Assembly (NCBI RefSeq): GCF_900100875.1
Contig: NZ_FNKQ01000003.1
Location: forward strand, 434,001 to 498,000
Direction: 5' to 3'
Source of the DNA: Halopelagius longus
GTDB lineage: Archaea > Halobacteriota > Halobacteria > Halobacteriales > Haloferacaceae
Length of the DNA stretch: 64,000 nt
Shown: one piece after another, positions 1 through 64,000 of the stretch
Layout: every line of letters begins with the position of its first letter
How positions within the stretch are numbered: position 1 is the first letter of the stretch
Made by a program: the position numbers and the translations under genes
Notes under the pieces: model-generated
What the model saw: the letters and a program-made list of their open reading frames with translations, nothing else
Told to the model about the DNA's origin: nothing
The model's database searches: none

Positions 1-1695
1 CAACTCGACGAGAGCGTCGTCGACGAGATGGCGCGCCGAACGCTCGACTCGCAGGCCGAAATCGGCGCGCTCTCGGGCGAACGCGAGGGGTCGGAACCCG
101 TCCGCGGGACCGACGAACACTTCGAACTCGCCCAGCGAATCGCCGAAGAGGGGTCGGTCCTCCTGCAGAACGACTCCGACTGTCTTCCCCTCGACGCGGA
201 CGGTATCGACGAACTCGCCGTCGTCGGCCCGACGCCCGAGGAGTTCAAACCGAGCGTCGGCGGCAGCGACCACATCGAGGCAATCCGCAGCGTCGGTCCG
301 GTTGAGGGAATAGAGAGCGTCGCGGACGACGTGACGGTCACGCCCGTCGCGACGGACCGGTACGAACTCGCCGGGCCGGACGGGTTCGCGTCCAGAAGCG
401 GCGACGCGGGGTTCACCGCGGAGTACTTCGCCTCCGAGGACTGGTCCGGCGACCCGGTGGAGACGCGCGTCGAAGATCAGATAGACCTGACCGAGTCGGA
501 CCTCGACGGCGTCGGCTCCGACGACGGGCCCGTCACCGTGCGGTGGTCCGGAACGCTCACCGCGCCCTCGAGTGGGACGCTCGCCGTCCAACTCACCAGT
601 CAGGGGCACGGAACCGTCGCCATCGACGGCGAGGAGGTCATCCGGAGCGAGGGCGGCGGGTTCGCCGGCCCGAAGACCGAGGAAGCGGCCGTCGAACTCG
701 AAGAAGGCCACGAGTACGACGTGCGCGTCGAAGCCGAGGGGACCGCCCCCGTCCGCTTCGAGTGGACCACCCCCGGAGCGATAGCGGACGCCGTCGAGGC
801 GGCCGAGTCGGCGGACGCGGCCGTGGTCCTCGCGAAGACGGACACGTTCTACGGCGACGACCGCCACGAGTACGAACTTCCCGGCAACCAGAACGCGGTC
901 ATCGAGGGCGTCGCCGGCGCCAACGACCGAACGGTCGTCCTCCTCAACACCGAGGCGCCGGTGGCGACGCCGTGGGCCGACGACGTGCCGTCCATCCTGC
1001 AGGTGTGGTTCCCCGGACAGGAGGGCGGGACGGCGGTGGCGAACCTCCTGTTCGGCGAGGCCAACCCGTCCGGCAAGACGCCGGTGACGTTCGCCGAGAA
1101 CCTCGACGACTACCTCCCGGGTGAGGTTGCGACGCTTCCCGACGGTGCGCGGGCCTACCCCGGCGTCGACGGGACGGTGTACTACGACGAGGGCGTCTTC
1201 GTCGGCTACCGCCACTTCGACGAACACGGCGTCGAACCGCGGTTCCCGTTCGGCCACGGCGAGTCCTACACCGACTTCGAGTACTCCAATCTCCGGGTGA
1301 CGCCGAAGGTGAAGAACCGGAACAAGGAGACGGTGAAAGCGAAGGTTCGGGTGACGAACGTCGGCGACTGCGACGGTGCCGAAGTGGTGCAGTTGTACGT
1401 CGGCGACAGGGACGCGAGCGTCGAGCGACCGCCGAAGGAACTGAAGGCCTTCGAGAAGGTGCGCCTCTCGCCCGGCGAGGAGACGACGGTGACGTTCGAA
1501 CTCGACGAAGAGGCGTTCGCCTTCTACCATCCCGACGGGGGATGGACGGTCGAGGCGGGCGCGTTCGACGTGCTAGTCGGAAGTTCCTCGCGGGACATCC
1601 GACTGGACGAGGAAATCGAAGTGCAGGCGACGTCGAAGGGGAAGGCGAAGGGCCGCGACGCCGACGGCGGCGAGGCGGCGACGGCGGACGACTGA
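1..1695 (+). CDS. Beta-glucosidase-type glycoside hydrolase family 3, 3' part
   Basis: The reading frame is open from base 1, so the gene starts before the window; the ATG at 28 is internal. The visible 564 codons begin at the end of the catalytic (alpha/beta)8 domain, so the catalytic Asp is not seen. Next comes the start of the GH3 C-terminal domain, then a PA14-like insert (about residues 140-260 of the visible part, with AEYF, VRWSG and FEWTTPG), then the rest of the GH3 C-domain (ADAAVV, VLLNTEAPV, WFPGQEGG, NPSGKTPVTF, YRHFD) and a fibronectin III-like C-domain (VTNVGDCDGAEVVQLYV). GH3-PA14 enzymes hydrolyse beta-glucosides or related oligosaccharides, and the PA14 part helps shape the substrate pocket. 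The last 20 residues are a Lys/Gly/Asp-rich tail. The family is sure; the substrate cannot be told. Confidence 0.93.
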   Translation, partial: QLDESVVDEMARRTLDSQAEIGALSGEREGSEPVRGTDEHFELAQRIAEEGSVLLQNDSDCLPLDADGIDELAVVGPTPEEFKPSVGGSDHIEAIRSVGPVEGIESVADDVTVTPVATDRYELAGPDGFASRSGDAGFTAEYFASEDWSGDPVETRVEDQIDLTESDLDGVGSDDGPVTVRWSGTLTAPSSGTLAVQLTSQGHGTVAIDGEEVIRSEGGGFAGPKTEEAAVELEEGHEYDVRVEAEGTAPVRFEWTTPGAIADAVEAAESADAAVVLAKTDTFYGDDRHEYELPGNQNAVIEGVAGANDRTVVLLNTEAPVATPWADDVPSILQVWFPGQEGGTAVANLLFGEANPSGKTPVTFAENLDDYLPGEVATLPDGARAYPGVDGTVYYDEGVFVGYRHFDEHGVEPRFPFGHGESYTDFEYSNLRVTPKVKNRNKETVKAKVRVTNVGDCDGAEVVQLYVGDRDASVERPPKELKAFEKVRLSPGEETTVTFELDEEAFAFYHPDGGWTVEAGAFDVLVGSSSRDIRLDEEIEVQATSKGKAKGRDADGGEAATADD

Positions 1696-1766
1696 ACTGT
1701 CGCCGCGCGAGAAGGTAGTCGCGCGGACGAAAAACGCCTTTCAGCGCCTATCTCCTACGTCTTTTC

Positions 1767-1940
1767 GTGAGTCTCATTGGCACGGTGAAGGACATGCTCG
1801 TCCCGGATACCGAACGCGGCGTCCAGTACGAGTGCGTCGAGTGCGGCGAACGGTTCGAGAAGGCGCGCAAACGGTGTCCCGAGTGCGGAGCGCGGGAGAT
1901 CATGGAGGTCGAAGGGTTCGACATGCGGCCGGACACCTGA
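1767..1940 (+). CDS. Small zinc-ribbon protein (57 aa)
   Basis: A GTG start at 1767 gives a 57-residue protein with two CxxC knuckles (YECVECGE and KRCPECGA), a complete zinc ribbon, preceded by MSLIGTVKD and a short charged stretch. Tiny one-ribbon proteins of this form are common in Halobacteria and their roles are mostly unknown. The start is chosen because the encoded protein begins just before the conserved-looking part and a weak TATA-like stretch lies about 27 nt upstream. It lies 71 nt after the GH3 gene on the same strand. No function is proposed beyond metal binding. Confidence 0.8.
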   Translation: MSLIGTVKDMLVPDTERGVQYECVECGERFEKARKRCPECGAREIMEVEGFDMRPDT

Positions 1941-1994
1941 CGGGTCCAGAGCGTCCGCCCGCGCGTCGGCGTGTCCGACCGCTTCGAGCGAGCG

Positions 1995-2262
1995 TCAGGT
2001 AGACTCGCTGAGGTTCATCTGCATCCGCATCTTCCGCTCCCGTAGTTCAATCTCTGTCTCCGCGTCACCGCCGTCTTCGGGGCGGAAGAGGAAGGAGATG
2101 ACCTCGACGTAGCCGTCCCCGATGAACGCGTCACCCTTGCGGACGAGTTGCGAGCGTTTGCTCGTCTTTGAACACGTCGTACGAGACGACCCGATGGCGT
2201 CCTGTTGTCCGAGCAGGTAGAACTCGGCGTGGTTCGGGCCTCGCCCCTCCTTCCGAACCCAT
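1995..2262 (-). pseudogene. Decayed haloarchaeal gene with apparent frameshifts
   Basis: On the minus strand one frame reads HAEFYLLGQQDAIGS, a second frame reads SYDVFKDEQTLAT across about 2146-2185, and the first frame resumes with LVRKGDAFIGDGYVEVISF and ends ELRERKMRMQMNLSEST. The middle stretch makes sense as protein only in the shifted frame, so two compensating indels are likely. A possible start (MGSEGG, ATG at 2262) is also out of frame with what follows. The intact family is not recognised. Its 5' side abuts the methyltransferase gene that ends at 2282. Sequencing error is the alternative, but several shifts within 120 nt favour decay. Confidence 0.5.
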
Positions 2263-2281
2263 CTATTCGCCGTAACCGGTT

Positions 2282-3151
2282 TCAAGCGTATCCAATTCCC
2301 AGCATATGGACCGAAACGTCCGCTACTGCTCGTTCATCGTTCGTTTTTCGGATCGTCCGCTTCAATGCCTTGATCTCACTTTCCGAAAAATCGGATATGT
2401 TCTCACGTACCTGTTCGTCGTGGAACAGAGATGCCAAGCCCTCCAATCCTACGACATCAGTCACTGTCAATCCGGCATCCGAAAGGAGGTTGATGAGCTC
2501 TTTCCTGCGAAAGAAGTGCGCTGCAGCGAAGGATTGCTTGTATCCGTATTCATCCAACAGCGATTCATCGAGGTCGCCATGTTCGAGGAGATCCGGGAGT
2601 AGCTCCACTTGGTAGCCGGTGGTTAGTTGCAGCTGGACCATTCCGAGCAGTCCCATCACGGAGACGAAGACCGGCGCCTCTGACCGGCTGACCCGTCGGA
2701 ACTCCCGGACTGCCTGGAGTCTGTCACGCTCATCGAGCAAGTGCGATATCGGCCCACCCAGACAGCAGATAGCGTCGAAAGTCTTGTTCTGTAGCGGCAG
2801 GTCCGTAATCGATCCCTGAATTACAGAGATAGAATCTACTAGTCCGTGGTCAATCGCTTGTTCACGTGCGAGCTCTGTTTGCCGCCGACTGAGATCGAGT
2901 AACGTGACTTCGTAGCCTCGCTCGGCGAGCCAAAGCGCGTACCGACCAGCCCCACCGCCAGCGTCCAAAACACGACCTGAGTCGGGAAGGAACTTCTCAA
3001 GGGCCGCCACCGTCTCTTCGTACTCAACTCGTCCGTCGATACTCTCCTCGAGCCGTTGCCACTCGTTTCGACCGTACGAATCGTAGAACTCTTGGATATC
3101 GTTGACAGGCACCTTCGCTCTCACCGACTTTTTCTCACTCAAATGACACAA
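2282..3151 (-). CDS. Class I SAM-dependent methyltransferase
   Basis: A 289-residue Rossmann-fold methyltransferase. Motif I is VLDAGGGAGRYALWLAERG (about residues 61-79), followed by an acidic motif II (LLDLSRRQ), motif III/IV region DAICCLGGPISHLL, and a C-terminal part with no recognised specificity domain. The substrate is unknown. Codon use is less GC-rich than the neighbours (many AAA, ATA, TTT and TTG codons), and it sits between a decayed gene and tRNA-derived repeats, so horizontal acquisition is likely. ATG 3151 is the only good upstream start; a TATA-like CTAATATAC at 3195-3203 would leave a leader of about 20 nt. Confidence 0.85.
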   Translation of the reverse strand: MCHLSEKKSVRAKVPVNDIQEFYDSYGRNEWQRLEESIDGRVEYEETVAALEKFLPDSGRVLDAGGGAGRYALWLAERGYEVTLLDLSRRQTELAREQAIDHGLVDSISVIQGSITDLPLQNKTFDAICCLGGPISHLLDERDRLQAVREFRRVSRSEAPVFVSVMGLLGMVQLQLTTGYQVELLPDLLEHGDLDESLLDEYGYKQSFAAAHFFRRKELINLLSDAGLTVTDVVGLEGLASLFHDEQVRENISDFSESEIKALKRTIRKTNDERAVADVSVHMLGIGYA

Positions 3152-3639
3152 TTCTGGCGGTGTTTGTCGGATTCGGACCGTTCGTTCGCTTCAACTAATA
3201 TACGATCCGTACCGGAGATAGCTCCCGGTGTTTGGTACGCTCCCCCTGCTTAGCGGCCATCTCTACTGCTTGCGGGATAGACTTACTCTCGAACACTGAC
3301 TTTCTCACGGAATCCCCTCACGGCGAGGGCCCGAATGCGAACCTCGAATCAACTCACCGGGACGAGAATCACCGCTCTCGGGTATAAAGAGCGTAGGAGA
3401 ATCGCACGACGGGATGAAGTTAGCGTCCTTCGGTGTCGCACGAAGCGCGGATGGACTCGCGGGGGTCCCGCGAGCAGGCCGAGCGGGAGGCTCCCGTCAT
3501 CGCCACCGCGGCCGAAGAGAAGGGGATAGACCCTCCTCGACTTACGGTCTCTATGCCATACTCGACTCCGACGTGGTAGTATCGCTCGTCGAGCGGAAGA
3601 TGAACAGACGGAGGAGAGATTCGATACGGACTTCGATTT
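3152..3639. other. Intergenic stretch without a supported gene
   Basis: About 490 nt with no convincing coding sequence on either strand. It holds the putative promoter of the methyltransferase (TATA-like at 3195-3203, minus strand), a TATA-like GGTATAAAG at about 3380 on the plus strand that leads into no credible gene, and a 13-nt copy of the tRNA-Ala 3' end at 3452-3464. It looks like remnant DNA at an integration site. Confidence 0.6.
3452..3464 (-). repeat. att-like copy of the tRNA-Ala(CGC) 3' end
   Basis: TGGACTCGCGGGG here is identical to the last 13 nt of the tRNA-Ala gene (5061-5073, minus-strand gene), in the same orientation, and is then followed by a run of G and GTCCCGCGAG. Tyrosine recombinases of archaeal elements commonly target tRNA 3' ends and leave such copies at the far edge of the insert. 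No integrase gene remains nearby. Confidence 0.5.
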
Positions 3640-4050
3640 TCAGAGTTCTTTCTCTATCACATAACCCCACTTCTCGTAGCCTTGGGTTTCGTAGTAGGCA
3701 TGGACCTCTTCTTTCGCCAGCGGTGACGCCAATGCGACGTACTCGCAGTCGTTCTTCTCGGCCCATGCCTCGACGAACTCCACGAGGGTCTTGCCGTGTC
3801 CTTCGTCTCTGCGTTCCTCGTCTACGACGAGGTCGTACAGCCATGCGTGTCGCACGTGGTGGAGGACGCGTTGCTGGAGAACACCCGCGACGCCCACTAC
3901 CTCGTCATCGACAACCCCCCCGAAAAGGTGGTACTCTTCGTCTGCGGTCCATTCCATCACCTCTTCGGCAGTGGCATCGGTCCACAACTGTTGGAGGATG
4001 GGGACTGCTTCGCGTCGCTCGGCGGGCTCCGTTAACTCCCGAATCTCCAT
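3640..4050 (-). CDS. GNAT-family N-acetyltransferase
   Basis: A 136-residue single-domain GNAT protein. The acetyl-CoA region is YDLVVDEERRDEGHGKTLVEF, matching the V..(R/Q)..G.G/A signature, and the C-terminal AYYETQGYEKWG motif is typical of the fold. The acceptor substrate is unknown. ATG 4050 is supported by a TATA box (ACATATAGG, 4072-4081, minus strand) about 26 nt upstream, meaning a leaderless or nearly leaderless mRNA. It stands alone inside the tRNA-Ala-associated accessory patch. Confidence 0.87.
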   Translation of the reverse strand: MEIRELTEPAERREAVPILQQLWTDATAEEVMEWTADEEYHLFGGVVDDEVVGVAGVLQQRVLHHVRHAWLYDLVVDEERRDEGHGKTLVEFVEAWAEKNDCEYVALASPLAKEEVHAYYETQGYEKWGYVIEKEL

Positions 4051-4071
4051 GCCGAGGGGTGACAGTCCAGC

Positions 4072-4081
4072 GACATATAGG
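4072..4081 (-). promoter_or_regulatory. TATA box of the GNAT gene
   Basis: On the minus strand this reads CCTATATGTC, centred 26 nt before the ATG at 4050, the spacing expected of a haloarchaeal leaderless promoter. Confidence 0.6.
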
Positions 4082-4151
4082 TGGTTGGGAGAGGTGTCAG
4101 GGTTAGTAGGTAGGATTCTGCCCGATAATACAGGGTAGTCGGATAGTGGAT

Positions 4152-4658
4152 TTAGGATTTATCTTGAATGTTCTCCCTAGGCATAATCTGCATCGGAACG
4201 CGGAAACTGACACTTCCCAACTCATCATGGATAAGATTGATTCCGCCAAAAGAGCCCTTTAAGGCAACAAGTTCAAAACGGTTTGAGGGATATACCGTCC
4301 CTGACTTGCGGATCTTGTCAATGAGGGGGTAATCCACTGGTCCTGCGAACCGAGGGGCCTCGCCGATATAGAGTGCATCATCCACGTGGTCGTTGTCTGC
4401 TGAATGGACTATGGAGAATCCATCCATCTCATGGCTTTCTTGGAAATGGATCCGAAGGACGTTTAAATTGATCCACTCTATCGATTTGAAACCGTTATTA
4501 AACGGGCCAAATGCTTTCCCAGAGAGGGAAGCCTGTTCTTGACCCAGGAGTGAACCAACATACGGTAATTTTTCGAGATGACCTTTATCGTATGCAGCGT
4601 AGCCTCCTGCCCCAAGAGCTCCAACCCCTACCAGTCGAAGGAACTGACGTCGTCTCAT
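4152..4658 (-). CDS. Tat-signal secreted protein of unknown function
   Basis: A 168-residue protein with an N-terminal twin-arginine signal (MRRRQFLRLVGVGALGAGG), so it is probably exported folded. There is no lipobox Cys. The mature part is rich in beta-type sequence (FKSIEWINLNVLRIHF, GTVYPSNRFELVALKG, GSVSFRVPM) with no family I recognise. Its DNA is strikingly AT-rich compared with the flanks (AATTATAG and ATATATAAT runs upstream; AAA, TTT and ATA codons inside), pointing to recent transfer. The ATG at 4658 lies just below an AT-rich promoter at 4661-4682. A role as a plasmid- or virus-borne surface protein is only a guess. Confidence 0.7.
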   Translation of the reverse strand: MRRRQFLRLVGVGALGAGGYAAYDKGHLEKLPYVGSLLGQEQASLSGKAFGPFNNGFKSIEWINLNVLRIHFQESHEMDGFSIVHSADNDHVDDALYIGEAPRFAGPVDYPLIDKIRKSGTVYPSNRFELVALKGSFGGINLIHDELGSVSFRVPMQIMPRENIQDKS

Positions 4659-4836
4659 CTATTATATATTTTCTATAATTTGTTGGTATTTGAATAGTAT
4701 GGTTATCTAATAGGCAGTGACAACCTGGCCAGTGCACCAAAATTTGCCACTTAGAACCTGTACACGTCGGATGGAGAGCATACGAAAGCCCGACTAGACG
4801 ACGTTAACGTCCCCCGGTACACGAGAAGCACGAATA

Positions 4837-4895
4837 GATTCGCGGGGATTTGAACTCACTCGCTCACTCCGTTCGCTCGCTGCTCAAATCCCCGC
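4837..4895. repeat. Inverted repeat built from the tRNA-Ala T-arm
   Basis: GATTCGCGGGGATTTGAAC (4837-4855) matches the tRNA-Ala 3' region (5063-5081) at 18 of 19 positions. Downstream, GCTCAAATCCCCGC (4882-4895) is its inverted copy with one mismatch over 14 nt, so the segment can fold into a 14-bp hairpin. The loop holds CACTCGCTC and CGTTCGCTCGC repeats. It is a likely scar of repeated integration or replication slippage. Confidence 0.6.
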
Positions 4896-4977
4896 TTCGG
4901 ACAGTACACGATTTCACTCGACTCGACCGTTGGCGAGCACACGAGGTGCTCGCCGAGTAGAGTCAAGAGGAAGGAGA

Positions 4978-4990
4978 TGGACTCGCGGGG
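4978..4990 (-). repeat. Second att-like copy of the tRNA-Ala 3' end
   Basis: TGGACTCGCGGGG is identical to 5061-5073, lies 83 nt outside the tRNA 3' end in the same orientation, and is preceded by AAGGAGA much as the true end is preceded by AAGGAAA. Confidence 0.55.
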
Positions 4991-5060
4991 TCCTCGCGAA
5001 CGAAGTGAGCGAGGGCAAGCGAGTCCATTGACTGGAGCGAACGTAGTGAGCGGAAGGAAA

Positions 5061-5132
5061 TGGACTCGCGGGGATTTGAACCCCGGGCCTCTTCCTTGCG
5101 AAGGAAGCGATCTGCCACTGATCTACGAGCCC
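5061..5132 (-). tRNA. tRNA-Ala(CGC)
   Basis: A 72-nt cloverleaf on the minus strand: acceptor GGGCTCG pairs with CGAGTCC (one G-U) with discriminator A; D-arm TAGATCAGTGGCAGATC; anticodon stem CTTCC/GGAAG with loop TTCGCAA giving anticodon CGC (Ala, GCG codons); T-arm CGGGG TTCAAAT CCCCG. No intron, and CCA is not encoded. It lies downstream of rpsJ on the same strand. Its 3' end is the apparent target site for the accessory patch at 3.4-5.06 kb. Confidence 0.96.
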
Positions 5133-5342
5133 GCATTTCGTTCGAAGGCGCGCGGTCATTTGTACCTTCTGTTTCGAACCGGCAAAGCGAACGCCTCGCA
5201 CACTCGCGGGCGGAGAGAGCGGTCGCTGACGGGTCGATAGTCGAAAGTGAGAGAGAAGGCGCGGACGCCTCAGCGTCGTGAACCGCACACGGGACGCGAG
5301 ACGACCCCTAAGATGTGCGCCTGGTCCGAACGGGCCTCGAAA

Positions 5343-5651
5343 TCAGTCTTCGAGGACGATTTCGATGCTGACGTCGTTCGGGACCTGAATGCGCATCAGC
5401 TGGCGCAGGGCGCGTTCGTCAGCGTCGATGTCGATGAGACGCTTGTGGACGCGCATCTCCCAGTGTTCCCACGTGGCCGTCCCCTCTCCGTCGGGGGACT
5501 TTCGCGTCGGAACTTCGAGCGTCTTCGTCGGCAGCGGAATCGGCCCGCTGAGATTGACGCCCGTCTTGTTGGCGATTTCGCGGACGTCGTCGCAGATGTC
5601 GTCGAGGTCGTCCGGGCTGGTCCCGGCGAGACGAACGCGTGCCTGCTGCAT
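5343..5651 (-). CDS. rpsJ: 30S ribosomal protein uS10
   Basis: 102 residues, the normal archaeal length, with the S10 signature ([39 protein letters not shown] and HKRLIDIDA). It is part of the small-subunit head and, in the bacterial orthologue, also a NusG/NusB partner. It starts 1 nt after the tuf stop codon, so the two genes are co-transcribed, the classical archaeal tuf-rpsJ pair; tRNA-Ala follows. Confidence 0.98.
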
Positions 5652-5652
5652 T

Positions 5653-6918
5653 CTATCGCTCGTTGACCTCGAGCACCTTGCCAGCCGCGATGGTCTGACC
5701 CATGTCGCGGACGGCGAAGCTGCCGAGTTCCGGGATTTCGCCCGACGGCTCGATGCTGAGCGGCTTCTGCGGTCGGACCGTCACGACCGCAGCGTCGCCG
5801 GACTTGATGAAGTCGGGGTTCTCCTCGGCGACTTCGCCCGAGGAGGGGTCGAGCTTCTGGTTGATCTCCTCGATGGTACACGCGACCTGCGCCGTGTGGG
5901 CGTGGAAGACCGGCGTGTACCCGGCCGTGATGACCGAGGGGTGCTGCATGACGACGACCTGCGCCTTGAACGTCTCCGCGACGGACGGCGGGTCGTCGGC
6001 GGGACCACAGACGTCACCGCGGCGGATGTCGTCCTTACCGACGCCACGGACGTTGAACCCGACGTTGTCGCCGGGGCCCGCCTCGGGGACCTCTTCGTGG
6101 TGCATCTCGACCGTCTTCACTTCCCCGCCCACGTCGGAGGGCTGGAAGGAGACGTTGTCGCCCGGGCTCATCGTACCGGTCTCGATGCGGCCGACCGGGA
6201 CCGTACCGATACCGGAGATGGTGTAGACGTCCTGGATCGGCAGGCGAAGCGGCGCGTCCGTCGGCGGCTCCGCGGCCGGCAGGTCGTTGAGCGATTCCAG
6301 CAGCGTCGGACCGTCGTACCACGACGTGTTGTCGGACGCTTCCGCGATGTTGTCGCCCTCGAACGCCGAGATGGGGACGAACGTCGCGTCCTCGGAGCGG
6401 AAGCGAACCTGCTGGAGGAGGTTCTGGACTTCCTCTTTGACCTGCTTGTAGGTGTCTTCGCTGTAGTCAACGACGTCCATCTTGTTGACGGCGATGATGA
6501 GCTCGTTGATGCCCAGCGTTCGGGCGAGGAAGACGTGCTCACGGGTCTGCGGCGCGACACCGTCGTCGGCGGCGACGACGAGCACCGCGTTGTCCGCCTG
6601 CGAGGCGCCCGTGATCATGTTCTTCACGAAGTCGCGGTGACCAGGACAGTCGACGATGGTGAAGTAGTACTCGTCGGTGTCGAACTCCTGGTGGGCGATG
6701 TCGATGGTGACACCGCGCTCGCGCTCTTCGGCGAGGTTGTCCATGACGTAGGCGAACTCGAATCCGCCCTTACCCTTGGACTCGGCCTCTTCTCGGTGCT
6801 GCTCGATTACGTGCTCGGGGACGGACCCTGTCTCGAACAGGAGTCGGCCCACGAGCGTACTCTTTCCGTGGTCAACGTGGCCGATGATGGCCAAGTTTTG
6901 GTGCGGTTTGTCACTCAT
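5653..6918 (-). CDS. tuf: Translation elongation factor EF-1alpha
   Basis: 421 residues. The GTPase domain carries GHVDHGKST (about residues 13-21), DCPGH and NKMD, followed by two beta-barrel domains ([51 protein letters not shown]). It delivers aminoacyl-tRNA to the ribosome as the GTP form. ATG 6918 (MSDKPHQN) is chosen; the frame stays open upstream but that part has no family similarity. A likely TATA (CGTTTTAGG, about 6969-6978, minus) would give a leader of about 28 nt. Confidence 0.98.
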
Positions 6919-7105
6919 TGGTGGGTCACGCGCTAAGGCGCTCTGTGGAAGGGTCTTTAGCCTGAAACACCTAAAACGATTTCGATACGCTATACTGGAC
7001 GGAGCGGCGCCGTACCGCGATTTTGTGAGACGAGATGGCACACCGCACCCGCGATCGGCCGTCGGCCGCGAGCGTTCGGTGACGGAATCGCGGGGGCGTC
7101 GGCGC

Positions 7106-8062
7106 TCAGTCGAGTCGTTCCACGTCGGCGAGAACGGCCGTCGCCGTCTCCGGACCGCCCGCACCGCGTCCGCTGATGTTCAACTGACCGGCGTGAGCCG
7201 TCTCCAGTTGGACGATGTTCCGCGTGCCCGTCACCGAGAGCGCGGCGTTCTGGGGCACGAGTCGCGGGCCGACGCGGACGCCGCCCTCGGCCGTCGCCTC
7301 GCCGATGAGGCGAATCGTCCGCCCGTCTTCGGCGGCCAGATCCAGCGCGCTCCCCGGTATCTCCGTGATGCCCTCGACTTCGGCGTCCGCGAGGGTGTAC
7401 TCTGTGTCCTCCGAGAGGACGTTCGCGAGGATGACGCACTTCAGCGCCGCGTCGGTCCCCTCGACGTCGAAGGAGGGGTCCGCCTCCGCGACGCCGAGGT
7501 CCTGCGCCTCCGCGAGGACGTGTTCGTAGCCGAGGCCCTCGGCGGCCATCCGCGAGAGCACGAAGTTGGCCGTCCCGTTGAGGACGCCGCGCGCGGCTTC
7601 GACGTGCGAGGGGCCGAGGTCCTCGACGGTCGAGAGGACGGGTATCGCGCCGCCGACCGTCGCCTCGAACCGAACGTCGCCCGCGCTCTCGCGCGCGAGC
7701 GACATCAGGTCGCCGTAGCGTTCCGCGACCGGCCCCTTGTTCGCCAACACGAGGTGTCGGTCGCGTTCGAGGGCGGCGCGCGCGTGCGAGAATCCGGGCT
7801 CGGCGTCGCCGAGCGTCGTCGGCGTCGCCTCCACCAGCACGTCGTACTCGGCGTCTACGGCGTCTTCGGGGTCGTCGCTCCCGACCACGCCCTCCGCGCG
7901 CTTCCGTTCGAGGACCGCGTCGGGGTCGAGGCCCTCGGCGTCGACGGCCGCCGACGAGGAGTCGGCGAAGGCGGTGACCGTGTGGCCGTACTCCGCGGCG
8001 AGTTCGACGACGGACCCGCCGACCGCACCCGCGCCGACGACGGCGAGGCGCTTTCCGCTCAT
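7106..8062 (-). CDS. hom: Homoserine dehydrogenase
   Basis: 318 residues. It reduces aspartate semialdehyde to homoserine with NAD(P)H, the branch point to threonine and methionine. The N-terminal Rossmann motif [11 protein letters not shown] (residues 8-18) and the catalytic-domain signatures [28 protein letters not shown] and [10 protein letters not shown] are all present. It is a short form without the C-terminal ACT regulatory domain; an ACT-type domain is instead encoded by the upstream gene, which overlaps it by 4 nt (ATGA), so the two are translationally coupled. Confidence 0.96.
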
Positions 8063-8637
8063 GCGCTTCCCTCCGTGAGAGGTTCGACGACGTGCAGGTC
8101 CTTCTCGTCGGCTATCGTCCGGACGGCGTCTATCGCGGCCTGCGTCTCGCCCGCGCGGGTGGCGAGGCGGAGGCGGGCGCTCGAAACGTCCTCTCTACCC
8201 TCCGGCGCGTTGAGCGAGATGTCCGACACCGACGCCGAACTGCACTCCTCGATGCGCCGGAGCGTATCCGAGAGGTCCGTATCGACGAGGTGTCCGATGA
8301 GGACGACCGAAAGCTCCTCGCCGTAGCGCTCCGCGCCCGCTTGAATGACGTTGACCCCCTCGCTTCGGAGGGCGTCGACGATGGTGTCGAAGCGGTCGGG
8401 CGGACACTCCAAGTCCACTTCGACGGGGATGCGGCCGCGGGGCGTCAGGTTCCCGCGTTCGTGGAAGATGGAGAGGAGGTTGCCGCCGTTGTCCGAAATC
8501 GGCCGGAGGGCGGCGAGCAGTTCGCCCGGTTCGTCCACGAGTTCGAGGCGAATCGTGTGCGGTTGCGGCCGTTCGCCGCCGTCAGTCTCGGTGACCTCCT
8601 CGGGGCCGGCCGCCGCGGCCGACTCCTCGTCGCTCAT
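8059..8637 (-). CDS. ACT-domain amino-acid-binding protein of the hom operon
   Basis: 192 residues. An acidic N-tail (residues 1-25) precedes a clear ACT domain (IRLELVDEPGELLAALRPISDNGGNLLSI) and a second ACT-like half (ELSVVLIGHLVDTDLSDTLRRI). It probably binds threonine or another pathway product and regulates homoserine dehydrogenase in trans, replacing the ACT tail missing from hom. Its last 4 nt overlap hom, and its ATG overlaps the stop of an upstream 34-codon ORF (ATGA). The feedback role is inferred from the fold and context. Confidence 0.88.
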   Translation of the reverse strand: MSDEESAAAAGPEEVTETDGGERPQPHTIRLELVDEPGELLAALRPISDNGGNLLSIFHERGNLTPRGRIPVEVDLECPPDRFDTIVDALRSEGVNVIQAGAERYGEELSVVLIGHLVDTDLSDTLRRIEECSSASVSDISLNAPEGREDVSSARLRLATRAGETQAAIDAVRTIADEKDLHVVEPLTEGSA

Positions 8638-8738
8638 CGTTCCACCTCCCGAACGCGTCGCTCGCCTGTTGTCGACAGGGAGCGGTCGTACTGTTGCTCC
8701 GTGTCGATGCGGCGCGGGAGGGGGGTCCCCGTCTGCAT
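8634..8738 (-). CDS. Putative leaderless 34-aa leader ORF of the ACT-hom operon
   Basis: The ORF starts MQTGTPLPRR and ends EVER, with a stop (TGA, 8634-8636) that overlaps the ATG of the ACT gene. A strong TATA box (GCTTATAAGC, 8761-8770) sits 27 nt upstream of this ATG, so the mRNA should start at or next to it; that makes this the first cistron of a leaderless message. It has five Thr among 34 residues (positions 3, 5, 13, 23, 24). Threonine is an end product of the Hom pathway, so a translation-coupled sensing role is possible but unproven. It could also be a chance ORF in a short leader. Confidence 0.45.
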   Translation of the reverse strand: MQTGTPLPRRIDTEQQYDRSLSTTGERRVREVER

Positions 8739-8760
8739 ACTACCGACAACTCGTTGCTCC

Positions 8761-8770
8761 GCTTATAAGC
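8761..8770 (-). promoter_or_regulatory. TATA box of the leader-ACT-hom operon
   Basis: GCTTATAAGC is palindromic at its core and centred about 27 nt before the ATG at 8738. No other start signal lies between it and the ACT gene, so the transcript most likely begins at the mini-ORF. Confidence 0.7.
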
Positions 8771-8907
8771 CTTCGTCGATTGCAAATCTGTCCGGCGTCG
8801 GCCGAGCGTCCGCACGGTTGACGGGTTCGTATCTACGAGAATCATAGAAAAAACAACCTCGGAAACCGGCCGTCAAATACTCCGCGCTGCACGGGCGACA
8901 CTCGTGT

Positions 8908-10227
8908 ATGGGTAGCCTGGGCCTGAAGGAAGCGGTGGCGATGGCGTTAGGGGGGATGATCGGAGGCGGAATCTACTCCGCGTTCGGCATCGTCGTCGCC
9001 ATCTCCGGGACCGCCGCGTGGGTCGCCTTCCTCGTCGCGGGGACGGTGGCGATGTGCGCGGGCTACAGCTACGTGAAGTTGAACGAACACACCGACGGCA
9101 ACGGCGGCGCGCCGACGTTCGTCCGGGAGTTCGTCGGGTGGGACACCCTCGCGGGGATGATCGGCTGGACGCTCCTGTTCGGGTACATCGGGTCGATGGC
9201 GCTGTACGCCTACGCGTTCGCCGGGTTCTTCTCGGAGATGCTGGGCCGCCTCCACTTCCTCGGCGTCCCCGTGGCGAACGTCGTCTCCGCGTTCCTCATC
9301 GCCGTCTTCGTCGGTCTCAACCTCCTCGGCGCGTCGGAGACGGGGAAGGCCGAGGACGTCCTCACGTTCGCCAAGGTGGCTATCATCGGCGTCTTCGGCC
9401 TGTGGGGCGTCTGGTACGCGTTCAACGGTCACACGCTCGCGTTCGGCTTCGACGAGGTGCTCACGCCCAGCCCGGTCGTCGGCGCGGCGATGTCGTTCGT
9501 CGCCTTCCAAGGGTGGCAGCTTCTCATGTACGATCAAGGCCAGTTCGACGACCCCGTCGAGAACATCAAGACCGCGATATACGTCTCCATCCCCGCCGCG
9601 ACGCTCCTGTACGTCCTCGTGGCGCTGACGACGGTGAGCCTCCTTCGGCTGTCGGTCATCGCCGTCGCGCCGGAGGTGTCTCTCCTCTACGCCGGCATCG
9701 AGTTCATGGGTCGCATCGGCGCGTTCGTCATCGGCCTCTCGGCGCTGTTCTCGACGGCGAGCGCCGTCAACGCCACCCTGTTCAGCAGCGCGCAGTTCTC
9801 GCGCGACCTCATCGACATGGGACTGCTCCCCGAGCGGTTCGGCGGGGGAGACGGCGACATCCCGAAGAAAATCGTCGTCGTCCTCGGCGTCCTCTCGGCG
9901 GCGTTCGCCGTCTACGGGAGCCTCTCCAGCATCACGTCGTTCGCCTCGCTCTCCTTTATCGCCGTCTTCGGCGGCATGAGTTGGCTCACGTTCCGCAAGC
10001 GCGCGGAGTTCGACGACGTGTCCGCCGCGATACCCCTCGTCGGCGTCGTCGGGACGGTGGTGTTCTTCCCCCTGCTTCTCTACAACCTCTACGTCAACAG
10101 CCCCGGCGTCTTCTACACCGTCGTCGTCATCTCCGTCCTCGTCGTCGGGAGCGAACTGTTCTACTTCGAACGCGAACCGCTCGAAGAACTGCTGCCGTGG
10201 ATGTCCACCGAGGGTGAAAACAGATGA
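8908..10227 (+). CDS. APC-superfamily amino acid permease
   Basis: 439 residues with about 12 hydrophobic segments. The first begins LKEAVAMALGGMIGGGIYSAFG, the APC helix-1 GxGxxG-type signature; later segments include YIGSMALYAYAFAGFF and FSTASAVNATLFSSAQF. It should be a sodium- or proton-coupled amino acid transporter in the cytoplasmic membrane; the substrate is unknown. It is divergent from the ACT-hom operon. Its stop overlaps the ATG of the following Tat lipoprotein by 4 nt, so both are made together. The pair interrupts the conserved fusA-to-tuf region on the opposite strand. Confidence 0.93.
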   Translation: MGSLGLKEAVAMALGGMIGGGIYSAFGIVVAISGTAAWVAFLVAGTVAMCAGYSYVKLNEHTDGNGGAPTFVREFVGWDTLAGMIGWTLLFGYIGSMALYAYAFAGFFSEMLGRLHFLGVPVANVVSAFLIAVFVGLNLLGASETGKAEDVLTFAKVAIIGVFGLWGVWYAFNGHTLAFGFDEVLTPSPVVGAAMSFVAFQGWQLLMYDQGQFDDPVENIKTAIYVSIPAATLLYVLVALTTVSLLRLSVIAVAPEVSLLYAGIEFMGRIGAFVIGLSALFSTASAVNATLFSSAQFSRDLIDMGLLPERFGGGDGDIPKKIVVVLGVLSAAFAVYGSLSSITSFASLSFIAVFGGMSWLTFRKRAEFDDVSAAIPLVGVVGTVVFFPLLLYNLYVNSPGVFYTVVVISVLVVGSELFYFEREPLEELLPWMSTEGENR

Positions 10228-11837
10228 CCGACGAAAATTGGACGCCGACGCTCGGCAGGCGCGACGCGCTCAAAGGCATCGCCGTCGCCGCGGGGGCGGC
10301 GCTTTCCGGCTGCTCCGCGGAGGCCGTCCCGGGCAACGACCCGGGCGAGCAACTTCGGTACTCGATGGTGCTTCCGCCCGTCACGCTCGACCCGGTGGAG
10401 ACGACGGACGCGTGGTCGGCGAAGGCGGAGAACCTCGTCTTTCAGGGACTGTACGCCTACGACCGGGAGATGAACCGCGTTCCCGTCCTCGCGTCGGGGA
10501 GTCCGACGGTGAGCGACGACGGGCGGACGTACACCGTCTCGCTGACCGAGGGGGCGACGTTCGCCGACGGGAGCGACGTGACGGCGGCGGACGTGAAGTA
10601 CACGTTCGAGGCCCCCATCGCCGAGGAGTCGCCGAACGCGTGGCAGGTGGAGATGCTCGAGGCGGTGGAGACGCCGGACGAGCGAACCGTCCGGTTCGAA
10701 CTCTCGCACCCCTATCCCGCCTTCGAGCACGCGCTGACGCGCAAGGTGGTTCCGAAGGGCGTCCGGGAGGGCAACGAGACGATGTTCGGGAAGCGACCGG
10801 ACTCGACGGTGGGGTCCGGCCCCTACGACCCGGCGGTGTTCAAGCGGGGGAAGTACGTCCGCCTCGAACGGCGCGGCGACGTCTGGGGCGAACGGTCGCC
10901 GGCGGTCGAGAGGGTCAAACTCATCAACACGCACGCGGGCCTCGCGCGGACGATGGCCCTGAAGACGGGCCAAAGCGACGTCGTAGAGCGTATCCAGCCG
11001 AAACTGTGGGAGGCGACGCGGAAGATGCCGAACGTCTCTATCGTCCAACGGCCCAGTTTCAGTTCCTACTTCCTCGCGTTCAACTGCGGGGCCGAACCCA
11101 CCGCCGACCCGAAAGTCCGCGAGGCCGTCGACTACCTCGTCTCGATGGACGAGTTCGTCGAACACATCGTCGGCGAAGGCGGCGAACGACAACCGAGTCC
11201 GCTTCCGAACCGACTCGCCGAGGCGTGGAACTTCCCGCTGGGCGAGTGGGCGGGCGTCCAACACGACAAGAACGTAGAGGAGGCGAAGGCGCTGTTCGAG
11301 GAGGCGGGCGTGAAGAACTGGTCGCCGAAGATAGTCGTCCCCCACAACGACAAGATGCGCGAGAAGTTGGCCAACGCCGTCGCGCACGGCCTGAAGAACG
11401 CCGGGTTCCGGCGCGCACGCGTCGTCAAGCACCACTGGGAGAAGTTCCGCGAGACGGTGACCTCCGGCAACAGAGACGAGTACGCGATGTACGTCGGGTC
11501 GTGGGCGGGCGGCCCCGACCCGGACACGTACCTCTACCCGCTGTTTCACTGGAGTCAGGAGGACGCCACCAACGGGACGTTCTACCACGAGGAGTCGGTG
11601 ATGCGCAGACTTCGGCGCGCCCGCCGGACGACGGACCGAGAGCGGCGACGGACGCTGTACGAGAGGACGATTACGACGCTTTTGGAGGACCGAGTCGTCC
11701 TCCCGGCGTTCACGCTCGACAACAGTTTCGGCGTCAAGCGGCGCGTCCGCGACTTCGAGGCGCACCCGATGGCGCAGTACAACCCGCGTCTGGTCGGCGG
11801 ACGCGGAAGCGACGCGCCGGTCCGCCTCCGCGAGTGA
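10224..11837 (+). CDS. Tat lipoprotein, peptide/nickel-type ABC substrate-binding protein (SBP_bac_5)
   Basis: 537 residues. The twin-arginine signal (GRRDALKG, residues 11-18) is followed by a hydrophobic stretch and a lipobox LSGC with Cys30, so it is a membrane-anchored extracytoplasmic protein. The body is an extracellular solute-binding family 5 fold (LDPVETTDAWSAKAENLVFQGL near the start, TVSLTEGATFADGSDVTAADVKYTFEA in domain I, AWNFPLG, FVGSWAGGPDP-like region near residue 430). Members usually bind oligopeptides, dipeptides or nickel for an ABC transporter, yet no ABC permease or ATPase is next to it. The 4-nt overlap with an APC permease suggests it feeds or regulates that carrier. 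Confidence 0.9.
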   Translation: MTDENWTPTLGRRDALKGIAVAAGAALSGCSAEAVPGNDPGEQLRYSMVLPPVTLDPVETTDAWSAKAENLVFQGLYAYDREMNRVPVLASGSPTVSDDGRTYTVSLTEGATFADGSDVTAADVKYTFEAPIAEESPNAWQVEMLEAVETPDERTVRFELSHPYPAFEHALTRKVVPKGVREGNETMFGKRPDSTVGSGPYDPAVFKRGKYVRLERRGDVWGERSPAVERVKLINTHAGLARTMALKTGQSDVVERIQPKLWEATRKMPNVSIVQRPSFSSYFLAFNCGAEPTADPKVREAVDYLVSMDEFVEHIVGEGGERQPSPLPNRLAEAWNFPLGEWAGVQHDKNVEEAKALFEEAGVKNWSPKIVVPHNDKMREKLANAVAHGLKNAGFRRARVVKHHWEKFRETVTSGNRDEYAMYVGSWAGGPDPDTYLYPLFHWSQEDATNGTFYHEESVMRRLRRARRTTDRERRRTLYERTITTLLEDRVVLPAFTLDNSFGVKRRVRDFEAHPMAQYNPRLVGGRGSDAPVRLRE

Positions 11838-11979
11838 GAGCGTTCGGCGTCGGGGCACCGACAGCGCCACCGCCGCGCCGTATCGGTCGGTTCGGGCGGA
11901 GGAGAACGAGATAGGTCCGAAGCGGTCGCTCCGGGACGGAGAACAAAGAGAGAAGAACGTCGGAGACGACCGCCGACGC

Positions 11980-14169
11980 TTAGATGTAGTCGATGGACTG
12001 CGGCAGTTCGAGCTTCATCCCCTTCCGCTCTCGAATCTCCATGATCTTCTCGCGCTGGAGGTTGTCCGAGAGGACGCGGAAGCCGGCGTTCTCGGTGTTC
12101 CAGGAGGCGCGGCCTTCGGTGGCCGAGCGGATGTCCGAGGAGAAGCCGATCATCTCTTCGACGGGCGCGATGCCCTCGATGACCATGAGGTCACCCTCTT
12201 GGTACATGTCGTCGACGCGGCCGCGGCGGCCCTGAATCTCGCCGGAGGCCGACCCCATGTGCTCGGAGGGAACGTCGATGCGGACGTCCTGGATGGGTTC
12301 GAGCAGCTTGATGTCCGCGTCGATGAGCGACCGGTGGACCGCGTCGCGGACGGCCGGGATGACCTGCGCGGGACCGCGGTGGATGGTGTCCTCGTGGAGC
12401 TTCGCGTCGTGGAGACGCAGCAGCGACCCCTGCACGGGTTCGGCGGCCAGCGGACCGTCGTCGAGCGCCTCTTCGAGACCCTCGATGACGAGTTCCATCG
12501 TCTCGTTGAGGTGCTGGATACCCTTCGTGTCGTCGATGAGGATGTTCGTCCCGTGGATGTGTTCGACGTCCTGGGAGGTGTCCTTGTCCATGCCGGCCTC
12601 CTGCAGCGCCTCGCGGCGCTCCAGTTCGGGCATGTCCATCGAGACTTCGCCGCGCTGGATCTGCTCGACGATGTCCTCGTTGAGGGGTTCGACCGTGATG
12701 TAGAACTTGTTGTGGCGGTTCGGGGAGACGCCCTCGACTTCGCGGGACTGCGACTGCGGCATCTCGCGGTAGACGACGATGGGTTCGCCGGTGACGACCG
12801 GGATGCCCTGATTCTTCTGGATGCGCTGGGTGATGACTTCGAGATGGAGTTCGCCCTGTCCGCTGATGAGGTGCTCGCCGGTGTCCTCGTTAATCTCGAC
12901 GCGGATGGTCGGGTCCTCCTTTGCGACCTGCTGGAGCGTCTGGATGAGCTTCGGCAGGTCGTCCATGTTCTTCGCCTCGACGGACTTCGTGATGACGGGC
13001 TCGGAGATGTGCTCGATGGACTCGAACGGCGTCATCTCGACCGAGGAGACGGTCGAACCCGCGATGGCGTCGCGGAGACCCGTGACGGCCGCGATGTTCC
13101 CCGCGGGGACGCCGCGGTCGAGTTCCTCCCGTTCGCCGCCCATGAAGATACCGACGGACTGGACGCGGTTCTTCCCCGCCGTCCCGGAGACGTAGAGCTC
13201 TTGGCCCTTCTTGATGGTGCCGGAGAACAGGCGACCGGTCGCGATTTCGCCCGCGTGGGGGTCCATCGAGATGTCGGTCACCATGAAGACGACTTCGCCC
13301 TCGTCGTCGACGTCGCGCATCTGGTGTGCGAGGTCCAGTTCGTCGTCGCCGCGCCAGACGCGCGGGATACGACGGGGCTGGGCGTTGAGCGGGTTCGGGA
13401 AGTGCTCGGCGACCATGTCGAGAACGACGTCAGAAAGCGGCGTCTTCTCGTGGAGCTCTTGGCGCTTGTCGGCGCGTTCGAGCTCGATGATGTCGCCGAA
13501 CGACATGCCCGTCTCCTGCATCGACGGGAGCGAGACGCCCCACTTGTAGAGGGCGGACCCGAAGGCGACGGTGCCGTCTTCGACGGAGACCGTCCAGTCC
13601 TCGACGTCGTCCATGTCCTGCGTCATCCCGCGGATGAGCTCGTTGACGTCGCCGATGACGTCGGTGAGACGCTGCTGCATCTCCTCGGGACCTTCCTGCA
13701 GTTCCGAGATGAGGCGGTCGACCTTGTTGATGAACAGCGCGGGCTTGACGCCCTCGCGGAGGGCCTGACGAACGACAGTTTCGGTCTGCGGCATCGCACC
13801 CTCGACGGCGTCCACGACGACGAGTGCGCCGTCGACGGCGCGCATCGCGCGGGTCACGTCGCCACCGAAGTCGACGTGGCCCGGCGTGTCGATGAGGTTG
13901 ATGAGGTGGTTACGGTCCTGGTACTCGTGGGTCATCGAGACGTTCGCCGCGTCGATGGTGATGCCACGTTCCTGTTCGTCCTCCTCCGTGTCCATCATCA
14001 GGCGGGTCGCTTCGCCTTCGTCGGCGATCATCCCGGCACCCGCGAGGAGGTTGTCTGTCAGTGTCGTCTTTCCGTGGTCGACGTGAGCTGCGATGGCGAT
14101 GTTCCGGATCTGCTCCGGTTTGTCCATCAGTTTCTCACACTCTTGTACAATCTTCTTTCGTCGGCCCAT
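11980..14169 (-). CDS. fusA: Translation elongation factor EF-2
   Basis: 729 residues. The translocase GTPase has [10 protein letters not shown] (about 27-36), the switch region [23 protein letters not shown] and FINKVDR, followed by the other EF-2 domains. The diphthamide loop near the C-terminus reads [11 protein letters not shown], with His597 as the modified residue. It ends in the usual PQSIDYI. ATG 14169 ([10 protein letters not shown]) is the family start; the longer open frame upstream has no similarity. It belongs to the rpsL-rpsG-fusA-tuf set but is separated from rpsG by a plus-strand gene. Confidence 0.98.
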
Positions 14170-14405
14170 TATACAGCACCGTACCGGAAGGAGGGTCAAA
14201 AGGGTAGTGTTTTGCCGGTGGTGAAACGGCCGGATTCGACCGCCTCTCGCCCCGGTATGTCTATTTCTCACACAATCGTCGCGAGCGACGGGCGCGGGAA
14301 TCCGGACGGCCGCGAGCGCGCCCCTCGGCCGCGTTCTCCGCTCGACGACGCCGGAGCGGCGTCGGCGCAAGAGTCATACCCGACGACCCCGTGATAACGG
14401 AACGC

Positions 14406-15170
14406 ATGGATTTACGGATACGAGGGTCCGCGCCGGCGGACCCCTTCTTGAGCGCCGTCGACCTTTTCGAGACGGAGTACGACCTCGACCGACCGGTACA
14501 CGTCGACGTCCGAGAGGACCCCGACGAGCGCACGTGGGCCGCCCACTACGAGGACCGGCACGTCCTCAACATCTCGCGGCAGGCCGCCACGAGTGCGATG
14601 GCCCGCGAACTCGTCCTCCACGAACTCTCTCACATGGCTCGCAACGAGGAGCGACACGCCTCCCACGTTCAGTCCACGGAGGAAGCCATCTTTCTGGCGC
14701 TGTCGGGGAGTTCGGTCGAACGACGAAAAGTCGCGCACTGCTACCAGATAGCCAACCACATGAAGGACATCTACGCCGACGACATCACGCTCTCTGTCGC
14801 CCCGGCGGAGAAACTCGTCCACTTCCTCGAATCGGAACTGGCGCGGGCGTTGGCGGCCAAGCCGGGCCCGTCGCCGTGGCCCGACTCCAGACTCGTCACC
14901 GCCGACGCCGACCCCGAGATAACCGCCGTCAACGCGGCGTTCGCACTCGCTCTCGTCGAACGGCACGACGTAGTGGACGAGAGCCACCGACTGTACGACC
15001 TCGCGCACGCGGCCGCGGACGACGCGCCGACGGTCGAACTCGAAGCGTTCAAACGCGAGTTCCGGTCGCTCGCCGCCGACCCCACGGAGAGCGACTACCG
15101 GAAGGCGCTCGTCGACGTGACGCGCCAGTACGCGGTCGAGACTACGAATCACGCGACGGCGGCGGACTGA
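14406..15170 (+). CDS. DUF5781 family protein with HExxH motif
   Basis: 254 residues. It belongs to a haloarchaeal family (DUF5781, recognised from memory) with no established function. It carries LVLHELSHMARNEERHASH, in which HELSH (residues 72-76) is a zincin-type HExxH and a further His lies about a dozen residues on, so a metallopeptidase fold is plausible. The rest is helical and acidic. An in-frame GTG at 14391 exists, but a TATA-like AGTCATACC about 30 nt upstream favours ATG 14406. It is encoded opposite to, and between, rpsG and fusA. Confidence 0.8.
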   Translation: MDLRIRGSAPADPFLSAVDLFETEYDLDRPVHVDVREDPDERTWAAHYEDRHVLNISRQAATSAMARELVLHELSHMARNEERHASHVQSTEEAIFLALSGSSVERRKVAHCYQIANHMKDIYADDITLSVAPAEKLVHFLESELARALAAKPGPSPWPDSRLVTADADPEITAVNAAFALALVERHDVVDESHRLYDLAHAAADDAPTVELEAFKREFRSLAADPTESDYRKALVDVTRQYAVETTNHATAAD

Positions 15171-15270
15171 GAGAAGGCGACCGGCGAACGGCGTCGGAGA
15201 CGCCGCGCGTCCGACGCGTCGCTGTCGGAACGCGAAGAGAGGAGAGAAGACGGAGAGCGAAGTTCGGAGT

Positions 15271-15885
15271 TTAGCGGGCCGCTTCCGCGACGCGCTCGGA
15301 CTCTTCCTTCTGGTTGATAGCGTACGACTGGACGTCGTAGTCCGCGGCGGCGACGAGCTGCTGGGCGAGCGCTTCCGCGGCGCTCGTCTTCGACTTGTAG
15401 GACGCGCTCTTCGTCCCCTCGGCGATGAACATCAGCGCCTGATCGACGCGGCGCTGGGGCGCGACGTCGACGGCCTGCGGGACGGAGATGCCCCCGTACT
15501 TCAGGCGGACCGTCTCCTCGCGCGGGGCGGCGTTCTCCACGGCGCGGACGAGAATCTGAACGGGGTTCTCGTCGGTGCGGTCGTGGACGATCTCGAAGGC
15601 GTCCTTCGTGATCTTCATCGTCTTCTGCTTGTCGCCCGTGTTGTCCTCGCTCTGCATGAGGCGGTTGATGAGGCGCTCGACGATGCTGATCTCGCTTTTC
15701 TTGAACTGCTTGGAGGCGTGACGGCCCATCGTGTGGGCGATGGGGGTGACGTTGATGTACCGCTCCGTCGAGGGGTCGGTGTACTCGATCTCGGTCACGT
15801 CCCAGACGCCGAACAGTTGGGCGTTCGATGCCGCTTCCTCGCTGTCGGCCGGCGCGTCCGGCTCGGGTGCGTCGCTCTCAGACAT
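15271..15885 (-). CDS. rpsG: 30S ribosomal protein uS7
   Basis: 204 residues. After an acidic haloarchaeal N-tail come the uS7 signatures (NVTPIAHTMGRHASKQFKKSEISIVERLINRLM, ENPVQILVRAVENAAPREETVRLKYGGISVPQAVDVAPQRRVD). It nucleates assembly of the 30S head and contacts the exit-site tRNA. It starts 1 nt after the rpsL stop and is co-transcribed with it. Confidence 0.98.
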   Translation of the reverse strand: MSESDAPEPDAPADSEEAASNAQLFGVWDVTEIEYTDPSTERYINVTPIAHTMGRHASKQFKKSEISIVERLINRLMQSEDNTGDKQKTMKITKDAFEIVHDRTDENPVQILVRAVENAAPREETVRLKYGGISVPQAVDVAPQRRVDQALMFIAEGTKSASYKSKTSAAEALAQQLVAAADYDVQSYAINQKEESERVAEAAR

Positions 15886-15886
15886 G

Positions 15887-16315
15887 TTAGCGCACCGGCT
15901 TCTCTGCGTTACCGCGGACGAGTTCGAGCATCGCCACGCCGTTGACCTTGTCGACCTTGTAGTTCACGCCCGAGAGGTCGCCCATCGCGCGACCCTTCGC
16001 ACCGCCGATACCGGCGATGGTGACCTCGTCGTGCTCGTCGATGAACGAGATAGCGCCGTCACCGGGACAGAACGCGGTGACCTGCTTCCCGTTCTTGATG
16101 AGCTGAACGCGGACGCACTTTCGAATCGCCGAGTTCGGCTGCTTTGCTTCGATACCGACCTTCTCCAGCACGATACCGCGAGCCTGCGGTGCGCCTTCGA
16201 GGGGGTCGGACTTCTTCCGGAGACCACGTTCGCGGCGCGCGTACTCGGAGTCGGACCAGCGCCGCTTCTGCCGGTCCTGCTTGAGTTTGCGCGCGGCGTA
16301 TTTGCCGTTCGCCAT
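15887..16315 (-). CDS. rpsL: 30S ribosomal protein uS12
   Basis: 142 residues, typical archaeal size. It has the decoding-centre loops ([20 protein letters not shown] and [15 protein letters not shown]) and the basic N-terminus [17 protein letters not shown]. It controls codon-anticodon accuracy. A TATA box at 16341-16350 lies 30 nt before ATG 16315, so rpsL-rpsG have their own promoter and do not depend only on readthrough from the polymerase genes. Confidence 0.98.
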
Positions 16316-16340
16316 AGTGGACGTGTCTTCCCGATGGAGA

Positions 16341-16350
16341 TACTTAAGCC
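16341..16350 (-). promoter_or_regulatory. TATA box of rpsL-rpsG
   Basis: The minus strand reads GGCTTAAGTA, centred about 30 nt upstream of the rpsL ATG, giving a very short leader. Confidence 0.6.
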
Positions 16351-16516
16351 TCCCTTTTCGAACCGTGCGAGACGCCCGCAGGTTCGATTAGCGCCCCCTA
16401 AGAAGGAATCTGAGGACGTTTCGTCGATCGGAGTTACGCGCTCTCCGGACGGCGTAGGTCGAAAGCGCGTCGGAGAAGTCGTCTCGCCGAGGTCGGCGGG
16501 GGACGTTGGGGTTCGA

Positions 16517-17413
16517 CTAGGTGTCGCCGGACCACCTCGAACGACTCTCGGTGTCGCCGTGCGTCACGTCCACGGGGTCTACCACCCGATGGTCGGCGGG
16601 CGGCGACACCGGCAGGTCCCACTCGTCGCAGGCGCGCTTGAGTCGGTCCGCCACCTCGCCCTGCACCTTGGGGACGTTCGCCTCGCGGGGGTCGCCGACC
16701 CAGTACGTCACTTCGACCCACACTGAGTCCTCGTCGAATTCGTCGACGTTGGCGGTGGGACGCGGTCGTTCTCGGACGCCCTCCGCGCCGAGTGCGGCGC
16801 GTTCCAACACCGCCGCCGCCCGGTCGACGTCCACGACGTACCCGAACGGGAGTCGCTCGGTGAACGCGACGCGTCGTCGGTTGTACGGGCGGACGACCGT
16901 GTTCGCGGAGAGTTCGCTGTTCGGGATGGTCACTTCGTGCCCCTCGATGGTCCGCAGCTGCGTCGTCCGGTACCGGATGGCGACGACGACGCCGGTGTAC
17001 TCGTCCCACTCGATGTGGTCTCCGACGTTGAAGTCCCTGTCCGCGACGAGGAAGACGCCGCTGACGAGGTTGCCGATGGCGTCCTGCCCGGCGATACCGA
17101 GTGCGACGGACGCCCCCGCGACGACGATGGCGGACCGGGTGAGCGACGGACCGTACCCCGCGACGGAGACGGCGGTGACGAACGCGACGATGGCGACGAA
17201 CGCGACGAAGTAACGCCCCGTCGCCGCGGTCAACGTCTCGTTGTTGGGGTTGCGCCGACGGACGACGCGCACGACGGCCGGGGTGACGACGTACCGCCCG
17301 ACGAGGTAGACGACGACGAACGCGACGACGGCGAGGACGTACTGGTCCACCGCCTCCGTGGCCTCCTCGACGGGGACGTCCGGCGCCGCCTGACCGACGA
17401 CCGCTTCGAGCAT
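16517..17413 (-). CDS. MscS-family mechanosensitive ion channel
   Basis: 298 residues. It has three N-terminal hydrophobic segments (about 24-45, 66-87 and 92-120), the last being the glycine/alanine-rich pore helix ending in VALGIAGQDAIGNLVSGVFLVADRDFNVGD, then the MscS beta domain (GVVVAIRYRTTQLRTIEGHEVTIPNSELS, the family hallmark) and a C-terminal alpha/beta domain. It releases solutes on hypo-osmotic shock. It lies between nusA and rpsL on the same strand, where archaeal clusters normally have no channel gene; it has a gap of 75 nt to nusA and about 200 nt to rpsL. Confidence 0.93.
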   Translation of the reverse strand: MLEAVVGQAAPDVPVEEATEAVDQYVLAVVAFVVVYLVGRYVVTPAVVRVVRRRNPNNETLTAATGRYFVAFVAIVAFVTAVSVAGYGPSLTRSAIVVAGASVALGIAGQDAIGNLVSGVFLVADRDFNVGDHIEWDEYTGVVVAIRYRTTQLRTIEGHEVTIPNSELSANTVVRPYNRRRVAFTERLPFGYVVDVDRAAAVLERAALGAEGVRERPRPTANVDEFDEDSVWVEVTYWVGDPREANVPKVQGEVADRLKRACDEWDLPVSPPADHRVVDPVDVTHGDTESRSRWSGDT

Positions 17414-17488
17414 ACCGGTCGGTTCACGAGCGAATCACAAAAGTGCGGTCGCAGAACGCGTCGGTCGCGGAATCGGAGGCGGGACGCC

Positions 17489-17908
17489 TCAGGTGAGTTG
17501 GATGTCGTCGATGTCGTAGTGCCGGCGCGCCAGCGTGCGCGCCGTCTCGATGTTCTTCCCCTCTTTCCCGATGGCGACGCCGCGGTCCTCGTCTGCGACT
17601 TCGACGTAGGCGACGCGGTCGTCCTGCTGAGAGATGGTCACGTGTCGGACCGCCGCGGGCGCCAGCGCACTCGCGACGAACGCCTCGGACGTGTCGGCGT
17701 CCTCGACGAGTTCGACCGACCGACCGATCTTCTCTTCGACCTTCTTGACGTTCTGCCCGCCGGGGCCGATGGCTTGGCCCATCTCGCCGGCGGCGACCAG
17801 GATGACCACCCGGTCGTCGAACGTCAGGCAGTCCCTCGCCGTCGCCCCCGTCTCGTCCTCGAAGAGGGCGATGTAGCGGCGTTCGGCGTCCGACAGCGTG
17901 ACTTTCAT
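17489..17908 (-). CDS. nusA: NusA-like transcription factor
   Basis: 139 residues, the short archaeal NusA, made of two KH domains with loops IGPGGQNV and IGKEGKNI and lacking the bacterial N-terminal and S1 regions. It binds RNA and is thought to act with RNA polymerase in elongation or termination. It starts 10 nt after the rpoA2 stop. Confidence 0.96.
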   Translation of the reverse strand: MKVTLSDAERRYIALFEDETGATARDCLTFDDRVVILVAAGEMGQAIGPGGQNVKKVEEKIGRSVELVEDADTSEAFVASALAPAAVRHVTISQQDDRVAYVEVADEDRGVAIGKEGKNIETARTLARRHYDIDDIQLT

Positions 17909-17918
17909 ATCGTCTCCC

Positions 17919-19127
17919 TCAGTCGTCCGCGGGGTTTATCGAACCCATGCGCAGGTCCACGTCGCCGGTGCCGATGGATATCGGCTTGCCGACGATGACG
18001 TTCTCGATGACGCCGTCTAAGTCGTCCTCCTCGCCGTGGATGGCCGCGTCCAGCAGGTGGTTGACCGTCACCTCGAACGCGGCGCGGGCGAGGACGGAGT
18101 CCTTCGACCCGGAGATGCCGTGGCGGCCGATGGACTCTATCTCGCCGCGGTTCGTCATGATGTCCGCGACCAACATCAGGTGGCGGACGTTCACGTCGTC
18201 GAGGCCCTGTTCGCGCAGGGTGTCCATCGTCTCGTTGATGATGGCCTCGCGGGCCGCCTCGATGCCGAGTTCGCGGTGGACTTCGTGGATGTTGTTACTC
18301 GTCGTGCGCGAGGCGTCGACGCCCTCGATGGAGAGGACGTCGCCGAAGGCCGAACCCTCGGTGTAGAGGACGAACTCCTCGCGTCCGGTCTCCTCGTTTT
18401 CCTCCTTGCGGATGACGACGCGGGAGATGTCCTCGATGCCCTTGAAGACGATTTCGCGCAGTTCCTCCACGAGTTGGAGGAGTCGGCGGTAGCTCGGCGC
18501 TTCGGGACCGAACTCGATGACGGTGCCCGAACGGTTCGTGCTCACGCCGAGGGCGTCCTCGATGGTCTCGGCTATCTCTTGGGCGACGGTGTCGACGTCG
18601 TTCTCGGTGGGCCACCGCTCCATCAGGGTGTCCTCGTTCAAGTCCACCTGCACGAGCATGTCCGCGACGTTCGTCGAGACGTCGCCGAGGGCGAGAATCT
18701 TCGTGGCCTCCATCGACCAGACGACTTCGTGGGCCTTCTCTCGCTCCGTGGCGTACTCGCCTTCGAGCGGAACCGTCATCATCGGCGTGTCGGGCGTCTT
18801 CCGCGCGTCCACGAGTTCGATGAGGCGCGGAAGTCCCTGCGTCACGTCGATTTCGGCGACGCCCGCGTAGTGGAACGTGTTCATCGTCATCTGCGTCCCG
18901 GGTTCCCCGATGGACTGGGCGGACACCGTTCCGACGGGGTCGAGGGGGTCCACGCGCGTGTCCTGATGGCGGGCTTCGACCGCCCGCGCTATCTCGTCGG
19001 CTTGCTCGGGCGTGACGCCCTCGCGTTCGTCGACGGTGCTGTAGATGCGCTCTTTCAGCCGTCGGGGGAGGTCGTGGTCCTCGATGACGGCTTCGACGTC
19101 TTCGGTTACGTACTCGTAGTCAGTCAT
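17919..19127 (-). CDS. rpoA2: DNA-directed RNA polymerase subunit A''
   Basis: 402 residues, the C-terminal part of the largest subunit, split off in archaea. Signatures are [25 protein letters not shown] (trigger-loop region), [18 protein letters not shown] and the C-terminal [24 protein letters not shown]. It overlaps the end of rpoA1 by 8 nt, so synthesis of A' and A'' is coupled. Confidence 0.98.
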
Positions 19128-22050
19128 CCGAGTTCACCCCCGTGGCCTTGTCGAGGCCCGGACCGGCGTACTCCGAGAGGTTCGTCGGCGGTTCGCGGGT
19201 GCCGAGGAACCGCTCTTTCTCCTCTTCCGTGGCGAACTCCGCGTCGAGGACGCGGTCGGCGATGTTGTCCACGTCGATGCCGTCGCCGGCGTCCGAGGAC
19301 ACCTTCACGGGCGAGGTGCCGTCCTCGCCGAACTCGAACTGGACGATGGTGCCCGAGGTGTCGCGCACCGTGCCGTCGTACTGCGCTTCGAGTTCCGACA
19401 GCGCGTTGATGAGGCGACGCTGGAGGTACCCGGACTTCGACGTCCGGACTGCCGTGTCGACCAGCCCTTCGCGGCCGCCCATCGCGTGGAAGAAGAACTC
19501 CCGCGGGGTCAGACCGCTCCGGTAACTGTTCTCGACGAAGCCGTGCGCGCCCGCGGAGAGGTCTTCCTTCTGGAAGTGGCTGAGCGTCCGCCCCTCGTAC
19601 CCGCGGTTGATGCGCTCGCCGCGAACCGCCTGCTGGCCGACGCAGCCGGCCATCTGAGTCAGGTTCAGCATCGAACCGCGCGCCCCGGACCGGGCCATGA
19701 CCACGGCCGGGTTGTCGTCGGTGAAGTGGTCCTCCGCGATTTCGCCGGCGGAGTCGCGGGCCTTGCCGAGCTGCTGCATTATCTTCATCTCCAGCGTCTC
19801 GTCGACGGAGCGACCCGGCAGCGATTCGAGCTCGCCGGCCTCGTAGATGTCGATGAGCTCCTGCACGCGGTCGTAGGCGTTGCCGATGGCCTCGTCGACC
19901 TGTTCGTTCGCCTCCTCCGGAATCGACTCGTCGTCGATGCCGATGGAGAACCCGAAGTGCATGATGGCGCGCATCGCCAGCGAGGCGACTTCGTTGACGA
20001 ACACCCGAGAGCGGGTCTTCGAGTACACCTTCGCCAGCGTGTCCACGATTTCGCCGCCGAACGCGCCGACGGCGTCCTCGTCGATGGTGCCGGCGACGAG
20101 CTGGCCGTCCTCGATTATCACGTCGTCGCCCGTCGAGGAGGTGAACTGGAGGTTCAGGTCGTCGGGCAGCAGTTCCGAGAACAGCTGTCGACCCGTCCAG
20201 TAGGGCGTGCCGTCCTCGTACTCGCCCGCCGGTTCGGGGAGCGTGTCGATGCTCGTCGCACGTAGCAGGTCCAGCGCCTGCGTCTCCGTGAACTCGGGGT
20301 TGCCGTTCGTCAGCAGGTACGTCCCGGAGATGTGGTCCTGAATCGCGCCGATGATGTTCTCACCGAAGCGCGGGCTGAGAATCTGCTCCTGCACGCGCAT
20401 GAGGACGCGCGCCTCGGCGCGGGACTCCTCCGTCTGCAGGGCGTGCATGTTCATCTCGTCGCCGTCGAAGTCGGCGTTGTACGGCGGACAGACGACGGTG
20501 TTGAGGCGGAACGTCTTGTACGGCATCACGACGACTTCGTGCGCCATGATGGACATCCGGTGCAGCGACGGCTGTCGGTTGAAGATGACGATGTCGCCGT
20601 CGATGAGGTGCCGGTTGACCTCCCAGCCGGCCTCGACCTTCTCTGCGAGTTCCTCGCAGTTCTTCTCGGTCACCTTCAGACGGCGGCCGTCGGGGCGCTT
20701 GACGTAGTTCGCGCCGGGGTGACCCTCGGGCCCGTTGCGGACGTACTGTTGGGCCTGTTCGAGGTTCCGCTGGGTCACGTTCATCGTCTGGGTCATCTCG
20801 CGGGCGACCCGTTCGGGGACGCCGACTTCGTTCAGAGACAGCGTCGGGTCCGGCGAGATGACGGTACGCGCCGAGAAGTTCACGCGCTTCCCGGAGAGCG
20901 ACCCGCGGAAGCGGCCCTCCTTCCCCTTCAGGCGCTGGCTGAGCGTCTTCAGCGGACGGCCGGAGCGGTGTCGCGCGGGCGGCGTGCCCGAGATTTCGTT
21001 GTCGATGAACGTCGTGACGTGGTACTGGAGCAGTTCCCACAGGTCCTCGATGATGAGCTGCGGGGCACCCGCCTCGCGGTTCTCCATGAACCGCTGGTTG
21101 ATGCGGATGATGTCGACCAGCTTGTGCGTCAGGTCGTCCTCGGAGCGTTGGCCGTTGTCGAGCGTGATGGACGGACGCGCCGTCACCGGCGGCACCGGCA
21201 GGACGGTCAGAATCATCCACTCGGGGCGGGCGCGACTCGGGTCGACGCCCAGCGTCTCGATGTCCTCGTCCGGGATGTCCTCGAACCAGTCGCGGATGTC
21301 CGAGGGCATCAGCTTGTTCATGTCCTCCTCGGTGAGGTCCATGTCGAGGGCCTTCTCCAGCTTCTTGCGGTCCTCGCCGACGGGGCGGAACTCGCCGGAG
21401 AGGATCTGGTTGATGCGGCTCACGTCGAGCCCCGTCTTGTCCGCGAGTTCGCTGGGGCCGATGCCCTCGTCGTCCTCGTCGTCGGGGTCCGGCTGCATCG
21501 CGTCGGCGATGCGCTCGGAGTAGTCGCCCGCGAGGACGTCTTGGACCTCGTAGTAGGTGGTCGGCTTCTCGTGTTTGATGTCGTGCTGGGGGGAGCCGCA
21601 GTGGGGGCACCGCTTCGCCTTCCGAGCCTGTCGGACGGCGGACTTCAGCACGTTCGTCCAGTCCTCGCCGAGTTCGTGCGTCCGGTCGAGGCCCTCGCGG
21701 AACTCCGCTTGCTCCTCCTCGGTGAGCGCGAGGTGGCCGCACTCGCGGCACGTCGCGCGGAGGAGGCGACGGATGAGCTTCGTGAAGCCGACGTGGATGA
21801 CGGGCGCGGCCAGTTCGATGTGGCCGAAGTGCCCGTTACACGACCCCGAGTGCTGGCCGCAGGTGCGGCACTGCAGGCCGGGGTCGATGACGCCGAGTCG
21901 GGGGTCCATCAGGCCCATGTCGATGGGGTACCCGTCGTCGTCGTAAGTGTCCGCGGTGATGACCTTCGTCGCGGACATGTCTCGGTACGTCTCCGGGTCC
22001 ATCAGCCCGAACTGGATGGCTCCGATCTCTTTGGGTGTCTGCATTGACAT
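19120..22050 (-). CDS. rpoA1: DNA-directed RNA polymerase subunit A'
   Basis: 976 residues, the N-terminal two thirds of the largest subunit. Zinc sites are C61xxC64...C71xxH74, C101xxC104 and C148xxC151; the catalytic loop NADFDGD is at 525-531. Residues of about 176-247 form an extra segment, including an XRE-like helix-turn-helix reading ([20 protein letters not shown]), inserted before the conserved [10 protein letters not shown] block, so the protein is nearly 100 residues longer than non-halophilic A'. Met1 at 22050 or Met3 at 22044 could be used. It starts 28 nt after rpoB1. Confidence 0.98.
21310..21525 (-). other. HTH-like insert within rpoA1
   Basis: Codons of about 176-247 of A'. 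After the acidic DPDDEDDEG run, the segment [20 protein letters not shown] reads like the helix 2-turn-helix 3 of Cro/C1-type DNA-binding domains, followed by [19 protein letters not shown], again XRE-like. It is inserted in the clamp region ahead of [15 protein letters not shown]. The helix-turn-helix reading is by eye. Confidence 0.55.
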
Positions 22051-22078
22051 TGTGTGGGGTGACAGGTGGTGGGGGTGG

Positions 22079-23908
22079 TTAGACCGCGTCCTCTAAGTCG
22101 AGTCGCGGTCGGATGCCGAGCGCGATCATCTCGTCGAGCAGCAGCTTGAACGCGTAGCTGATCTCTATCTCGTGGATGTTGTCCTCGTCGCCGGTGACGG
22201 GGTCGTAGATGCGGCGCTGGTCGCGGTCCTCGACGGCGACCATGCCGGTGTCGGCGGAGATGTACACCGTCTCCTTGTCGGAGGAGTCCAGCAGGCGTTC
22301 CTGCAGGACCATCGCCGCGCCGTGTCCGATGACGGTGTCGCGTTCCATCTCCCCGAGGCGAAGGCCACCCTCGCGGGCGCGACCCTCGGTCGGTTGTCGG
22401 GTGAGAACCTGCACGGGACCGCGGGAACGGGCGTGCAGCTTGTTGCTCACCATGTGGTACAGCTTGTGGTAGAAGATGATGCCGACGAATATCTCGGCCT
22501 CGATCTTCTCTCCGGTGACGCCGGAGTACATGACCTCCTTGCCGGAGGACTTGAACCCGTGTTCCTCCAAGGCGTTGCGGAGTTCGGACTCGTCTTCGCC
22601 TTGGAAGGCGGTCCCGTCCACGCGGCGGCCCTCGAGTGCGCCGACCTTGCCGCCGAGCATCTCGAGCACGTGACCGACCGTCATGCGCGACGGGAGGGCG
22701 TGCGGGTTGAGCACCAGGTCGGGGACGACGCCCTGTTCGGTGAAGGGCATGTCCTCCTGCGGCGCGAGGTGGCCGACGACACCCTTCTGGCCGTGGCGGG
22801 ACGCGAACTTGTCGCCGAGTTCCGGAATCCGCTGGTCGCGGACCGACACCTTGGCGAGTTTCGAGCCGTCTTCGCCCTCCATCAGGGTGACGGTGTCGAC
22901 GACGCCGGATTCGCCCGACCGCATCGTCACGGACGTCTCGCGGCGCTTCTGCGGCGAGAGACCGCCCATGTCGTCCGGCTCTTCGAGGAACCGCGGCGGC
23001 GACGTCTTCCCGAGGAGCACGGAGTTCTCGTCCACGCGCGTCTCGGGATTGACGAGACCGTCCTCGTCGAGGTGGGTGTACGCGTCTTCACCGCGCGCGC
23101 CGCGGACGTCCTGGCTGGGGACCTCGAATCGGTCCTCCTGTCCGCCGGGGTAGCGGCGTTCCTCGCCCTCGTAGGTCCGGAAGAAGTGCGACCGGGCCAT
23201 CGCGCGGTCCACGGAGCCCTTGTTCATGACGAGTGCGTCCTCGATGTTGAACCCCTCGTAGGACATCACGGCGACGGTGAAGTTCTGCGCCGCCGGTCGC
23301 TCGTCGAATCCGATCTGTTCGGTCGTCTGCGTCTTCACCATCGACAACTGCGGGTAGTGCAGGAGGTGCTGACGCGTGTCGGGGCGGATGCGGTAGTTCG
23401 CCGCCGGAATCCCGAGCGACTGCTTCATCATCCCCGCGCCCATGGTAATGCGCGGCGAGGCGTTGTGCTCGGGGTACGGAATCATCCCCGACCCGATACT
23501 GAAGATGAGCGAGGGGTCGATTTCGAGGTGGGTGTGGTCCTGGGTGAGGTCCTCCTCGTCGACGGCGACGTAGATGTCCTCTTCCTCCTCGGCGTCGATG
23601 AACTCGATGTAGCCGCGTTCGACCAGGTCCTCGAACTCGAGTTCGCCCGCGTCGACCGCTTCTATCTCCTCGTCGCCGAGCAGGGGTTCGCCGTCCTCGA
23701 CGACGATGAGGGGTCGCCGCGCGCGCCCCGCGTCGGCGTTGATTATGACCTCGCGGGTGCGCTCTTTGACGGAGACGTTGACCATCTCGCTGATGTCGCC
23801 GCGGCGGCGCGCCTCGCGAATCTGCTCCGCGAGTTGGTTGGGGTCGGGGTGCGTCCCGATCAAACTCCCGTTGACGTACACCTTCGCTTCTCGTGTTGCC
23901 TGAGCCAT
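22079..23908 (-). CDS. rpoB1: DNA-directed RNA polymerase subunit B'
   Basis: 609 residues, the C-terminal half of the second largest subunit. Conserved blocks are [55 protein letters not shown] (substrate-binding region), [21 protein letters not shown] and [32 protein letters not shown]. The gap to rpoB2 is only 3 nt, so B'' and B' are made from one message. Confidence 0.98.
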
Positions 23909-23911
23909 GTT

Positions 23912-25483
23912 TCAGTCGTCCGCAGGCGCCGACGTGGAGTCGGGGCGTTCGATTCCGGGGATGCCCTCGACGCCCATCGACGCGAGTTCTCGTTTGAGTT
24001 CCTGTTCGTCCTCGACGTTCTGGGAGAGCTCCATCGCCTGCGCGAAGTTCTTCACCAGCCCACAGTTCGGTCCCTCCGGCGTTTCGGAGGGGCCGATGCG
24101 ACCCCACTGGGTCGCGTGCAGGTCCCGCGCCTCGAAGTGCGGCTGACTCCGCGAGAGCGGACTGCGGAGTCGGCGGAGGTGAGAGAGAACGCCCATGTAG
24201 TCCGTCCGGTCGACCAACTGGGAGACGCCGGAGCGGCCGCCGACCCAGTTCCCGGTTGCGATGGGGTGTTCGAGACGTTCCGTGAGCACGTCCGAACGGA
24301 CGACGGTGTTGACCGTCAACTGACGGTTACGCATGTTCGCGCGTTCCAGCTGGTACTTCACGTCGCGTGCGAGCTTGTTGAGCGCCGTCCGGAACAGGTC
24401 CTTCATCAGGTCGCCCGAGACCTTGAGGCGCTTGTTCGCGTAGTGGTCCTTGTCGTCGGAGTCGCGGCGCTGAAGCGCGAGCTCGAAGCACGCCTCGGCC
24501 ATCCGGCAGAGGTAGAACGCCTTGTTGATGCGGACTTCCTCCTCCTCGACGCCCTCCTCGTGGAGGTGCGGGAGCAGGTAGCGGTCGATGACGTAGTTCG
24601 CCCGCTTCAGCTGGTAGTTCTTGCCCTGCCCGCCGGCGACGCGCTTCCCGAGCTTCTCGATGGCTTCTTCCTCGGTCTGGACCTCGGCCTCCTCTAAGTT
24701 CTCCAGCATGAACTTGACGACCTCGGGGTCGTCGGAGACGCGGTGGACGATCTCCTCGTCGGATTCGAGTCCGAGCGCGCGGACGAGGGTGACGAAGTTG
24801 ACGCTGCCCGAGACCGAGGGGAACGACACTTCGAGGATGCCCTCGCGGTTGCGCTCACAGAGGACGAGCGCGCGGTACCCGCGGCGCTGGGAGAACGTCT
24901 TCGCGACCTGAATCTCGTCGCCGTACTTCGTGTCGTACTCGGCGAGAATCTTGTTCGGCGCGAGGTCCTCGGAGGTCATGAGGACGCGCTCCGAGCCGTT
25001 GACGATGAAGTAGCCGCCGGGGTCTACGGGGTCCTCGCCGATTTCGACGAGTTCCTCGTCGGAGAGGCCGGTGATGTTACACTTCGTAGAACCGACCATG
25101 ATGGGCATGCGGCCCACCTTCGTCTCGGTCGTGTCGACGACGACTTCCTCTTCGTCCTCGCCGCCGCGGACGATGGACATCTCCATGAACACCGGCGCGG
25201 CGTAGGTGATGTTCCGGAGGCGCGCTTCCTGCGGGAACAGCAGTTCCTCGGAACCGTCGGCCTCGCGGACGCGGGGCGTCTCCACGCGCACGTCGCCCAG
25301 TTCGACGTACACGGGTTCTTCGCCCTCTTTGTCGCCGATGTCCGTATCGACGGTCGCCTTCTCGTCGACGACTTCCTGCATGCCGCGTTCGAGGAACGCG
25401 TTGAACGAGCGGAAGTGGTGTTCTGCGAGCCGTTCCTCCGAGAAGTACTCACGTGATACTACGCGTCGATCCTGTCGGTTCAT
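23912..25483 (-). CDS. rpoB2: DNA-directed RNA polymerase subunit B''
   Basis: 523 residues, the N-terminal half of the second largest subunit, with the family blocks [32 protein letters not shown]-type segment ([13 protein letters not shown]) and [28 protein letters not shown] at the C-terminal split point. Its first 4 nt overlap the end of rpoH. Confidence 0.98.
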
Positions 25484-25707
25484 TCGATCACCAGTCGGTA
25501 TGTGACCGCCGTGTCCGTGGTACGGGAGTCACGAACGATTTTCACGACGTCGCCGACTTCCGCGTCGTCGGGCAACGCCTTGTCTGTCCGCTTTATCTTG
25601 GGTAGGTTCGTGCGGGTGACGTCGTACTCCGCCAGCACTTCCTCGACCTCCTCTTCGTCGAGGACCGTGTGCTCTGGAACCAGTTTGTGTTGGCTTACGT
25701 CTACCAT
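25480..25707 (-). CDS. rpoH: DNA-directed RNA polymerase subunit H
   Basis: 75 residues, matching the C-terminal globular domain of eukaryotic Rpb5, as usual for archaea ([37 protein letters not shown]). It is the first gene of the polymerase operon. A TATA-like GCGTTAAATG lies about 80 nt upstream (25782-25791, minus), which would leave a leader of roughly 50 nt. Confidence 0.97.
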
Positions 25708-25947
25708 GGGTGGTTAACGTGGGTGTGGGTTGGGGAAGAAGTTCTCACGGGATACTACAGCCTCGTTAGGGGAGCAGGCATTTAACGCTTGCCAACTGGA
25801 CTCGAAAAGCACCGCTCATCGGCACGAGCGCAAAAGCGCGCTCGCACGACGGCTCGTGTTACTTGGCCACATTGTATGTCGTGGATAAATGCTTTCCGGC
25901 GGGCGGACTCGCGGTAGCGCACCCCACGGTGCGTCAAGATGATAAGC

Positions 25948-25960
25948 CTTATTTATAACA
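25948..25960 (+). promoter_or_regulatory. TATA box of the first tRNA-Asp
   Basis: CTTATTTATAACA lies about 30 nt before the mature tRNA 5' end at 25985, a standard archaeal core promoter position. Confidence 0.65.
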
Positions 25961-25984
25961 CCGGGCAACGAAAGGATGGAGCCA

Positions 25985-26057
25985 GCCCGGGTGGTGTAGT
26001 GGCCCATCATACGACCCTGTCACGGTCGTGACGCGGGTTCAAATCCCGCCTCGGGCG
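25985..26057 (+). tRNA. tRNA-Asp(GTC), copy 1
   Basis: A 73-nt cloverleaf: acceptor GCCCGGG pairs with CTCGGGC (one G-U) with discriminator G; D-arm GGTGTAGTGGCCCATC; anticodon loop CTGTCAC gives GTC; T-arm GCGGG TTCAAAT CCCGC. It is identical to the second copy at 26362-26434. Confidence 0.97.
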
Positions 26058-26170
26058 CTTTCTCAGCGAACTATTCCGGCGAGCACCGCCTAGCGTGTGC
26101 TCGCCACCCGTGAGCGTCGAAAGCGGTTACGAAGGGATTTGAAGCAGGGAGTGAGCGCAGCGAACGACCG

Positions 26171-26193
26171 GGGTTCAAATCCCGCCTCGGGCG
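26171..26193 (+). repeat. Exact copy of the tRNA-Asp 3' end
   Basis: 23 nt identical to 26035-26057, without the rest of the cloverleaf. It looks like an attachment-site remnant of a past integration or part of a tandem duplication. No integrase gene is near. Confidence 0.6.
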
Positions 26194-26322
26194 TTCTTCT
26201 GAAACTGACCGCCGAGCGAGGCGTCTCGTCGCCGAGCAATCAGAGCGACCGAAGCCCCGACTACGTCTCCGAGTCACCGACCAGCGGATGGGACCGACCG
26301 CCACACCGCACCAAACTGAAAA

Positions 26323-26333
26323 GCCTTAACAAC
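26323..26333 (+). promoter_or_regulatory. TATA-like element of the second tRNA-Asp
   Basis: GCCTTAACAAC lies about 34 nt upstream of the mature 5' end at 26362; it is weaker than that of copy 1. Confidence 0.45.
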
Positions 26334-26361
26334 TACTGCGGGAAAGAGACGGGTGAAGCGT

Positions 26362-26434
26362 GCCCGGGTGGTGTAGTGGCCCATCATACGACCCTGTCAC
26401 GGTCGTGACGCGGGTTCAAATCCCGCCTCGGGCG
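26362..26434 (+). tRNA. tRNA-Asp(GTC), copy 2
   Basis: Identical over 73 nt to copy 1, 377 nt downstream of it. The flanks are related as well, so the two genes arose by tandem duplication of a block that includes the downstream scar. Confidence 0.97.
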
Positions 26435-26500
26435 CTTTCTCTGATTTCTACTCCCACAGCGAGGCGTTTTATCGCCGAGCGGGCGCGAGTAGAATCTGTG

Positions 26501-26571
26501 AGCGGTCACGAAGGGATTTGAACGAGGGAGCGACTGCAAAGGAGCGACCGGAGTTCACAATCCCGCCTCGG
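26501..26571 (+). repeat. Degenerate repeat unit after tRNA-Asp copy 2
   Basis: AGCGGTCACGAAGGGATTTG through TCCCGCCTCGG matches the unit at 26122-26190 with scattered changes; the tRNA-derived end (GAGTTCACAATCCCGCCTCGG) is mutated. It is a scar of the same kind. Confidence 0.55.
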
Positions 26572-26599
26572 TCTCGTAAAACCGACCGCCGAGCGACGG

Positions 26600-29053
26600 C
26601 TATCTCGTCCGTATCTCGAACCGCGCGCCGCCCTCGTCGCTGTCGGTCAGCGTCACCTCCCAGTCGTGGGCCTCCGCGATACCGCGGACGATGCTGAGGC
26701 CGAATCCGGTTCCATCCTCGCCGGTGGAGAACCCACGCTCGAACGCGTTTTCGCGGTGCTCGGCGGGGACGCCGACGCCGTCGTCCTCGACGAAGAACCC
26801 CTCGCCGTCGTCGAGAGCGCCCACCCGGACGGTGATGCCGTTCAAACGGTTACTCGCGGAGCCGTGTTCGACGCTGTTCCGAAACAGGTTCTCGAGAATC
26901 GTCGTGAGGCGTTCGGGGTCGGCGTCGACCGTCGGCGGATCCGTCACGTCGAGAGTGGCGTCCCCCGTGGCGATGACGCGCCACGAACGTTCCGCCAGTT
27001 CCGCCACCCGCGTCGGTTCCGTCTCGCCGACGGCCTGTCCCTGTCGCGCGAGAGAGAGGAGGTCGGAGATGAGATGCGCCATTCGCTCGTGTGCGCGTTC
27101 GATTCGCTCGAAGTGGTCCGCCGCCTCCGGCGAATCGCAGGTTTCGCTTGCGAGGTCGAGATACCCCCGAGCGACCGAGAGCGGGTTTCTGAGGTCGTGG
27201 CTGACGACGCTGGCGAACTCCTCTAAGCGGTCGTTCTGGCGTTCGAGTTCGGCCTCGCGCGCCCGGAGGAGTTGCGTCCGTTCCGCTCGGTCGAGCGCCG
27301 CCTCCACCGTCGCACCCAGGAGGTTCATGAGCCGAACGTCGGACTCGTCGAACGTGTCGGGTTCGAGGACGCCGAACGAGAGGACGCCGTGGTCGCTCAG
27401 CGGAACGTACATCACGGACCCGACCCCCGTCCGGTCGTAAGCGTCGTCTATCTCCGCGGCGGAGTCGAAGACGGCCGGTTCGCCGGAATCGAATACCTTC
27501 CAGATGGCGTTCTCGTCCCGGAAGTACGGCGGTCGCTCGCCCAACACGTCGAGCGTCCGGTCGGACGCCGCCACCGACACGAGGGCGTCGTCGTCCTCGT
27601 CGTACAGGCGAAGGCCGTGGATGGGGTAGCCGAGGATGTCCTCGATGTCGTCTATCGCCACTTCGGCCACCTCCTCGGGCGTCTCCGCGCGCATCAGTCT
27701 CCGGGCCGTCTCGTGGAGACTGTTCAGCGTCCGCTCGTGGTGCTTTCGGTCCGTGATGTCGGTGTAGATGCCGTACACCCGGTTCGTGCCGCCGTCGGGG
27801 TCCAGCGGAACCGCCCGGAGGAGGAAGTCGCGGGTCCCGTGGGCCGTCTTCCGTCGCACCTCGCGTTCGACGGCGGCGCCGCCGACGGCGTCTCGGTTGT
27901 AGTCGTTCGCCGTCTCTCGATCCTCCGAGAGGACGATTACGTCGTCGATGTTCTCCCCCACGACGGTCGATTCGTCGTAGCCGAACACCTCCTCGAACGC
28001 CGGGTTGGTGCTTCTGACGATGGGTTCGCCGTCGACGTACTCGACGTCGATGATGGCGTCGCTCGCGTTCCGAAAGAGGACGGCGATTCGGTCGCGCTCC
28101 TCCCTGAGTGCGGCCTCGCGCGCCGCCCTGTCGAGGGCCGTCTCCGCGTTCGCCGCGAGGAGGCGGGTCAAATCGAGCGCACCCGGCGGGATGACCCGTC
28201 GCTCCGTCCCCGTGCTCCCGACGAGAAGCAGTCCGTGCTCGCCGAGGGGGACGACGATGGCCGGTCCGAGGCGCGCGGAGGCGCCGAATCGATCGCCCGT
28301 GTCCTCGAAGAGGCGCGGTTCGCCGGCGCGGAACAGTTCGTACGCATTCGTCTCCGGGCCGTACGTCCGGTCGAGTAACTCCGGGACCAACTCCCGCGCG
28401 GCGTCCGACGCCGCGATGGGGTCGATACGCCGCTCCTCGGGGTCGTGAGCGCCGAAGACCGCGATGTCGAGTTCGAGCACTTCGCTGGCCGTCCGGACGG
28501 TTATCTCCGCCACCTCGGCGGTGTCGCCGGCGCGAAGCAGTTCGCGGTTCGTCTCGTGGAGGCGCGTCAGAATCTCCTCCCGACCGCCTCCCCGGCCCGT
28601 GGTCGCCGCGTCCGCCTCGGCGGCGACGTGGCGAGCGATTCGGTCCGCGAGGACCGCGATACCGCGGGAGACGCCCCCGTCGTCGCCGGACGACGCTCCC
28701 TCGGCGGTGACCGCGCCCGACTCGCGAACGACGTCCGTGAAGCCGTCCCGCGCGCGCCGTTCGAGTTCGTCGTACGGTTCGGGCCCGTACGCGAGAATCG
28801 GCCCTCGATACCCCGCATCGCGGACGTGCGTCGGGAGGACGCCCGTCTCGACGAGGTCGATTACGACGCAGTCGGCGCTCTCGAACGCGTCGGCCGCCGA
28901 ACCCCGACCGTCCGCCCGAGGCACGTCGGTGACGCCGGCGACGTCGTCCGGCGTCGCCTCGCGAACCGTGAACCCGTCGCCCGCCCCCTGAAGCGACGTC
29001 GCTACCGACCGTCTTCGCTCTTCGTCGCCGGAGACGTACAACACCGTCGTCAT
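26600..29053 (-). CDS. Multi-domain sensor histidine kinase (REC-like, GAF, PAS, GAF, HisKA, HATPase)
   Basis: 817 residues. The N-terminus (1-125) is a degenerate receiver-like domain (TTVLYVSGDEERR, DCVVIDLVETG), then a GAF (about 190-320), a PAS (about 330-450, FRNASDAIIDVEYVDG, NPAFEEVFGYDES), a second GAF (about 470-600), a HisKA with SHDLRNPL (His619) and an HATPase with ENLFRNSVEHG, DDGVGVP and GTGFGLSI. No transmembrane segment is seen, so it should be a soluble or peripheral sensor of redox, light or small ligands. No response regulator is adjacent. ATG 29053 (MTTVLYVSG) is chosen because the longer frame adds nonsense sequence. Confidence 0.94.
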   Translation of the reverse strand: MTTVLYVSGDEERRRSVATSLQGAGDGFTVREATPDDVAGVTDVPRADGRGSAADAFESADCVVIDLVETGVLPTHVRDAGYRGPILAYGPEPYDELERRARDGFTDVVRESGAVTAEGASSGDDGGVSRGIAVLADRIARHVAAEADAATTGRGGGREEILTRLHETNRELLRAGDTAEVAEITVRTASEVLELDIAVFGAHDPEERRIDPIAASDAARELVPELLDRTYGPETNAYELFRAGEPRLFEDTGDRFGASARLGPAIVVPLGEHGLLLVGSTGTERRVIPPGALDLTRLLAANAETALDRAAREAALREERDRIAVLFRNASDAIIDVEYVDGEPIVRSTNPAFEEVFGYDESTVVGENIDDVIVLSEDRETANDYNRDAVGGAAVEREVRRKTAHGTRDFLLRAVPLDPDGGTNRVYGIYTDITDRKHHERTLNSLHETARRLMRAETPEEVAEVAIDDIEDILGYPIHGLRLYDEDDDALVSVAASDRTLDVLGERPPYFRDENAIWKVFDSGEPAVFDSAAEIDDAYDRTGVGSVMYVPLSDHGVLSFGVLEPDTFDESDVRLMNLLGATVEAALDRAERTQLLRAREAELERQNDRLEEFASVVSHDLRNPLSVARGYLDLASETCDSPEAADHFERIERAHERMAHLISDLLSLARQGQAVGETEPTRVAELAERSWRVIATGDATLDVTDPPTVDADPERLTTILENLFRNSVEHGSASNRLNGITVRVGALDDGEGFFVEDDGVGVPAEHRENAFERGFSTGEDGTGFGLSIVRGIAEAHDWEVTLTDSDEGGARFEIRTR

Positions 29054-29178
29054 GGATGTGGGTGCCGGCCGAAGGAGCGTCCGACCGGCGTCTGCACGTA
29101 CTCTGTCAGGGGGGCATATAAACGCCCACGGTAACGACACCCACGAGAAGCGCCGCGGACGCGAGGGGGATTTCGCGG

Positions 29179-29553
29179 TCAGACTGCGCCGACGAGCGCG
29201 GTTCCGACGGCCACCCCGACGAGCGCGGTTCCGAGCGTCACTGCGGCGTACCGGACGGCCTCGCCCTCCCGACCGTCGCGCGCGTCCGCCGCGACGGCGA
29301 CGGCGAACGACGAGAACGTCGTGAACGCGCCGCAGAAGCCGGTTCCGAGCGCCGTCGCGACGACGGACGGTGGCGAGGCGGCGACGACTGCGCCGAGGAC
29401 GACGCTCCCCAGCACGTTCACCGAGAGCGTCGCCCGGCGTCCGCTTTCGAGCGCCGTATCGACGCCGTACCGCGCGAGGGCGCCCGCCGACCCGCCGAGT
29501 CCGACGAGAACCGCCGGCGGGAGGTGACCCGCGGCGGCGACGACACCGCTCAC
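29179..29553 (-). CDS. crcB: Fluoride channel CrcB/Fluc, second copy
   Basis: 124 residues with four hydrophobic segments and CrcB motifs GLGGSAGALARYG, NVLGSVVLGAV and GFCGAFTTFSSFA. Fluc channels export toxic fluoride as antiparallel dimers. The GTG start at 29553 overlaps the stop of the upstream crcB (GTGA), so the two unequal subunits are translated together and probably form a heterodimer. Confidence 0.92.
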   Translation of the reverse strand: MSGVVAAAGHLPPAVLVGLGGSAGALARYGVDTALESGRRATLSVNVLGSVVLGAVVAASPPSVVATALGTGFCGAFTTFSSFAVAVAADARDGREGEAVRYAAVTLGTALVGVAVGTALVGAV

Positions 29554-29891
29554 CCGAAACGCCCTCCGACCGCGAGGCCCGCGAACGCCGCGGCGAAGCC
29601 GAGGGCGTAGTTCGCGCCGACGTTCGCCGCGCCCCACGTCGGACCGAGCGCGGCCGTCTGTACGGCGAACGTGCTGTACGTCGTAAACGAGGAGAGGAGG
29701 CCGGTCCCGAGGAGCACCTGCGCGCGGCGCGTCGGGGCGAACGCGAGCATCGCTCCGAGGAGGAAACTCCCCGCCACGTTCACCGCGAGGGTGCCCGCGG
29801 CCCCCGGCAGGGCGACGCCGACGCCGTACCGGAGCGTCGCGCCGACGAACCCGCCGGACGCGACGAGGAGCGGGTCGAGTCTGTCGGCCAT
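29550..29891 (-). CDS. crcB: Fluoride channel CrcB/Fluc, first copy
   Basis: 113 residues, four hydrophobic segments, motifs SGGFVGATLRYGVG, NVAGSFLLGAML and LLSSFTTYSTFA. It is paired with the overlapping second gene. Positive residues are distributed differently in the two proteins, as expected for fixed, opposite membrane topologies. It follows the HerA-like ATPase gene by 21 nt. Confidence 0.93.
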   Translation of the reverse strand: MADRLDPLLVASGGFVGATLRYGVGVALPGAAGTLAVNVAGSFLLGAMLAFAPTRRAQVLLGTGLLSSFTTYSTFAVQTAALGPTWGAANVGANYALGFAAAFAGLAVGGRFG

Positions 29892-29912
29892 GCGTACCGT
29901 CTTCCGCCGAGC

Positions 29913-31016
29913 CTACTCCTCGGTTTCGGTCGGTACCGCGTCGGCGGAGGCGTCGCTCGCTCGGGGACTCGCGCCGCCGTGCGGGGTGTGACGGCGGCGA
30001 ACGGTCACGTCCCTGACTGCCTCCGCCGCGTCGTCGACGACGAGTGCCTCGCCCGGCGCGTCGGGCAGTCGCTCCCTGAGGGTCGAACCGAGATACGTCG
30101 GGTTCGCCGCCGCCAGCGCGTCGATGTCGGGGCCGGCGGTGAGGCGGTGGACGACGCGCAGGTCGGCCTGCGAGACGGCGACGTCGGGGAGCGAACTCGG
30201 CCGTTGCGTCGCCGCGACGAGCGAGACGCCGGGTGCTCGTCCGCGCGTGAGAATCGTTTCGAGCGCCGGCGACGCCACGCCGTCGAAGAACGCGTGCGCC
30301 TCGTCGAGAAAGAGCCACGGCAGGCGGTCTATCGCCCCGGAGAGTCGGGCGTCGTACAGTCCGCTCGCCACGGCGTACGCCACCGCGTTCATCGGCGCGG
30401 GGTCGAGCGACGAGGCGTCGAGGACGGTGGCCTCTCCCCCGGCGAGTTCGGACGCCGAGAGGCCGTCGGGGTCGAACACGCCCCACGTCTCGGCGCGGCG
30501 GAGTCGGTTGCCCGCGGCGCGAACCGTCGCCGCGGGAACGTCCGCGTCGGCGACGAACTCCCGCATCGCCGTCAGCGTCTCCGCCGTCGCCGCGGCGCGC
30601 CAGACGAGGGACCCGACCGGGGAGTTCTCGTCGCACCCGACGAGCGTCGGCCACGCCGAGGGCGGAACGGCGTCCGCGCGGACCCGAGGCGACCGGACGA
30701 CGCGGGCGGGGACCGGCGGGCCGTCCCTCTCGGACGCGCCGAGTCCGTCGAAGACGCCCATCGGGTCGACGAGGACGGGCGCGACGCCCGACGCCCGGGC
30801 GGCACCCTCGGCGAGGACGCCGAGCGTGTACGACTTCCCGTAACCGCGCTTTCCGACGACGAGGGCGGCGTGCGGCCGGTCTACGTCCACCGCGACCGGA
30901 GCGCCGTCGCTCCCGTCGCAGGCGCGGTGGCGTCCGAAGCGAACCGACGGGCCGTCGTCGCCGCCGCGCCGACCGAGAACCTCCGCGTCCGCGTTCGTCT
31001 CCGTGTCCGTGTGCAT
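29913..31016 (-). CDS. HerA/FtsK-like ATPase
   Basis: 367 residues of a RecA-fold ATPase with Walker A GKRGYGKS (55-62), Walker B LPWLFLDEAHAFF (about 228-240) and sensor-like SLVAATQRPSSLPD; a leading segment with VRFGRH resembles the HerA barrel. Such haloarchaeal DUF87-type proteins are related to DNA-translocating helicases, but no NurA nuclease gene is near, so a role in DNA repair or conjugation-like transfer is only an inference. It lies divergent from the pilin-like gene at 31092 and in line with the crcB pair. Confidence 0.8.
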   Translation of the reverse strand: MHTDTETNADAEVLGRRGGDDGPSVRFGRHRACDGSDGAPVAVDVDRPHAALVVGKRGYGKSYTLGVLAEGAARASGVAPVLVDPMGVFDGLGASERDGPPVPARVVRSPRVRADAVPPSAWPTLVGCDENSPVGSLVWRAAATAETLTAMREFVADADVPAATVRAAGNRLRRAETWGVFDPDGLSASELAGGEATVLDASSLDPAPMNAVAYAVASGLYDARLSGAIDRLPWLFLDEAHAFFDGVASPALETILTRGRAPGVSLVAATQRPSSLPDVAVSQADLRVVHRLTAGPDIDALAAANPTYLGSTLRERLPDAPGEALVVDDAAEAVRDVTVRRRHTPHGGASPRASDASADAVPTETEE

Positions 31017-31058
31017 CGGGGGGTCTGGTCCCGCCTTCGTACTTCAACCCCCGGACGA

Positions 31059-31068
31059 GGGTTTATCC
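31059..31068 (+). promoter_or_regulatory. TATA box of the gene at 31092
   Basis: GGGTTTATCC is centred about 29 nt before the ATG, consistent with a leaderless start. Confidence 0.55.
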
Positions 31069-31091
31069 CGGGAGGCGGGACCACCGCCCCT

Positions 31092-31550
31092 ATGTTCGAC
31101 AGATTCGGACTGAAGCGGTTCGCCGCCGACGACCGGGCCATCGAAGGACTGCCGATTCGCCTCGTCATCGCCCTCGTCGTCGGCGTGGCGACGATGAGCG
31201 TCATGCTGAACATGCTCTCGGGGGTGCAGGGACTGGCCGTCTCGGAACTCGACGTGAAACCGGACCCCGACGTGGTGACGCCCGGCGAACAGGAACTGGA
31301 CCTCCTCGTGGTGGACGCCGACGGCGACCCCGTGGAAGGCGCGACGGTCGTCGTGAAAGACGGGACCGCGGACATCGACGGCGTGAAAACGAATAAATCC
31401 GGAGCCGACGGGGTAGCGACGGTGAACGTCTCGCCCGACGTCCGAACGAATCAGGGGGACGGGACGCTCGTCGTGGACGTGAAACCGCCCGCCGGGAGCC
31501 AGTTCGTCGATAGGCGGGAGAACACGGCGGTGCTCGTCGTTCGGGAGTGA
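31092..31550 (+). CDS. Pilin-like membrane-anchored protein with a carboxypeptidase-regulatory-like domain
   Basis: 152 residues. The N-terminus (FGLKRFAADDRAIEGLPIR, then VIALVVGVATMSVMLNML) resembles archaeal type IV pilin/archaellin signal segments, with a charged stretch before a single hydrophobic helix. The rest is a small beta domain (DGDPVEGATVVVKDGT, KSGADGVATVNV) like carboxypeptidase-regulatory or CNA-B folds, displayed outside the cell. It probably belongs to a haloarchaeal DUF family (DUF7382, from memory). Its role is unknown. Confidence 0.78.
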   Translation: MFDRFGLKRFAADDRAIEGLPIRLVIALVVGVATMSVMLNMLSGVQGLAVSELDVKPDPDVVTPGEQELDLLVVDADGDPVEGATVVVKDGTADIDGVKTNKSGADGVATVNVSPDVRTNQGDGTLVVDVKPPAGSQFVDRRENTAVLVVRE

Positions 31551-31586
31551 GATGCGGCCGAAAAGGAGAGAGTGAGGAGGTGAGCG

Positions 31587-32855
31587 CTACCGTTCGGGAT
31601 GCGTCGGCGCGTCGAACCCGCCGCGGACCAACGGTTTCGCGATGTGGCGGCGCGCGCAGGGCGGCACCTCGTACCACCCGCGTTCGAGTTCGCGGTCGAC
31701 GCGCACCGTCTCCTTCCCCGGTGCGGTGGTGCCGCAGTCCCGGCAGCGATAGCCCTGATTTCGGCCCGCGCTCTCCATCGAACGCCCGCAGTCTGGGCAC
31801 GTCGGCGTGACTTCCTCGGTCCGGACGAGAGACCGAACGGCGAACTTCTCCAGTTTGAGCGTCCCCCGACTCACCTCGCCGCAGACGGTCAGGTCGTCGC
31901 CGACGCGGAGGGCGCGGACCCTGTCGCGGAACCGCTTCGTCGGTTCGAAGGCGACGCACTCTATCGACCGGTCGCCGTCCGCGAGTTCGAAGAAGACGTG
32001 CCCGCCGCGGCGCGTCTCGGGGTCCGAGGCGACGGCGCCGTCGACGCGGTAGGCGGAGTCGTCTTCGAGCGAACCGAGTTCGCCGTCTCGGAGATGCACG
32101 TCGGTCCCTTGGTTCGTCAGGAAGGTGGCCGCGCGTTCGACGGGTTCCGACTCGATTCGGGCCGCGAGTTTTTCGACCGCCTCGGCGTCGTCGCCGCGGA
32201 CGCCGTGCAGGATGGGCCCGGGCGCGTTCGGGACGCAGACGGCCTGTCCCTCCTCTCGGTCCACGGTGTCCCACGCCTCGGGGTAGAACGCCTCCGCGGC
32301 GTCGAAGACGGAGTCCCAGTCCACGTCGCGGGGCGTCCCGCACCGGTCGAACTCCCGGTAGGAGATGCGCTCGTACGTCCACTCCTCGAAGGCGGGCCAC
32401 GCGCCGATAGCGGCGAGCGCGCCGATTCGGCCGCGTCCGCCGTCCCAGCCGCGGTGTTCGTACCCCGCCTCGTCGGCCAGCGTCGTCGCCGTCTCGGTAT
32501 CGACGATGTCTCTGACGCCGCGGCGGGCGAAGTCGGCCACCGCGTCCGGCACGTCCTCGGGGTCGCCGGGCGCGACGACGACGCCCGGACTCGTCCGCGG
32601 GTCGTCCGTCTCCGCGAGGGGTTCCAGTTCCGAGACGGCGACGTCGAGGGCGTCAGCGGCGGGAAATTCCACGTGGAGGGCGAGTGCGGCGTTGCCGCGG
32701 GTCTTGTGCTTCACCGCGGGGTTGAGTCGGACGAGCAACCGCCGCCGCACGCGGCCACCGGCGGCCTCGACGGCCTCTGCGACCAGCGTCGCGAGGTACG
32801 TCGTACACATCCCTCGCTCTCTGGAGTCGGTGTCGTCCAGACCGATGACCGTCAT
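31587..32855 (-). CDS. tiaS: tRNA(Ile2) 2-agmatinylcytidine synthetase
   Basis: 422 residues. TiaS attaches agmatine to C34 of the CAT-anticodon tRNA-Ile so that it reads AUA; it is essential and archaea-specific. The family start GLDDTDSRERGMCTTYLA is present, then FARRGVRDIV, HRGWDGGRGRIGALAAIG, an OB-fold region (VGDDLTVCGEVSRGTLKLEKF) and a C-terminal zinc ribbon (CPDCGRSMES, RCRDCGTTAP). Confidence 0.96.
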   Translation of the reverse strand: MTVIGLDDTDSRERGMCTTYLATLVAEAVEAAGGRVRRRLLVRLNPAVKHKTRGNAALALHVEFPAADALDVAVSELEPLAETDDPRTSPGVVVAPGDPEDVPDAVADFARRGVRDIVDTETATTLADEAGYEHRGWDGGRGRIGALAAIGAWPAFEEWTYERISYREFDRCGTPRDVDWDSVFDAAEAFYPEAWDTVDREEGQAVCVPNAPGPILHGVRGDDAEAVEKLAARIESEPVERAATFLTNQGTDVHLRDGELGSLEDDSAYRVDGAVASDPETRRGGHVFFELADGDRSIECVAFEPTKRFRDRVRALRVGDDLTVCGEVSRGTLKLEKFAVRSLVRTEEVTPTCPDCGRSMESAGRNQGYRCRDCGTTAPGKETVRVDRELERGWYEVPPCARRHIAKPLVRGGFDAPTHPER

Positions 32856-32918
32856 GGGCGACGATACCGCGTCGAGGATGTAACGCCTTTCGAGTCCGGG
32901 TCGGCCCGGGCCGGCTGA

Positions 32919-32935
32919 CGTATATAAAAATACCG
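32919..32935. promoter_or_regulatory. AT-rich TATA-like element between tiaS and the HTH gene
   Basis: GCTGACGTATATAAAAATAC is a near-consensus TATA run in a GC-rich gap. It lies about 70 nt from tiaS (minus) and 80 nt from the HTH gene (plus), so which gene uses it is unclear; a second TATA-like AGTTATATG at 32984-32992 is better placed for the HTH gene. Confidence 0.45.
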
Positions 32936-33009
32936 TCGCGTCCGGCGGAATCGGGCGACGCGGGCGATTACGGGCTAGAAAACAGTTATATGTCGCGAAT
33001 CACTTATAC

Positions 33010-34002
33010 ATGAATATGTCCCGGTCAGCTCTGGTCGGAAACGTCACGGCGATGCTGGAGGACGCCGGTTTCCTCGTCAGCGACCGCTGTGCCATCCGTC
33101 CCAAGAGCTTCGACCTCGCCGCCCGGCGCGGCGAAGACTTGGTGCTGTTGAAGATTCTGGGGAACATCGACGCGTTCGACGCCGCGACCGGCGCGGAGAT
33201 GCGTCGCCTCGGCACGTACCTCTCGGCGACGCCGATGGTCGTCGGCCTGCGGACGCGCGACGAGGAACTCAAACCGGAGGTGGTCTACTTCCGGCACGGC
33301 GTGCCCGTGATGAACCCCGACACCGCGATGGACCTGTTCGTCGAGGGCGTCCCGCCGCTCATCTACGCGGCCCCCGGCGGCCTCTACGTCAACATCGACG
33401 GCGACCTGTTGGCGGACGAGCGCCAGGAGCGAGGGTGGAGCCTCGGCCGTCTGGCGAACGAACTCGGCGTCTCGCGGCGCACCGTCTCGAAGTACGAGGA
33501 CGGCATGAACGCGAGCATCGAGGTGGCGATTCAGCTCGAACAGATGTTCGACAAGCCGTTCTCGAACCCGGTGGACGTGATGGACGGCGCAGAGGAAGTG
33601 CGCGAGGCGGACCCGACGCCCGAGGACCCGGCGGCGGACCCCGACGACGAACACGTCGTCCACATCCTCACCCGCGCGGGGTTCACCGTCCACCCCACGT
33701 CGCGCGCGCCGTTCAAGGCGGTCAGCGAGGACGAGGACCGGAGTACCCGGCGCAGCGACCGGATGCCGATGCTGACGGGTCACTCGCCGTTCACCCGGAG
33801 CGCCGAGAAGCGCGCCCGCATCATGTCCTCTCTGGGCGAGGTGACCCAGACCCGGTCCGTCTACTTCACCGAAGATCAGTCGAAGCGCGACTCCGTGGAC
33901 GGGACGGCCCTCGTCAGCTGCGAGGAACTCGCCGCCATCGACGACCCCGACGAGATTCGCGACCTGATTCGGGAACGCGCCCGCGAACCCGAGGAAGCGT
34001 AG
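33010..34002 (+). CDS. Archaeal HTH transcriptional regulator (COG1395-type)
   Basis: 330 residues. The N-terminal alpha/beta domain ([21 protein letters not shown]... [18 protein letters not shown]) resembles a nuclease-like fold; then comes a Cro/C1-type HTH ([32 protein letters not shown], about 135-168) and a C-terminal domain ([26 protein letters not shown]) that partly repeats the first. It is found across archaea; targets are unknown. ATG 33010 or 33016 may be used; a TATA at 32984-32992 suits either. Confidence 0.85.
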
Positions 34003-34014
34003 CCGACTCTTCTC

Positions 34015-34674
34015 TCACCCTCTCGCCCGTCGGTCGAGCGTCTGCGCCGTCGGGAGCGACCACCCGTAGGTGACCGCCGCCGTCCGCGACCCGACGGTCA
34101 CCGCGGCGCACACCGCGGCGGCGGCACCCGGCGTCCCGGCGAACGTCGCCGCCAGCCAGTAGGTCGTCCCGCCGAGAACCGCACAGCTCGCGTAGAAGTC
34201 GTCGAACAGGATGAACGGCGACCTATCGAGGAGTACGTCCGCGAACGCGCCGCCGCCGACGGCGTTGATGGTCGCTATCGCCACGACGCCGAACCCCGAG
34301 AGGCCGGCGTCGGTGGCGACGATTGCGCCCGCGGTGGTGAACGCCGCGAGGCCGACGGCGTCCGAAAAGAGGGTGATCGGGTGTTCGTCGGCCGAGTCGA
34401 ACGCGACGCTGAGGCCGACGGCGAGGGCGACGCCGAGCATGCCGAATCCGATTTCGCCGAACGACCTGAGCGCCAAGGGGACGCGGTCGACCAACACGTC
34501 CCGCGTCGCCCCGCCGGCGAACGCCGTGACGAGTCCCACCACCGCGATACCGAACACGTCGAACTCCTCGCGTATCGCCTTCGTCGCGCCGACGAGTGCG
34601 AACGCCACCAAGCCGACGGTGTTCATCACGACGAACGGGTCCACAGAAACTGCGCCGACGATGTCCTGAGCCAC
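34015..34674 (-). CDS. TRIC-type (UPF0126) cation channel family membrane protein
   Basis: 219 residues with about seven hydrophobic segments in two homologous halves, carrying the two hallmark motifs GLVTAFAGGATRDVLVDRVPL and NAVGGGAFADVLLDRSPFIL. Prokaryotic members are structural relatives of trimeric intracellular cation channels. The ion carried here is not known. It is convergent with the HTH gene. Confidence 0.93.
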   Translation of the reverse strand: MAQDIVGAVSVDPFVVMNTVGLVAFALVGATKAIREEFDVFGIAVVGLVTAFAGGATRDVLVDRVPLALRSFGEIGFGMLGVALAVGLSVAFDSADEHPITLFSDAVGLAAFTTAGAIVATDAGLSGFGVVAIATINAVGGGAFADVLLDRSPFILFDDFYASCAVLGGTTYWLAATFAGTPGAAAAVCAAVTVGSRTAAVTYGWSLPTAQTLDRRARG

Positions 34675-34745
34675 TACGTTCGCCCACGGCGGAGGACGCC
34701 TTGAGGGCTACGCATCGAACCGCGGACGGCAGAAGGGTCGCCGGG

Positions 34746-34994
34746 TCAGTTGGCGTACGTCTCGTCGAGGTACTCGACGATGTCGTCGCTCTCGGGCATC
34801 CCCTCGACGCCGTGTTCCTCGTCCACGAGGACGGGGACGCCCGTCTGGCCGCTCACTTCCTCGACTTCCGTTCGCTCGGAGTGCGAACGCGGGACCATCT
34901 TCGACTCGTACTCCAAGTCGAGTTCCGAGAGCTTGTTCTTCACTTTCGCGCAGTAGGGACAGCCCTCTAGCTCGTACAGGATGAGGTTCGACAT
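34746..34994 (-). CDS. Glutaredoxin-like protein
   Basis: 82 residues, a single thioredoxin fold with redox motif CPYC (ELEGCPYCAKVKNKL), cis-Pro GVPVLVD and GMPESDDIVEYLDE. It should reduce disulfides or act in thiol/Fe-S handling. The ATG 34994 start is set by the family N-terminus (MSNLILYEL) and by a TATA box 26 nt upstream; the longer open frame lacks support. Confidence 0.92.
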   Translation of the reverse strand: MSNLILYELEGCPYCAKVKNKLSELDLEYESKMVPRSHSERTEVEEVSGQTGVPVLVDEEHGVEGMPESDDIVEYLDETYAN

Positions 34995-35014
34995 CGCTAG
35001 CCGATAGGCGACTG

Positions 35015-35025
35015 CGGATAAAGAG
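35015..35025 (-). promoter_or_regulatory. TATA box of the glutaredoxin gene
   Basis: The minus strand reads CTCTTTATCCG, centred 26 nt before ATG 34994, a typical leaderless arrangement. Confidence 0.6.
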
Positions 35026-35073
35026 TCCGGTGGTTCTGTGCGTCCCGGATACACACGGGCGGCGATTCCGCGG

Positions 35074-36453
35074 TCAGCGCCCGACGACGTTCCGAACGCC
35101 GTCGGCGATGCGTCGCCGGTGGAGGACGACTTCCCCGCCCGCCCACCCGAGAAGGAGGAGGGCGGCGCAGACGGCGTAGACGAACTCCCACGGGCCCATC
35201 CAGACGGGGCGAAGCCACGGCGTGACGTGCGCCCACTTGGTGGCGAACTCGTTCATCGGCCCTTCGAGGGGCGTCTCCGCGAACGTCGCGCGCATCTGCC
35301 CGGCGAAGCCGACGCCCTCGCCCGACCCGGCGCGGAGTTCCGCGCTGCCGGTGATGTCGTACTCGCCGCTCGCGTTCATGTCGCGGATGGTCGGCCCGTC
35401 CGAAGAGCCGTCGCCGTGTGCGACGCGTTCGGCGTCGTACGGACCCCACGTCGCGTAGTACTCCCAGACGATTTCGCCCTCCGGCGTCACCTCGATGACG
35501 CGGTGGTTGAGCGTGTCCGTGATGAGCGTGTTGCCGTTCGGCAGCCGGTCGGCGTCCCGCGGCCAGTTGAGGACGTTCGACCCGACGGACCAGGTGCGGA
35601 CCCACGAACCGTTCTCGTGGGCGTACTCGACGACGCGGTTGTTTCCGCTGTCGGCGACGAGTATCGTCGGCGTCCCGTTCTCGCTCAGCATCCAGTCGGG
35701 GTTGTGCTGTTCCCGCATCACGTCGTAGTTGTCGTCGCTCCCGAGGCGGTGGGTGATGTTCTTCGTCTCCATGTCGACGACGATGGCTTGATCGAAGTTC
35801 CGCGGCGAGAGCAGCAGTTTCCCGTCGCCGATGGGGTCGACGTCGTTGGAGTGGGTCCAGTCGCTCGTCATCCCGCCGTTCGTATCGGAGGGGAAGTGGT
35901 CGCGGTAGTACCACTCCCACGTCACCTCCTCGGTGGTCGTGTTGTAGACGAAGATGCGGTCCATCGACCCGTTCTCCTCGTCCCACTCGCGCATGTTCGA
36001 GACGACGAGTTCGTCCTCGCTGAGGCGGTCGACGTCGTGGGTGTCCTCGATGTCGAAGCGCGTCTCCCAGACGCGGGTCTGGTTCTCGGGGTTCAACTCG
36101 AAGACGAGCGTCTCGCCGTCGCGCGGCGAGGAGACCAACAGGTTCCCGTTCTCCAAGGGGTCGACGTCGAAGAACCACGCGCCGGACTCGTTGTGAGTCC
36201 ACTGCGTTCCCCCACGTTCGCCGACGGAGATGACGCGGGCGGGCTTCTTCGGGTTCGTCGACCCGTCGAACGTGTACCCTTGGACGCTGACGACCGTCGA
36301 CCCGTTCGCCGGACTCGTCACCGTCCCGCGGGTCAGCGTCGTCTCGTCGTCGGGGTCGTACGTGATGGCGGACACCGCAGACGGCGTCAGCAGGGCGACC
36401 ACGAGGACGAGCGTGACCGCCCGCACGGCAGTTCGTCTAGAGAGTGAGACCAT
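35074..36453 (-). CDS. Membrane-anchored arylsulfotransferase (ASST)-like beta-propeller protein
   Basis: 459 residues. An N-terminal signal (MVSLSRRTAVRAVTLVLVVALL, cleavage near VSA) is followed by a beta-propeller with repeats such as PLENGNLLVSS, DPIGDGKLLLSP, ADSGNNRVVEYAHENGSWVRTW and RLPNGNTLITDTLNHRVIEV, then a C-terminal helix (about 421-440) and basic tail. The arylsulfotransferase family moves sulfate between phenols; whether this member is catalytic or a sugar/protein-binding propeller is open. It is mostly extracellular with the tail inside. Confidence 0.85.
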   Translation of the reverse strand: MVSLSRRTAVRAVTLVLVVALLTPSAVSAITYDPDDETTLTRGTVTSPANGSTVVSVQGYTFDGSTNPKKPARVISVGERGGTQWTHNESGAWFFDVDPLENGNLLVSSPRDGETLVFELNPENQTRVWETRFDIEDTHDVDRLSEDELVVSNMREWDEENGSMDRIFVYNTTTEEVTWEWYYRDHFPSDTNGGMTSDWTHSNDVDPIGDGKLLLSPRNFDQAIVVDMETKNITHRLGSDDNYDVMREQHNPDWMLSENGTPTILVADSGNNRVVEYAHENGSWVRTWSVGSNVLNWPRDADRLPNGNTLITDTLNHRVIEVTPEGEIVWEYYATWGPYDAERVAHGDGSSDGPTIRDMNASGEYDITGSAELRAGSGEGVGFAGQMRATFAETPLEGPMNEFATKWAHVTPWLRPVWMGPWEFVYAVCAALLLLGWAGGEVVLHRRRIADGVRNVVGR

Positions 36454-36609
36454 TACTACCGACTGACTGTCGGTACAGGCGTGAACCTTTTTTGGTATCC
36501 CTCGGCCCTGTCAGTCGATGCGAGCGGCCGTCAAGCGGGGAGAACGGCGGGTATCGGGGGACGCGAGAGCGACGGACGGAGAGAAAAGAGACGGGTCGTC
36601 CGGCGGGTC

Positions 36610-38022
36610 CTACACCTGCGCCGAGAGGAAGCCGCTGGTTCGGACGAAGAAGTAGAGGACGAACGCGCCCGCCAGCACCCAGTGGCCGGCGCGGAGGTCC
36701 TCGCGGTCGCCCGCGGCGAGTTTGACTATCGGGTAGGAGACGATGCCCGCGGCGATGCCGTAGGCGATGGAGTAGGTGAAGGGCATCACGAGGATGGTCA
36801 TCCCGGCGGGGATGGTGTTGGTGATGTCGCTCCAGTCGATATCGACGGCGTTGCGCAGCATCACGATGCCGATGACGACCAACGCGATGTGGGAGGCGTA
36901 CTGCGGAATCGCCGCCGCCAGCGGAACGAGAGCCAGGGAGGCGAGGAACAGAACCGCGACGACGAGTGCGGTCAGTCCGGTTCGGCCGCCCTCTTCGACG
37001 CCGGAGGCGGACTCGATGTACGTCGTCACCGTCGAGGTGCCGAGCATCCCGCCGACGGTGGTGCCGACGGCGTCGGCCATCAGCGGTTTGTCGATGTCCG
37101 GGAGGTTACCGTCCTCGTCGAGGAAGCCCGCCACTTGACCGACGCCGACGAGCGTTCCCGCGGTGTCGAAGAAGTCCACGAAGAAGAACGTGAACACGAT
37201 GAGCGCGAAGGAGAACGCCTCGACGTTGCCGAAGCCGTCGAGGAACGCGCCCGCGAGCGGTGCGATGTTGTACGTCGCCTCGGTCGAACCGGCGACGAGT
37301 CCGGCGTCGGCGGGAACGACGCCGAGCGTCGTCACCACCCACCCGATGAACGCGGTGCCGAGGATGCCGAGGACGATGGAGCCCGGGATGCCCCGAGCGT
37401 ACAGCGCGAACGTGAGAAACAGGCCGACGACGGAGACGATGGCGACGGGGTTCGACGCCACGTCGCCGAGGGTGACGAGCGTCGAGGCGTCGTCGACGAC
37501 GATGCCCATCGCCTGCAGGCCGATGATGGCGAGGAACAGCCCGATACCGGTTCCGACGGCGAACTTCACCGGCGCGGGGAACAGGCGGATGATGTACTCG
37601 CGCGCGCCGACGGCGGTGAGGACGATGAAGAGGAGTCCCTCCACGACGACGGCGGCAAGCGCCGTCTGCCACGGTACCCCGAGTGCGCCGACGACGGTGA
37701 ACGCGAAGAAGGCGTTCAACCCGAGTCCGGGCGCTTGCCCGAACGGCCGGTTCGCGTAGAACGCCATGACGAGCGTCGCCACCGCGGCGGCGATGATGGT
37801 CACGACGGCGAGCATCGACTGTACCTCGCTGGGCGCGTAGCCCGCGATGGCGATACCGTCCGCCCCCTCGATGAACGGCTGGTCGGTCAGTATCGACGGG
37901 TTGACGACGACGATGTACGACATCGTCAGGAACGTCGTCAGTCCGGCGAGAACCTCCGTCCGCACGGACGACCCGTGTTCTTGCACATCGAAGTAGTCTT
38001 CGAGCGTCTCAGTGAGCCCCAT
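36610..38022 (-). CDS. NCS2-family nucleobase permease (AzgA-like)
   Basis: 470 residues with 12-14 hydrophobic segments. AzgA-type signatures are VRTEVLAGLTTFLTMSYIVVVNPSIL near the start, GLGLNAFFAF, VDFFDTAGTLVGVG and GTSTVTTYIESASGVEEGGRTGL. Members take up adenine, guanine or hypoxanthine with protons. ATG 38022 (MGLTETLEDYFDV) is chosen over the upstream Met because the added segment is unlike the family. It lies next to the PRTase regulator and pyrE on the same strand. Confidence 0.95.
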   Translation of the reverse strand: MGLTETLEDYFDVQEHGSSVRTEVLAGLTTFLTMSYIVVVNPSILTDQPFIEGADGIAIAGYAPSEVQSMLAVVTIIAAAVATLVMAFYANRPFGQAPGLGLNAFFAFTVVGALGVPWQTALAAVVVEGLLFIVLTAVGAREYIIRLFPAPVKFAVGTGIGLFLAIIGLQAMGIVVDDASTLVTLGDVASNPVAIVSVVGLFLTFALYARGIPGSIVLGILGTAFIGWVVTTLGVVPADAGLVAGSTEATYNIAPLAGAFLDGFGNVEAFSFALIVFTFFFVDFFDTAGTLVGVGQVAGFLDEDGNLPDIDKPLMADAVGTTVGGMLGTSTVTTYIESASGVEEGGRTGLTALVVAVLFLASLALVPLAAAIPQYASHIALVVIGIVMLRNAVDIDWSDITNTIPAGMTILVMPFTYSIAYGIAAGIVSYPIVKLAAGDREDLRAGHWVLAGAFVLYFFVRTSGFLSAQV

Positions 38023-38242
38023 AATGCACGAGTGAGCATACTCGCTATTCCGACCATAAGCGTTACCATCGAAAGGGGCGAGAATGAGCACGCACGTGCA
38101 TATCCCGGCAATTATGACGGGGGATTCTCTGCGCAGGCGTGTACTACCACAAACGACGAGTTCGTCGATAGAGAACGCGGGTGCTCGAAGGAAGCGCGTT
38201 CGCCGGGCAGTCAGAGACGATGCGTCGCCGGCGCGCCGACTC

Positions 38243-38962
38243 TCACTCCGTATCGAACTCGGTGAGTGCGCCGACGGGCGCGGCGGTGAGTTCCTTCGCG
38301 CGGTCGGTGCCCTTCTCGCCGACGGAGATGAGGGCGAAGACGCCGGTCACCTCGGCGTCGGCCTGTTTGGCGATGTCCAAGAGCAGTTCCTGCGTCTCGC
38401 CCGACCGGATGAGGTCGTCGACGACGAGGACTTTCTCGCCCGCGGAGATGGCGCGGGCGGGGAGGTAGTAGGTGAGTTCGATGCCGGAGGTGAGTCGCTG
38501 GCGGGACTCGATGAACTCCTCGACGGCCGTCTCCTTCGACTTCTTCGCGTAGGCGACGCGGGCGTCGAAGTACGACGCCATGGCCGCGCCCAAGGTGATG
38601 CCGTCCGTCGCCGCCGTCAGCACCACGTCCGGTCGCTCGAACTCGAGAGTGTTGGCCGCGACGGGCGCGACGAGGTCCAGAAACGACTGGTCGAAGACGA
38701 CGCCGGAGTTGTCCACGTACCCCTCGTCGTCGAACTCGACGCGGGCTTCGAGTTCGGTCGCCAGTGCGTCGCGCCCGACGCCCTCGACGACGTCGCGGGC
38801 GCGTTCGATTCCGGGGAGGACGTGTCCGTTGACGTACCGGTTCAGGTCGCCCGCCGGGAGTCCTGTGACCTCGGCGAGTTCGTCGTACGTCCGAGTCTCT
38901 TTGAGCATCCGCAGGACGGCGACGGCTTGGAGTTGGAGAGTCGCCTTCTCCGCTCTGTTCAT
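38243..38962 (-). CDS. gfcR: GfcR-family transcriptional regulator (HTH plus PRTase-like domain)
   Basis: 239 residues. An N-terminal helix-turn-helix (AVLRMLKETRTYDELAEVTGLPAGDLNRYVNGHVLP) precedes a type I phosphoribosyltransferase fold with PRPP loop EKVLVVDDLIRSGET (about 176-190). This family was long called 'orotate phosphoribosyltransferase-like'; the Haloferax member GfcR regulates sugar catabolism. Here it sits beside pyrE and a nucleobase permease, so a nucleobase- or PRPP-responsive role is also possible. ATG 38962 fits a TATA at 38983-38994. Confidence 0.85.
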   Translation of the reverse strand: MNRAEKATLQLQAVAVLRMLKETRTYDELAEVTGLPAGDLNRYVNGHVLPGIERARDVVEGVGRDALATELEARVEFDDEGYVDNSGVVFDQSFLDLVAPVAANTLEFERPDVVLTAATDGITLGAAMASYFDARVAYAKKSKETAVEEFIESRQRLTSGIELTYYLPARAISAGEKVLVVDDLIRSGETQELLLDIAKQADAEVTGVFALISVGEKGTDRAKELTAAPVGALTEFDTE

Positions 38963-38982
38963 ACCCCGATGGACGAGGTTGC

Positions 38983-38994
38983 GTAAGTATGAAT
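38983..38994 (-). promoter_or_regulatory. TATA box of the gfcR-family gene
   Basis: The minus strand reads ATTCATACTTAC, centred about 28 nt before ATG 38962; it separates this gene from pyrE as its own transcription unit. Confidence 0.5.
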
Positions 38995-39104
38995 ACTTCG
39001 ATGTAGATGAGAAACGAATTGCCCATATATGTGTAGGGCACGAGTCGCCGCTCGGTCCGTCGGCGGCGGGCGGACCGGCGGAGAGGTCGGCGAAGAAGCG
39101 GGCG

Positions 39105-39626
39105 TTACCGGTCGGCCAGCAGTTCGTCGGCGGTGACGAGGGAGTCAAGTTCCACGTCGGCCTCGGCGAGGCGTTCGGCGGCCCCCTCCTCGCGGTCCAC
39201 CACGACGAGGACGCGGTTGACCTCCGCGCCGGCGTCTCGAAGCGCTTCGACGGCGTCGAGGGCGCTCTTTCCGGTCGTGGCGATGTCTTCGAGGACGAGA
39301 ATCTCCTCGCCCTCGTCGAGGCGGCCCTCGATTCGCTTCGCCGTGCCGTACTCCTTGGCCTTCTTGCGCGCGATGACGTACGGCGTGTTCGTCTCGACGC
39401 TGGTCACCGCGACGAGGGGAACCGCGCCGAGTGCGACGCCCGCGAGTTTCTCGCCGTCGTGTTCCTCGGCGAACGCCTCCGCGACGAGGCGGAGGCAGGT
39501 GGGGTCCGTCTCGAACAGGTACTTGTCCACGTAGTAGTCCGAGGTGCCGCCGTGGGAGAGTTCGAACTCCCCGTACTGGACCGCGTCGGCCTCGCGCAGG
39601 GCCTCGATGAGTTCGTCGTTGGCCAT
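39105..39626 (-). CDS. pyrE: Orotate phosphoribosyltransferase
   Basis: 173 residues. It converts orotate and PRPP to orotidine 5'-phosphate in UMP synthesis. The family N-terminus ([22 protein letters not shown]), the PRPP motif [12 protein letters not shown] (110-121) and the catalytic-loop basics [16 protein letters not shown] are present. A TATA box 28 nt upstream gives it its own leaderless promoter. Confidence 0.97.
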
Positions 39627-39649
39627 ACTGTCGTCGGGTCGCCCGAACG

Positions 39650-39659
39650 GGTTAAACGG
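39650..39659 (-). promoter_or_regulatory. TATA box of pyrE
   Basis: The minus strand reads CCGTTTAACC, centred about 28 nt before the pyrE ATG at 39626. Confidence 0.55.
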
Positions 39660-39720
39660 GGCGGTTCGCCGCGGCGGTCAGGCGATGCAGTGCGGAAAGG
39701 ACACCGAGGTAGACCGCGAG

Positions 39721-39850
39721 GCGAGCAAAGCGAGCCCTCGCGGAGGTTTTTGGTCCACCGGCAGAGCTCCGCTCTGCCGAGCCTCCGCTCGCTTCGCTCG
39801 CGGAGACAGATTTTTGGAGGGGGTTCGAGCGCGTCGCCGAAGGCGACGCG
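39721..39850. repeat. Cluster of short palindromes between carS and pyrE
   Basis: There are three hairpins within 130 nt: CGGCAGAGC-TCC-GCTCTGCCG (39759-39779, 9-bp perfect stem), CTCCGC/GCGGAG (39783-39805, 11-nt loop) and GCGTCGCC-GAA-GGCGACGC (39831-39849, 8-bp perfect stem), separated by T-rich runs (GGTTTTTGG, GATTTTTGG). The whole gap 39627-39877 has no gene. It could be a non-autonomous REP-like element or terminators for carS; the T-runs after stems exist on both strands. Confidence 0.6.
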
Positions 39851-39877
39851 AGGAGACCCGAGGCGGAAAAAGGTGGT

Positions 39878-40420
39878 TTACCACGGTTCGTTCTTCACGC
39901 CGAGGAGGTAGGCGGCGACGTTCGTCGTCACGTGCAGGACTGGCGTGAGGACGAGGACGACGCCGAGGACGGGCAGCGAGAACGTCTCGACGAACCACGG
40001 GAGGTCGAACGCCGCCGCGAGGAGGAGTGCGCCGACCACGAAGTCGAGTTGGTCGAGGCCGGGGAACGCCGCGCCGCGTTGCCGTCCGCTCCGACGCTTG
40101 AGGAAGGAGGCGGCGATGTCGCCGACCATCGCGCCGAACGCCAGACCGACCGCGGCGGGGAGCGGAAACGTCGGCAGGGAGACGCCGACGAGGGCGGAGA
40201 CGGGGTCGGCGACGGCGTTGCAGACGAGGGCGAGGGCGACGCCGGCCAGCGTTCCCGCGGCCGTCCCGCGCCACGTCTTCCCGTCTCCGAGGAGGCGGCG
40301 GTCCCCCCACGTTCGTCCCCCGTCTATCGGCGCGCCGCCTCCGGCGAGGACGGCCGCGTTGTTCGGGACGTACGCGGGTAACATGGTCCAGAACGCGACG
40401 GCGACGAGGTCGAGTACCAT
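39878..40420 (-). CDS. carS: CDP-archaeol synthase
   Basis: 180 residues, five hydrophobic segments. It uses CTP to activate digeranylgeranylglyceryl phosphate, the step before polar head groups are added to archaeal lipids. Signatures are [36 protein letters not shown] (CTP-binding), [39 protein letters not shown] 40420 is backed by a TATA box 26 nt upstream. Confidence 0.96.
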
Positions 40421-40440
40421 GTTCGGGAGTCGTCGTCCGC

Positions 40441-40450
40441 GACTTAAGGG
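40441..40450 (-). promoter_or_regulatory. TATA box of carS
   Basis: The minus strand reads CCCTTAAGTC, centred 26 nt before ATG 40420, implying a leaderless transcript. Confidence 0.6.
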
Positions 40451-40575
40451 GCCGTGATTTCGTTCGGAACCTGACTCTCTCGACCGGGGGACGGTGCCGC
40501 GGACGACGCGACTCCGACGCCGAACCGCCGATGCGCCCGGCGAAACGGTGTGCCAACGCACGGTTCGGACAGAAG

Positions 40576-40585
40576 TTCTCTTAAG
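40576..40585 (+). promoter_or_regulatory. TATA-like element of the DUF502 gene
   Basis: TTCTCTTAAG lies about 32 nt before ATG 40613. Confidence 0.5.
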
Positions 40586-40612
40586 GACGCAGGCTCACCT
40601 ACTCATCAATAG

Positions 40613-41203
40613 ATGTCCTCGTGGAGACGCGACTTCGCAAGCGGACTGGTAATACTAGTCCCCATCCTCGTCATTCTGTGGGTTCTGAACTACCTCTACT
40701 CGAGTATCGTCAAACTACCGCTCATCAAGAACCTCCAAGAACCGTTCGGGTTCTTCGTCGCCATCATCGTGTTCGCGATGTTGGTGCTGTCGGTGGGCTA
40801 CCTGATGCGCACGACGGTGGGGCGACTGTTCGAGACGTACCTCGACGCGACGATGAATCGGGTCCCCCTCGTTCGCATCCTCTACAACGCGTCGAAACTC
40901 GCCGTCGAGACGGCGTTGACGGGGACGGAAGACCTGCAGACGCCCGTTCAACTCGAGACGTGGCCGGGCGTCCGGATGACGGCGTTCAAGACCGGCCAGA
41001 CGACGAAAGACGGGCGGGTGGTCCTGTTCATGCCGACGGCACCGAACATCACCACGGGGTTCGTGATGGAGGTAGAGCCCGAAGACATCCAAGAACTCGA
41101 CGAAAACGTCGAGGAGGCGCTGACGCGCATCCTCTCGGCCGGGTTCGCCGAGGACGAGTCCCGGTCGGCCATCGACATCGACGTGCAGACGGAAGACGAC
41201 TGA
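40613..41203 (+). CDS. DUF502 family membrane protein
   Basis: 196 residues. Two transmembrane segments (about 9-30 and 47-66) are followed by a soluble domain typical of DUF502 (RVPLVRILYNASKLAVETAL, WPGVRMTAFKTGQT, VLFMPTAPNITTGFVMEVEPEDIQELDENVEEALTRILSAG). The family occurs in bacteria, archaea and plants (as COV1-like proteins) and may concern membrane organisation; its biochemical role is unknown. Confidence 0.93.
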   Translation: MSSWRRDFASGLVILVPILVILWVLNYLYSSIVKLPLIKNLQEPFGFFVAIIVFAMLVLSVGYLMRTTVGRLFETYLDATMNRVPLVRILYNASKLAVETALTGTEDLQTPVQLETWPGVRMTAFKTGQTTKDGRVVLFMPTAPNITTGFVMEVEPEDIQELDENVEEALTRILSAGFAEDESRSAIDIDVQTEDD

Positions 41204-41254
41204 ACGCTCGACGGGAGAAGGCGGAGAAAGTCGGCGGGTCCGTTTACTGCGGTT

Positions 41255-42184
41255 TCAGACGTAGGTGAACCACTCTTCGTGGTCGTCGGAGCGACCTTCC
41301 ACGAGGTCGAAGAACGCCTGCTGGAGTTCCTCGGTCACCGGGCCGCGAGTGCCGTTGCCGATGACGACGTTGTCCACCTTCCGGATGGGCGTAATCTCGG
41401 CGGCGGTGCCGGTGAAGAACAGTTCGTCGGCGGTGTTGAGTTCGCCGCGCGAGATGGTCGCTTGGTCGTAGACGGTGTAGCCGCGTTCGCGGGCGAGTTC
41501 GATGACCGTGTTGCGGGTGATGCCGTCTAAGATGCTCTGCGAGAGGCCGGGCGTGTAGATGTCGCCGTCGTTCACCATGAAGATGTTCTCGCCGGGACCC
41601 TCGGCGACGTTGCCCTCCTTGTTGAGGACGATGGCCTCGGTGAAGCCGTTTCGGCGGGCCTCCTCGCCCGCGAGAAGCGAGTTCACGTAGAGGCCGGTCG
41701 TCTTCGCGTTCGTCGGAATCTGGCTGGAGGCGTGCTTCCGCCACGAGGACACCATCACGTCCACGCCGTTCTCCAAGGCGTCGTCGCCGAGGTACGTCCC
41801 CCACGGCCACGCCGCGATGGCGACCTGCACGGGGTTGCCCTTGGGGCTGACGCCCAGCGAGTCGTAGCCGTAGAACGCGACGGGGCGGATGTAACAGGAC
41901 TCGAGGTCCTGTCGGCGGATGAGTTCCATCGTCGCCTCGGTGAGTTCCTCCTTCTGGAAGGGGATGTCCATGTCGTAGGGCTTCCCGGAGGCGTAGAAGC
42001 GGTCCAAGTGTTCGTCCCACCGGAAGATGGCCGGGCCGTCCTCGGTGTCGTAACAGCGGACGCCCTCGAAGACGCCGCTGCCGTAGTGAAGTCCGTGGGA
42101 GAGGACGTGAATCTGCGCGTCGTCCCAGTCGACGAACTCACCGTCCATCCAGATAGTGTCGACATCCATCTCGTCGAATCCCAT
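41255..42184 (-). CDS. ilvE: Branched-chain amino acid aminotransferase
   Basis: 309 residues, fold type IV PLP enzyme. IWMDGEFVDWDDAQIHVLSHGLHYGSGVFEG is the family start; the Schiff-base Lys is K161 in NAKTTG; EAIVLNKEGNVAEGPGENIF and GTAAEITPI bind cofactor and substrate. It performs the last step of Leu/Ile/Val synthesis. ATG 42184 (MGFDEMDVDT) lies 29 nt after a TATA box. Confidence 0.97.
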   Translation of the reverse strand: MGFDEMDVDTIWMDGEFVDWDDAQIHVLSHGLHYGSGVFEGVRCYDTEDGPAIFRWDEHLDRFYASGKPYDMDIPFQKEELTEATMELIRRQDLESCYIRPVAFYGYDSLGVSPKGNPVQVAIAAWPWGTYLGDDALENGVDVMVSSWRKHASSQIPTNAKTTGLYVNSLLAGEEARRNGFTEAIVLNKEGNVAEGPGENIFMVNDGDIYTPGLSQSILDGITRNTVIELARERGYTVYDQATISRGELNTADELFFTGTAAEITPIRKVDNVVIGNGTRGPVTEELQQAFFDLVEGRSDDHEEWFTYV

Positions 42185-42205
42185 ACCGCGTGGTTTGCGT
42201 GGCAG

Positions 42206-42216
42206 GTGATAAAATG
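42206..42216 (-). promoter_or_regulatory. TATA box of ilvE
   Basis: The minus strand reads CATTTTATCAC, about 28 nt before ATG 42184. Confidence 0.6.
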
Positions 42217-42276
42217 ATAGGCGACACGGCGACGCGCGCGGGGTTTTTTGCGCCGGGGCGCGTCGGTCGGTCACGA

Positions 42277-43161
42277 ATGCCACCGAAGACTGTCGCCGTC
42301 ACCGGCGGGACGGGTCGCATCGGCCCCACCGTCGTGAACGCACTGAAAGACGCGGGGTACCGCGTGGTGAACTGCAGTCGAAGCGGCGGGTCCGTCGGCG
42401 ACGCCAACCTCCGGGCGGACATGACCGACGCCGGGGAGGCCTACGGCGCGTTCGCTACGGCGGGCGCCGACGCCGTCGTCCACCTCGGGATGCTCTCGAA
42501 ACCGGACCACGACCCCGGCTACGTCGTCTACGAGAGCAACGCGATGAGCACGTACAACGTCCTCGAAGCGGCCGAATCGCTCGGCATCGACACCGTCGTC
42601 CTCGCCTCCAGCATGAGCGCTCTCGGCGCGAGTTTCGAACCCGGTCCCGTCCGCCTCTCGTACCTCCCGGTGGACGAGGACCACCCCGTGACGCCGTCGA
42701 ACCCCTACGGCCTCGGCAAACAGGTTCTCGAAGTGACCGCCGACGGGTTCGCCCGCAGACCGGACGGGCCGACGACCATCGCATCGTTCCGGTTCCCGTG
42801 GATGCCGACGGAGAAGCAGATGCGCGAGACGTTCAGCGACGCCGACCGGCGACTGGCGGCGCTTCACCAGTCGGAGAACTTCAAGACGATTCGAAACACC
42901 CTGTTTTCGTACCTCGCACAGGCGGACGCCGCAGACGCCGTCCGTCGGGCGATAGAGGCCGACTTCGAGGGCCACGAACGGTTCTGGGTCGCCGCCGACG
43001 ACACGACGGCGGAGATGGAGACGGCGGAACTCGTCGCCGAGGAGTACCCCGACGTGGAGACGAAGAAGACTTTCGAGGGGTACGAATCGCTCGTCTCGAC
43101 GGAGAAGGCGCGGCGGTTGCTCGGGTGGGAACCCGAGCGGAGTTGGCGGGAGTTACGCTAA
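42277..43161 (+). CDS. NAD-dependent epimerase/dehydratase (extended SDR)
   Basis: 294 residues. The N-terminal nucleotide-binding motif is VTGGTGRIG (7-15-type GxxGxxG), then the VVHLGM segment, the active-site-type SSMSA and Y in NPYGLGKQ (YxxxK), and a C-terminal sugar-binding-like part ending in [14 protein letters not shown]. The substrate is unknown; a nucleotide sugar or uronate is likely. It overlaps convergent ribB by 9 nt at its 3' end. Confidence 0.88.
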   Translation: MPPKTVAVTGGTGRIGPTVVNALKDAGYRVVNCSRSGGSVGDANLRADMTDAGEAYGAFATAGADAVVHLGMLSKPDHDPGYVVYESNAMSTYNVLEAAESLGIDTVVLASSMSALGASFEPGPVRLSYLPVDEDHPVTPSNPYGLGKQVLEVTADGFARRPDGPTTIASFRFPWMPTEKQMRETFSDADRRLAALHQSENFKTIRNTLFSYLAQADAADAVRRAIEADFEGHERFWVAADDTTAEMETAELVAEEYPDVETKKTFEGYESLVSTEKARRLLGWEPERSWRELR

Positions 43162-43839
43162 GGCGTCGACGATTCGGTCGCCGTCGAGGAAGGGGAAGCC
43201 GTGACGCTCGGCGTACTCGCGCGCCGCGTCGGTCGAAAGCGCCGCGCCCGACTCGTCGTCGAGCATCTCGCAGACGACGACTGCGGGGCCGACGCCCGCC
43301 TCCGCGGCGAGTGCGAGGCCGAGTTCGGTGTGGCCGCGCCTGTCGTCGAGGAGTCCCGGCGCGCCCCGGAGGACGTTGACGTGGCCGGGCGCGCGGAAGT
43401 CGGCGGCGAAGTCCTCGGCGTCGTACTCGCCCTCTACGGCGGCATCGGCCGCCTCGCTCAGTTTCGTGACGGTCAACGCGCGGTCCTCGTCGGTGATGCC
43501 CGTGAACGTCTCGCGGTGGTTCACCGGCAGGGAGAACGACGACCGGTCGTCGTACGCCAACTCGTGGTCGGCGGCGGCGGGGTGGTCGATTTCGGACTCC
43601 AAGAAGGGGAGGTCCATCGCCTCCGCGGCGGCGTCCGAGACGGCGGCGCAGACGAGTCCGCCCGCGTCGTTGCGGAGGCGGGCCACGTCCGCCGCCGTGA
43701 CCGCGCGTGCGGGGTAGACGATGTCCGTCTCGCCCTCCCTGTCGTCGAAGTCGTGGACGAGAACGGGGTCGCCGGCGCGGAACGCCGAGAGGGCGCGGGC
43801 GAGGGCCTCGTCCGTTCGTTGGGTTCCGGCCACCGTCAC
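43153..43839 (-). CDS. ribB: 3,4-dihydroxy-2-butanone 4-phosphate synthase
   Basis: 228 residues. It makes the four-carbon unit of riboflavin from ribulose 5-phosphate. Motifs are [68 protein letters not shown]. The GTG start at 43839 overlaps the rbkR stop (GTGA) and follows GGAGGAGG; an in-frame GTG two codons later is the alternative. It is translated together with rbkR. Confidence 0.95.
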
Positions 43840-44543
43840 ACCTCCTCCACCCGGACGGTCACGCGGTCGCCGTCCGAGAGGCCGAGTTCGTCCCGGAGTT
43901 TGTCGGGCGCGATGATCTCCAGTTGGCTCTCGTCGTGGTGGGTGCGTTCGGGGACGATGATGTGGGCCTCGTCGTACGACTCGCCCTCGAACTCGACCGT
44001 CGCGGCGTAACAGGTCGCCGGGCCGAACGTCCGTTCCTCGTCCTCCCACCCGTCTATGGGGACGGCCGACAGCGACGCCATCCCGGCGCGCGCCCTGACG
44101 CTATCGTCGTCGAGGCGGACGTTGAGCGTCCCGGGGAACGGTTCGTAGCCGAGGCGTTCCGCGAACTGCTCCATGTACCCCGAAAGCGAGATGTAGTGTT
44201 TGCCCTCGCCCATGCCGCCGGTGACGGTGCCGCCGAGTTCGACCGTCTCGGCGTCGTCGGCGTCGAAGATGCGGCGATAGTCGGCGTACTCCGCTCGGAG
44301 GGCCGCCTCGCCCTCGTCGGTGACCGAGACCCACTGCCCGTCCGCCACTACGTCGCGTTCGACGTAGTCTGCGTCTTCGAGTCGTTGGAGGCGACGCGAG
44401 GCGGTCTGGCTGGAGGCGTCGAGGCGCGACGCCAGCCCGGAACAGGAGACTTTCACCGGACCGGAGCGTCCGCCTTCGAGGGCGACGAACTTCAGGGCGG
44501 CCAGTTCGTCGTACCCGACGGCGGCGACTGCCGATTCTGACAT
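43836..44543 (-). CDS. rbkR: CTP-dependent riboflavin kinase with HTH domain (RbkR)
   Basis: 235 residues. The N-terminal winged helix ([28 protein letters not shown], about 34-62) is joined to the archaeal RibK kinase domain ([62 protein letters not shown]). RbkR both makes FMN from riboflavin and CTP and represses riboflavin genes, so it should control its own operon with ribB. A TATA-like GCTTATTTC lies about 30 nt upstream. No operator palindrome was obvious to me. Confidence 0.95.
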
Positions 44544-44660
44544 ACCTGCGTCTTCGAGACGGCCCGAAATAAGCGTACCGAATATGAGATGCGTAACAGA
44601 ATCGTTAAGGAGGGCGCGCGGAGTCGGTCGCGGCGACGGACCGGTTCGTAATCGAGATTG

Positions 44661-44723
44661 TCGGACGGCGGGGGTAAGTGCGTCGGTTCCGGCGGTGACG
44701 CCCGCCTCGTCGGACGGCGGGGG
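44661..44723 (+). repeat. 14-nt direct repeat upstream of argS
   Basis: TCGGACGGCGGGGG occurs at 44661-44674 and again at 44710-44723, 49 nt apart in the 270-nt rbkR-argS gap, which has no gene. Confidence 0.45.
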
Positions 44724-44783
44724 AGCGTTGCCGGCGACGGAGCGTCCGAGGCGCAGTTCGGCCGGTCCGACGCCGTTCGGAAA

Positions 44784-44793
44784 GGCCTTTAGC
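44784..44793 (+). promoter_or_regulatory. TATA-like element of argS
   Basis: GGCCTTTAGC is centred about 28 nt before ATG 44816; similar CTTTAGCC boxes precede other genes in this window. Confidence 0.55.
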
Positions 44794-44815
44794 CGCGCCA
44801 CAAGAACCTCGGAGC

Positions 44816-46570
44816 ATGTTTAGAGAGTTCCGTTCGGAGGTCGAGGACGCGGTCTCTACTGCACTCTCCGCGCTCGGCTTGCCGACCGACGACCTCGGCG
44901 TCGAAGAGCCACCGGAGGACGTGTCGGCGACGCTCGCGTCGAGCGTCGCCTTCCGGTTGGCGGGCGAAGTCGGCGCGCCGCCGCCGAAAGTCGCCGTCGA
45001 CATCGCCGAGGAGATAGACGCCACCGGGTACACGTACCTCGACTCGGCCGAACCGCAGGGGCCGTACGTGAACTTCCACGTCTCTGACGCCTACTACGCC
45101 GAGACGCTCGAAGCGGGCCGCAACGACGAGTACGGCCGCCTCCCGGACACCGGGAAGGACGTGGTGGTCGAACACACGAGCGCGAACCCGACGGGACCGG
45201 TCCACGTCGGGCGCGCGCGGAACCCCATCCTCGGCGACGCCATCGCGCGCATCCTCGAGTTCGCCGGTAACGACGTGGAACGGCACTACTACGTCAACGA
45301 CGCCGGGCGACAGGTCGCCGTCTTCACGTGGGCCTACGAGACGTTCGACGAGGAGGACCTGCCGGAACCGGAACGGGACCGCTCCGACTACGAACTGGTC
45401 CGCTACTACCGGAAGGGCAACGCCTTCCTCGAAGCGGGCGACGAGGAGGAGGTCGAAGCCGCCGAGGAGGAGATAGCGAGCATCATGCAGGGTCTCGAAG
45501 CGGGCGACGAGGAGACGTTCGAACGCGTCGCCGTCGTCGTCGATCAGGTGCTGTCGGGGATGACCGCCTCGCTGGAACGCCTCCCCGCGGAGTTCGACCG
45601 GTTCGTCAAGGAGACGAAGTTCATCCGCAACGGCGACGCCGAGGACCTCGTTCAGCGACTGAAAGACTCCGAGTACGCCGTCTACGAGGAGGAGGCGTGG
45701 CAACTGGACCTCTCGCCGTTCGACTTCGAGAAGAACCTCGTGTTCCTCCGGTCCGACGGGACGACACTGTACACGACGCGCGACTTAGCGCACCACGAGT
45801 GGAAGTTCGACAACTACGACGAGGCGGTGACGGTCCTCGGCGAGGACCACAAACTGCAGGCCGAACAACTCGAAACCGCCTTGGAGATACTCGGCAACGA
45901 CACCGACAAACTCCGCCAGACGTTCTACTCGTGGGTGAACCTCCCCGAGGGCGGGATGTCCACCCGGAAGGGGACGGGCGTCGATCTAGACGACCTGCTG
46001 GACGAGTCGGTCCGCCGCGCCCGCGAGGAGGTCGAGACGCGCCTCGACAGTCGCATCCGCGACGACGAACTCGACGACGAGGACATCGACCGCATCGCCC
46101 GACAGGTCGGCATTGGAGCCGTCCGCTACGACATCGTCTCGAAACAGCCGACGAAGGGCATCACGTTCGAGTGGGAGCGAGCCTTGGACTTCGAGGCCCA
46201 GTCCGCCCCGTACGTCCAGTACGTTCACGCTCGCTGTTGCGGCATCCTCGACGAGGCGGAGTCGTCCGGCATCGAGGCGACCACCGACGCGTCACTCCTC
46301 GATTCGCCCGAGGAACGCGAACTGATAGCGACCATCGCGCGGTTCCCCGCCGTAATCGAGGAGGCGGCCGACGACCTCGAACCGCACGTCGTGGCGACGT
46401 ACGTCCGGCAGTTCGCCGAGACGTTCAACGCCTTCTACCGCGAGCGGTCGGTGCTGAACGCCGACGACGACGCGGTGGCCGCCGCGCGCCTCGGACTGGT
46501 CGAGGCGGCCCGTCACACCGTGGCGAACGCGCTCTCCGTGCTGGGTATCGAAGCGCCCGACTCGATGTAG
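44816..46570 (+). CDS. argS: Arginyl-tRNA synthetase
   Basis: 584 residues, class I synthetase. The N-terminal tRNA D-loop-binding domain is followed by [21 protein letters not shown] (HIGH-equivalent HVGR), the mid-region [14 protein letters not shown], the KMSKS-equivalent MSTRKGTGV and a C-terminal helical anticodon-binding domain starting near [12 protein letters not shown]. Charges tRNA-Arg. Confidence 0.97.
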
Positions 46571-46573
46571 GCG

Positions 46574-46720
46574 TTACAGCCCGAAGACGGGCATCAGGAA
46601 CTCGGGCGAGGAGACGAGCGACCCGCCGACCGTGGTGACCGCGAGCGCGCCCGCGCCTAACGCCAGCAGGACGAAGAGAACGATCCACCAGAACGGGACG
46701 CCAGAGTTAGATTCTGCCAT
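46574..46720 (-). CDS. 48-aa single-span membrane protein
   Basis: The ORF starts MAESNSGVPFWWIVLFVLLAL and continues through a Gly/Ala/Val-rich span to a short tail ending PVFGL, so it is one transmembrane helix (about residues 10-30) with a short polar head. ATG 46720 lies 27 nt below a TATA-like TTCTTTTACG (46741-46750, minus), so a leaderless message is likely. It follows the minD4-like gene on the same strand, 78 nt away, and is convergent with argS. Its function is unknown. Confidence 0.7.
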   Translation of the reverse strand: MAESNSGVPFWWIVLFVLLALGAGALAVTTVGGSLVSSPEFLMPVFGL

Positions 46721-46798
46721 ACCAACGCCTGCGAACAGCCGCGTAAAAGAACTTCCCGTTCGTCGCTCCGCCGAGCGGACGGGACGGGCGTCGGCGAC

Positions 46799-48190
46799 TC
46801 AGCCGAGGAACCGACCGAACAGGCCGCCTTTCTTCTTGTCGTCGTCGCGGCGCTCGTTCGTCCCCTCCGCGTTCTCGCCTAACTCGGTCGTGTAGACGCC
46901 GTCGTCGTCGTCCTCGTCTTCGTCGTCGTCCTCGTCGTCCGCCTCGTCGCCGTCGGAGTCGCTGGCGAACGGAATCTGCTCGTCGTCCGGGGTCGCCTCC
47001 GGTTCGGCCGCCTCGACGAGAGGACCGTCGTCCGCGTCGTCGTCCGCGGCGGCGTCGTCCGAGTCGCTCGAATCGCCGACGGCGGCGTCGTCCGCCGTCG
47101 GGTCCGCCAGCGGGTCCGCGGAGTCGCCGTCGGCGGCGTCCTCGCCCGCGGATTCGGCGGTCTCGTCGGCGGATACGCCTTCCTCGGCCGCCTCGTCGTC
47201 TCCGTCGGGCCGGTCCGACGCTCCGTCGGCCTCGTGGTCGCCCGCGACGATGATACCGTCGTCGCGTTCGGCGGCCTCGCCGCCGGAGTCGCCGTCGCCG
47301 TCGTCCGACTCGCCGGCCGCGCTGTCGTCCGCCGCGGCGGCGGTAGCGGCGTCCGGAGCGTCCGTCCCCGTATCCGGGGCGTCCGTCTCCGCGTCCGAGA
47401 CGTCCGTCTCCACGCCTGCGGCGCTACCGTCGTCGGTCGGACCGTCCGCCTCGCCCGTCGCCTCCGGCGCGGCGTCGGGTTGCGGGACCGACTCGCCGGT
47501 CAGGTCGGCGGCGAGCGCTCGGTACGCCGCGGCGGCGGAGCTTCCGGGCGCGAACGTCGTGAGCGGTTCGCCCGCGTCGCCCGCGCGTCGGACGACCGTC
47601 TCGTCCGGTATCGCCTGCAGTATCTCGGCGTCGAGTTGCTCCTCGACGGTGGCGACGTTCGGGTCCTCGGGGTCGACCCGGGTGAGCACCGCGCCCGCCA
47701 CCGGCACGTCGAGGCGCACCGCCACCTGCCGCGTCTTCTCCGTGTCCCCCAACGCGTCGCGCCCCGTCGTCGAGACGAGGAGCGCCTCGTCCACGTACGT
47801 CAGGGGGACGACGGTGTCGTTACTCAGTCCTGCCCCCGTATCGAGCAGGACGTAGTCGTGTCGTTCGGCCAGTTCGGAGAGCACCGCGCGGAGACCCTCG
47901 GGGTCCGCGCGGGCGAACGCGTCGAGGTCCGTCGCTCCCGGAACCACGGCCATCCCGTGCGGTCCCTCCTGCGTCGCCTCGGACACGTCTGCCTCGCCGG
48001 CGAGAACGTCGTGGAGCGTCGGCTCCGTCGGCACGACGCCCAACGCCCCCGCGAGGTTCGCCATCCCGAGGTCGCCGTCCACCACGGCGACGTTCGCGCC
48101 CGCCGCGGCGAGCGCCGCCGCGAGATTCGTCGTCGTCGTGGTCTTCCCGACGCCTCCCTTCGCGCTGACCACTGCGTACACCCGTCCCAT
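46799..48190 (-). CDS. minD4: MinD4-like ParA/MinD ATPase with acidic C-terminal extension
   Basis: 463 residues. The deviant Walker A is KGGVGKTT (11-18), followed by VVDGDLGMANL, LLDTGAGLSND and TRVDPEDPN of the MinD family (about residues 1-235). Then comes a roughly 215-residue tail of Asp/Glu/Ala-rich low complexity ending KKKGGLFGRFLG, which resembles the amphipathic membrane-targeting helix of MinD. In Haloferax volcanii, MinD4 oscillates and positions archaella and chemosensory arrays; assignment to MinD4 rests on the tail and on the argS-prf1 position recalled from memory. Confidence 0.85.
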   Translation of the reverse strand: MGRVYAVVSAKGGVGKTTTTTNLAAALAAAGANVAVVDGDLGMANLAGALGVVPTEPTLHDVLAGEADVSEATQEGPHGMAVVPGATDLDAFARADPEGLRAVLSELAERHDYVLLDTGAGLSNDTVVPLTYVDEALLVSTTGRDALGDTEKTRQVAVRLDVPVAGAVLTRVDPEDPNVATVEEQLDAEILQAIPDETVVRRAGDAGEPLTTFAPGSSAAAAYRALAADLTGESVPQPDAAPEATGEADGPTDDGSAAGVETDVSDAETDAPDTGTDAPDAATAAAADDSAAGESDDGDGDSGGEAAERDDGIIVAGDHEADGASDRPDGDDEAAEEGVSADETAESAGEDAADGDSADPLADPTADDAAVGDSSDSDDAAADDDADDGPLVEAAEPEATPDDEQIPFASDSDGDEADDEDDDEDEDDDDGVYTTELGENAEGTNERRDDDKKKGGLFGRFLG

Positions 48191-48300
48191 ATCTTACTCG
48201 TTCGGACTCACCCAAGACAACCACATAAACCTATTCCGAGCGAACCGCCCACACGCCACCGATTTTGCCGCCCGTCCGAACGTTCCGTGACAGTCGTAGG

Positions 48301-48309
48301 TTACTTAGC
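48301..48309 (+). promoter_or_regulatory. TATA-like element of prf1
   Basis: TTACTTAGC is centred about 28 nt before ATG 48333. Confidence 0.5.
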
Positions 48310-48332
48310 CTCTCGACGGCGTATATTCGATA

Positions 48333-49583
48333 ATGAGTACCGACGCCGAAGAGGCGAGCGAGGACCGCCGGAAGTACGAGTTCCGGAAGGTCATCGAGGA
48401 GCTCGAGGACTTCGAGGGCTCCGGAACGCAACTCGTCACTATCTACATCCCGGAGGACAAGCAGATATCCGACGTCGTCGCCCACGTCACGCAGGAACAC
48501 TCGGAGGCGTCGAACATCAAGTCCAAACAGACGCGAACGGCCGTCCAAGACGCCCTGAAATCCATCAAGGACCGCCTCCGCTACTACGACACCTACCCGC
48601 CGGAGAACGGCATCGTCATCTTCTCGGGGGCGGTCAACTCCGGCGGCGGCCAGACGGAGATGGTGACGAAGGTGTTGGACAGTCCCCCGGAGCCCATCCA
48701 GTCGTTCCGCTACCACTGCGACTCGGACTTCCTGACGGAACCGCTGGAGAACATGCTCACGGACAAGGGGCTGTTCGGCCTCATCGTCCTCGACCGACGG
48801 GAGGCGAACGTCGGGTGGCTGAAAGGCAAGCGCGTCGAACCCGTCAAGTCGGCGTCGTCGCTGGTCCCCGGAAAGCAGCGCAAAGGTGGTCAGTCCGCCC
48901 AGCGGTTCGCCCGCCTCCGTCTGGAAGCCATCGACAACTTCTATCAGGAAGTCGCGGAGATGGCAAACGACCTGTTCGTCGCGAAGCGACACGACATAGA
49001 CGGCATCCTCGTGGGCGGTCCGTCGCCGACGAAAGACGAGTTCTTGGACGGCGACTACCTCCACCACGAACTGCAGGACCTCGTCGTCGGGAAGTTCGAC
49101 GTCTCCTACACCGACGAGTCCGGACTCAAGGACTTGGTCGACGCCGCACAGGACGTGCTGGCCGACCAAGAGGTGATGAAGGACAAATCCCAGATGGAGG
49201 AGTTCTTCGAGAAGCTCCACACGGGCGAGGAGGCGACGTACGGGTTCGGCCCCACGCGGAAGAACCTCGTCATGGGCTCCGTCGACCGCCTCCTCCTCTC
49301 CGAGGATCTCCACTCGGACGTGGTCATCTACGAGTGCCCGCAGGGCCACGAGGAGTACGAAGTCGTGGACCGACGCCACGGCGACCCCGGCCACGAGTGC
49401 ACCGAGTGCGGTCAGGAGGCCGAAAAGAAGGACCGCGAGGACGCCATCGAGCATCTGATGTCCATCGCCGAACAGCGAGGGACGGAGACGAAGTTCATCT
49501 CGACGGACTTCGAGAAGGGCGAACAGTTGCACGACGCCTTCGGCGGCGTCGCGGGCATCCTCCGCTACGCCACGGGCGTCTAA
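48333..49583 (+). CDS. prf1: Peptide chain release factor aRF1
   Basis: 416 residues. Stop-codon reading motif NIKS (61-64), the peptidyl-hydrolysis loop GGQ (185-187, RKGGQSAQRFARLR), then the third domain with a zinc-knuckle-like segment (YECPQGHEEYEV, HECTECGQEAEKK). It terminates translation at all three stops in archaea. It is divergent from the MinD gene. Confidence 0.98.
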   Translation: MSTDAEEASEDRRKYEFRKVIEELEDFEGSGTQLVTIYIPEDKQISDVVAHVTQEHSEASNIKSKQTRTAVQDALKSIKDRLRYYDTYPPENGIVIFSGAVNSGGGQTEMVTKVLDSPPEPIQSFRYHCDSDFLTEPLENMLTDKGLFGLIVLDRREANVGWLKGKRVEPVKSASSLVPGKQRKGGQSAQRFARLRLEAIDNFYQEVAEMANDLFVAKRHDIDGILVGGPSPTKDEFLDGDYLHHELQDLVVGKFDVSYTDESGLKDLVDAAQDVLADQEVMKDKSQMEEFFEKLHTGEEATYGFGPTRKNLVMGSVDRLLLSEDLHSDVVIYECPQGHEEYEVVDRRHGDPGHECTECGQEAEKKDREDAIEHLMSIAEQRGTETKFISTDFEKGEQLHDAFGGVAGILRYATGV

Positions 49584-49634
49584 ATCGTTTAAATCCGGCC
49601 GAACGGCGAATCGTCGCCGCTCTTCTCCGAGGGA

Positions 49635-50045
49635 TCAGACCAGCAGTTGTTCGACCTGCGTGCGACGGCGGCCCACGTCGAAGTGCGGGTCGAGCGTCGC
49701 GTCGCCGTCGATCCGGTCGAGCGTCAGCAGAACGTCCGCGCCTTCGCGTTCGGCGCGGTCGACCAGCGTCTCTATCGCGGCGCGGTTCAGCGCCAACGAG
49801 TCGAGCATCCCGAGGAGAAGCGCCACCGCCGCGCCGCCGTCGCCGCGCGGGAAGTAGTCCGCGACGGCGTCGAACGTCGTCGCGTCGGAGGCGTCCGGTT
49901 CGGGGTAAGTTCGAAGACACCGAGAACAGAGGGCCGCGGCGTCCGCCGGGGCGTCGTCGCCCTCGACGGGCGCGTGCGTTCCGAGTCCGTCCGGAACGAG
50001 GAAGGGAACTAAGTCGCCGCCGCAGGCCGTACACGTGCGAATCAT
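49635..50045 (-). CDS. DUF6276-type zinc protein
   Basis: 136 residues. CTACGG near the N-terminus and CSRC at about 40-43 (ALCSRCLRTYPEPD) form a likely zinc site. The rest is helical (AAVALLLGMLDSLALNRAAIETLVDRAEREGADVLLTLDRI). It resembles a haloarchaeal family of unknown function (DUF6276, from memory). It is convergent with prf1 and follows nothing on its strand closely. Confidence 0.75.
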   Translation of the reverse strand: MIRTCTACGGDLVPFLVPDGLGTHAPVEGDDAPADAAALCSRCLRTYPEPDASDATTFDAVADYFPRGDGGAAVALLLGMLDSLALNRAAIETLVDRAEREGADVLLTLDRIDGDATLDPHFDVGRRRTQVEQLLV

Positions 50046-50174
50046 GCACCCGAATGTGAGTCGCGGGTGCGGGAAAATCCGACGATACCGACCTCTACCG
50101 GACGACAGAAGCGAGAGAAAACGGGATGGGTGTGGCCGAAGGTGAGTCCGACCGACTCGGACGTCGGGCGTCCG

Positions 50175-50876
50175 TCAGTCGTCGGCGGTGGCGGGGCGTT
50201 CCTTCGGAGTCGTCTCGGCCTCTTCGGCCGCCTCGCGTTCTTCCTTCTCTTCTTCTTCCTTCTTGCCCTTGATCTTCTTCAGGCGGAACGTCTCTTCGCG
50301 CTCCTGTTCTTCGAGTTTCTGCTCGATGTACTCCTGGTTGTCGTAGAGGTCGGGCAGAAGTTTGAACTCCAGAGCGTTGACGCGGCGCTTCGTCGTCTCG
50401 ATCTCTCTGAGCATCTTCTTCATCGCCGTCTCGACTTCGGCGGCGAGGATGATGCTCTCTAACAGCTCCTCGTAGGCGTCGGCGGCCTCGTCGATGCGGG
50501 CCGACGACCCGAGCAGCCCGTACCCGCGCTGGTCGAGGCTCTTCTTCACGCGCGAGGACTCGATCTGCGGGACGACGACGCCCATGATGTTCTTCGATTG
50601 GGTCGTAATCTCGGGGTGTTCTTTCAACGCCGCGGCCGCGCCGCGCACCGCGACGTCGCCCTCCATCGCGCGCGCCATGTTTATCTTCCGCTGGGCGGTC
50701 TCGTAGTTGGTGTTGAGTTCGGAGCGGACGTCCTGCGCTTGGTCGAGGATGTCCATGAACTCCATGATGAGACCGTCGCGCTTCTGCTCCAGCGTGTCGT
50801 GGCCTCGCTCGGAGAGTTCGATGCGGTCCTCTATCGCCATCAGGTTCTTCCGAGTCGGTTTGACGTCTTCGGCCAT
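50175..50876 (-). CDS. atpD: A-type ATP synthase subunit D (central stalk)
   Basis: 233 residues. A long antiparallel coiled coil ([39 protein letters not shown] at the N-terminus and [18 protein letters not shown] near residue 165) is the rotor-shaft signature. A charged Glu/Lys-rich tail follows. It lies 144 nt downstream of atpB on the same strand. Confidence 0.97.
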
Positions 50877-51020
50877 CCTTGGGGGACGCTTGTGGACGGA
50901 GGGGGTTAATCCTTTTCAGTCCGAGTTCGCCATCGCGCACGCGTACGCGAAGAAAACACGGTGGCGTCGCTCCGGGTTCGGCGTCGTCGACGAAAAGAAC
51001 GTCCGAACGCGAGACGCGGG

Positions 51021-52445
51021 TTAGTCGGCGGTGACTTCTTCCGCGCCCTCGTCGGCGGCGTCCTCGCGGTAGTGTTCCTCGATGAGCTCTTCGTCGATAC
51101 GGTTGAGCTCCTTCTTGGGGAACATCGACAGGAGGTCCCAGCCGATTTCGAGCGTCTCGTCGATGGAGCGGTTCGTGTCGTACCCCTGATCGACGAACTC
51201 CTCCTCGAAGCGGTCGGCGAAGTCGAGGTACGTGTTGTCACGCTCCGACAGCGCCTCGCGACCGACGATGTTCACCAGGTCGCGGAGGTCCTCACCCTCC
51301 GCGTACGCGGCGTACATCTGGTCGGAGACGTCCGCGTGGTCCGCGCGCGTGAGACCCTCGCCGATACCGTCGTCCATCAGACGCGAGAGGCTCGGAAGCA
51401 CGTTGACCGGCGGCTGGATGCCCTGGCTGTTCAGGTCGCGGTCGACGTAGATCTGTCCCTCGGTGATGTATCCGGTGAGGTCCGGAATCGGGTGCGTGTC
51501 GTCGTCACCCGGCATCGTGAGGATGGGAATCTGCGTCACGGAGCCTTCGCGACCCTGGATACGACCGGCGCGTTCGTACAGTTGTGCCAGGTCGGTGTAC
51601 ATGTATCCGGGGTACCCGCGTCGGCCCGGCACCTCTTCGCGGGCCGCGCCGATTTCGCGCAGGGCCTCGCAGTAGTTGGTCATGTCCGTGAGGATGACCA
51701 GCACGTGGTAGTCCTTCTCGAAGGCGAGGTACTCGGCGGTGGTGAGCGCGAGACGCGGCGTGACCGTCCGCTCGACTGCGGGGTCGTCCGCGAGGTTCAT
51801 GAAGACGACCGAGCGTTCGAGCGCGCCCGTGCGCTCGAAGTCCTCCATGAACTCGTTGGCCTCCTCGGCGGTGATACCCATCGCGCCGAAGATGACGGCG
51901 AACTCCGAGCCCTCGTCGTCGTCGCCTTCCTCTTCTTCCGGGACGGTCGCCTGACGGGCGACCTGCAAGGCGAGTTCGTTGTGCGGCAGCCCCGACCCCG
52001 AGAAGATGGGGAGCTTCTGTCCGCGGACTAGAGTGTTCATGCCGTCGATGGCGGAGACGCCGGTCTGGATGAACTCCTCGGGGTACTCCCGGGAGTAGGG
52101 GTTGATGGCCGCGCCGACGATTTCGTGGCGCTCGTCCGGGACGATGTCGGGGCCGCCGTCGATGGGCTGGCCCGACCCGTCGAGGACGCGTCCGAGGAGG
52201 TCCTCGGTGACGGGCATCTTCAGCGTCTCGCCCATGAAGCGGACGGACGCGTTTCGGTCGATACCGCTCGTGCCCTCGAACACCTGGATGGCCACGAGGC
52301 CGTCCGAGGATTCGAGGACCTGTCCGCGCAGGGTTTCGCCGTTCTGCGTCTCGATTTCGACGATCTCGTCGTAACCGATCGGCTCGTCGACTTCGGCGAA
52401 CACCAGCGGACCGCTGATCTCGGTGATTGTCTGGTATTCTTTCAT
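51021..52445 (-). CDS. atpB: A-type ATP synthase subunit B
   Basis: 474 residues, the non-catalytic regulatory subunit of the A1 hexamer: [23 protein letters not shown] at the start, [16 protein letters not shown] in place of a canonical P-loop, [38 protein letters not shown] and [18 protein letters not shown]. It starts right after the atpA stop (1-nt gap). Confidence 0.98.
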
Positions 52446-52446
52446 C

Positions 52447-54204
52447 TTAGTACAGCTCCCGAATTTCCTCGGAGATGTCGTCTTTCAGTTCCGCGACGTA
52501 CTCCTCGTAGTCCTCCTGGACGCCGATGCGGTTCAGGCGCGGGGCGGCCTCGATGGAGATGATCTCGTCCACCGGGACGCCGGCTTCGAGCGCATCGAAC
52601 GCCTCGTCGTTGAAGTGGTGGATGGCGGTGAGCATGAGGTACGTCTTCTCCGGCGGACAGTACGTGTCCGTCGGGTGGAACGCGTTCTGCTGGAGGTACG
52701 CCTCGCGGAGGTACCGCGCGACTTCGAGCGTCAGCTGCTGGTCCTCCGGCAGGGCGTCCTTACCGACCAACTGGACGATCTCCTGCAGTTCGGACTCCTC
52801 GTCGAGGACGTCGACCGCCCACTGGCGCTCGTCGGGCCAGTCTTCGGCGACGTTCTCCTGGAACCACGGGTCCAGCTGGTCCTTGTACAGCGAGTACGAC
52901 TCGTTCCAGTTGATGGCCGGGAAGTGCCGACGCTCCGCGAGGTCGGCGTCCAGCGCCCAGAACGTCTTGACGATGCGCAGCGTGTTCTGGGTGACGGGCT
53001 CGGAGAAGTCGCCGCCGGGCGGGGAGACGGCCCCGATGGCGGAGACCGACCCCTCCGTGCCGTTGATGTTCTCGAAGTAGCCGGCGCGCTCGTAGAACTC
53101 CGAGAGGCGCGCGGCGAGGTACGCGGGGTACCCCTCTTCGCCGGGCATCTCTTCGAGGCGCGAGGAGATCTCGCGCATGGCCTCGGCCCACCGGGAGGTG
53201 GAGTCGGCCATGAGCGCCACGTCGTACCCCATGTCGCGGTAGTACTCCGCGATGGTGATACCCGTGTACACGCAGGATTCCCGCGCCGCGACGGGCATGT
53301 TCGACGTGTTGGCGATGAGCGAGGTCCGGGCCATGAGCGGGTTCCCGGTGGAGGGGTCCTCCAGTTCCGGGAAGTCGTCGATGACCTCGGTCATCTCGTT
53401 ACCGCGCTCGCCGCACCCGACGTAGACGATGATGTCCGCGTCGGCGTACTTCGCCAGTTGGTGCTGCGTGACGGTCTTTCCGGAGCCGAACGGGCCGGGG
53501 ATGGCGGCCGTCCCGCCCTTCGCGATGGGGAACAGACCGTCGAGGATGCGCTGACCGGAGACCAGCGGCGTCCGCGGCGTCTTCTTCGTGTCGGAGGGTC
53601 GGGCCTCGCGGACCGGCCACTCCTGCCGCATCGTTATCTCTTCGCCGTTGTCGAGTTCGACCACCGTCTCCTCGACGGTGAAGTCGCCCTCTTCGACGGT
53701 GACGACTTCGCCGCCCTCGTACGTCGGCGGAACCATGACCTTGTGGTCGATGGTGACCGTCTCCTCGACGGTGCCGACGATGTCGCCGGATTCGACGGTG
53801 TCGCCGGGGACGACTTCGGGGGTGAAGCCCCACTCTTTCTCCAGTTCGATTCCGGGCGCGTCCACACCGCGGTCGAGGAACGCGCTGCCCATCTTCGATT
53901 CGAGCACGTCGAGGGGTCGCTGGACGCCGTCGTAGATGGAGTCCAGCAGACCCGGGCCCAGGTCGACGGTCAGCGGTTCTCCCGTGTTCTCGACGGGTTC
54001 GCCGGGACCGACGCCGGACGTCTCCTCGTACACCTGAACCGTCGTGATGTTACCCTCGATTTCGATGACCTCGCCCATCAGACCTTCCTCGCCCACGTAG
54101 ACGACGTCGTTCATCCGGGCGTCGAGGTCACGTGCGGTCACGACGGGACCACTCACACTCTCGATGATGCCGTCCTCTCGGACGGTCTCTTGTGTTGCAC
54201 TCAT
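52447..54204 (-). CDS. atpA: A-type ATP synthase catalytic subunit A
   Basis: 585 residues. P-loop GPFGSGKT ([19 protein letters not shown]), catalytic-site region [46 protein letters not shown] and the A-type-specific extra domain after [10 protein letters not shown]. No intein is present: the P-loop region is continuous. It is the ATP-forming subunit of the A1 head. Confidence 0.98.
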
Positions 54205-54205
54205 G

Positions 54206-54535
54206 TTAGTCTTCGTCCTCCTCCATCAGGTCGATACCGATGGCGCGTTTGATCTGGTCGCGGAGGCCGCCCGCGCCGGCACCGCCGCCGAGCGTCACCA
54301 GCGTCGGTTCGATGCTGGATTCGATCGAGCGGCGGACCTGACGCGAGAGATGCTCCATGTCGTCGTCGTGCATCACGATGATGCCGACGTCGTCGTCCGA
54401 GAGCGTCTCCTCTACGGCCTCGTCGAGTTGTTCGTTCTTCTGTTCTTCCGGGACGTTCTCGAACTTCCGGACTCCCGCGAGGCGGAAGCCGGTGGTGAAG
54501 TCCGAACTACCGATGACGGCTATCTCCTGACTCAT
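54206..54535 (-). CDS. atpF: A-type ATP synthase subunit F
   Basis: 109 residues, Rossmann-like central-stalk subunit: [21 protein letters not shown] and [34 protein letters not shown]. It ends one base before atpA and overlaps atpC by 4 nt. Confidence 0.97.
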
Positions 54536-55578
54536 AGGGTGACCAACTCCGATTCGATTTCGTCCTCGGAGAGACCGGCCTCGCGTCCGCGCGCGATGGC
54601 CCGAATGTTGTCCACCTCCTGCTCTTTCCGCAGGATGTAGGCGATTATCGGACCGATAGAGAGCGGGAACACGCTCCCCATTCCGCGGGCCTTTTCGAGG
54701 AGCGCGATGTCGAGTGCGCGTTCGAACCCGAGGAGGCTACCGGCCTCTTCGAGTTCGTCGAGCGCAGTCGAGAGATCGTCGCCGTACTCCGAGTCACGAA
54801 TCCTCGAAACCAACTCGTCAGGGTTCTTCGCGAGCGTCGTCAGTTCCGACGCGGAGAATAAGGACCCGCCACTGATATAGTACTCGGACGGGTCGATGTC
54901 GGCTCCGCTCCGAGCGAGGCGGAGCGCGTTCCGCGCGTTGCGGAAGTCGATCTCCGCTTCGAGGTAGTCGCGGTACTGCCGAGTCTCCTCGTTCATCACG
55001 AGGTCGTCGAGCAACCGCTCGTAGTACGCGCGGTCGATGGCGTTTTCGAGGGGAACGAGGACGTCCGTCTCCTCGTAGTCCTCGTACGCCTCGTCGATGC
55101 CCGCGTCGAATATCGTGCCGTGGAGCCGCTCGACCACTTCCTCGACGGTGCTCGCGTCGAGCAACCGTTCGATGAAGCTGTCCGAGAGCTCGCCCGCACG
55201 GATGAGGTCGTCTTCGATTTCGTCGCGGTCGGCGTCCGAGTATATCCCTCGAATGACCGTCTTGACGTTCCACGCGTCGTACCGACGGAGGTACCGCGCG
55301 ATGTGGTCGTACAGGCGGCCTTCCGCCCAGTCGAGGATGTCGTCGAACTGCTTTGCGAGATTTCGGTTCAGCGCGTACTCGATGAGGTCGACCCCCGAGT
55401 AGCGGGAACCGAGCGCGTTTATCTCGGCTTCGTACTCCGACTCCTCCATGAACCGGGCGATTTCGGCCGGTCCCATCCGAACCAGCTTGCGGTAGTCCTC
55501 CTCGCTGTACAGGGCGCTCTGTCGCGCTCTGACGCGAGCGGTCACGTACTCCGGATTGGAACCGCCGGATGCACTCAT
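54532..55578 (-). CDS. atpC: A-type ATP synthase subunit C
   Basis: 348 residues, almost all-helical (NPEYVTARVRARQSALYSEEDYRKLVRMGPAEIARFMEES; DAWNVKTVIRGIYS; IGPIIAYILRKEQEVDNIRAIARGREAGLSEDEI), the socket joining the central stalk to the c-ring. Four-base overlaps with atpE and atpF show tight coupling. Confidence 0.97.
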   Translation of the reverse strand: MSASGGSNPEYVTARVRARQSALYSEEDYRKLVRMGPAEIARFMEESEYEAEINALGSRYSGVDLIEYALNRNLAKQFDDILDWAEGRLYDHIARYLRRYDAWNVKTVIRGIYSDADRDEIEDDLIRAGELSDSFIERLLDASTVEEVVERLHGTIFDAGIDEAYEDYEETDVLVPLENAIDRAYYERLLDDLVMNEETRQYRDYLEAEIDFRNARNALRLARSGADIDPSEYYISGGSLFSASELTTLAKNPDELVSRIRDSEYGDDLSTALDELEEAGSLLGFERALDIALLEKARGMGSVFPLSIGPIIAYILRKEQEVDNIRAIARGREAGLSEDEIESELVTL

Positions 55579-56156
55579 TGGTCGAACAGTCGGGTGCTCA
55601 CTTCCTTGAGGTTGTCCTCCCAGACGCCCTCGAGGATGGAGTCGAACGTGTTGTTCACTCTGACGCGCGAGGACTCGCTCTCGACGACGACGCCACCGAG
55701 GCAGTCGCGTTCGCCCCCGTAGCTGAAGCCGTCGTAGTCCTCGAGAACGTCTTCGAGCAAGTCGGCGTCGTCGGCGCGGCCGTAGACGACGACGTCGTCG
55801 CTCTCGTCGAACTCGTCGGCCGCGGCGTCGATGAGTTCGCGGGTCAGTTCTTCGCGGCGGTCGCCGGAGAGCGAGGCGAGTTCGTCCTCGACTTGACTGC
55901 GGACGTCTTCGAGGACGTCGCGTCGGGCTTCGAGGCGCTGCTGTTTCGCCTCCAGTTTCGCGCTGGAGAGCGCCTGCTCGCGCTCCTGCTCGATCTGGCG
56001 CTCGACGTCGGCCTCCCGCGCTTCGAGGAGATCCTCGGCGTCGGCCTCGGCCTCCTCGATGATTTCGGTAGCGCGGCGCTCACCGGCCTCTCGAATTTCC
56101 TCCGCACGCGCGCGTGCTTCGCCTCGTATATCTTCGACGACGTTATCCAAACTCAT
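55575..56156 (-). CDS. atpE: A-type ATP synthase subunit E
   Basis: 193 residues: an N-terminal coiled coil (EDIRGEARARAEEIREAGERRATEIIEEAEADAEDL onward) and a C-terminal globular part (DCLGGVVVESESSRVRVNNTFDSILE). Together with subunit H it forms the peripheral stalk. Confidence 0.97.
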   Translation of the reverse strand: MSLDNVVEDIRGEARARAEEIREAGERRATEIIEEAEADAEDLLEAREADVERQIEQEREQALSSAKLEAKQQRLEARRDVLEDVRSQVEDELASLSGDRREELTRELIDAAADEFDESDDVVVYGRADDADLLEDVLEDYDGFSYGGERDCLGGVVVESESSRVRVNNTFDSILEGVWEDNLKEVSTRLFDQ

Positions 56157-56180
56157 TGATGGAAAGGGTGGGGGTGGTGC

Positions 56181-56429
56181 TTACGCCGAGACGATGAACA
56201 CGACGACGAGTGCCAGAATGACGATCGTCTCCGGCAGAACGGTCAGAATGAGACCGTTGACGAAGAGGGAGTCGTCTTCTGCGATGGCACCCATCGCGGC
56301 GGCACCGATGCCACGCTCCGCGTATCCCGCGCCGAACGCCGCGAGACCGACGGCGAGGGCGGCGGCGGCGGGTGCTTCGAGAGCCGGGGCGGCTGCCTGC
56401 GCTTGCTGTAGGAGTGTTAGTGCTGACAT
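56181..56429 (-). CDS. atpK: A-type ATP synthase proteolipid (c-ring) subunit
   Basis: 82 residues, two transmembrane helices with the ion-carrying Glu67 in VLPETIVILALVV; a single-hairpin c subunit. ATG 56429 (MSALTLLQQA) is the family start. A TATA-like element at 56491-56500 suggests an extra promoter just before this gene, in keeping with the many copies needed per ring. Confidence 0.96.
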   Translation of the reverse strand: MSALTLLQQAQAAAPALEAPAAAALAVGLAAFGAGYAERGIGAAAMGAIAEDDSLFVNGLILTVLPETIVILALVVVFIVSA

Positions 56430-56490
56430 AGTTGTGGTATTTTCTATGACGGTTAGTCGTCTCCGAACGTGCGTATGTGGACAGACACAC

Positions 56491-56500
56491 CTCATAAAGG
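56491..56500 (-). promoter_or_regulatory. Possible internal promoter ahead of atpK
   Basis: The minus strand reads CCTTTATGAG in the 193-nt atpI-atpK gap, about 66 nt before the atpK ATG. It would give a leader of roughly 40 nt and atpK-rich transcripts. Confidence 0.45.
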
Positions 56501-56622
56501 TTCCCAAACCGTTTCGCCGTAACCGGGCGGATACGCCCGGATTCGGCGGAATAGAGCGAAAAACGAGTTCCGATACCGCGGCTCTCGAAGGGTGAACGGC
56601 GAAGGCCGAGGGTGGGTTGTGG

Positions 56623-58878
56623 TTAGTCTTCGGTGGTGTAACGACGCTCGTAACCGAACGGCTCGTACTCGCGGCCGCCGCCTTGGAAGAACTTGTTGAA
56701 GAACTCCACGTACTCGAGACGCACCGCCTGCAGGCCGGCGCTGGTCACGCCGAGGAGGAGCACGAGGAGGTGGCCGATCACGAGGACGAGCAGACCGATG
56801 AGGATGGTCGCCGCGTCGCCGTGGAGGAGGCCACCGAACATGATCGTCGCCTCGCTGTGGTGCTCGAGGACGTACTCCGGACCGTGGTCGAGCATGAAGT
56901 GCCACTCGTCACCGTGGCCGCTCGGAACGGCGTACACGCCGAAGAACAGGAGGTTGACCGTGAAGGCCATCCCCGCCTTCGCCAGCATCACCGCGCCGAT
57001 ACGCGTGTACGACAGCACGTTCACGAGCACGTTGATGAACTCGACGGCCTCGATGGGTTCGCCCATCACGAGGAGGGCGAGTCCGACGAAGAACACCAAG
57101 AGCGGCAACGTGAACGGCGCGTTGACCACCGGAATGGTGAACAGTTCCATCGTCGGGAAGCCGTTGAATCCGAGCGGGATGATTCCGTCGGCGGAGAACG
57201 TCGTGTAGAGGAAGTCCGGTGCGGTTCCGCTGACGGCGTCGCTGAATATCCAGACCCACAGGCCGTTCAGCATCAGAATCCACGAGGCGCTCTCGAAGAT
57301 GGCGTGCTTCAGGTCGTGGAGCTCGTAGTTCTCGACGAAGTCGAAGATGTATCCGATGTTGAGGTGGACGATGCCGACGAGCAGGCTCACGACGAGCCAT
57401 CCGAGCGCCCACTCGCTGGTGGCGGGGGAGAGACCCTTCTCTATCGGCGGGTGGCTCATGTGGAGCACGCCCTCCCAGAAGTACGACGAGATGAGGTGCA
57501 GCCCGAATATCTCGCCGTACAGGACGCCGAAGATGGCCGTGAACAGACCGGCCGCGAGGGTGACGCCGCCCATGCTCTTGAACGCCGGGCGCTCGTCGAA
57601 CTTCGACCACAGGAAGTAGCCGATTCCCATGTAGATGAGGCCGTAGCCGAGGTCACCGATCATGAACCCGAACAGAAGCGGGAACGTCAGGAACAGGATG
57701 ACCGTCGGGTCGAGCTCGAAGTAGCTCGGCTTGCTGACGGCGTTCACCAGAATCTCGAACGGCTGAACCGCGCCGGGGTTGTTCTGCACCGTCGGCGGTT
57801 CGTCGTTCCGCATCACGACCGCGCTCCCGCCGTCGGCGCGCGCCTCGTCGGCGTCCCCGCCGTCGGCCGCAGTCGGCGTGCCCGTGCCGTCGCCGCCGGG
57901 GCCCGCGGGGATGTCCTCGCGGATGTGGTCGCTGCCGTCGGAACTGAACGACGCGCGTTCGAGTTCTTCGACCTGCACGCTGTCGCCGACGGTCTCCTTC
58001 AGCGTGGCTTTGAACTCGGTGTAGCGCTCGGAGGGAATCCACCCCTCGGCGATGAACGCGTTCTCCGTCGTCGCGAACGAAAGCGGCGCTTCCGTCTTCT
58101 GGACGTCGATGGAGAGCTTCTCCTCGGCGGCGAGGAGGAAGCCCGCGGCGTCGAGCTTCAGGCTCTCGAGTTCGTCCTCGACGGAGTCGAGGTTCGAGCG
58201 GATCTGTTGGGCCTCCTGTTCGAGGTCCCGGACGTAGTTCTGGGGGTTCCCCTCCGCGTCGGGCACTTCGATGGAGACGAAGTCCGCACCGACGAGGGCG
58301 TCCGCGAGCGCCGAATCGTCGGCGTGCTTCGAGGGGTAGGCGAACACGGCGAGCGTATCGTCGCCCGCGAACACCTCGTGAGAGCGGATGTCGTCGGCGT
58401 CCACGAGGGCGCGTTCTATCTGGTCCCGTTGTCCGTGTCCGACGGCGACCTGCAGGGTGTCGTACCCCGAGAGCAGGTCGAGGTCGATGCCGAGGTCGAC
58501 GAACGGCGACATCGCGTCGATTCGTTCCTCGACCTCGCGGAGCTCCTGTCGAAGCTCCTGCCGTTCGTCGTCGAGGTCGTTGACCTGCTCTCGGATCTCT
58601 TCGAGGTCGGACTCCAACGCCTCGTCGGTGACGATGCGGGTCGGCCCCGCGTCGTCGTCGGAGACGTCGAGCATGCTCTCGAGCGAGCGGACGGTGACGA
58701 GCTTTTCGGAGGCCTCCTCGGCTCCCTCGACGGGGTCGCCCGGGTCGAAGCCCTCCCACGTGTCGTCGTAGTCCGTGACGTGAAGCAGGTTCAGGTCGTG
58801 GACCGTCTCGATGACGGGGTCCATCACGCGCTTGGACCCGGTCACGGAGACCTTGCTCATCTGCTCAGGTCTGAGCAT
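56623..58878 (-). CDS. atpI: A-type ATP synthase subunit I (a subunit)
   Basis: 751 residues. The N-terminal half is a cytoplasmic arm with coiled coils (VNDLDDERQELRQELREVEERID), including a Gly/Asp/Ala-rich loop at about 320-350; the C-terminal half has about eight transmembrane helices with the GFMIGDLGYGLIY and VLSYTRIGAVMLAKAGMAF motifs bearing the essential Arg for ion passage. It may start at ATG 58878 (overlapping atpH) or at ATG 58860 (MSKVSVTGS), 4 nt after the atpH stop. Confidence 0.96.
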   Translation of the reverse strand: MLRPEQMSKVSVTGSKRVMDPVIETVHDLNLLHVTDYDDTWEGFDPGDPVEGAEEASEKLVTVRSLESMLDVSDDDAGPTRIVTDEALESDLEEIREQVNDLDDERQELRQELREVEERIDAMSPFVDLGIDLDLLSGYDTLQVAVGHGQRDQIERALVDADDIRSHEVFAGDDTLAVFAYPSKHADDSALADALVGADFVSIEVPDAEGNPQNYVRDLEQEAQQIRSNLDSVEDELESLKLDAAGFLLAAEEKLSIDVQKTEAPLSFATTENAFIAEGWIPSERYTEFKATLKETVGDSVQVEELERASFSSDGSDHIREDIPAGPGGDGTGTPTAADGGDADEARADGGSAVVMRNDEPPTVQNNPGAVQPFEILVNAVSKPSYFELDPTVILFLTFPLLFGFMIGDLGYGLIYMGIGYFLWSKFDERPAFKSMGGVTLAAGLFTAIFGVLYGEIFGLHLISSYFWEGVLHMSHPPIEKGLSPATSEWALGWLVVSLLVGIVHLNIGYIFDFVENYELHDLKHAIFESASWILMLNGLWVWIFSDAVSGTAPDFLYTTFSADGIIPLGFNGFPTMELFTIPVVNAPFTLPLLVFFVGLALLVMGEPIEAVEFINVLVNVLSYTRIGAVMLAKAGMAFTVNLLFFGVYAVPSGHGDEWHFMLDHGPEYVLEHHSEATIMFGGLLHGDAATILIGLLVLVIGHLLVLLLGVTSAGLQAVRLEYVEFFNKFFQGGGREYEPFGYERRYTTED

Positions 58879-59197
58879 GCACCGCCTCCTCGAACCGTTC
58901 GATGGCGTATTCGACCGCCTCGTCAGCGTTTGTCTGCGCGTCTTCGACGAGCTCCTCGCGCGCGTCCTCGCCGCGCTTCAGAATCTCCTCGCGCTCCTCC
59001 TCGATCTCTGAGCGAGCTTCGTCGAGACGTTCCTCCTCGTATTCACGCGCCTCTTCCTCGGCCTGTTGACGGATCTCCTCTGCCTCGCGTCGCGCCTCCG
59101 CGATACGCTCCTCGCGGTCGGCCTCGGCCTCTGCGACGATGTCGTCGGCCTCGTTCTCGGCAGTCTTGATCCGTTCGAGAACCTCTGGTCTCGGCAT
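58865..59197 (-). CDS. atpH: A-type ATP synthase subunit H (peripheral stalk)
   Basis: 110 residues, a continuous highly charged coiled coil (Glu/Ala/Arg heptads from about 8 to 75). It pairs with subunit E. ATG 59197 (MPRPEVLERI) is the family start. First gene of the atpHIKECFAB run. Confidence 0.94.
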   Translation of the reverse strand: MPRPEVLERIKTAENEADDIVAEAEADREERIAEARREAEEIRQQAEEEAREYEEERLDEARSEIEEEREEILKRGEDAREELVEDAQTNADEAVEYAIERFEEAVHAQT

Positions 59198-59227
59198 ACT
59201 CGTATCACTGAGAAGTTGCAGTACCGG

Positions 59228-59237
59228 CGTATAAGGT
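59228..59237 (-). promoter_or_regulatory. TATA box of the ATP synthase operon
   Basis: The minus strand reads ACCTTATACG, about 35 nt before the atpH ATG, so the operon mRNA should have a leader of around 10 nt. Confidence 0.6.
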
Positions 59238-59343
59238 GTTTGCGGAACACGCGCGTGAATACGGTGGGTTTTCGGAGGGTGAAAACGGGGGACACCGACG
59301 AGGACCGAACACTCTCCGGGCCGAGAACGACGCGGAATCCGCA

Positions 59344-59353
59344 CCGTTATGAG
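59344..59353 (+). promoter_or_regulatory. TATA-like element of the methyltransferase at 59377
   Basis: CCGTTATGAG is centred about 29 nt before ATG 59377. Confidence 0.45.
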
Positions 59354-59376
59354 AGCCGGGGACGAATCCGACGGCG

Positions 59377-60045
59377 ATGGGAGTCCTCGAAGACAAATCA
59401 CGGGCCCGTCTGTTCTACAAGTATCTCTCGAAGGTGTACGACCGCGTGAACCCCTTCATCTGGAACGAGGAGATGCGCGACGAAGCGCTCGAACTCCTCG
59501 ACCTTCGGCCGGACGACCGGGTGTTGGACGTGGGCTGTGGGACCGGTTTCGCCACCGAGGGACTCCTCCGCTACACCGACGACGTTCACGGACTCGACCA
59601 GAGCGCCCACCAGCTCGAACGGGCGTTCGCCAAGTTCGGGAAGGACGACGACGTGCGCTTCTACCGCGGCGACGCGGAGCGTCTCCCCTTCGCGGACGAC
59701 TCCTTCGACGCCGTCTGGTCGTCGGGCTCCATCGAGTACTGGCCGAACCCCGTCGCGGCGCTCCGGGAGTTCCGCCGCGTCGTCGAACCCGGCGGTCGCG
59801 TCCTCGTCGTCGGTCCCGACTACCCGAAGACGACGCTGTTCCAGAAGCTCGCGGACAGCATCATGCTGTTCTACGACGAACACGAGGCCCAGCGGATGTT
59901 CGAGGAGGCCGGCTTCGTCGACATCGAGCACCACATCCAACAGGCCCGCCCCGGCACTCCGCGCGCCATCACGACGGTGGCTCGCGCGCCCGACGACGAA
60001 TCGGCCGACGACGAGTCGGCCGAAACCGTCGAGACCGACGCGTAG
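59377..60045 (+). CDS. Class I methyltransferase, quinone-methyltransferase-like
   Basis: 222 residues. The N-terminus (SRARLFYKYLSKVYDRVNPFIWNEEMRDEALELL) and motif I (VLDVGCGTGFATEGLL), followed by YRGDAERLPFADDSFDAVWSSGSIEYW and REFRRVVEPGGRVLVVGP, look like the MPBQ/MSBQ and UbiE-type quinone methyltransferases. A role in menaquinone maturation is plausible but not shown. A short acidic tail (DDESADDESAE) follows. Confidence 0.88.
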   Translation: MGVLEDKSRARLFYKYLSKVYDRVNPFIWNEEMRDEALELLDLRPDDRVLDVGCGTGFATEGLLRYTDDVHGLDQSAHQLERAFAKFGKDDDVRFYRGDAERLPFADDSFDAVWSSGSIEYWPNPVAALREFRRVVEPGGRVLVVGPDYPKTTLFQKLADSIMLFYDEHEAQRMFEEAGFVDIEHHIQQARPGTPRAITTVARAPDDESADDESAETVETDA

Positions 60046-60144
60046 ACCGACTCGCATTCTCCTCCCGCGCGACGTTCACCGCCCGTAGCGTCGCCTCACG
60101 TACCCGCCCGTAGCCAACCTCCAGCGGTCTCGTTCCTGCTTCCG

Positions 60145-60630
60145 TCACGTTCCGACGCCGGCCGAGAGTCGCGCGAGACGCCCGCCGTCCCCGTACACGG
60201 TCACCGTCACCGTCCGCCCGTCCGCGAGCGACGGGTCGTTCGTCCCCGCGACGGTGAACGACGCGCGTTCGCCCGCGGACCACGTTCCGTCGGCGGCGGC
60301 GTTGAACGGCCCCGTCGGACCCGAGCGAAAACCGCGCGCGGAGAAGAACGGAACGGGCGGTTGGCGGCGCAGCGGCGTCCCGTCGATTTCGACGCGGACG
60401 CTGAGCCGCCGCACCGAGAGCGAGGGGCCGCGTTCGTGCGTTAGCGCCACCGTGTCGCCCTCGACGGAGAGCGAGAACGCGACGCGCGCCGTCGAGTGGC
60501 CGGAAGTCGGCGTCGGAGTAGAGTCCGCTGACAGAGCGACGGTTCCCGCGCCGACGACGGCGGTCAGAACGACGGTGACGCCGACGAGAACGACGATACC
60601 GACGAGCGGTGAGAGGGCGCGGTCGGACAC
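60145..60630 (-). CDS. Type IV pilin-like protein
   Basis: 161 residues. The N-terminus SDRALSPLVGIVVLVGVTVVL matches archaeal pilin/archaellin-type class III signal peptides (charged residues, then the SPLVG hydrophobic helix), so prepilin peptidase processing is expected. The rest is a beta-rich domain (ARVAFSLSVEGDTVALTHERG). The GTG start at 60630 lies 26 nt below a clear TATA box (60651-60660), a leaderless start on GTG. Confidence 0.82.
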   Translation of the reverse strand: MSDRALSPLVGIVVLVGVTVVLTAVVGAGTVALSADSTPTPTSGHSTARVAFSLSVEGDTVALTHERGPSLSVRRLSVRVEIDGTPLRRQPPVPFFSARGFRSGPTGPFNAAADGTWSAGERASFTVAGTNDPSLADGRTVTVTVYGDGGRLARLSAGVGT

Positions 60631-60650
60631 GGAGGCGGTGGCCCCCTCAC

Positions 60651-60660
60651 GGTATAAGAA
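60651..60660 (-). promoter_or_regulatory. TATA box of the pilin-like gene
   Basis: The minus strand reads TTCTTATACC, centred 26 nt before the GTG start at 60630; this spacing decides the start. Confidence 0.65.
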
Positions 60661-60683
60661 GGTTCCTCGGGGCGAGGCGGGCG

Positions 60684-62027
60684 CTACGCTTCGGGAGTCG
60701 CCGTCGTCCGGTTGGTCGCCCCGTCGTGGATGCGCGGCGGTTCCGAGGCGTCGACGGAGAGCAGGACGACCGAGATGTCGTCGATGGCGGTTATCTGGTA
60801 CGACTGACCGGGCGCGAGCGCCCACAACTGCCCGTCGTCTCCGGTCCGGCCGACGCTGGTACTGCGCCCGCCCGCCGGACCGACGGTGATTCTGGCGTCG
60901 ACGGGTTCGCCCGTCTCGGAGTCGTTCAGTTGGATGAGCACCGGGCCGCCGGAGTACGTCCGGTACGCCGTCAGTTTGAGGCCGTCCTTGACGGACGTTC
61001 CGGCCTCCGTCGTCTCCATCGTATCGAGCGGGCGGTGCTGGTACTCCTTGAACACGGTCTTGGCCCCGCTGTCGACGAACGCCGAGAGCTGTCCGCGGTG
61101 ATGTTGGATTCGGACGAGGTAGCTGTCGCCGGAGCCGACGACGTCGGTGCCGTTCTGGGCGAGGCGGAGCGCGTAGATGTTCGGGTACGCCTCCGCGGTG
61201 ATGTTCAACGCCTCGGGCGTCGTGATGCTCGCCGCGCCGCGCTGGCGGAGGGTCCCGCGGTACGCCTCTCTGACGTACGTCCCGTTGTCGATGACGCCGA
61301 GGACGACGCTGTCTGGGCCGGACTGAACGAAGAATCGGGACGACTCCGCCTCCCCGCTAAAAACCTGCACGGCGTGGCTCCGAACGGGACCGGTGAACGT
61401 CTCGAGCTCCCGTTCGAGGTCGGCCGAGCGTTCGGTGATGGAGAAGTCCGGCGTCTGCAGCGCTATCTCCTCGATTCTGTCGCGCCGTTGCTCCAGTTCG
61501 GACGCCTGAACGTCGATGATCGCGAGTTCGAGGAGGAGCTTCCGCGAGGATATCTCGCCCGCGCTGTAGGCGGACAGAACCCGTCGCTGGCGCGCCCGCA
61601 GGTCGATGACGCGCTGTTCGATGTTGCTCAGTTCCCCCAACAGCAACTGTTGGCGGCGTTCGACGGTCGACGCGGACTCGATGCGGTCGATTCGGCGCAC
61701 CGTCTCCATGTGCGCGGCGGTCGCGTTCGACTCCACGGAGAGCGCCGGCCCGAGGTCCACGGTCCGCGTTTCGAGCGTGCTCCGTCGGACGGCGCTCGGC
61801 GGGATGCCGAGGACGCCCAGGGCCTCCTCTTGCGCCGTCTCGTTCGTGACCAGCCCCCGCGACGGCGCGACTTGGCGAGTCTCCTCGTCTACGACCGGTC
61901 CGCCTCGGAGCGAATCCGCCGTCTGGAGCGGGGCGGCCGTATCCGGCGGTGTGGCCGTCGTCCCCGCCGCGGCGGCGACGGACGAGAGGACGAGGAGGAC
62001 GGCGAACGTTACGGGGAGGGCTCTCAT
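60684..62027 (-). CDS. Secreted coiled-coil protein (DUF7096-type)
   Basis: 447 residues. A signal peptide (MRALPVTFAVLLVLSSVAAAAG) leads into an extracellular protein whose middle is a helical coiled coil (about 120-220, RRQQLLLGELSNIEQRVIDLRARQRRVL... ASELEQRRDRIEEI) and whose end is a beta domain (ETGEPVDARITVGPAGG) like bacterial surface-protein modules. The C-terminus has no anchor. ATG 62027 fits a TATA-like TTTTTAGTA at about 62052-62060 better than the in-frame GTG at 62048. It may be a DUF7096 member (from memory). Confidence 0.75.
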   Translation of the reverse strand: MRALPVTFAVLLVLSSVAAAAGTTATPPDTAAPLQTADSLRGGPVVDEETRQVAPSRGLVTNETAQEEALGVLGIPPSAVRRSTLETRTVDLGPALSVESNATAAHMETVRRIDRIESASTVERRQQLLLGELSNIEQRVIDLRARQRRVLSAYSAGEISSRKLLLELAIIDVQASELEQRRDRIEEIALQTPDFSITERSADLERELETFTGPVRSHAVQVFSGEAESSRFFVQSGPDSVVLGVIDNGTYVREAYRGTLRQRGAASITTPEALNITAEAYPNIYALRLAQNGTDVVGSGDSYLVRIQHHRGQLSAFVDSGAKTVFKEYQHRPLDTMETTEAGTSVKDGLKLTAYRTYSGGPVLIQLNDSETGEPVDARITVGPAGGRSTSVGRTGDDGQLWALAPGQSYQITAIDDISVVLLSVDASEPPRIHDGATNRTTATPEA

Positions 62028-62150
62028 ATCCCGTCGGTACAGTTTCACAGTACTAAAAACGCAGTCATTCCGCTCTCAGATAACGTAGCAGGTTCTCAGC
62101 CGACCGTTCGCGGAGATATCGGCTCCCGAATCGCGTTCACCCGATGGAAA

Positions 62151-62160
62151 GCGTTTTGAG
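62151..62160 (+). promoter_or_regulatory. TATA-like element of the gene at 62185
   Basis: GCGTTTTGAG is centred about 29 nt before ATG 62185; a weak match. Confidence 0.4.
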
Positions 62161-62184
62161 AGTTCCACGTCGAAACACCAGCAA

Positions 62185-63417
62185 ATGCGGAGTGTCGCAC
62201 TTTTCACAGCCCTCCTCCTCGTGCTCTCCGGCGTCGGACCCGCCGTCGCCGCGCCGGACTCGGCGGCCGCCGCGTCCGGGGCGGACGGAGCCGCCGCCCT
62301 CCGCTCGTCGGCGGACGGCGCCGTCCGGGCACAGACAGCCTCCTCGCTCGGCCAATCACCGGAGACGGTGATGCGGGTCGACCTGCGAGCGGACCAAAGC
62401 GCCGAGTGGCGCGTCGAGGTCAGATACCAACTCGACGACGAGAACGAGACGCGCGCGTTCGAGCGAGTCGGCCGCCGGTACGAACGCGGCGAGTCGGACG
62501 TCGGCGTCGACGCCGACCTGTTCAGGAACGTCGCCTCGCAGGCCAGCAACACGACGGGCCGGGAGATGGAGATTCGGAACGCGACGTACGACTACTCCGT
62601 GAACGACGGCACCGGTACGCTCTCGATGTCGTTCGTCTGGACGAACTTCCTGAAAGAGGGCGAGGGCCAGAGCCTCCGCCTCAGCGACGTCTTCCTCGTC
62701 CCGAGCGACCAGTCGGAATCGACGCCGACGTGGCTGTCGCTGATGGGCGAGAACCAGCGGATGATAATCGAACCGCCCGAGGGGTACACGACGAACACGA
62801 CGAGCATCCCGGTGAAACAGCAGAACAACGCCATCATCCTCGAGGGCCCCTCCGACTTCAACAACGACGGCCGTCTCGTCGTCACGTACCGACAGACCGC
62901 CCGAGAGCGCTTCGAGTGGCCCCTCTACCTCGGCGGCGGGGCCGTCGTCCTCGTCGCACTCGCACTCGGCGCGGCGGTGGTGCTCCGCGGCCGACGCGAC
63001 GACGGCACGGGCGCACCCGCCAACGCGACGGACGGGTCGCCGCCCGGCGGCGCGACGGCGGCGACGAACGGCGGCACGCCCGCGGGCGGCCCGGTACCGG
63101 CGGGCGACCCCGAGGGGAACGCCGACGCCGTCGCCGGACCGACCGAACCCGGAGGCGACGGGGACGGCGACGCCGACGAGGACGAGGTGGACGTGTCGCT
63201 CCTCTCGGACGAGGAACGCGTCGAGCACCTCCTCGAACAGAACGGCGGGCGGATGAAGCAGGCGAACATCGTCAAAGAGACCGGCTGGTCCGACGCCAAG
63301 GTGTCGCAACTGCTCTCGGCGATGGCCGACGACGGGCGCGTGACGAAACTCCGCCTCGGTCGGGAGAACCTCATCTCCCTGCCGGACGAGGACGGCCCGG
63401 ACGACGAGATAGCCTGA
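62185..63417 (+). CDS. Membrane-tethered winged-helix protein with secreted sensor domain
   Basis: 410 residues. Signal peptide (about 1-22), an extracellular beta-rich domain (about 50-240, VMRVDLRADQSAEWRVEVRYQL... LRLSDVFLVPSDQ), one transmembrane helix (about 248-267, GGGAVVLVALALGAAVVL), a long Gly/Asp-rich cytoplasmic linker and a C-terminal winged helix (VEHLLEQNGGRMKQANIVKETGWSDAKVSQLLSAMADDGRVTKLRLGRENLI). That layout is a one-component transmembrane regulator. Ligand and targets are unknown. The two domains resemble haloarchaeal DUF7345/DUF7343 types from memory. Confidence 0.82.
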   Translation: MRSVALFTALLLVLSGVGPAVAAPDSAAAASGADGAAALRSSADGAVRAQTASSLGQSPETVMRVDLRADQSAEWRVEVRYQLDDENETRAFERVGRRYERGESDVGVDADLFRNVASQASNTTGREMEIRNATYDYSVNDGTGTLSMSFVWTNFLKEGEGQSLRLSDVFLVPSDQSESTPTWLSLMGENQRMIIEPPEGYTTNTTSIPVKQQNNAIILEGPSDFNNDGRLVVTYRQTARERFEWPLYLGGGAVVLVALALGAAVVLRGRRDDGTGAPANATDGSPPGGATAATNGGTPAGGPVPAGDPEGNADAVAGPTEPGGDGDGDADEDEVDVSLLSDEERVEHLLEQNGGRMKQANIVKETGWSDAKVSQLLSAMADDGRVTKLRLGRENLISLPDEDGPDDEIA

Positions 63418-63515
63418 GCGTCGGACGCTTCCTTCTTCCGTCTTCGACCGACGGGTCGCGCCGGGAGTCGCCTCGCGGTGCGGCGATTATCGGTCGAGCG
63501 ACGCGTTGACCCGAA

Positions 63516-63526
63516 AGCGTTTAGCC
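63516..63526 (+). promoter_or_regulatory. TATA-like element of etfB
   Basis: AGCGTTTAGCC lies 24-28 nt before the paired ATG codons at 63545/63548. Confidence 0.5.
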
Positions 63527-63544
63527 CCACGACGAGACGAAACG

Positions 63545-64000
63545 ATGATGAAGGTTCTCGTGACCGTAAAGGAGGTCGCGGAGGTGCAGGACGACTTCGA
63601 GATAGCGGACCTCGAAGTCGATCCGCGGTATCTCGAGTACGACCTCAACGAGTGGGACGAGTACGCGGTCGAAGAGGCCGTGCAACTGAAGGAGGCGGCC
63701 GAAGCGGAGGTCGAAGTCGTCTCGGTGACCGTCGGTCCGGAGCGAAGCGAGGAGACGATTCGGATGGCGCTGGCGAAGGGCGTCGACCGCGCCGTTCGCA
63801 TCTGGGACGACGCACTCGAAGGGCGGGGCCTGATGGACGTGGCCGCGAAGGCGCGACTCCTCGGGGCCGTCGTCGAGGAGGAGGACCCCGACCTCGTACT
63901 GTCGGGTGTGCAGGCGAACGACACCGGATTCGGCGCCACGGGCGTCTACCTCGCCGAGAGCGTCGGGTTCGAGTGGGGTGCCGTCGTGAACGCCCTCGAC
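63545..64000 (+). CDS. etfB: Electron transfer flavoprotein beta subunit, 5' part
   Basis: 152 codons are visible and the frame runs open off the right edge. MKVLVTVKEVAEVQDDFEI, EYDLNEWDEYAVEEAVQLKE, VVSVTVGPERSEETIRMALAKGVDRAVRIWD and DLVLSGVQANDTGFGATGVYLAE are EtfB signatures. With EtfA it carries electrons from acyl-CoA dehydrogenases or similar flavoproteins towards the quinone pool. ATG 63545 or 63548 may be the start. Confidence 0.95.
   Translation, partial: MMKVLVTVKEVAEVQDDFEIADLEVDPRYLEYDLNEWDEYAVEEAVQLKEAAEAEVEVVSVTVGPERSEETIRMALAKGVDRAVRIWDDALEGRGLMDVAAKARLLGAVVEEEDPDLVLSGVQANDTGFGATGVYLAESVGFEWGAVVNALD

Follow-up and report, generated by a model that had tools for sequence, protein, structure and literature searches.

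Before the TAXI-GltS proposal, TRAP and TTT were the only secondary transporters known to use a solute-binding protein (SBP) (Jaques et al. 2025, PMC12344293). TRAP, TTT, and the proposed TAXI-GltS systems all have elevator-type carriers. Jaques et al. (2025, PMC12344293) considered that binding-protein use may depend on an elevator mechanism and called for further classes as a test. The archaeal locus described here places a gene for an APC-family carrier, with a predicted LeuT-type fold, next to a gene for a family 5 SBP. A carrier of this family should work unaided, and SBPs of this type ordinarily supply ATP-driven importers. The constant pairing of the two genes in salt-loving archaea points to a possible new type of nutrient importer with two components. 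We found no earlier report of an APC-SBP pair in the open-access literature.

The gene pair in Halopelagius longus

We analyzed a stretch of 64,000 nucleotides from H. longus (contig NZ_FNKQ01000003.1, positions 434,001 to 498,000), hereafter called the window. Positions are counted from its first letter, and the features of the pair are as follows.

8908..10227, + strand: APC-family carrier, ApcT-like, LeuT fold, 439 amino acids (Pfam, profile, AlphaFold2)
9373..9375, + strand: TM5 Lys156 of the carrier, equivalent of ApcT Lys158, a Na2-site surrogate (alignment)
9643..9690, + strand: TM7-TM8 loop of the carrier (EL4 by homology), residues 246-261 (helix borders from the predicted model)
10224..10227, + strand: ATGA start/stop overlap of the APC and SBP genes (sequence; similar junctions in most homologous pairs)
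10224..11837, + strand: family 5 solute-binding lipoprotein (SBP), 537 amino acids (Pfam, AlphaFold2, PDB fold matches)
10257..10262, + strand: twin-arginine (Tat) motif, SBP Arg12-Arg13 (>90% conserved in a 62-row alignment)
10302..10313, + strand: lipobox LSGC with lipid-anchor Cys30 of the SBP (Cys30 invariant in the 62-row alignment)
11502..11504, + strand: SBP Trp427, equivalent of DppA Trp405 and OppA Trp416 (alignment)

An earlier note on this DNA, made from the sequence alone, had given the coordinates, reading frames, and 4-nt ATGA overlap of the two genes correctly, and database matches support its naming of an APC carrier and a family 5 SBP. Its description of the genes as "fused by translation" was wrong: they are two ORFs in different frames, translationally coupled at most. 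The carrier matched Pfam AA_permease_2 (PF13520) over residues 4-408 (87.8 bits; cut-off, 27; E, 9e-25), and its nearest solved structure by sequence was ApcT (MJ0609) of Methanocaldococcus jannaschii (profile, E 5e-42). Its AlphaFold2 model (pLDDT, 91.8), which has a LeuT-type fold, had ApcT as the best PDB fold match (3gia; TM, 0.84), and SLC7 carriers with ectodomain partners were also structural relatives by fold match. The SBP matched SBP_bac_5 (PF00496) with 228.6 bits (cut-off, 32.4; E, 2e-67), and its model (pLDDT, 91.4; pTM, 0.88) matched GsiB, NikZ, AppA, and DppA in the PDB. The twin-arginine signal and lipobox Cys30 that the earlier note had pointed out are both present, and by these motifs, which were aligned after degenerate pairs had been omitted, the SBP is a predicted Tat-exported lipoprotein. 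Pfam assigned only AA_permease_2 and SBP_bac_5 to the pair, with no DctP, TAXI, or Bug SBP and no DctQM, TctAB, or GltS carrier.

No homologue of DppB, DppC, or the ATPase was found within the window, which agrees with the earlier reading that no ABC permease or ATPase is adjacent. On the left, the other strand carries genes that we take, from reading their sequences, to encode an ACT-domain protein and homoserine dehydrogenase; the flanking gene on the right, also on the other strand, is presumably fusA (aEF2), likewise named by sequence reading. With a tuf-like aEF1A gene further along, the fusA-tuf setting proposed earlier holds. In a second genome (L074, G022:C1:503000-521900, at 8588-9904), this fusA/homoserine dehydrogenase site holds a solo APC gene (∼48% identical) that has no SBP and whose orientation to the neighboring genes is reversed.

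The genome of H. longus contains 11 SBP_bac_5 genes, and the nearest paralogue of the window SBP belongs to a complete dppABCDF operon. A search of genome contigs with the window SBP gave two distant loci only. An orphan family 5 SBP in the same genome (L132, G000:C1:374561-376153) is ∼40% identical to the window SBP and has no DppB, DppC, or APC gene nearby; orphan SBPs similar to it were seen at four further loci (L104, L108, L142, and L150).

Recurrence and gene order across Halobacteria

The earlier note had proposed a search for the same adjacency across Halobacteria and had named absence of the pair from all relatives as the outcome that would speak against its reading. The pair recurs. 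We searched 391 Halobacteria genomes with SBP and APC profiles made from six pairs; 29 SBPs of the paired subclade scored above 650 bits, and the next SBP, at 608 bits, is dpp-linked. All 29 adjoin an APC gene on the same strand (28 top-group APCs and one truncated APC, in G365). Across the whole family of genome G413 (125 genomes), strict thresholds retained 22 proteins of each kind, which came from one and the same set of 22 genomes, and by coordinates every SBP gene was adjacent to its APC gene. Further pairs were found in two relatives (G018 and G125, the latter truncated) and in plasmid records of Haladaptatus halobius and Halomarina sp. BND7, bringing the pair-bearing genomes to about 39 in total. 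Named records with the pair include those of Halopiger xanaduensis SH-6 (HALXA_RS18860/18865), Halorussus halophilus, and Natrinema versiforme, where the SBP is labeled "ABC transporter substrate-binding protein." A search of 393 genomes of the phylum did not detect the SBP clade outside Halobacteria, but few other pairs were reached by this sample either.

This recurrence is far beyond chance. Chance adjacency is ruled out by the complete pairing in both sets (29/29 and 22/22), and an assembly artefact is ruled out by the complete named plasmids that carry the pair. We likewise reject the idea that the two genes are what is left of an ABC operon, as the paired SBPs make up an old clade of their own, with intact genes in both orders.

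No single-chain fusion of APC and SBP was seen; at the G018 locus, the two genes are in frame. Four loci showed signs of decay or assembly errors: a missing lipobox Cys (G019, L116), an in-frame TGA within the APC gene (G333, L171), a truncated or altered APC (G365, L173), and a truncated SBP (G125, L117).

Both gene orders occur among the 33 junctions, 10 with the carrier gene first (APC>SBP) and 23 with the SBP gene first (SBP>APC). The 10 APC>SBP junctions have spacings of -4 to +18 nt, and 22 of the 23 SBP>APC junctions have a 4-nt ATGA or GTGA overlap, the remaining one being at -8. The 4-nt overlap alone is unremarkable, since 71 of 810 same-strand neighbors in the fetched loci (8.8%) also show a spacing of -4. 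There is no conserved third gene across the pair neighborhoods, and the surroundings vary between lineages. A single pair among 31 has dppBC nearby (dppBC-like, divergent genes in Natrinema versiforme, L157), and none of the pairs of the seven nearest relatives do. Adjacency and direction that are kept while order changes and surroundings are replaced are the expected trace of selection on a two-protein unit.

Several neighborhoods recur within parts of the data set. In two genomes of genus g47 (L112 and L151), the pair comes immediately after a kynureninase gene, with glyoxalase/dioxygenase-like and hydrolase genes on its other side; this may hint at an aromatic solute. Nine SBP>APC pairs (L155, L156, L158, L159, L162-L165, and L171) are followed, often within ∼40 nt, by a large convergent gene that we take to encode DNA topoisomerase I. 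Many solo APCs of this family (L071-L073, L079, L081, L083, L086, and L087) lie between thermosome-like and TRIC/UPF0126-like genes, with NMN adenylyltransferase- and Lon-like genes next; these names are our presumptive readings of the sequences.

Phylogeny and diagnostic residues of the two partners

In the SBP tree, 32 paired SBPs formed one clade (SH-aLRT, 100) outside the dpp-linked and orphan SBPs, and this clade split into the two gene-order groups with supports of 99 and 100. Each gene-order group was also a strong clade in the APC tree. Forcing the two carrier groups (A and B) into one clade cost 8.5 log units and was not rejected (p-AU, 0.35), and a solo APC (L186) joined the SBP>APC group (group B); thus, the carrier may have been recruited either once or twice. 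Distances between partners were correlated (r, 0.93), a value expected from joint inheritance alone.

In G224 (L185, G224:C15, 3242-11148), a same-family APC gene precedes a complete dppABCDF operon by 311 nt, both being on one strand. The arrangement gives a plausible picture of how an APC-SBP association could begin, although the G224 APC is no close relative of the paired carriers. A related APC lies near a contig end in genome G225.

The placement of the SBPs bears on one alternative, in which the orphan SBP feeds an ABC importer for peptides or other solutes encoded elsewhere, the APC moves related amino acids by itself, and the two genes are merely co-regulated. The earlier note had named a distant ABC permease as a case against its proposal, and such permeases are at hand: all 30 pair genomes tested contain one of the OppB type. 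Orphan relatives of the SBP exist, one of them in the same genome (G000:C1:374561), and the position of the G224 APC directly upstream of dppABCDF indicates that the two transporters can be functionally linked. However, the ABC-linked SBPs of this lineage come with permeases of their own and fall into separate clades, and 5 of 31 pair genomes (G129, G392, G019, G320, and G375) have no close relative of the matching DppB, that is, none above about 47% identity to the partner of this SBP lineage. Co-regulation would also leave unexplained the constant pairing of one SBP clade with the APC, the two gene orders, and the start/stop overlap. We therefore consider service to an ABC importer elsewhere unlikely.

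The two gene-order groups differ at key residues of both proteins. The pocket Trp (Trp427 in the window SBP) is present in all 49 ABC-linked SBPs and all 10 SBPs of the APC>SBP group and is replaced by Ile, Val, or Thr in all 22 SBPs of the SBP>APC group. The TM5 Lys of the carrier is found in all 46 solo carriers and all 10 APC>SBP carriers, and the 22 readable SBP>APC carriers have Gln instead. Both partners therefore changed together between the groups, and because a key residue changed in each, the SBP>APC group probably uses a different solute and a different coupling. In ApcT-like carriers, the TM5 lysine replaces the Na2 sodium (PMC5803215), and in GkApcT the equivalent Lys is dispensable for proton coupling (PMC5803215). 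The change from Lys to Gln in SBP>APC carriers makes it harder to assume one coupling mechanism for all pairs.

A second pocket residue bears on the type of ligand. Asp408 of DppA and Asp419 of OppA anchor the peptide N-terminus. All paired SBPs lack this Asp through a deletion, as do 48 of the 49 haloarchaeal relatives that are ABC-linked. The earlier note had offered two readings of the pair, one of them that the SBP scavenges peptides whose amino acids enter through the permease; surface or cytoplasmic peptidases would then have to split the peptides. Family 5 does include peptide binders, and one pair (L113) adjoins an M24 peptidase gene, but the loss of the anchoring Asp throughout the clade and the lack of a peptidase common to the neighborhoods weaken this reading to the point where we regard it as highly improbable.

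The lipoprotein might also be a partner of the APC that delivers nothing, such as a subunit for stability, trafficking, or regulation (comparable to 4F2hc and rBAT, the partners of SLC7 carriers) or a gating sensor. SLC7 carriers with ectodomain partners are structurally related to the APC, and haloarchaeal SBPs have already been recruited to non-ABC partners: in Halobacterium, taxis transducers copurify with two SBPs, BasB and CosB (PMC3579733). Against such a role, the high-confidence model of the SBP is that of a complete family 5 binding protein, and the pocket Trp is kept in the APC>SBP group; ligand binding is therefore probably retained, and a partner without a delivery function seems rather doubtful to us.

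On the carrier side, 11 alignment columns are conserved in both pair groups and rare in solo carriers. Three of these (Leu246, Leu260, and Tyr261) fall in EL4 (P, 0.007, calculated post hoc), and the others are mostly in TM1, TM5, and TM8.

A proposed importer and its relation to known systems

Our preferred reading, which we hold to be somewhat probable from the comparative data, is that the APC and the SBP form a self-contained, binding-protein-dependent secondary importer. This corresponds to the other reading in the earlier note, a binding-protein-dependent APC carrier, and the comparative evidence for it is strong: exclusive adjacency, tight junctions in both gene orders, a single SBP clade, and the lack of ABC genes. 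Against it, APCs of this family often occur solo and apparently do without an SBP, so the carrier may also function by itself. In this importer, the Tat pathway would export the lipid-anchored family 5 SBP to the outer face of the membrane, where it would capture a scarce small solute and hand it over, by direct contact, to the ApcT-like carrier. The carrier would then import the solute at the expense of an ion gradient rather than ATP. Should the TM5 lysine act as it does in ApcT, the coupling ion of the APC>SBP group would be a proton. The solute is probably an amino acid or an amino-acid-like compound. If the proposal is true, many haloarchaeal genes now called "ABC transporter substrate-binding protein" belong to ATP-independent importers.

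Each half of the pair has known relatives. ApcT (MJ0609) and GkApcT are APC-family amino-acid transporters and the closest relatives of the carrier in fold and sequence, and they share the TM5 Lys with the window protein; unlike the proposed importer, they have no binding protein. The Dpp, Opp, Gsi, and Nik ABC importers use SBPs of the same family and fold as the paired SBP, whereas the paired SBP has no linked permease or ATPase, belongs to a separate clade, and, where the gene order is SBP>APC, no longer has the pocket Trp. The SLC7/SLC3 transporters (LAT1-4F2hc and b0,+AT-rBAT) resemble the pair in combining an APC-family carrier with a membrane-anchored extracellular partner, but that partner is not a solute-binding protein and delivers no substrate.

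As systems, TRAP and TTT come close to the proposed pair in that an extracytoplasmic SBP feeds an ion-driven carrier, although both their SBPs and their membrane proteins are from unrelated families. TAXI-GltS (BP0403/GltS of Bordetella pertussis; PMC12344293) combines a lipoprotein SBP with a translationally coupled secondary carrier, a coupling that the overlapping APC and SBP genes may share. As in our pair, canonical partner genes are absent, the SBP gene lies up- or downstream of the carrier gene depending on the organism, and SBP-dependent secondary transport has been proposed. Fused forms and ligand binding are known for TAXI-GltS, whereas the APC-SBP pair is known from genes and models. 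The families also differ, with a TAXI-type SBP and an ESS/GltS elevator carrier in the one and a family 5 SBP and an APC/LeuT-fold carrier in the other. A LeuT-fold carrier that works with a family 5 SBP could thus test the elevator-requirement proposal of 2025, and we give an even chance to the reading under which SBPs also serve non-elevator secondary carriers, in contradiction to the elevator-only proposal.
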